Shown: piece by piece, positions 1-20,437 of the stretch
Layout: every line of letters begins with the position of its first letter
Position numbering within the stretch: position 1 is the first letter of the stretch
Source: a virus
Direction: 5' to 3' (one strand)
Length of the DNA: 20,437 nucleotides
IMG/VR virus record: IMGVR_UViG_3300034062_004288
Location: 1 to 20,437 of that record
The notes under the pieces: generated by a model
Databases searched by the model: none
Told to the model about the DNA's origin: nothing
What the model saw: the letters and a program-made list of their open reading frames with translations, nothing else
Made by a program: the position numbers and the translations under genes

Positions 1-2
1 AC

Positions 3-29
3 AAGTTAGACAATAAAATGGATAAATAA
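3..29 (+). CDS. possible 3' end of an upstream gene (partial)
   Basis: An open frame entering from the left edge ends with the residues KLDNKMDK and a TAA that overlaps the ATG of the holin gene (TAATG). The stop/start overlap is the only reason to think it is real, since translational coupling is the rule throughout this phage. Too little is present to say what the protein is. Confidence 0.25.
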   Translation, partial: KLDNKMDK

Positions 30-394
30 TGGATCCACTCACCATCCTCGCAGCACTTGGCCCGCTTGCTGTTGATCTAGGGAAATCCCTAATTGGTCGG
101 TTTATCCAATCCGACGTATACAAGCCCACCAATATTGCTGAATACACCCAGATGCGCAACACCGATCTGGAGATGTTCAAGGCGATGAATAACGTAGGTG
201 GCAATGGCACCACCTACCCGTGGGTTGAGGCGATTGTGCGGCTCATGCGCCCTGGTGTGGCGTCCATTGTGCTAGGCACTTGGGCGTTTATGATGGTGAC
301 GGGGCAAGACAGTCCTGCGGTCAACAACTTTGCATCAGCCGTAGGCTTCTATCTGTTCGGCGACCGTACACTCTTTTACGCGCAAAAGAAATGA
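29..394 (+). CDS. holin, GTA_holin_3TM-like
   Basis: This 121-residue membrane protein is probably the holin that permeabilises the inner membrane so that the following endolysin can reach the peptidoglycan. It resembles the three-TM holin family first described in gene transfer agents. The C-terminal half carries the recognisable part: a RLMRPG turn near residue 72, a hydrophobic stretch at about 76-93, a second at about 99-110, and the GFYLFGDRTLFYAQKK ending with an aromatic FGDR turn and a basic tail. The N-terminal segment (about 4-25) is a weaker amphipathic or membrane helix. The stop overlaps the start of the endolysin gene by ATGA, the usual holin/lysin coupling. Family assignment is by motif recognition. 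Confidence 0.8.
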   Translation: MDPLTILAALGPLAVDLGKSLIGRFIQSDVYKPTNIAEYTQMRNTDLEMFKAMNNVGGNGTTYPWVEAIVRLMRPGVASIVLGTWAFMMVTGQDSPAVNNFASAVGFYLFGDRTLFYAQKK

Positions 395-936
395 AAGAAA
401 ATTGGGAAAGGTCTTTTGAGCTAATGCTTGGCTCAGAGGGTGGCTTTAGCGACGATCCGCGCGACAACGGCAACAAACTGCCAGACGGGCGCCCAGGCTC
501 CACGATGTTGGGCGTCACCCAATACAACTGGGAAAATTGGACAGGCCACCAAGTCACGCATGAGCAGATGAAGAAGCTCAAGCCCGAAGACGTTAAACCC
601 TTTTACAAGAAGAAGTTCTGGGATGCGTGCCGTTGCAATGATTTGCCAGAAGGCATCGACTATCTTGTGTTTGATTTTGCTGTCAATGCTGGGGTTGGTC
701 GCAGTGCTAAGACTTTGCAAAGTGCTGTTGGTGCGACGCCTGACGGGTCGATCGGACCGTTAACCTTGGCAGCCGTGGCCAAGCAATCTGAAACAGAATT
801 GATTGACAATTTTTCGGCTGCCAAAGTGGACTTCTACGTGGGGCTAAACAACCCGACCTATGAGGACGGATGGCTTAACCGTGTCAAGCATGTGCGGACT
901 GCCGCGCTTGGGATGGCGGAGTCCAACCAAACTTAG
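391..936 (+). CDS. endolysin, GH108 (N-acetylmuramidase type)
   Basis: This 181-residue peptidoglycan hydrolase breaks the cell wall at lysis. The N-terminus has the GH108 hallmark SEGGFSDDPRDNGN, with E16 as the expected catalytic glutamate, followed by a LGVTQYNW motif near residue 50. The middle and C-terminal part (DFAVNAGVGRSAKTLQ, then PDGSIGPLTL) matches the peptidoglycan-binding domain (PG_binding_3) that accompanies GH108 in phage lysins. The ATG at 391 was chosen because it overlaps the holin stop; the longer frame from 280 would run inside the holin gene. No signal peptide is visible, so export should depend on the holin. Its last 53 bases lie opposite a small leftward gene. Confidence 0.92.
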   Translation: MKENWERSFELMLGSEGGFSDDPRDNGNKLPDGRPGSTMLGVTQYNWENWTGHQVTHEQMKKLKPEDVKPFYKKKFWDACRCNDLPEGIDYLVFDFAVNAGVGRSAKTLQSAVGATPDGSIGPLTLAAVAKQSETELIDNFSAAKVDFYVGLNNPTYEDGWLNRVKHVRTAALGMAESNQT

Positions 937-1027
937 CCCACGTTCTAGCCACGTCGGTGGACGCGGCTGGAACGTACACCCACTTAGGATCGTCGATCAG
1001 TGGGCAAGGTAGTTTCTGTTCGTTCAT
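884..1027 (-). CDS. small phage protein with PAASTD motif (47 aa)
   Basis: Direct translation of the minus strand gives a 47-residue protein beginning MNEQKLPCPLIDDPKWVYVP and continuing with PAASTDVARTWAKFGWTPPS. A strong ribosome site (AAGGAG, 7 bases before ATG) precedes it. The PAASTD-x-x-x-T(F/W) pattern resembles a short protein I associate with phages and prophages; its function is unknown to me. It is the last gene of the leftward cluster, 111 bases after the DUF6378-like gene, and its 3' end overlaps the endolysin 3' end on the opposite strand. It has two Trp in the motif region, so it probably folds as a small domain rather than being a spurious frame. Confidence 0.7.
   Translation of the reverse strand: MNEQKLPCPLIDDPKWVYVPAASTDVARTWAKFGWTPPSQARQSAHA
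940..975. other. long hairpin just after the endolysin stop
   Basis: The arms ACGTTCTAGCC (940-950) and GGCTGGAACGT (965-975) pair over 11 positions with one U-G wobble on the plus strand. An inner stem CGTC/GACG (952-955 with 960-963) closes a GGTG loop. It begins four bases after the endolysin stop but has no U-tract on either strand, so it is not a classical intrinsic terminator. It could protect the 3' end of the lysis mRNA or act as a factor-dependent stop. It also lies inside the coding sequence of the opposite small gene, so it may simply reflect that codon sequence. Confidence 0.5.
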
Positions 1028-1138
1028 CTTTTTTCTCCTTCATACATTTGTCGTTAATGTCACACCATACGATGTGTTCGCACCTACAAATTTTGTCCTC
1101 CGGCTTGTTAGACTTTTGGACAAAAAACTTAAATATAT

Positions 1139-1486
1139 TCATCGCACAACCCCCTCCAATCGGTCTGCAACTAATTTAGCATAGCCGGCGATGTCAACCC
1201 ACGAATCGGCGTAATTCGGATCGCCGTTTAAGATGCGCGCAATCTTATGCACGATCATCTCAAGGGCTTCCTTCTGGTCTGGGGCAAGCCGCGCCCATCC
1301 TTCTTCTTGTTTCATCATGTCTTTTATCGTCTGCGAGATACTCGCATGATCCTTAAATAGACCGTAGCGCTTACCGCGCTCGGTCAGTATGGCGTCTACG
1401 CCTTTAATCGGATGCGCGTACCCTTGGGCGTAGTCGCGCGCCTGTTGCTCGCGTACGATGTCGGCAAGCGTTTCAATGTTCTTCAT
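1139..1486 (-). CDS. DUF6378-like phage protein
   Basis: A 115-residue soluble protein. The core from residue 32 (ILTERGKRYGLFKDHA) through QKEALEMIVHKIARILNGDP and ADSWVDIAGYAKLVADRL is the pattern of the phage DUF6378 family, a common small protein of unknown function in proteobacterial phages. The mostly helical sequence with conserved ERG, GxFxDH, HKIARI and WxDIAGYA blocks suggests a small all-alpha domain, possibly of the MazG-like type, but no catalytic metal motif is complete enough to claim this. The gene overlaps its upstream neighbour by ATGA and is the eighth of nine leftward genes. Confidence 0.8.
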   Translation of the reverse strand: MKNIETLADIVREQQARDYAQGYAHPIKGVDAILTERGKRYGLFKDHASISQTIKDMMKQEEGWARLAPDQKEALEMIVHKIARILNGDPNYADSWVDIAGYAKLVADRLEGVVR

Positions 1487-1671
1487 GGCTGTCGTGCCTC
1501 ATTCATAATCTCGATACGTTCGCGGTCTGCGCGTAGCGCCGTGTAGCGCTGGTGCAACCGCTTTAGTATAGATGAGCGCCGTGCCGTTGCACGCTCTTCG
1601 TTCAGTAGCTCTAAGACGTCACGCTCGCTTAGGCTATGCAGTTCGTTATTTAGGCTGCGCCAAGTTTTCAA
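1483..1671 (-). CDS. small helical phage protein (62 aa), TTG start
   Basis: A 62-residue, strongly charged helical protein (LHSLSERDVLELLNEE near its N-terminus, then ILKRLHQRYTALRADRER). I recognise the style as a frequent small hypothetical protein of phages, with no assigned function. The frame stays open to a TTG at 1692, but the TTG at 1671 is preferred because GGAG lies at the right distance upstream. It overlaps the previous gene by 26 bases and the next by ATGA. The many Arg/Glu heptad-like positions suggest a coiled coil or helical hairpin. Confidence 0.6.
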   Translation of the reverse strand: MKTWRSLNNELHSLSERDVLELLNEERATARRSSILKRLHQRYTALRADRERIEIMNEARQP

Positions 1672-1807
1672 TTTTTTGCTCCAAGTCCGCAATGCGTGAG
1701 GTGACGTTAAATAATGCGCGCTGGACAGCGTTAGCCTGGCGCTGCCGGATGGTTAGCTCAACCTTTGCTGCTTTGAGCTTGGCTTTGTAGAGTTCTAATC
1801 GTTTCAT
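1646..1807 (-). CDS. small coiled-coil protein (53 aa)
   Basis: Translating the minus strand between its neighbours gives MKRLELYKAKLKAAKVEL, then a Gln/Arg-rich middle and a heptad-like end (RIADLEQKIENLAQPK). The pattern of Leu/Ile every three to four residues among Lys, Glu and Gln indicates one long helix that probably pairs as a coiled coil. Two ATGs lie in tandem (1810 and 1807); the second is spaced better from the AAGGA ribosome site. The gene overlaps both neighbours by tens of bases, which is dense even for this cluster. Function unknown. Confidence 0.55.
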   Translation of the reverse strand: MKRLELYKAKLKAAKVELTIRQRQANAVQRALFNVTSRIADLEQKIENLAQPK

Positions 1808-1898
1808 CATATTCCTTAATCATTTGTGCAATTTCAAGTTGTTCTTGCTGGGTAATCAATCCGGTGTTTAATATCTCAATCGCCCTTTCTAGCGTCAT
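1758..1898 (-). CDS. small helical protein (46 aa)
   Basis: A 46-residue frame starting MTLERAIEILNTGLITQQEQ and continuing LEIAQMIKEYDETIRTLQ. It looks like two amphipathic helices joined by NTGLIT, resembling short phage proteins of unknown role. The start overlaps the stop of the upstream gene by ATGA, and its 3' third is shared, in another frame, with the start of the coiled-coil gene (1758-1810). Coupling and a coherent amphipathic pattern support it; no function can be given. Confidence 0.55.
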   Translation of the reverse strand: MTLERAIEILNTGLITQQEQLEIAQMIKEYDETIRTLQSQAQSSKG

Positions 1899-2047
1899 GT
1901 GTTGCGCTCCCGTAACTTGGCTTCTATCTCACGGGCAACGCCGCTACCGCTCAAGCGTTTGTCATACATTGCAATTTCCTCTTCAGTCAACCCTACCCAT
2001 TGACGCTGTGCAACATATGTTTGTGTGTCATCGTCATCATTGTTCAT
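1895..2047 (-). CDS. small acidic/helical phage protein (50 aa)
   Basis: A 50-residue protein with an Asp-rich N-terminus (MNNDDDDTQTYVAQRQWVGL) followed by TEEEIAMYDKRLSGSGVARE and a basic helical end. It has a disordered acidic head and one or two helices. It is coupled on both sides by ATGA overlaps. The LTxEEI opening is a common helix N-cap in small phage proteins; I do not recognise a function. Confidence 0.6.
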   Translation of the reverse strand: MNNDDDDTQTYVAQRQWVGLTEEEIAMYDKRLSGSGVAREIEAKLRERNT

Positions 2048-2676
2048 GTGCGCTTCTCAATGTTGTAAAACCAATCGTCCCCCGCAGACCATTTGCGGGT
2101 GCCATCCACCGTCCAGATGTTGCGGGCAGCTTGAAAGTCAGGGAATTTTGTCTCAGCGGGAATCAGCGACTGGTCATACCACAAGCACCGGTTGTTGGGT
2201 TGACAAGCAAACTGCCCATTGTCTAACCGTATCCAGTTAAAACTTTTATGTTCTTCAGCTTGCTCTGTGAACCCAGTGTCAACCTCTAGCCCGTCAGCGC
2301 AAAAGTCTACGGTGAACAAGTATGTGCCAAAGTGCCATTGCTTGTTTTTACCTAAAAATTTCACTTCAAGGTTACGCAAACCAATCTTTTCAATGACCGT
2401 AAACTTGTAACCCATGCAATCCCACAACTGAAGCGTGTCGATGGGCAACATGGCGGGGGCGTTTGTATGCCAGACATAGGCGTGTATAGGTAACTTGTCG
2501 TAAAGCGCACCGTAAGCTGGTAACAGGCTTTCAATGCGAAACACTTGTCCACGCAGAGCTTTCAAACTTACCCAAATTGCAGGCTCAAACTCGCCGTGAC
2601 CTTTCTCAAAGTTATACAAAAACTCACGCCGCACAAAACACTTAATCGGCGGCAGTGACGCAACGATGTAACTCAT
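2044..2676 (-). CDS. conserved phage protein of unknown function (210 aa)
   Basis: A 210-residue soluble protein starting MSYIVASLPPIKCFVRREFL. It is rich in aromatic residues (Trp and Tyr throughout) and has a mostly beta pattern: GQVFRIESLLPAYGALYDKLPI, then HAYVWHTN, then FGTYLFTVDFCADG and a Trp-rich end KWSAGDDWFYNIEK. Five cysteines are scattered, without a metal-binding spacing. It is joined by ATGA to the helicase gene upstream, so a role alongside helicase and nuclease is possible but not shown. No signal peptide, membrane helix or known catalytic motif is visible. Confidence 0.8.
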   Translation of the reverse strand: MSYIVASLPPIKCFVRREFLYNFEKGHGEFEPAIWVSLKALRGQVFRIESLLPAYGALYDKLPIHAYVWHTNAPAMLPIDTLQLWDCMGYKFTVIEKIGLRNLEVKFLGKNKQWHFGTYLFTVDFCADGLEVDTGFTEQAEEHKSFNWIRLDNGQFACQPNNRCLWYDQSLIPAETKFPDFQAARNIWTVDGTRKWSAGDDWFYNIEKRT

Positions 2677-4004
2677 TTCAACGCCTCCATAGCAATGTCA
2701 GACACGGCGCGCTTGTTGTGCAGCGCCGCCCAAATTTTCTCATCAACGGTTTTGTTGGTGAGCAGTACATAAACCCACACGTCATGCTTCTGGCCCGAGC
2801 GGTGCAGACGCCCTACGGTTTGTTCGAACAATTCAAGACTCCAAGGCAGTGACAGAAAGACCATCCGGCAACCGCCGTGTTGCAAGTTAAGCCCATGTCC
2901 GGCTGACTTGGGGTGGACAAGAAGCAACTCCACTTCTCCCTTATTCCAGCGCTCGATTGCCCTAGGTTGATCCAAGGTGACGGCAAATTTAAATCGCCGT
3001 TGTAACTCGGCGAGTTCTTCCTTGTACGTGTACGCAATAATTGTGTTTGCTCGTTGATTTTCATTTATTAAATCCTCTAGTTGGTCAAATTTATGTTTAC
3101 TAAACCAGATAGGCGTCTGTGTCGTCACAAACTTGCCTGGTGCTAACGGGTTGGGTTTGACTGACGTGTCATACACAAACCCCGACGCCATCTGTTGCAG
3201 CTTGCCTGTCACGACTGCGGCGTTCACAGCCTCGATCTGCGTATCGCCATACTGCAACACAAAATCTTTTTTCATTTGGTTGTACTCGGTCATCGGCATA
3301 TCGCAGCGCAGCTCGACCGTGTGACAGGGCGGCAACTTGTCTGCGTACTCACCAGGCTCAAGCAGATAGGTCGCTGGGCGAATGACGTCCATAACCATCT
3401 TAAGCGAACCTGGGCGAGGCGCCCACTCGCCATACTCGGGGTTCATCAGCACAAAGTACTTCTGCATGAACGCGCCCTTGCTGCGCCCGAGTAACGATTG
3501 ATCGACAATCTTGCACTGGCCGAACACGTCTTCTAGGCCGTTCGAGGTAAACGATCCGGTCAAGCCCCAACGAATACGCATCTTGTCGATGATCTTAAAG
3601 AGCGCCTTGAACCGTGCGCCTGACGGGTTCTTCAAGCGTGTCAGTTCGTCAAACACTACGCCATCAAAGTCCAACTCTTGCTTGGCTAACCATTGCAGAT
3701 TGTCGTAGTTGGTGACAACCACATTGGCCGTAAGTGCTGCTAACCGTTGTTTAGGTGTGCCGACCGCCACCGCAATGTTAAGCTTAGGCGCCCATTTAGG
3801 CGCTTCGACCGGCCAGACGTCGGTCGCCACACGCTTAGGCGCCAACACCAGCCACCGGTGCACGACGCCCTTGTCAAGCGCGTCTTGCATGGCGGTGAGC
3901 GTGATGGCTGTCTTACCCGCGCCCACGGGCGCTAACACCATTGCACGGTCATGCGCGTACAAAAAGTCAGCGGCTTCGTTCTGGTAGGGTCTTAATGAAA
4001 TCAT
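2673..4004 (-). CDS. SNF2-type superfamily 2 DNA helicase/translocase
   Basis: A 443-residue single-polypeptide ATPase of the phage SNF2 type. Visible motifs in order: the N-terminal LRPYQ Q-motif (residues 4-8), Walker A VGAGKT (27-32), Walker B FDELT (118-122, D119/E120), motif III LTGS (148-151), motif V AGHGLNL, and motif VI TVGRLHRSGQ with the arginine finger near the C-terminus. It lacks chromatin-remodeller accessory domains and is the usual short phage length. It probably translocates on duplex DNA during phage replication, recombination or restart. ATG 4004 follows a TTG at 4007; both fit the AAGGA ribosome site. It overlaps the VRR-NUC gene by 38 bases, a pairing common in phages. 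Confidence 0.93.
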   Translation of the reverse strand: MISLRPYQNEAADFLYAHDRAMVLAPVGAGKTAITLTAMQDALDKGVVHRWLVLAPKRVATDVWPVEAPKWAPKLNIAVAVGTPKQRLAALTANVVVTNYDNLQWLAKQELDFDGVVFDELTRLKNPSGARFKALFKIIDKMRIRWGLTGSFTSNGLEDVFGQCKIVDQSLLGRSKGAFMQKYFVLMNPEYGEWAPRPGSLKMVMDVIRPATYLLEPGEYADKLPPCHTVELRCDMPMTEYNQMKKDFVLQYGDTQIEAVNAAVVTGKLQQMASGFVYDTSVKPNPLAPGKFVTTQTPIWFSKHKFDQLEDLINENQRANTIIAYTYKEELAELQRRFKFAVTLDQPRAIERWNKGEVELLLVHPKSAGHGLNLQHGGCRMVFLSLPWSLELFEQTVGRLHRSGQKHDVWVYVLLTNKTVDEKIWAALHNKRAVSDIAMEALK

Positions 4005-4254
4005 CAATCTGTTCCTTAGTCCATAGACAACTGTAGTTTTGTTTAAGTCTTACCATTTCCGCGGCGAATAACTTTTGGAGTGGTGAAAGCCTGCCACCCT
4101 TGGTCTTTAGCTCCACGAACCACGTCTGCCCATCGGGCAGGCACGCTATTCGATCGGCGACGCCCCGATGCGATGGCGATGTGAACTTGTAAGTGATGCC
4201 ACCGACCATTTCGACCGACCATTTGAAGTACGCCTCGATTTCTGATTCACGCAT
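3967..4254 (-). CDS. VRR-NUC domain nuclease
   Basis: A 95-residue stand-alone VRR-NUC nuclease of the PD-(D/E)XK superfamily, expected to cleave branched or flap DNA with a metal ion. The active site is readable: G31-x-x-D34 in GVADRI, then E48-x-K50 in FVELKTKGG, and Q60 after LSP. The N-terminal RESEIEAYFKWSVE helix is also typical. The ATG at 4254 was chosen because it begins the family domain; the longer frame from 4329 adds Cys/Phe-rich residues that fit nothing. No ribosome site precedes the ATG, and a putative promoter places transcription start next to it. It is first in the leftward cluster. Confidence 0.9.
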   Translation of the reverse strand: MRESEIEAYFKWSVEMVGGITYKFTSPSHRGVADRIACLPDGQTWFVELKTKGGRLSPLQKLFAAEMVRLKQNYSCLWTKEQIDDFIKTLPERSR

Positions 4255-4260
4255 AAAAAG

Positions 4261-4293
4261 TATTTGACAACAAAAACAAAATGATGTCAAATA
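4261..4293. promoter_or_regulatory. palindromic divergent promoter/operator
   Basis: A perfect 9-base inverted repeat, TATTTGACA (4261-4269) and TGTCAAATA (4285-4293), separated by 15 bases. Read rightward it gives TTGACA (4264-4269), 17 bases, TCAAAT (4287-4292). Read leftward it gives exactly the same: TTGACA (4290-4285), 17 bases, TCAAAT (4267-4262). Each -35 box overlaps the -10 box of the opposite promoter, so only one polymerase could bind at a time. It lies between the leftward nuclease/helicase cluster and the rightward replication block. The -35 is consensus; the -10 matches 4 of 6. Confidence 0.6.
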
Positions 4294-4319
4294 CAATTTC
4301 ACAAACAGGAGATTACAGT

Positions 4320-4508
4320 ATGAACACACCCGCCTTCCCCACTTGGTCTGCTAAGGATGTCGTCCAAGGCATGACACTACGCGATTACTTTGCTGCTGCG
4401 GCTATGCAAGGGTATTTAACGCAAAACAACATCCATAATTGGGCACAAATCGCCAGCGATTCATATTCGATCGCCGATGTAATGATGGAGGCACGCAATG
4501 TTGCATAG
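4320..4508 (+). CDS. small phage protein with MTLRDYFA motif (62 aa)
   Basis: A 62-residue protein with MTLRDYFAAAAMQGYL in the middle and SYSIADVMMEARN at the end. This arrangement (MTLRDYFA-x(2,3)-AMQG, then an aromatic-IAD-x-M helix) is very common in small phage and prophage proteins of unknown function. The ATG at 4320 is preferred over 4281 because GGAG precedes it by 9 bases, and the 4281 start would lie within the promoter. It is the first gene of the rightward replication block and overlaps the nuclease start by 11 bases. Confidence 0.78.
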   Translation: MNTPAFPTWSAKDVVQGMTLRDYFAAAAMQGYLTQNNIHNWAQIASDSYSIADVMMEARNVA

Positions 4509-5589
4509 TTCAATCGTAGGCGGCTCGACCGCCAAGCGCGTCATGGCGTGCCCCGCCTCTGTTAACTTATGCGCCAAGATGCCGCCTAAGCCATCTAGCG
4601 TACACGCTGACCGTGGCACGCTACTGCATGACGCTATTGCTATGCTCTTAGACGGTAAAGTCGAGCGCGTAATCGGCATGGAATACAATGGAATCATACT
4701 CACGCAGGAGCTTTACGATGACAAGATTGCCGTTGCACTTGCTGCACTTGACGAGATCGATCCTGACAAGCGTATGGAGTTTGCTGTGGAGAGCCGCGTG
4801 GGTTTTGGCGATCTCCTGCCTGGGGTGTTTGGCTCTGCTGATCTGCTTGGCCGCATTGGTAATCGGGCCATTGTTTTGGATTGGAAGTTTGGTGATGGTG
4901 TGGTGGTTGATGCAGTAGAGAACGCCCAAGGGATGTTCTACTCAGCCGCCGCCATGCGTACGCCTGACACGCAATGGGTGTTTGACGGCGCAACCGAAAT
5001 TGAAATCATTATTGTGCAGCCCCCTATGACGCGTCGTTGGGTCACAACACCCGAGCGCATTAAACAGTTTGAGGCCGAGTTAGTTGCTGCCGTTAAGCAA
5101 TCGCAAAAAGATGATGCGGCCTTTAACGCCGGCGACCACTGCCGTTGGTGTGCGGCCAAGCCCGTGTGCCCCAAGATGACAGGCGAAGTTGATCGTTTTA
5201 TGAAGACAAGCTTGCAGACCATTGACGCAACACAGATTGGTCATTACTTGCAACAAGCCGATCAGATTGAAGACTTCATTAAGTCTGTGCGTGAGATGGC
5301 GTTTACCATGCTTGAGAACGATGTCCCAGTGTCTGGCTACAAGTTGGTTGCCAAGCGTGGCACACGTCAATGGGCGAACGAAGATGACGCAATAAAATTT
5401 TTAGGTGACAAAGCTTTTGAAAGTAAGCTAATATCTGTCGCTCAAGCCGAGAAGTTGGTCGGCAAAAAGAATTTCCCGCAGGAACTGGCTGTATCGGTTT
5501 CATCGGGCAATACGCTGGCAAACGAGGATGATCCTCGCCCAGCAATCTTGAACCTCTCAAAGGTTCTATCTAAACTTAAGGTAATCTAA
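4498..5589 (+). CDS. Cas4/RecB-like Fe-S exonuclease (DUF2800-like)
   Basis: A 363-residue PD-(D/E)XK nuclease of the DUF2800 phage group, related to Cas4 and AddB nuclease domains. Active-site residues are visible: H44 in GTLLHD, E98, D115 in GSADLL, the D128-x-K130 pair in VLDWKFG, and Q144/Y148 in AQGMFY. Four cysteines, C18 in MACPAS and C215, C218 and C224 in HCRWCAAKPVCP, match the split ligand set of a 4Fe-4S cluster in Cas4-type enzymes. It probably resects phage DNA ends for recombination-dependent replication, together with the next gene. It starts inside the end of the 62-residue gene; ATG 4498 follows GGAG. Confidence 0.88.
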   Translation: MLHSSIVGGSTAKRVMACPASVNLCAKMPPKPSSVHADRGTLLHDAIAMLLDGKVERVIGMEYNGIILTQELYDDKIAVALAALDEIDPDKRMEFAVESRVGFGDLLPGVFGSADLLGRIGNRAIVLDWKFGDGVVVDAVENAQGMFYSAAAMRTPDTQWVFDGATEIEIIIVQPPMTRRWVTTPERIKQFEAELVAAVKQSQKDDAAFNAGDHCRWCAAKPVCPKMTGEVDRFMKTSLQTIDATQIGHYLQQADQIEDFIKSVREMAFTMLENDVPVSGYKLVAKRGTRQWANEDDAIKFLGDKAFESKLISVAQAEKLVGKKNFPQELAVSVSSGNTLANEDDPRPAILNLSKVLSKLKVI

Positions 5590-5590
5590 A

Positions 5591-6244
5591 ATGTCTAATA
5601 TCGCAACTTTTAAATCCGCAAACCTCCCCGCTGTTTCGTCACTCTCTCAGTCGCTGCGCGCGCTTGAGCAAGACGTGGGCACGCCTGGCTCGGTCATCAT
5701 TAAGATGGACAAGACAGGCCATTGGGTATTTGGTGCAGACCAGACCGAAGCCGAAGACGACGCTCGTTGGGCGATCAATCCTTTCTCATTTGTTCACGGC
5801 TTTATTGCTTGGGGCGAGGGTGAAGTTCTCGGCGAAAAAATGGTGTCGGTGTCCGAGCCGTTGCCTGAGCTTGACACACCACCACCAAACGCCAAGCGCG
5901 GCTGGGAAACGCAAGTCGGTATGTCGCTTAAGTGTGTCTCCGGCGAAGACGAAGGGATGGAAGCGCGTTACACCGTGACCTCCGTTGGCGGTAAGCGCTC
6001 GGTGCAAGCGTTGGCGGTCGAAATCGCAAACCAAGTTGATGTTGACCAAAGCAAGCCTGTGCCTGTGGTGTTGCTCAAAAAGGAACACTATCAGCATAAG
6101 AGCTATGGCCGCATCTACACGCCAGTCTTTGAGATTGTCGAGTGGGTTGGCATGGATGGCGCAGCGCCTGAAGTTGAGCCTGACACCTCGCCCGTAGCAT
6201 CGGCTGTTGAAGCAGCACCAACTCGTCGCCGTCGCGGCGCCTAA
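5591..6244 (+). CDS. conserved replication-block protein, possible ssDNA-binding protein
   Basis: A 217-residue protein starting one base after the nuclease stop, with AAGG as ribosome site. The middle is a dense beta pattern with aromatic positions (KMDKTGHWVFGADQTE, WAINPFSFVHGFIAWG, YGRIYTPVFEIVEWV). The C-terminus changes to a Pro/Ala/Glu linker ending in RRRRGA. I recognise the sequence style from freshwater phage genomes but not a named family. Position between a RecB-like nuclease and the DNA polymerase, a beta-rich core and a variable tail suggest an OB-fold ssDNA-binding or annealing protein, but the basic tail is unlike the acidic tail of bacterial SSB. The function is therefore a hypothesis. 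Confidence 0.8.
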   Translation: MSNIATFKSANLPAVSSLSQSLRALEQDVGTPGSVIIKMDKTGHWVFGADQTEAEDDARWAINPFSFVHGFIAWGEGEVLGEKMVSVSEPLPELDTPPPNAKRGWETQVGMSLKCVSGEDEGMEARYTVTSVGGKRSVQALAVEIANQVDVDQSKPVPVVLLKKEHYQHKSYGRIYTPVFEIVEWVGMDGAAPEVEPDTSPVASAVEAAPTRRRRGA

Positions 6245-6351
6245 AGGTTAGGGGCGGTTAGGCAAGCATTCAAGGATGTCGTAAGTGCGTGTTTTTCTTG
6301 CCTTCCCGCGCACAGTTAGTAACGACTAAATTGACGCCCCGCCTACACAAT

Positions 6352-8265
6352 ATGATTCTCTGGATTGATTTTGAAACCCGTAGCCATTGCGACCTAAAGA
6401 AGCACGGCGTCTACAACTACGCGCAGGACGGTACAACCGAAGTGTTGTGTATGTCTTACGCGTTTGACGATGAAGATGTGCAGACGTGGACGTCCGGTCC
6501 ATTCCCCGAACGCGTACGCGACCACAAGGGCATGATTTACGCGCACAACGCAGCCTTTGAGCGTTTAATTTTTTGGTATGTGTTGCAGATTGATTTTAAG
6601 CTTGAGCAGTTCTTTTGTACCGCTGCCCAAGCCCGCGCTAACTGCGCGCCTGGTTCGCTTGAGGACGTGGGGCGCTTTGCAGGCGCAAGCATGAAAAAGG
6701 ATCACCGTGGCGCGCAACTTATCCGTGCGTTGTGCGTGCCGCCGTTTAAGGACGACCCTGCACTCATGCAGGAGCTAATAGAATATTGTGAGCAAGACGT
6801 GCGCGCCATGCGTGCGATTTCAAAAGGTCTGCGCACGTTGTCGGCAATTGAACTGGAGGATTACCATGTCAACGAAAGAATCAACGACCGCGGCGTCTTG
6901 GTGGACGTGCCTTTGTGCACAGCAGCCGTTGGATATTCCGAACGTGAAATCGAAGACATACAGTCCATTGTCCGAGAATCAACCAATGGAGAAATCACGT
7001 CGGTCCGCAGTCCGAAGATGCGCGAGTGGGTCAAAGAAAAAGTCGGCCCGCAAGCCCTAAAACTAATGGAGGTTGAAGATGGTAAGTACAGCATTGACAA
7101 GACAGTCCGCGCAAACCTTCTCGCGATGGACGACCCCGAAGAAGTACCGCCCAACGTCGCTGAAGTTATCCAGGCGGCCGACGATCTATGGGCGAGCTCG
7201 GTTGCTAAGTTCGCCCGCCTTAAAGACTTGGCGGACGTCGAGGATCACCGCGTTAGAGGCGCTTTTGTCTTCGCTGGCGGATCAGCTACTGGACGAGCTT
7301 CTAGCTACGGCGCCCAAGTCCACAACTTCACGCGAAAGTGCGCCGCTGAACCAGACTTGGTTAGGACAAGCATGGTTCGAGGACACTCCATCGTTCCCCA
7401 GTTTGGCAAAAGGATCACAGACGTCCTCAAGGGAATGCTTAGGCCGGCAATCATACCCGCTAAAGGAAAAGCCCTAATAGCGGCCGACTGGTCATCTATT
7501 GAAGCGCGCATGACCCCGTGGTTGTCCAATTGCGTGGCCGGCGATGCCAAGCTTGAATTGTTTGCGCGCGGCGAAGATGTTTATAAAGTCAACGCTGCCG
7601 TAACCTTTAATGTGCCAGTGTCCGAGGTCAACAAGGATCAACGCCAGATTGGAAAGGTTCAGGAACTTGCTTGCGGGTTTGCCGGTGGCGTGGGCGCTTT
7701 TGCAGCAATGGGACGCGCCTATGGTATTCACTTACCCGAGTCAGATGCGCGGCGCATGGTGGACGCTTGGCGGCGTGCTAATTCGTGGTCTGTACCCTAT
7801 TGGTCAAAGCTTGAGCACGCCTATACGGCCGCCATGCGGCACAAGGGGCATGAGTTTAGCGCGGGGCGTGTGACGTACCTGTTCGATGGTGTCCATCTAT
7901 GGTACGCTTTACCTTCGGGACGCGTCCTGTGTTACCCGTTTGCCAAAATCGAAGAAGAAGGTATCACTTATGCCAAAGCCGCTTGGAAACCCGCCGCCGA
8001 CGCCCGAGAATGGCCACGCGCAAGACTCTGGAAGGGACTTGCTTGCGAGAATATCACCCAAGCCGCTGCCAATGACGTGCTCCGATCCGCGCTACTACAA
8101 CTCGACGATGTCGTTCTTCACGTCCACGACGAAATCGTCATCGAATCCGCAGACCCCGAGCGCGCCCGCATCGAACTTGAGCGGGTGATGTGTACGCCGC
8201 CGGCTTGGGCAACTGGCCTACCCTTGGCTGTCGAGGCGAATATTATGCAAAGATACGGTAAGTAA
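6352..8265 (+). CDS. phage DNA polymerase, family A with 3'-5' exonuclease
   Basis: A 637-residue replicative polymerase. The N-terminal exonuclease has D6/E8 in WIDFETRS (Exo I), YAHNAAFE at 63-70 (Exo II) and YCEQD with D149 (Exo III). The polymerase domain has motif A ADWSSIEAR (D379), motif B around RQIGKVQELACGFAGG, and motif C HVHDE (D593). The order and length match phage-type Pol I enzymes lacking a 5' nuclease. The ATG at 6352 was chosen because ILWIDFET begins the exonuclease; the frame stays open to 6289, but those 21 residues match nothing. No clear ribosome site precedes 6352, so the true start deserves a check. The 107 bases before it hold no other gene. Confidence 0.95.
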   Translation: MILWIDFETRSHCDLKKHGVYNYAQDGTTEVLCMSYAFDDEDVQTWTSGPFPERVRDHKGMIYAHNAAFERLIFWYVLQIDFKLEQFFCTAAQARANCAPGSLEDVGRFAGASMKKDHRGAQLIRALCVPPFKDDPALMQELIEYCEQDVRAMRAISKGLRTLSAIELEDYHVNERINDRGVLVDVPLCTAAVGYSEREIEDIQSIVRESTNGEITSVRSPKMREWVKEKVGPQALKLMEVEDGKYSIDKTVRANLLAMDDPEEVPPNVAEVIQAADDLWASSVAKFARLKDLADVEDHRVRGAFVFAGGSATGRASSYGAQVHNFTRKCAAEPDLVRTSMVRGHSIVPQFGKRITDVLKGMLRPAIIPAKGKALIAADWSSIEARMTPWLSNCVAGDAKLELFARGEDVYKVNAAVTFNVPVSEVNKDQRQIGKVQELACGFAGGVGAFAAMGRAYGIHLPESDARRMVDAWRRANSWSVPYWSKLEHAYTAAMRHKGHEFSAGRVTYLFDGVHLWYALPSGRVLCYPFAKIEEEGITYAKAAWKPAADAREWPRARLWKGLACENITQAAANDVLRSALLQLDDVVLHVHDEIVIESADPERARIELERVMCTPPAWATGLPLAVEANIMQRYGK

Positions 8266-8270
8266 AAAAA

Positions 8271-8292
8271 AGACCACCGGCGAGGGTGGTCT
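8271..8292 (-). terminator. intrinsic terminator for leftward transcripts
   Basis: A perfect 8-base stem (AGACCACC with GGTGGTCT) closes a 6-base loop. On the minus strand it is followed by a run of Ts continuing from the stem, the form of an intrinsic terminator. On the plus strand the hairpin is preceded by As and followed by AAAC, so it should not stop rightward transcription from the polymerase into the primase gene. There is no leftward gene between here and 10611, so its target would be antisense RNA reading through from the 10.6-13.2 kb operon. In the rightward mRNA it would form a hairpin just before the primase ribosome site. Confidence 0.75.
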
Positions 8293-8312
8293 AAACATCT
8301 AGGAGTATTACT

Positions 8313-10610
8313 ATGAACTTTTTTGAGTATATTACAAAATTAGCCCCTGAGGGCGAAACCGTCTTATTTGTGCGACAAAAGCCGCAGCTAAAGGATGGCG
8401 CCTACCAATTCCACGCCGATGGCGCGATGAAGTGCACTTGGCCAGCCTCACTGCCCGAGAAGTACAACGGCAAGGGTGCGTGGTACGCCAATACGGCTAT
8501 GTTTATCGTGAGCCGTTTTAAAGATGGGCACCCGTCTGCGTCCATCGCCAACTGCGAGCGTGTCGGCTTTTTAGTGCTAGATGATGTCGGCACTAAATCC
8601 AAGCTGCCTCCGATCGAGCCCACTTGGAAAATCGAAACCTCCCCCGACAATTACCAGTGGGGCTACACCTTTGCGTTGGACGATCACCCGACCGTTGACG
8701 AATTCACCGCCGCTATCAAGGCGATTGCAGAGGCCGGCTACACCGACCCAGGGGCTACGAACGCCGTGCGCAATTTCCGGCTTCCTGAGTCGGTTAACTT
8801 AAAGCCTGGGCGCGACAATTTTGCCGCACGTTTAACCGAGTTTCACCCCGAGCGTGAGTTTAGCCTCGCCCAGATATGTGAGGCGTTAGAAGTCACCCCC
8901 GCCCCGATCGAGAACGCACGCTTTACACCCATACGCGTCGCAGACGATGGTAATGATGATGTCGTGATCTGGCTAAGCTCGAATAAACTTGTGCTCTCAC
9001 GCCCCAACCCCGAGGGTTGGATGGGGGTAGTGTGCCCCAACAACGCCGAGCATACCGACGGTAACCCCGAGGGTCGTTACAACCCCTCAATGCGCGCCTA
9101 CTGCTGTCTGCACTCGCATTGCCTAGACTTTGACTCGCAGACCTACCTAAACTGGGTAGCCGACCAAGGCGGTCCCGAGCACGCCCCAGGCCTTAGAGAC
9201 GAATTGCTCGCTTCCATGATGACGGGTGCGCTATCCAAATTGCAACCCACCGAGGCCTTCCCCGACCGTGCCGCTGAGATTATTGCGCAAGTCGAGCGCA
9301 AACAGCTTGGGCGCCTTGAAAAGGCCGAGTGGTTTACCCGTTTTGCTTACATCCAGAACGACGACAGTTATTTTGATATGGTCGAGCGCCGCGAAGTGTC
9401 ACGCTCAAGCTTTAACGCGATTTTTCGTCATATAGACTGCAAGAGTATCAACAACGCCAAGCGCCGTATTGAAGCTTCCGTATCATTTGACGAAAACCGA
9501 AACCAGTGCGGCGCCCCCTCCCTTGTAGGTGTCACCTACGCCGCGGGCGATAACGTGATCGTCGAGCGCAACGGCCTAACCTACGGTAACCGGTGGCGTG
9601 ATTTGCGCCCTGCGGCCGCCGCGGCCGATGTCACCCCGTGGCTCGAGCACTGTAAGCGCTTGGTGCCCGACCCCGCCGAGCTCAAGCATATATTCGATGT
9701 AATGGCCTTTACCCTACGCAACCCTAAGATCAAGCTTAATCACGCCGTGCTGCATGGCGGGCACCAGGGCTCGGGCAAGGACTCAATGTGGGCGCCCTTG
9801 TTTTGGGGTATCCGTGGCGTTAATGATGAGAACGTGCGAATTATGACGGCCGCGCAGTTGTTTAGCCAATTCCATTACCAATTAGAAACCGAAATCCTAG
9901 TCTTAAACGAATTACGCGAGCCCGAGGCGCGCGAGCGCCGAGCGCTTGCCAATATGCTTAAGCCCATAATTGCAGCACCCCCCGACACCCTGACGGTCAA
10001 TCGCAAGGGTTTGCACCCCTTCGATATGCCAAACCGCTTGTTTGTACTGGCCTTTTCGAACGACAGGGTAAGCATTACCCTAGACTCGGACGACCGCCGG
10101 TGGTTTTGCGTGTGGTCTAACGCCCCCAAGATGGAACCTGAGGAAAGCGCGCGCCTGTGGGCATGGTATGGCGCCGGCGGGTTGGCCGCGTGCACTGCGT
10201 GGCTTTATGCGCGTGACGTGAGCGCTTTTAATCCGGCCGCATCGCCCCCTGTAACTGACTTTAAGCGCAGCATGATTGAACAGGGTATGAGTAGCGCCGA
10301 GGCGTGGCTATACTCGCAGATATGCGAGCGCCAAGGCGAATTTGCCCGCGGCGTGATAGCAGGACCCTTTCAGGCGATTTGCGCGCGCCTAGCGGGCTCG
10401 GCGCCCTTGGGTGTAAAGACACCGCCGGCCGCGCTTATGCACGCGTTACAGGAGGCCGAGTGGATAGACTGCGGACGGGTAATGTCAACGGAATTGACGA
10501 CTAAAAAGCATATATTCGCGGCGCCCGATATGGCGCGACAGTACACTAAGTCCGATTTGCGGCGGATGGTGGAGACACCACCACCCCCTAAGATAGTCAA
10601 GACGGCCTGA
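8313..10610 (+). CDS. primase/helicase, RepB-like primase plus DUF5906-type helicase
   Basis: A 765-residue fusion likely to prime and unwind at the fork. The N-terminal third (through residue about 190, including FLVLDDVGTKSK and the RNFRLPESVNLK segment) resembles RepB-type/AEP primases of mobile elements. A Cys/His cluster follows (VCPNNAEH to AYCCLHSHC, about residues 240-272), probably binding zinc. The C-terminal half is a superfamily 3-type helicase of the DUF5906 group: Walker A GGHQGSGKD (482-490), Walker B ILVLNE (528-533) and the NRLFVLAFSNDRVSI sensor block, then DDRRWFCVWS. AGGAG lies 7 bases before ATG 8313. Its stop abuts the stop of a convergent micropeptide gene with no gap. 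Confidence 0.9.
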   Translation: MNFFEYITKLAPEGETVLFVRQKPQLKDGAYQFHADGAMKCTWPASLPEKYNGKGAWYANTAMFIVSRFKDGHPSASIANCERVGFLVLDDVGTKSKLPPIEPTWKIETSPDNYQWGYTFALDDHPTVDEFTAAIKAIAEAGYTDPGATNAVRNFRLPESVNLKPGRDNFAARLTEFHPEREFSLAQICEALEVTPAPIENARFTPIRVADDGNDDVVIWLSSNKLVLSRPNPEGWMGVVCPNNAEHTDGNPEGRYNPSMRAYCCLHSHCLDFDSQTYLNWVADQGGPEHAPGLRDELLASMMTGALSKLQPTEAFPDRAAEIIAQVERKQLGRLEKAEWFTRFAYIQNDDSYFDMVERREVSRSSFNAIFRHIDCKSINNAKRRIEASVSFDENRNQCGAPSLVGVTYAAGDNVIVERNGLTYGNRWRDLRPAAAAADVTPWLEHCKRLVPDPAELKHIFDVMAFTLRNPKIKLNHAVLHGGHQGSGKDSMWAPLFWGIRGVNDENVRIMTAAQLFSQFHYQLETEILVLNELREPEARERRALANMLKPIIAAPPDTLTVNRKGLHPFDMPNRLFVLAFSNDRVSITLDSDDRRWFCVWSNAPKMEPEESARLWAWYGAGGLAACTAWLYARDVSAFNPAASPPVTDFKRSMIEQGMSSAEAWLYSQICERQGEFARGVIAGPFQAICARLAGSAPLGVKTPPAALMHALQEAEWIDCGRVMSTELTTKKHIFAAPDMARQYTKSDLRRMVETPPPPKIVKTA

Positions 10611-10673
10611 TTACAGGTCGAAAGTCAGAATCATTAGAATGACTATTGCGGCCGCGATTAGTGAATAGGTCAT
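10611..10673 (-). CDS. 20-residue membrane micropeptide (putative)
   Basis: The minus strand encodes MTYSLIAAAIVILMILTFDL, a 20-residue peptide that is almost entirely one transmembrane helix. Its ATG overlaps the stop of the upstream gene by ATGA, as for its operon neighbours, and AAGGGG lies 11 bases upstream, a little far. Its TAA is directly adjacent to the primase TGA on the other strand. It is the last cistron of the leftward accessory operon. Small phage membrane peptides of this type include antiholins, superinfection-exclusion and host-modifying peptides; nothing here chooses between these. Because it is so short, the frame could be accidental. Confidence 0.45.
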   Translation of the reverse strand: MTYSLIAAAIVILMILTFDL

Positions 10674-10885
10674 AACGGCAGTAACCCCTTAAATAGGGGG
10701 TGCACGTTATCCCAATACGCGCCGATATCGCGCGGATATAGCGGGCGCAGGGTCCCGCTTTCGTCCATTGAGCGCGCGTAGACGTACCCGCTTTTCTGGT
10801 CGTATGAGTCAACGGTATACGGCCGATTTTTAACGTGCACGACGTCGCCATGCTCTACCGGCCGGCCATTAGTGTATTTAATCAT
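10670..10885 (-). CDS. hypothetical protein with beta-barrel-like pattern (71 aa)
   Basis: A 71-residue soluble protein. The segment GDVVHVKNRPYTVDSYDQ, then SGYVYARSMDESG, alternates hydrophobic and polar residues as in a small SH3-like barrel, with a Pro/Trp-rich end. No catalytic residues or metal ligands are seen and I do not recognise the family. ATG 10885 overlaps the upstream stop (ATGA), with GAGGTG 5 bases upstream. The last codons include a CCCCT/AGGGG mini-hairpin that could mask the ribosome site of the micropeptide that follows. Confidence 0.7.
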   Translation of the reverse strand: MIKYTNGRPVEHGDVVHVKNRPYTVDSYDQKSGYVYARSMDESGTLRPLYPRDIGAYWDNVHPLFKGLLPL

Positions 10886-11055
10886 TCCATCACCTCATTT
10901 TGTTTACGAACCTCTGCAATGGCTTTTTGTGCATTTGTCAGGGTTTCTAAATCATGTTCGTGGCTATCATTTGATGGCTCTTGTTCGTCAACAAAATACT
11001 CTGCAAGGGTCAATGCAAATTCGATTGCTTGAAATTGCTCTTTCGTAATATTCAT
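10882..11055 (-). CDS. small acidic helical protein (57 aa)
   Basis: Translation between two established neighbours gives a 57-residue acidic protein: MNITKEQFQAIEFALTLAEY, an Asp/Glu/His-rich centre (DEQEPSNDSHEHD), and a second helix NAQKAIAEVRKQNEV. It looks like a helical hairpin with a charged turn. Start and stop both overlap neighbouring genes by ATGA. The composition is more AT-rich than the adjacent cistrons, a possible sign of separate acquisition. Function unknown. Confidence 0.68.
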   Translation of the reverse strand: MNITKEQFQAIEFALTLAEYFVDEQEPSNDSHEHDLETLTNAQKAIAEVRKQNEVME

Positions 11056-11264
11056 TCTGTCACCTCAGCTATGCGATAGTCTTCAGGGTTATAACTGTCA
11101 ATATGCTTTTCTTTATACGCTTGTTTTAACTCGGATAAATAAAGGTCGAGCTCCTCTTGCGCCTCTTTAAGCGTGTTAAACGCGAGCGGGTACCCGTCTT
11201 CATCGGTCGAGCAATTTACCCAGCCGGTCACGAACGTATCGGTTTCAATTACGTACTTAATCAT
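11052..11264 (-). CDS. hypothetical protein (70 aa)
   Basis: A 70-residue protein starting MIKYVIETDTFVTGWVNCST, with a beta-hairpin-like N-terminal half (FVTGWVNC, then YPLAFNTLKEAQ) and a long charged helix (EELDLYLSELKQAYKEK). The beta-then-helix arrangement with FNTLKEAQEELD resembles small phage proteins that begin with a strand pair and end in a helix; I know no function. It is coupled by ATGA on both sides within the leftward operon. Confidence 0.72.
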   Translation of the reverse strand: MIKYVIETDTFVTGWVNCSTDEDGYPLAFNTLKEAQEELDLYLSELKQAYKEKHIDSYNPEDYRIAEVTE

Positions 11265-11551
11265 TTTGTGAGCTCCAATAGTTGTACTTCAATATCGCAA
11301 ATTAGCGCGTTATAAGCTTCGCTGTCGTCGTCTAACCCTTGCGATAGCCTATATTCATCAATTACGCGCAGCGCGGCGCTTATGGCCGCTATATCGCTTT
11401 TAGGCGGAGGGTTTTCTTTTATTGATGCATAGCCCTGCGCGTAAGCTTCGCGCGCAGTGGCGCCGAATATATTCATTAAAGGTTTACCCTGTAACGCATC
11501 GCGCCGGCCTTGGCGCCTAGCAATGGCCTGTTTTATCTCAGAAGTATTCAT
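11261..11551 (-). CDS. hypothetical protein (96 aa)
   Basis: A 96-residue soluble protein. The N-terminal half is basic (IKQAIARRQGRRDALQGKP) with AREAYAQGYASIKE, a segment resembling the ARDYAQGYA part of the DUF6378-like protein at 1139-1486, which may indicate shared building blocks or simply similar helices. The C-terminal half is helical and acidic (IDEYRLSQGLDDDSEAYNAL). No enzyme motif is recognised. Coupled at both ends by ATGA overlaps. Confidence 0.72.
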   Translation of the reverse strand: MNTSEIKQAIARRQGRRDALQGKPLMNIFGATAREAYAQGYASIKENPPPKSDIAAISAALRVIDEYRLSQGLDDDSEAYNALICDIEVQLLELTK

Positions 11552-11703
11552 GCTTTAGGCTCCAATACGATTTTTAGAAATTGAATAACCTTATCAGCGT
11601 CGAATTCGGACGAATCAGGGTTTGTGAGTAAATCTAGCGCGCGCTCGCAGCCTAAACGGAAGGCCGCGTATTGTGCAAGTAATTCCAATTGGTGGTTAGT
11701 CAT
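11548..11703 (-). CDS. small helical protein (51 aa)
   Basis: A 51-residue protein, MTNHQLELLAQYAAFRLGCE followed by RALDLLTNPDSSEFDADKVI. The open frame extends to 11799, but the ATG at 11703 has AAGGGG 6 bases upstream and gives a coherent two-helix protein, while the extension would overlap the upstream gene extensively. It begins 10 bases after the neighbouring stop and ends in an ATGA overlap. The leader CTATTTAAGGGG is also found before the 20-residue micropeptide. Function unknown. Confidence 0.68.
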   Translation of the reverse strand: MTNHQLELLAQYAAFRLGCERALDLLTNPDSSEFDADKVIQFLKIVLEPKA

Positions 11704-11713
11704 GTTCGGCCCC

Positions 11714-11938
11714 TTAAATAGTGCAACAACCACAGCATGGCGCATCGATGCACCGGCCGCGCGCGTTACGATAGAACGTGCGGGCCTTGTCGCCGTCAAA
11801 TAGCGTTATGCTTTCCGATCGATTCTCGGCCACTAGCACGGCCTTTTTTGTGGCCCTGCTATAGTCGATCAAGTCGCCGGCGCTAAACGGCCGGCCCGTG
11901 GCCGAGCATACGCCGGCGTATTTCGCATTCATTCTCAT
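11714..11938 (-). CDS. small Cys-rich protein (74 aa), possible treble-clef-like fold
   Basis: A 74-residue protein with NAKYAGVCSATGRPFSAGDL near the N-terminus: Cys followed by TG and an aGDxIDY turn resembles the start of the small zinc-ribbon-like proteins that read 'kyaG.C..tG..i..Gd.I'. Here the usual second Cys of a CxxC is replaced by Thr-Gly (CSATG). Four more cysteines lie at the C-terminus (CIDAPCCGCC). Metal binding is therefore possible but the ligand set is unusual. A second in-frame ATG at 11932 is an alternative start. ATGA overlap with the gene upstream. Confidence 0.68.
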   Translation of the reverse strand: MRMNAKYAGVCSATGRPFSAGDLIDYSRATKKAVLVAENRSESITLFDGDKARTFYRNARGRCIDAPCCGCCTI

Positions 11939-12093
11939 TTTGAATAGTCCTTAAGGTTAGCTATTGCAAGCGCGGCCGTGCGGCCGTAAGCGTTATTACC
12001 CCATCGATCAGTAGCGCGATAATACGGCTCAAAATAACCGCCGTATTCGTTACCTTGAGGAAAATACAAGTCGTTTAGCCTAGTAATAATCAT
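11935..12093 (-). CDS. hypothetical protein, aromatic-rich (52 aa)
   Basis: Translation of the minus strand between two ATGA overlaps gives a 52-residue protein: MIITRLNDLYFPQGNEYGGY, then FEPYYRATDRWGNNAYGRTA and a short helix ending YSK. Seven tyrosines and two tryptophan/phenylalanine-type clusters make the composition distinctive. I do not recognise the family. The tight coupling to the 238-residue Cys-rich gene upstream suggests related expression, not necessarily related function. Confidence 0.65.
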   Translation of the reverse strand: MIITRLNDLYFPQGNEYGGYFEPYYRATDRWGNNAYGRTAALAIANLKDYSK

Positions 12094-12806
12094 TTTGCAG
12101 TGCTCCGATAGAATTTAATGGCCGCCTCGGCCTTTTTAGTACCCGTACCATGCGCGGGAAAACCGATAACGGCCTTACGGTCCTCAATAGCGCACAAACC
12201 GCACGTTTTGCACGTCACATCGTCTCGGATAGTGGCCGGACAAATAACCACACGTCGGCCGGCCGGCGTCGTCGTGTTTTCGGTTTGGGTAGAATCTAGC
12301 ACGACGACGACGGGCCCGATCTCGAGATCCGCAAGCGCGTCGGCGTGCTCTAGCGTGTTAGCGCTTAAATTGACGGTAAAACCCCAATCGTTGCAGCCCT
12401 TAATATATTTCGCATTGTCGCCAAGTGTAGGGTCGCAATGGGTATAGGCAATAACGCGCTTACCCATATTGGCCTGTACTAGGTGCCCAAGCGCTTCGCC
12501 GTCTATATGGCCGGCCTGATTAGGTAAGTCGCCGGCTTGGCCATATCGCCATAACGTGCCGGCCGGTAGCGCTTCAATAGCATTACAAAACGTAGGCCAG
12601 TCAGTGCCGGCCGTGCCATTGTCGACGCGGTTCCAGAGAAAATTCAGGCCGTAATTTTCAGCATAGCAACCGGCCTTTTTAAACGGGCACACGTCGGGGC
12701 ACGTTTTGCGCGACGTCGTGCTAACGGGTATCGGTCCCGTTTTGGCGTTAGTGCTTTTAGGCGTGAGATGGACTTGGTATTGATTAACGCAAGAGTACTT
12801 AGTCAT
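12090..12806 (-). CDS. Cys-rich phage protein, DUF7227/GP88-like
   Basis: A 238-residue protein that resembles a phage family I know as DUF7227 or gp88-like. Its N-terminal part reads LTPKSTNAKTGPIPVST followed by the cysteine block C36-x4-C40... (TCPDVCPFKKAGCYAE), and a second block near the C-terminus is CPATIRDDVTCKTCGLCA. The middle alternates strands and helices (LWRYGQAGDLP, KRVIAYTHCDP, FTVNLSANT, GPVVVVLDS), suggesting a TIM-barrel-like fold with a metal or Fe-S centre. An anomalous radical-SAM-like architecture is conceivable, but the canonical CxxxCxxC is not present, so enzymatic activity is unproven. It is the largest gene of the leftward accessory operon and is unusually rich in GGCC. 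Confidence 0.75.
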   Translation of the reverse strand: MTKYSCVNQYQVHLTPKSTNAKTGPIPVSTTSRKTCPDVCPFKKAGCYAENYGLNFLWNRVDNGTAGTDWPTFCNAIEALPAGTLWRYGQAGDLPNQAGHIDGEALGHLVQANMGKRVIAYTHCDPTLGDNAKYIKGCNDWGFTVNLSANTLEHADALADLEIGPVVVVLDSTQTENTTTPAGRRVVICPATIRDDVTCKTCGLCAIEDRKAVIGFPAHGTGTKKAEAAIKFYRSTAK

Positions 12807-12828
12807 AGTAAGATTACCTTAGTTTAGA

Positions 12829-12924
12829 TTAACGTGCTAATTCAGTGACAAACCAGTCAACAAAAAACAGGATCTCAGCGGTAATGAAAACAAAACAAAA
12901 AACATTCAGGAATTTGCGTGTCAT
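12829..12924 (-). CDS. 31-residue membrane micropeptide
   Basis: A short frame preceded by TTGGAG 7 bases before ATG encodes MTRKFLNVFCFVFITAEILF and a further FVDWFVTELAR. A positively charged start, about 20 hydrophobic residues rich in Phe, and a short tail indicate a single-pass inner-membrane peptide. The strong ribosome site and its place between two genes of the leftward operon support translation. Role unknown; candidates include host envelope modification, superinfection exclusion or lysis control. Confidence 0.6.
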   Translation of the reverse strand: MTRKFLNVFCFVFITAEILFFVDWFVTELAR

Positions 12925-12942
12925 AGTAGGACTCCAAAGTGT

Positions 12943-12958
12943 GGCCGCTTGCGCGGCC
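12943..12958 (-). other. GC-only hairpin with GCAA tetraloop
   Basis: In the leftward transcript GGCCGC pairs with GCGGCC around a GCAA loop, a GNRA tetraloop on a six-base all-GC stem. It lies between the stop of the 62-residue gene and the ribosome site of the 31-residue micropeptide. No U-tract follows, so it is not an intrinsic terminator; an RNA processing, stability or pause role is possible. Confidence 0.5.
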
Positions 12959-12966
12959 GTTTAAGT

Positions 12967-13155
12967 TTAGATAATGAAATGAGGGTTAGACGTGAGCTCG
13001 TATGCGAGCGCTAATTTCAAAAGCGCGTCTTGTTGCGAGCGCTTGAGCGCTGCGCGGTACAGGCCGGAAATCACGCGCGCGGCGCTGTCGTTGTTGCCGC
13101 TGTTAGCGTGTTTGAGGGCCATTGCTACAATCTTGAATTGCTGTTTGTTTAGCAT
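12967..13155 (-). CDS. small basic helical protein, first gene of leftward operon (62 aa)
   Basis: A 62-residue protein, MLNKQQFKIVAMALKHANSG, then NNDSAARVISGLYRAALKRS and LLKLALAYELTSNP. Three or four helices are predicted by eye, with a basic surface. GGAG lies 8 bases before ATG 13155. As promoter-proximal gene next to the repeat-filled control region it could be a DNA-binding regulator or a host take-over protein, but no clear helix-turn-helix is seen. I do not recognise the family. Confidence 0.72.
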   Translation of the reverse strand: MLNKQQFKIVAMALKHANSGNNDSAARVISGLYRAALKRSQQDALLKLALAYELTSNPHFII

Positions 13156-13188
13156 TTTTTGAGCTCCAATTAGTTAACCAACAACTGC

Positions 13189-13217
13189 AGTGTAAACTAA
13201 TGTTTTACAGTTTGCAA
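13189..13217 (-). promoter_or_regulatory. promoter for the leftward accessory operon
   Basis: On the minus strand TTGCAA (13217-13212), a 17-base spacer and TACACT (13194-13189) form a sigma-70-like promoter, with expected start near 13182 and a leader of about 25 bases before the first gene. A second, weaker set upstream (TTGTGA, 17 bases, TATAAG) may act in tandem. The -35 box overlaps the left arm of the 11-base inverted repeat, so a protein bound there should block transcription. Confidence 0.55.
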
Positions 13218-13255
13218 GCTTATATACAATAATTATTTGCATCACAAACTGTAAA
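13204..13255. repeat. 11-base inverted repeat, putative operator pair
   Basis: TTTACAGTTTG (13204-13214) and its exact reverse complement CAAACTGTAAA (13245-13255) flank an AT-rich 30-base spacer. Partial relatives lie just outside (GTAAAC at 13192, AGTTTGCG at 13261). The centre-to-centre distance is 41 bases, about four helical turns, so two bound proteins would face the same side of the DNA. The left arm overlaps the -35 box of the leftward promoter. Confidence 0.6.
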
Positions 13256-13334
13256 GCAATAGTTTGCGTCTATGCTATGAATAAGCGCGAAATAGTCACG
13301 GTCTAAGCCATCGGAAAGCCGCATAAATAAACGA

Positions 13335-13351
13335 TCTAAGTCATATAGTCA
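13335..13351 (-). repeat. inverted copy of the 17-base unit (15/17)
   Basis: TCTAAGTCATATAGTCA matches, in inverted orientation, the 17-base element TGACTATATCGCTTAGA that ends the duplicated 43-base unit, differing at two central positions. A fragment, ATAGTCACG next to TCTAAG, also occurs at 13292-13307. It shows that this element is present in both orientations within the control region. Confidence 0.55.
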
Positions 13352-13384
13352 CGTTTTGGAGGAAAAGTAAAAATTTTAATCTTA

Positions 13385-13404
13385 CACTGTATGGATATAC
13401 AGTA
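13385..13404. promoter_or_regulatory. LexA-like SOS box
   Basis: The core CTGTATGGATATACAG (13387-13402) fits the CTGT-N8-ACAG operator used by LexA of beta- and gammaproteobacteria, and 17 of 20 positions match the palindromic consensus including the flanking A and TA. It is embedded in the control region between the leftward promoter and the repeats. If functional, host DNA damage would change phage transcription here. A phage-encoded repressor with a similar site is an alternative. Confidence 0.5.
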
Positions 13405-13428
13405 GTTTATAGGATAAGGGAGCGCACG

Positions 13429-13471
13429 CGGTTTGGCCAGCGATTTCTCCGGCATGACTATATCGCTTAGA
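13429..13471 (+). repeat. 43-base repeat, copy 1
   Basis: The unit starts with CGGTTTGGCC, has a 16-base variable middle, and ends with the 17-base element TGACTATATCGCTTAGA (13455-13471). The second copy is at 13608-13650, with both conserved ends identical and the same spacing. A partial third element, TGACTATATC, follows copy 1 at 13472-13481. Confidence 0.75.
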
Positions 13472-13515
13472 TGACTATATCTTGCCAATTTGACAAGTAT
13501 TATTTTAAGCATAAA

Positions 13516-13741
13516 CTCACTAAGTCTTAGTCTTTATGCTCACTAAGTCTTAGTATTGTGCTCACTAAGTCTTAGTGCCTGGGCTCACTAAGTCTTAGTA
13601 TTGTGTTCGGTTTGGCCGTCAATTTTGCGGCCGTGACTATATCGCTTAGAACGCTGTACTCACTAAGTCTTAGTGCATTGTGCAGTGCAGCATTGTGCAG
13701 TGCAGCATTGTGCAGTGCAGCATTACTCACTAAGTCTTAGT
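13516..13741 (+). repeat. six 16-base palindromic repeats (iteron-like array)
   Basis: CTCACTAAGTCTTAGT occurs exactly at 13516-13531, 13539-13554, 13561-13576, 13584-13599, 13659-13674 and 13726-13741. The core ACTAAG-T-CTTAGT is a perfect palindrome around one central base. The first four are spaced 23, 22 and 23 bases start to start, about two helical turns; the next intervals are 75 and 67. A degenerate version (CTAAG-N5-CTTAG) is at 13764-13778. Exact conservation and phasing point to binding by a dimeric protein, as at iteron origins, enhancers or packaging sites. Confidence 0.88.
13608..13650 (+). repeat. 43-base repeat, copy 2
   Basis: Second copy of the unit described at 13429-13471, offset by 179 bases. 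It sits between the fourth and fifth 16-base palindromic repeats and replaces what would be three further positions of the phased array. Confidence 0.75.
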
Positions 13742-13757
13742 GGCATTGTGCAGTGCA
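13675..13757 (+). repeat. 15-base repeat, three tandem copies plus one
   Basis: GCATTGTGCAGTGCA is repeated head to tail at 13675-13689, 13690-13704 and 13705-13719, followed by a six-base fragment, the sixth palindromic repeat, and a fourth copy at 13743-13757. The fourth copy runs into CAA so that TTGTGCAGTGCACAA becomes a perfect 15-base palindrome. The array lies about 160-245 bases before the small terminase start. Confidence 0.85.
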
Positions 13758-13816
13758 CAAACACTAAGCAAACCTTAGGCCAGGAGCTGCAAGCAAAAAG
13801 CTAAAAAATCCTTGAT

Positions 13817-13880
13817 GGGGGGGGTAGGGCCCTGGCCGACAGGTCCTAGTTTACGCAGGGTCTGCTAACAATTTTTTTTT
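13817..13880. other. G8 and T9 homopolymer runs before the terminase genes
   Basis: Eight Gs (13817-13824) followed by TAGGGCCCTGG, and nine Ts (13872-13880), lie in the 100 bases before the small terminase. Cohesive-end phages often have their ends at such a position; this is a position argument only. The G-run plus nearby GGG could also form a quadruplex-like structure. Homopolymers are also typical sites of sequencing error. Confidence 0.3.
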
Positions 13881-13882
13881 AT

Positions 13883-13911
13883 TTGCAAAACGGGAAACCG
13901 GTCTATATACT
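13883..13911 (+). promoter_or_regulatory. promoter for the terminase/virion operon
   Basis: TTGCAA (13883-13888), exactly 17 bases, TATACT (13906-13911). The -10 matches 5 of 6 consensus positions. Expected transcription start is at about 13918, immediately before the ATG at 13919, which has no ribosome site, so the first gene may be translated from a leaderless mRNA. The -35 hexamer is the same as in the leftward promoter at 13212-13217. Confidence 0.55.
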
Positions 13912-13918
13912 GACAACC

Positions 13919-14398
13919 ATGTTCGAATCCTTCCCGCTCTCCATCCGGCAAATCAAAGCCACAGAGTCGCGCTTAAAGGCGATCTACGACGCCGCTAAGT
14001 TAGGACTCTCGGGCGACTCGTTGGCGCTTGCCGCTGGCATGTTACCGGCCGAATATCGGATATTGTGCCAGGTTGATCCGGTGGCCGAGCACGCCGCGGT
14101 TAAAGGCAAAGCGGATGGCGAGCGCGAGATGTCGATGGTGCTGCACGACGCCGCACGTAATGGTGACGCTAAGGCGGCACTTGAGATACTCAAGCACAAG
14201 CACGATTGGGTCGCCAAGCAACAGATCAATGTAGATGTTGAACAGCGCATCAGCGTCATCGCCGCGCTTGAACAGGGCGAGAAGCGTGTGATAGACATTA
14301 CGCACTTACAGGACGACACACTTGCAGACAACAATATACTCAGCGCAGGACGAACAAGAGTTAATGGCGAGGCTGTGGTCGCCCGCGATCAGAGATAA
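13919..14398 (+). CDS. terS: terminase small subunit
   Basis: A 159-residue protein expected to recognise the packaging site and recruit the large terminase. The N-terminal part, ESRLKAIYDAAKLGLSGDSL through ALAAGMLPAEYRIL, has the pattern of the small-terminase helix-turn-helix. A helical middle follows (AALEILKHKHDW), and then a tail that contacts the large subunit in known systems. ATG 13919 is used; the frame also permits TTG 13883, but that would lie in the -35 box. It overlaps the large terminase by up to 77 bases. The repeat array just upstream is a natural candidate for its binding site. Assignment rests on position plus sequence style. Confidence 0.78.
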   Translation: MFESFPLSIRQIKATESRLKAIYDAAKLGLSGDSLALAAGMLPAEYRILCQVDPVAEHAAVKGKADGEREMSMVLHDAARNGDAKAALEILKHKHDWVAKQQINVDVEQRISVIAALEQGEKRVIDITHLQDDTLADNNILSAGRTRVNGEAVVARDQR

Positions 14399-15845
14399 CC
14401 CTTTAGCGTTTGTTGCGTTAGTATTCCCGTGGGGCGTCAAGGGTACGCCTCTGGAGCATTTCTCGGGGCCACGCAAATGGCAACGGGTGGTGCTCCAGCA
14501 GATCGGCGATCATATTGCGCAGAACAAGGGTAAGGTTGACTTTGACACGCTACGCCAATCGGTAAGCTCGGGGCGCGGTATTGGCAAGTCAGCACTTGTC
14601 AGTTGGATTACGATCTGGATGCTGTCCACCAGGATCGGCTCGACGACCATCATATCGGCAAACTCTGAGTCCCAGCTTAGGTCAGTCACTTGGGCGGAGA
14701 TCACTAAATGGTTGGCGATGGCGATTAACAGCCATTGGTTTGAGGTGTCAGCCACCCGCCTCATGCCCGCCAAATGGTTAACGGAACTGGTTGAGCGCGA
14801 CTTAAAGAAAGGCACACGCTACTGGTCGGTGGAAGGCAGACTCTGGTCGAGCGAGAATCCAGACGCGTACGCCGGTGTGCACAACTACGACGGCGTGATG
14901 GTGATCTTTGATGAGGCCTCGGGTATTGACGACGCCATCTGGGCGGTGACCTCTGGGTTCTTTACGGAAAACACACCGAACCGCTTCTGGTTGGCGTTTT
15001 CTAACCCTCGGCGTAACTCGGGCTACTTCTATGAGTGCTTTCACGCCAAGCGTGAGTTCTGGCGCACACAAGTCGTGGACGCGAGGACAGTCGAGGGTAC
15101 GGACAAAGCGGTCTATCAGCAGATTATTGACGAATACGGGCCGGATTCAAGTCAGGCGCACGTAGAAGTCTATGGTGAGTTTCCGAACGCGAGCGATGAT
15201 CAGTTCATCTCGGCGCAAACGGTGGATGATGCCATGAAGCGCCCCCGCTATAAGGATCAGTCTGCACCCATTGTGTTGGGTGTTGACCCCGCACGGTTCG
15301 GGGCGGATGCGACAGTGATCGCGGTCAGGCAAGGGCGCGACATTATTGACATCAAACGCTACCGCGGCGACGACACGATGACGGTGGTCGGCCACATTAT
15401 CGAGGCGATCGAGGAATATTCACCCGCGATGGTCGTGATTGACGAGGGCGGCGTGGGCGGAGGGGTGGTTGATCGCTTAAAAGAGCAGCGCTACAAGATA
15501 CGGGGTGTGAATTTTGGTAATAAATCTAAAAATCCGCTCATGTACGGCAACAAACGCGCTGAGATGTGGGGCTCGATGCGTGAATGGTTGAAGTCTGCGT
15601 CTATTCCGTCTGACAGAATGCTCAAAAGCGACCTGATTTCGCCCATGATGAAGCCTGACTCCAAAGGCACAATCTTTTTAGAGAGTAAGAAGGATATGCG
15701 GTCTCGTGGGTTGGCATCCCCTGACGCAGCGGATGCAATATGTGTCACGTTTGCGTTTCCGATGGCGCATCGTGAAACTGTTGACAAGACCCCACGCAGG
15801 GGGTATTCTGCGGGCGGAGTACTAACGTCATGGATGGGCGCGTAG
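14322..15845 (+). CDS. terL: terminase large subunit
   Basis: A 507-residue packaging motor. The ATPase domain has an adenine-binding GPRKWQ block (49-54), Walker A GRGIGKS (84-90), Walker B VIFDEA (D197/E198) and the coupling motif FSNPRR. The C-terminal RNase H-like nuclease has D322 in GVDPARFGADATV, VVIDEGGVGGGVVDRL, and the final acidic pair in SPDAADA (D468/D471). It uses ATP to drive DNA into the prohead and cuts the concatemer. The TTG start at 14322 has AGGA 8 bases upstream; ATG 14364 (493 residues) is the alternative. The next gene starts directly after its stop. Confidence 0.95.
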   Translation: MQTTIYSAQDEQELMARLWSPAIRDNPLAFVALVFPWGVKGTPLEHFSGPRKWQRVVLQQIGDHIAQNKGKVDFDTLRQSVSSGRGIGKSALVSWITIWMLSTRIGSTTIISANSESQLRSVTWAEITKWLAMAINSHWFEVSATRLMPAKWLTELVERDLKKGTRYWSVEGRLWSSENPDAYAGVHNYDGVMVIFDEASGIDDAIWAVTSGFFTENTPNRFWLAFSNPRRNSGYFYECFHAKREFWRTQVVDARTVEGTDKAVYQQIIDEYGPDSSQAHVEVYGEFPNASDDQFISAQTVDDAMKRPRYKDQSAPIVLGVDPARFGADATVIAVRQGRDIIDIKRYRGDDTMTVVGHIIEAIEEYSPAMVVIDEGGVGGGVVDRLKEQRYKIRGVNFGNKSKNPLMYGNKRAEMWGSMREWLKSASIPSDRMLKSDLISPMMKPDSKGTIFLESKKDMRSRGLASPDAADAICVTFAFPMAHRETVDKTPRRGYSAGGVLTSWMGA

Positions 15846-16109
15846 ATGGCGAAGAAAGGCGTATCGTTGTCAGTGGGACGGGGCGAAAAGCTATCTGTTA
15901 AGCAGGGCGCTGGACTGACCGCCAAAGGTCGTGAGAAATACAACGCCGCTACGGGTAGTAACTTAAAAGCCCCCGCACCCAACCCTAAAACTAAAGCCGA
16001 CGCTGGCCGCAAGGCGTCATTTTGTGCCCGTATGGGCGGCGTAGTGGCTAACGCTAAGGGCGATGCGCCTAGAGCTAAAGCTGCGCTAAAAAGGTGGAAT
16101 TGCAAATGA
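15846..16109 (+). CDS. small basic protein, DUF6321-like
   Basis: An 87-residue, very basic protein. The segments QGAGLTAKGREKYNAATGSN, then RRK-like KASFCARMGGVV and a final ALKRWNCK, match a widespread phage and prophage family known as DUF6321. The conserved FCARM and (K/R)WNC features suggest two structural or metal-binding cysteines. Position between terminase and portal is usual for the family. It may bind DNA, but its role is unknown. It starts directly after the large terminase stop and overlaps the next gene by 4 bases. Confidence 0.85.
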   Translation: MAKKGVSLSVGRGEKLSVKQGAGLTAKGREKYNAATGSNLKAPAPNPKTKADAGRKASFCARMGGVVANAKGDAPRAKAALKRWNCK

Positions 16110-16255
16110 GCAAACCAGGTCTTTATAGCAATATTCATGCTAAACGTGAGCGAATTAAAGAAGGCTCAGGCGAAAAGATGCGCAAAGCGGGCTCCGCTGG
16201 TGCACCAACCGCTAAAGACTTTAAGCAGTCGGCTAAGACTGCGAAGAAGAAATAA
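16106..16255 (+). CDS. small basic phage protein GLYSNIHAKRERI (49 aa)
   Basis: A 49-residue protein with GLYSNIHAKRERIKEGSGEK, then MRKAGSAGAPTAKDFKQSAK and a Lys tail. The pattern GLYxNIHAKRxRI...MRKxGxxGAPT is frequent beside portal and terminase genes in phages and prophages, without a known function. It starts inside the end of the DUF6321-like gene and ends one base before the next start. Very basic and probably disordered, so DNA or capsid association is plausible. Confidence 0.82.
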   Translation: MSKPGLYSNIHAKRERIKEGSGEKMRKAGSAGAPTAKDFKQSAKTAKKK

Positions 16256-16256
16256 C

Positions 16257-16391
16257 ATGCCACTCAAAAAATCTGCCTCTCCTGCCGCCTTCAGAGCTAA
16301 TGTAAAGGCTGAAGTTAAGGCGGGCAAACCTATTAAGCAAGCGGTGGCCATAGCCTACGCTGTCAAACGTGAAGCGACAAAAAAGAAATGA
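16257..16391 (+). CDS. small basic helical protein (44 aa)
   Basis: A 44-residue protein: MPLKKSASPAAFRANVKAEV, then GKPIKQAVAIAYAVKREA and a run of Lys. It fits a common family of very short phage proteins with the shape MPLxKSxS...N(V/I)xxE...GKPxKQAVAIA. ATG 16257 was chosen over the longer frame because it begins this motif and lies one base after the previous stop. The stop overlaps the GroES-like gene by ATGA. Function unknown. Confidence 0.82.
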   Translation: MPLKKSASPAAFRANVKAEVKAGKPIKQAVAIAYAVKREATKKK

Positions 16392-16642
16392 TTAAACCCT
16401 TGCAAGACATGATTGTGGTCAAACCCGATCCGGCTAAAAAGCACGATTTTCTGGTGTTGCCTGACGAAGACGTGCATACTGGTGTGGTGGTGTCGGCAGG
16501 ACCAGGCAAGAAGTTGCCCAACGGTAATATTCGCCGTATGCTTGTAAATGCTGGTGATCATGTAATGTATAGCGGTACAATTGATTTAAAGCATGGCGAT
16601 TATTTGCTCATGCGAGATAAAGACGTTATTGGGCTTGTATGA
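16388..16642 (+). CDS. GroES-like co-chaperonin
   Basis: An 84-residue Cpn10-type protein. It begins MIKPLQDMIVVKPDP and has a short mobile loop region with the hydrophobic LVL that contacts GroEL (about residues 22-24). GVVVSAGPGK at 32-41 is the family signature, then MLVNAGDHVMYSG and YLLMRDKDVIGLV. Its likely role is to cap host GroEL and help fold a phage protein, as gp31 of T4 does. It is coupled by ATGA to the portal gene, so portal or the capsid protein are the natural clients. A shorter length than host GroES (about 95) fits phage versions. Confidence 0.85.
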   Translation: MIKPLQDMIVVKPDPAKKHDFLVLPDEDVHTGVVVSAGPGKKLPNGNIRRMLVNAGDHVMYSGTIDLKHGDYLLMRDKDVIGLV

Positions 16643-18789
16643 AAAAAGACAATCAAGACCTTCTCTCGACCGCACGCAATCGGCTAAAAATGGCCATTGC
16701 GGCATTTAGTGAATCTAGAGAAGACGAGCTAGACGACCTACGATTCTTTGCTGCAAGTCCAGACAATCAATATCAATGGCCAGCCGATGTGTTGCAAACC
16801 CGCGGTGCGGTGCAAGGCCAGACCATCAACGCACGTCCCTGCCTGACAATCAACAAGTTGCCACAGCACGTACGTGAAATCACCAACGATCAGCGCCAAA
16901 ATCGTCCAAGCGGTAAAGTTATCCCCGTGGATGACAAGGCGGACGTCGAAGTAGCTGAGATTTTCAACGGTATGGTACGCCATATCGAATACCTGTCAGA
17001 CGCTGATGTTGCGTACGACACCGCGTGTGAAAACCAAGTCGCTTATGGCGAAGGCTACATCCGACTGCTGACGGAGTACTGCGACGATGACAGTTTTAAC
17101 CAAGATATTAAGATCGGTCGGATCCGCAATTCGTTTTCTGTTTATATGGACCCAACCATCCAAGACCCCTGTGGTGCGGACGCGAACTGGTGCTTCATCT
17201 GCGAAGACATCACCAAAGAAGAGTACGAGCGCCAGTTCCCCGACGCGCAGCCGCACTCCTCGCTCCAACAGCAAGGCGTCGGTGACCAATCCCTCTCCGC
17301 GTGGATCAACGAAGACACGGTCCGTATCGCGGAGTACTTCTACATCAAGCACGAAAAAGCCACGCTAAACCTGTATTACGGTAACGTCACAGCGTTTGCG
17401 GGCTCGGCAGAAGATGCTGAGATGGCAATGCGCGGCATGAAGCCGATTCGCTCGCGTATGGTGGACATCAAGAAAGTTAAGTGGTGCAAAATCAACGGTT
17501 TTGAGGTGCTTGAAGAGCAAGATTGGGCAGGCGCTTGGATTCCCGTTGTGCGCGTCATTGGTAACGAATTTGAGATTGACGGTCGTCTATACCTGTCGGG
17601 CATCGTGCGTAACGCCAAAGATGCACAGCGTATGTACAACTATTGGGTAAGCCAAGAAGCAGAAATGTTAGCTCTGGCACCCAAAGCACCGTTTATCGGA
17701 TACGGTGGTCAGTTTGAAGGTTACGAGATGCAGTGGAAAACTGCAAACACGACCAACTGGCCGTACTTAGAGGTCAACCCAGACGTTACAGACGGCCAAG
17801 GCGGGGTTTTGCCACTGCCTCAGCGTGCGCTACCTCCGATGGCTCAAACGGGACTTATACAGGCCAAAATGGGCGCGTCTGACGACATTAAAGCGACCAC
17901 AGGGCAGTATGACTCAAGCTTGGGTCAAGTGTCTAACGAGCGTTCGGGCAAAGCCATCTTGGCGCGCGAGCGTCAGACAGACCGTGGCACATACCACTAC
18001 GTTGACAATTACGCCCGCGCTGTGCGCTACATTACGCGTCAGATTGTTGACCTGATACCTAAAATCTATGACACTGAGCGCATCGCGCGCATCATTGGTG
18101 AAGACGGCGAAGTAAACACCGTTAAGATCAACCCAATGCAACAAGAGCCGGTCAAGAAGATCGTTGATCAAGCCGGCATCGTGATAGAAAAAATCTATAA
18201 CCCAGGCGTTGGTAAGTATGACGTCATGGTAACCACTGGCCCAAGCTACATGACCAAGCGTCAGGAAGCTCTGGAAGCAATGGCTCAACTGTTGCAAGGC
18301 AACCCACAACTGTGGGCAGTGGCCGGTGACTTGTTCATCAAGAACATGGATTGGCCTGGTGCACAAGAGATGGCCAAGCGGTTTGCTAAGACCATTGATC
18401 CTAAGCTTATGGAAGACGGCGACAAAGACCCAGCCCTCCAAGCTGCCGAGCAACAAATGCAAGGCATGGCTCAAGAAATGGAGCAAATGCACCAGATGCT
18501 TCAGAACGTGTCTAAGTCGATGGAAGCGCAAGACTTGGAGCGCAAGAACTACGAGGCGCAAATTAAAGCGTTTGACGCTGAAACTAAACGTATCTCGGCA
18601 GTTCAAGCCGGTATGACTTTTGAACAAATTCAAGACATTGTGCAAGGCACCATTGCCGCAGCACTAGATACCGGTGATCTAATTGGCGGCGCGCCAGAGC
18701 GTCAATCGTTTGAAATGCCGATGGAACAACCCATGATGCCTCCGCCAGAACAACCCATGATGCCACCTGAAGGGATGCCACCACAATGA
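16639..18789 (+). CDS. portal protein, P22-like
   Basis: A 716-residue portal subunit of the P22 type; twelve of these would form the DNA entry ring. The N-terminal part (RFFAASPDNQYQWP, RPCLTINKLPQHVREITNDQRQ) and the long central domain with YGEGYIRLLTEY, then SFSVYMDPTIQDPCGADANW, are characteristic. The C-terminal region is helical (ALEAMAQLLQGNPQLW), becomes a Gln/Met-rich coiled coil (about 590-640), and ends in Met/Pro/Glu repeats (MEQPMMPPPEQPMMPP). The length agrees with P22 portals of about 725. Coupled by ATGA both to the co-chaperonin and to the next gene. Confidence 0.93.
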   Translation: MKKDNQDLLSTARNRLKMAIAAFSESREDELDDLRFFAASPDNQYQWPADVLQTRGAVQGQTINARPCLTINKLPQHVREITNDQRQNRPSGKVIPVDDKADVEVAEIFNGMVRHIEYLSDADVAYDTACENQVAYGEGYIRLLTEYCDDDSFNQDIKIGRIRNSFSVYMDPTIQDPCGADANWCFICEDITKEEYERQFPDAQPHSSLQQQGVGDQSLSAWINEDTVRIAEYFYIKHEKATLNLYYGNVTAFAGSAEDAEMAMRGMKPIRSRMVDIKKVKWCKINGFEVLEEQDWAGAWIPVVRVIGNEFEIDGRLYLSGIVRNAKDAQRMYNYWVSQEAEMLALAPKAPFIGYGGQFEGYEMQWKTANTTNWPYLEVNPDVTDGQGGVLPLPQRALPPMAQTGLIQAKMGASDDIKATTGQYDSSLGQVSNERSGKAILARERQTDRGTYHYVDNYARAVRYITRQIVDLIPKIYDTERIARIIGEDGEVNTVKINPMQQEPVKKIVDQAGIVIEKIYNPGVGKYDVMVTTGPSYMTKRQEALEAMAQLLQGNPQLWAVAGDLFIKNMDWPGAQEMAKRFAKTIDPKLMEDGDKDPALQAAEQQMQGMAQEMEQMHQMLQNVSKSMEAQDLERKNYEAQIKAFDAETKRISAVQAGMTFEQIQDIVQGTIAAALDTGDLIGGAPERQSFEMPMEQPMMPPPEQPMMPPEGMPPQ

Positions 18790-19148
18790 AATGCGCTGAA
18801 TTTATCGGGATAATGTTTTTAGCACGCGATGTTACGCACAGCGTGCATCTGAACACGCGTTCGTACGCTAAACACAAAGCGCTACAAAAGTTCTACGAGA
18901 ACATCATTGATCTGGCAGATCATTTTGCTGAAGTGTATCAAGGCAAGCATGGTTTAATTGGTCCAATCGGACTACAATCCGCTAAGAAGACTACGAATGT
19001 GCTTGAGTTTTTAGAGGCACAGGTCAAAGAAATTGAAAAATGCCGGTATGAAGTGTGCGACAAAGAAGATACGCCACTTCAGAATTTGATTGATGAAATT
19101 CTGGCGTTGTATTTTTCCACGCTGTATAAACTCAAATTTTTGGCATAG
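18786..19148 (+). CDS. DUF5856-like protein, ferritin-like helical bundle
   Basis: A 120-residue all-helical protein. SVHLNTRSYAKHKALQKFYE followed by IDLADHFAEVYQGKHG recalls a phage family known as DUF5856, related in look to Dps/ferritin-type four-helix proteins (hydrophobic helix with H-x-x-T-x-S-x-x-x-H, then an acidic D-x-x-D-x-F-x-E helix). Metal-binding residues could be His and Asp/Glu in these two helices, but this is not shown. ATGA overlap with the portal gene. Role in virion or infection unknown. Confidence 0.72.
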   Translation: MKCAEFIGIMFLARDVTHSVHLNTRSYAKHKALQKFYENIIDLADHFAEVYQGKHGLIGPIGLQSAKKTTNVLEFLEAQVKEIEKCRYEVCDKEDTPLQNLIDEILALYFSTLYKLKFLA

Positions 19149-19157
19149 GACTTAATA

Positions 19158-19460
19158 ATGGAACTTCTTAAACCTCTATCGAAAGCTGGCTTTCCTGGTG
19201 CGACAGCAGCGTACACGGGATCGGCCGGCAACACTAGCACATGGCAATCTGGTCCTCAAGGCGTGATTGTCTGGTCTACAACGCCCTCTTACGTCGAAGT
19301 TGGCGAAGGTGCTGTGGCTACCACTGCAAGCACACCAATCCCTGCCTTTACACCCATCCCGTTTGCCGTGCCTAATGGTACAGGCGCCCCTTGGCGTGTG
19401 AGTGCAATTCAAGTGTCTGAGAGTGGCTCGGTTTATTGCAAACCGGTTAACAAAGAATGA
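19158..19460 (+). CDS. hypothetical virion-associated protein (100 aa)
   Basis: A 100-residue, Gly/Thr/Pro/Ser-rich, beta-type protein: TAAYTGSAGNTSTWQSGPQG, then VIVWSTTPSYVEVGEGAVAT and PWRVSAIQVSESGSVYCK. The low charge and beta composition resemble phage decoration or head-associated proteins. It starts 9 bases after the previous stop, and its stop overlaps the next start. I recognise the general style from environmental phages, not a named family. Confidence 0.72.
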   Translation: MELLKPLSKAGFPGATAAYTGSAGNTSTWQSGPQGVIVWSTTPSYVEVGEGAVATTASTPIPAFTPIPFAVPNGTGAPWRVSAIQVSESGSVYCKPVNKE

Positions 19461-19618
19461 GTTTCGGTGTCGCACTACGAAATGGCGTAGCAATTGGGCT
19501 TGGCAGTATTGCCACGCTCTTTTCTGGCTATGGGCGTGATACAAACTCTGGTAATTTAGAAACAGAGGCTGGCTTGAACCTTGTACAAGAGGACGGCGGC
19601 TTCATACTGTTGGAATAA
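19457..19618 (+). CDS. small structural-type protein (53 aa)
   Basis: A 53-residue protein starting MSFGVALRNGVAIGLGSIAT and ending EDGGFILLE. The MSFGxxLRNxxxxGLGxxxxL opening and the (G)FILLE ending are a recurrent combination in phage virion modules. The ATG overlaps the previous stop (ATGA) and the stop is two bases before the next start. The N-terminal Gly-rich hydrophobic stretch could be a membrane-active or packing segment. Function unknown. Confidence 0.75.
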   Translation: MSFGVALRNGVAIGLGSIATLFSGYGRDTNSGNLETEAGLNLVQEDGGFILLE

Positions 19619-19620
19619 TT

Positions 19621-20256
19621 ATGGCTGACTTAAAAATCTCAGCGTTACCCCCCGCAACTACGCCAGTAGCCGGTTCGGAAGTTTTGCCGATCGTTCAATC
19701 TAGCTCGACTAAAAAAGTCAGCATTGCAGATTTGACGGCAGGGCGATCAGTCAGCGGAACAAGCTTTGTCCCAACTGGTGCTACTGTTCCAGCTAACGGG
19801 ATGTTCTTGGGCGCGGCAAACTCGGTCAGTTTTGCAACCAACACAACCGAACACTGGATGATTAATGCGTCCGGAAACCTTAATCCTGTTGGGTCTAAAG
19901 GTATTGGTACATCGTTAGCACCAGTCGATGATGTTGTTTCAAATGGTTTTGAATTATCTGCAAACGGTATACTTACCGAAGCAACAACGGCTCGCACATT
20001 ATCGGCTACCGATAACGGTAAAATCATTTATTGCACTAGCGGATCGGCAACAACAATTACTTGTGCGGCGGGATTGGGTGCGGGATTTAGCTGCACGATT
20101 ATCCAAGGCGGTGCGGGTAAAGTAACGGTTGCCGCTGGCGGTCAAACGCTTGTATCGTATTCAAGTCTATTTAGCACGATGGGCCAGAGTGCGGTAATTA
20201 GTGCTATTTGCCCTGTTGCTAATACTTTCTTACTTGCTGGCAATTTGGGAGTTTAA
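19621..20256 (+). CDS. head or tail fibre-like virion protein
   Basis: A 211-residue beta-rich protein. It opens with ADLKISALPPATTPVAGSEVLPIVQSSSTKKVS, abbreviated here as the KISALPPATTP...LPIVQ...KKVS signature found at the N-terminus of many phage fibre and appendage proteins, where it likely docks to the virion. The remaining sequence is Gly/Ala/Thr-rich with repeated strands (TLSATDNGKIIYCTSGSATT, then GFSCTIIQGGAGKVTVAAGG), as in trimeric fibres or a small receptor-binding head. No chaperone or peptidase domain is present. The next gene begins one base after its stop. Confidence 0.8.
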   Translation: MADLKISALPPATTPVAGSEVLPIVQSSSTKKVSIADLTAGRSVSGTSFVPTGATVPANGMFLGAANSVSFATNTTEHWMINASGNLNPVGSKGIGTSLAPVDDVVSNGFELSANGILTEATTARTLSATDNGKIIYCTSGSATTITCAAGLGAGFSCTIIQGGAGKVTVAAGGQTLVSYSSLFSTMGQSAVISAICPVANTFLLAGNLGV

Positions 20257-20257
20257 G

Positions 20258-20437
20258 ATGACGGTTACATTGTCCATTTTTGCAGGGGTTGGCGCACAAC
20301 TATTTGACAATAATGGTATTCCGTTGGCAGGTGGTAAGTTGTTTACTTACGCAGCGGGAACAACAACGCCTCTTGCGTCTTACACATCCTCAACGGGTCT
20401 TATTGCTCATACAAACCCCATTATTCTTGACTCTGCG
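20258..20437 (+). CDS. tail fibre/tail spike protein, 5' end only
   Basis: Sixty codons are visible before the window edge. The sequence contains AQLFDNNGIPLAGGKLFTYA, then AGTTTPLASYTSSTGL and AHTNPIILDSA, the pattern (FDNNGxPLxGGKxxTYxAGTTTPxxTYTxxxGxxxHxNPIxLDxxG) that starts many tail fibre and tail spike proteins. The catalytic or receptor-binding region would lie downstream. It follows the fibre-like gene with a one-base gap and so belongs to the same operon. Confidence 0.8.
   Translation, partial: MTVTLSIFAGVGAQLFDNNGIPLAGGKLFTYAAGTTTPLASYTSSTGLIAHTNPIILDSA

Follow-up and report, generated by a model that had tools for sequence, protein, structure and literature searches.

A putative two-armed iteron origin read by a VapE-type primase-helicase, with a clade-restricted repeat array beside it, in a family of freshwater phages

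The window, i.e., the whole stretch of DNA analyzed here, is a virus record of 20,437 bases with a podophage-like genome. Its replication genes (SNF2 helicase, VRR nuclease-like, DUF2800, PolA, and VapE/DUF5906) are followed by a leftward operon of small genes and then by the small terminase (TerS), large terminase (TerL), and P22-type portal genes. The family A DNA polymerase PolA (positions 6289 to 8265, plus strand; Pfam) belongs to the same module as the VapE/DUF5906 primase-helicase (8313 to 10610, plus strand), which was identified by a Pfam match to DUF5906, Foldseek, structure models, and the covariation presented below. A 71-residue open reading frame (ORF) adjoins VapE on the minus strand (10670 to 10885), and a 62-residue ORF (12967 to 13155, minus strand) is the first leftward gene beside the proposed origin. 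Among the relatives, small leftward-operon ORFs of G003 (30268 to 30852) and L030 (6148 to 6810) resemble, by eye, a sliding clamp fragment. TerS (13919 to 14398, plus strand; start codon inferred) had no match in a Pfam search and was assigned from its position, conservation, and helix-turn-helix (HTH)-like sequence, and TerL (14322 to 15845, plus strand) was assigned by tblastn to annotated terminases. As the preliminary description had it, the repeats lie between divergent operons, namely, the leftward small-gene operon and the rightward TerS-TerL-portal operon. Two small minus-strand ORFs overlap the repeat region (13336 to 13512 and 13572 to 13730); since both cross repeats and the slot is more variable among relatives than a gene would be, we take them as putatively non-coding. 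Neither BLASTN of the repeat region against phage records nor an Rfam search returned a match. All of the data are sequences, mostly metagenomic fragments; our guess at the host comes from Burkholderiales metagenome-assembled genome (MAG) contigs that carry relatives, one of them a Rhodoferax MAG.

The repeat that first drew attention to the region is CTCACTAAGTCTTAGT, present as claimed in six exact copies with a palindromic core, all on the plus strand (13516 to 13531, 13539 to 13554, 13561 to 13576, 13584 to 13599, 13659 to 13674, and 13726 to 13741); shuffled sequence would be expected to hold 0.07 copies at up to three mismatches. Every copy contains the 13-bp odd palindrome ACTAAG-T-CTTAGT, and successive copies are spaced by 23, 22, 23, 75, and 67 bases. 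The 15-base tandem repeats reported with it are also there, with three tandem copies of GCATTGTGCAGTGCA (13675 to 13719, plus strand) and a separate fourth (13743 to 13757). A degenerate relative of the array unit, CTAAG-N5-CTTAG (13764 to 13778), is retained in the close relatives L010, L033, and L154.

The array recurs: at the same place in related phages, about 45 contigs have arrays of two to nine copies. When 2.9 million viral contigs were scanned for the exact 16-mer, 46 contained it, and a scan for pairs of 15-mers at most 25 bases apart found 45, a partly overlapping set. Array-bearing contigs carry homologs of the window's genes, with the array between the leftward operon and TerS; among contigs with only one 16-mer, some are not related, and their matches probably arose by chance. 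Thirteen records searched whole have one array cluster per genome (a single copy in L151), and the L030 lineage has one outlier 15-mer copy, which in L030 lies directly upstream of the first leftward gene. Across 181 copies from 39 distinct arrays, the conserved unit is R-CTCACTAAGTCTTAG-B, with 162 exact copies and 18 with one mismatch, nearly always at position 8; this exactness is partly ascertained, most array contigs having been found via the motif, albeit only one 16-mer or one pair was required and the other copies were free to vary. The flanks and spacers show no conservation among relatives, and the 15-mer is constant though TerS has diverged to 45% identity. The array appears to mark a minority branch: it is present in 3 of the 80 relatives found through TerL alone (L010, L071, and L072), and the CTCACTAAGTCTTAGT motif is absent from the others. 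Its copy number ranges from zero to six among the closest relatives, and because several of these have zero to two copies, it seems not to be needed in all of them. No exact match to the motif occurs in 301 genomes of the likely host family (that of the Rhodoferax MAG, the host being a guess), and we therefore suppose that the array is read by a phage factor. A pair-pattern scan of genome contigs also gave nothing. In the motif-free L111, L121, and L138, degenerate arrays with similar half-sites (CTAAGTTAGTG and GTGAGTGCT.ACTAAC) lie upstream of TerS and are perhaps a looser form of the 15-mer element.

The geometry of the array does not bear out the initial proposal that symmetric dyads phased on one DNA face are bound cooperatively by a dimer. 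At 10.5 bp per turn, spacings of 23, 22, and 23 bp rotate successive copies by 69, 34, and 69 degrees; by our own arithmetic, copies 1 to 4 stand at 0, 69, 103, and 171 degrees, which places copy 4 opposite copy 1. In relatives, the center spacings are 13 to 25, 28, 35, 45, and more. Moreover, the conserved unit is an asymmetric 15-mer, which is invariant at position 10 but varies at the mirrored position 8 and in which nothing mirrors CTCA. Since the window spacings rotate the copies and the unit is asymmetric, the case for a dimer on one face falls. A Rayleigh test of the spacings is nominally significant (R of 0.44 at 10.5 bp); we set this signal aside, because the spacings lack independence and simply cluster at 18 to 25, a range that spans the greater part of a helical turn.

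A second repeat family occupies the same slot. Pattern searches located, on the minus strand, an outer left-arm iteron TGACTAT (13292 to 13298) and a left-arm iteron TGACTATAT (13343 to 13351) followed directly by TGACTTAGA on the same strand. In the opposite orientation, two plus-strand copies of TGACTATAT form the right arm (13455 to 13463 and 13472 to 13480), and the core between the arms (13354 to 13454) is 59% AT, against a window mean of 48.6%. The 43-base unit described as duplicated comprises a G+C-rich stretch and a right-arm iteron; it is present twice on the plus strand (13429 to 13471 and 13608 to 13650), at 81% identity rather than as an exact duplicate, and the second copy brings a further TGACTATAT (13634 to 13642, plus strand). 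In the proposed layout, this unit is the right arm of the origin, present twice. The preliminary description had looked to relatives of the same gene order for loss of the array: the motif is missing from many of them, yet most have some repeats in the slot. In motif-free relatives, a 9-mer specific to the lineage is often repeated there 6 to 16 times, in both orientations. A simple arm detector found inverted tandem arms in 61 of 116 distinct regions versus 2.6% of shuffled sequence, and the 61 cores have a median length of 100 bp and a mean AT content of 61%. Under this strict detector, 7 of the 38 motif-bearing regions were positive and the window was negative; its arms were found by pattern only and are less regular than those of motif-free relatives. 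Cumulative GC skew, a check proposed earlier, gave no clear origin signal and is uninformative here.

Other elements share the slot. A LexA/SOS-type box, CTGTATGGATATACAG, lies inside the core (13387 to 13402), and a palindrome, TTGCCAATTTGACAA, lies directly to the right of the right arm (13482 to 13496), with similar forms in 10 of the 38 motif-bearing regions. Closer to TerS, a G-tract element, GGGGGGGGTAGGGCCCTGG (13817 to 13835, plus strand), precedes a T-tract, ACAATTTTTTTTTAT (13868 to 13882, plus strand). The succession of G-tract (GGGGGTAGGGCC) and T-tract is family-wide, upstream of TerS or, where TerS is missing, of TerL; the G-tract is absent from phages with another terminase, and the two tracts together are a candidate pac site or late promoter. 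In L074, two parS-like sites, TGTTCCACGTGAAACA, lie upstream of TerL (about 9675 to 9730), where there is no VapE match.

The protein that reads the 9-mers was sought among motif-free relatives, and the window is read by homology to them. In the 37 such relatives that have all three genes, the 9-mer class requires 7 changes on the VapE tree (shuffled minimum, 16), 15 on the TerS tree (shuffled minimum, 15), and 13 on the TerL tree, versus about 20 for shuffled labels; we defined the classes by patterns of our own, and the related contigs do not count as independent. On the PolA tree, 10 changes compare with 12.5 after shuffling (23 relatives). TerS is within a few hundred bases of the 9-mers and VapE is 2.5 to 3 kb away, so that simple linkage would predict the opposite of the fit observed. 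Within VapE, the number of changes falls from 12 with the N-terminal segment to 8 with the C-terminal one, the best fit being in the C-terminal half. Residue 729 ranks first among all columns in normalized mutual information, and residues 727 and 724 are among the five highest. All 12 cases with class A 9-mers (TTGTCCACA) have K724 and D729, and all 11 with class B 9-mers (TGACCYAA) have A724, in a table whose 41 rows are related and do not stand for 41 independent events. Between the L115 and L117 helicases (97.2% identity) there are 21 differences, 12 of them beyond residue 700, including A724K, G727R, Y728H, and Q729D in the wing; the two phages have different iterons (GCCAACA versus TTGTCCACA). 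This near-identical pair, together with the recurrence of the association in several backgrounds, is stronger support for covariation than the 41-row table.

The residues singled out map to a predicted DNA-binding element. The helicase part of VapE has its best sequence match in NrS-1 (E of 7.5e-12), and Foldseek likewise places the C-terminal region of NrS-1 first (E of 3.7e-13), with the SaPI5 primase-helicase structures 7ola and 7pds further off. The last 126 residues are predicted to fold as helix-strand-helix-helix-strand-strand (pTM of 0.64), which suggests that the VapE C terminus is a winged helix with its wing at about residues 724 to 731; the Foldseek matches of this domain are weak (best E of 0.055), and the assignment is by topology only. 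Residues 724, 727, and 729 lie in the loop between the last two strands, i.e., in the predicted wing.

Module exchanges separate the elements further. The window iterons are kept in L033 and L150 (helicase, 97% identity) and in L151 (94%), and they are changed in L152, whose TerS is that of the window. The chimeric genomes G026 and G028 combine a window-type replication module (VapE, 59% identity) with an unrelated terminase and portal; they have inverted arms 2.5 to 3 kb downstream of VapE and lack this TerL homolog and the G-tract. A similar-looking 61-residue ORF stands in G026 at the place of the window's 62-residue ORF. Conversely, L073 and L074 keep TerL and the G-tract and have no VapE match and no 9-mer arms. 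Because of these swaps, we propose that the arms belong to replication and the G-tract to the terminase side.

At the level of sequence, the findings are the conserved array and a set of 9-mers that covary with the helicase and with its wing and do not depend on the terminase. We consider it very probable that the slot (about 13285 to 13780) is an origin read by VapE. The origin option raised at the outset is strongly supported for the region, through the TGACTAT 9-mers that form part of the 43-base unit and not through the 16-base array. VapE/DUF5906 would bind short iterons (TGACTATAT in the window) through its C-terminal winged helix; the iterons would flank a core of roughly 100 bp as a pair of inverted arms, on which helicase hexamers loaded in opposite orientations may melt the core and prime synthesis, to be extended by the phage PolA. 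In this scheme the flagged CTCACTAAGTCTTAG array may be an accessory control or priming site beside the origin for a phage-encoded factor. We consider the full reading, a VapE-read two-armed origin with the array as a clade-restricted second element, likely; the role of origin accessory taken by itself we hold at slightly under even confidence. The region would then carry two repeat codes, one of 9-mers changing in step with the helicase and one of a 15-mer near-invariant within one branch. A more specific and tentative idea, rather doubtful at present, is that the 15-mer represents an undescribed form of origin control, with many strand-specific sites beside an origin whose helicase iterons can change; its reader might then be the primase domain, or a small phage protein specific to the clade, acting on the 15-mer in single-stranded form.

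In P4, with its ori and crr, the alpha protein is a primase-helicase and recognizes short iterons at an origin in non-coding DNA; by this description P4 resembles the arrangement proposed here. P4 is compared with phage-inducible chromosomal islands (PICIs) in PMC6092414. SaPI and PICI origins pair Rep or Pri-Rep with iterons, as described in PMC6092414 and PMC7581432. The window is similar in that its initiator would be an SF3/D5-type primase-helicase (DUF5906, with structure matches to NrS-1 and SaPI5) and in its inverted iteron arms, detected in 61 of the 116 distinct regions and recognized by pattern in the window, around a core of 59% AT. It differs in that the slot is not immediately 3′ of the initiator gene: it lies behind the small-gene operon, 2.7 kb downstream of VapE (2.5 to 3 kb in G026 and G028). 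Furthermore, SOS boxes often occur in the core of these phages, and the available portions of PMC6092414 and PMC7581432 describe no counterpart to a near-invariant 15-mer array. Unlike PICI satellites, the near-complete relative G001 has structural and terminase genes of its own; inspection of its ORFs revealed no recognizable integrase or repressor, and these phages are apparently virulent and not satellites. NrS-1 (PDB IDs 6k9c, 6k9e, and 6lrb), the best match to the VapE helicase part in sequence and structure, has a primase-polymerase whose de novo priming depends largely on an 8-nucleotide recognition sequence, present once per strand in mid-genome; the basis of recognition is stated as not clear in the accessible text of PMC7102993, which reports, in contrast to the window, two recognition copies only and no arrays. 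The slots of L082 and L101, upstream of TerS, contain 13 and 16 9-mers, respectively, that differ by at most one mismatch from TGTGGATAA, which is the Escherichia coli DnaA box TTATCCACA in reverse complement; in this they resemble DnaA boxes, from which the 9-mers of other lineages differ by having other sequences that track VapE.

The array could instead be an operator, at which a phage or host regulator on the 15-mers switches TerS, as a late gene, or the leftward operon. A promoter-like TTGACA-16-TAAACT directed toward TerS (13490 to 13517, plus strand; a consensus match only) overlaps array copy 1 at its −10 element, and the extra copy in L030 sits directly upstream of the first leftward gene. 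LexA-type boxes of the strict form CTGT-N8-ACAG occur in 25 of 38 distinct motif-bearing regions versus 13 of 78 motif-free ones, and in the L016 lineage they alternate with 15-mer copies. This promoter-like site is not obviously conserved in relatives, however, and operators usually tolerate variation, yet 162 of the 181 copies are exact and 18 more have one mismatch. No HTH regulator was found among the near-complete G001 ORFs (by eye) or the window proteins scanned with Pfam, and we regard an operator as unlikely.

A packaging (pac) site bound by the small terminase, as the preliminary description also considered, is a rather improbable role for the array. Repeats adjoining the small terminase gene are known from SPP1-type pac sites, and the array does adjoin terS. 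On the TerS tree, the phages with the motif group as one clade in which it was lost once, and they are set apart from the others by three TerS columns. Contig ends are scattered relative to TerL, which suits headful packaging. This proposal is weakened by phages with near-identical TerS that have two (L152), one (L071), one (L151), and zero (L154) copies. No residue of the TerS recognition helix tracks the motif, the helix of motif-bearing L069 being that of motif-free L106 and L137, and it is the G-tract, not the array, that tracks the terminase across the family.

For the 9-mers, the alternative is that they mark a feature other than an origin and follow VapE merely by hitchhiking on one recombining segment. 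The distance from the slot to the VapE 3′ end is just 2.5 to 3 kb, and PolA, further off, fits less well. Against this, TerS is far closer and shows no fit, and the signal is concentrated in the wing of a predicted DNA-binding domain, including in the near-identical pair. The arms also survive replacement of the whole terminase module, so that hitchhiking is hard to fit to the G026/G028 and L073/L074 swaps, and we consider it very improbable. That the array is a functionless byproduct of recent duplication or a micro-mobile repeat, as its variable copy number among the closest relatives might suggest, is scarcely credible given an unchanged 15-mer between unconserved flanks and spacers, the divergence of TerS to 45% identity, and a single location per genome.

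Returning to the array as an origin accessory, the gene trees cannot assign a protein to the 15-mer, since motif-bearing phages form nearly one clade on every one of them. The best candidate for a motif-confined gene is the 71-residue ORF beside VapE: of the genomes examined, 10 of the 11 with the motif carry it and none of the 8 without. We do not favor it as the 15-mer binder: its sequence looks like a small beta-barrel and not a specific DNA binder, and L030 lacks the ORF. Small phage proteins matching the DnaA domain IV family (Bac_DnaA_C) occur in L053 (7083 to 7379), G027, and G030. A DnaA-like phage protein as a general reader of the iterons was rejected, as domain IV was found in just 2 of 28 phage records, in addition to L053.

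If the tentative idea of an undescribed form of origin control is true, the iteron code would diversify and keep related replicons apart while the 15-mer code is locked. The two-armed iteron origin is described as unique to phage satellites in PMC6092414; our analysis suggests that it may be standard in a large freshwater phage family, for which one scan gave at least 599 TerL relatives, and not in satellites alone. These phages would offer naturally occurring pairs of helicase and origin, two of them nearly identical in the helicase, with which the DNA-reading code of this helicase class could be put to a direct test, and the constant 15-mer array beside the origin would pose a precise, testable question.
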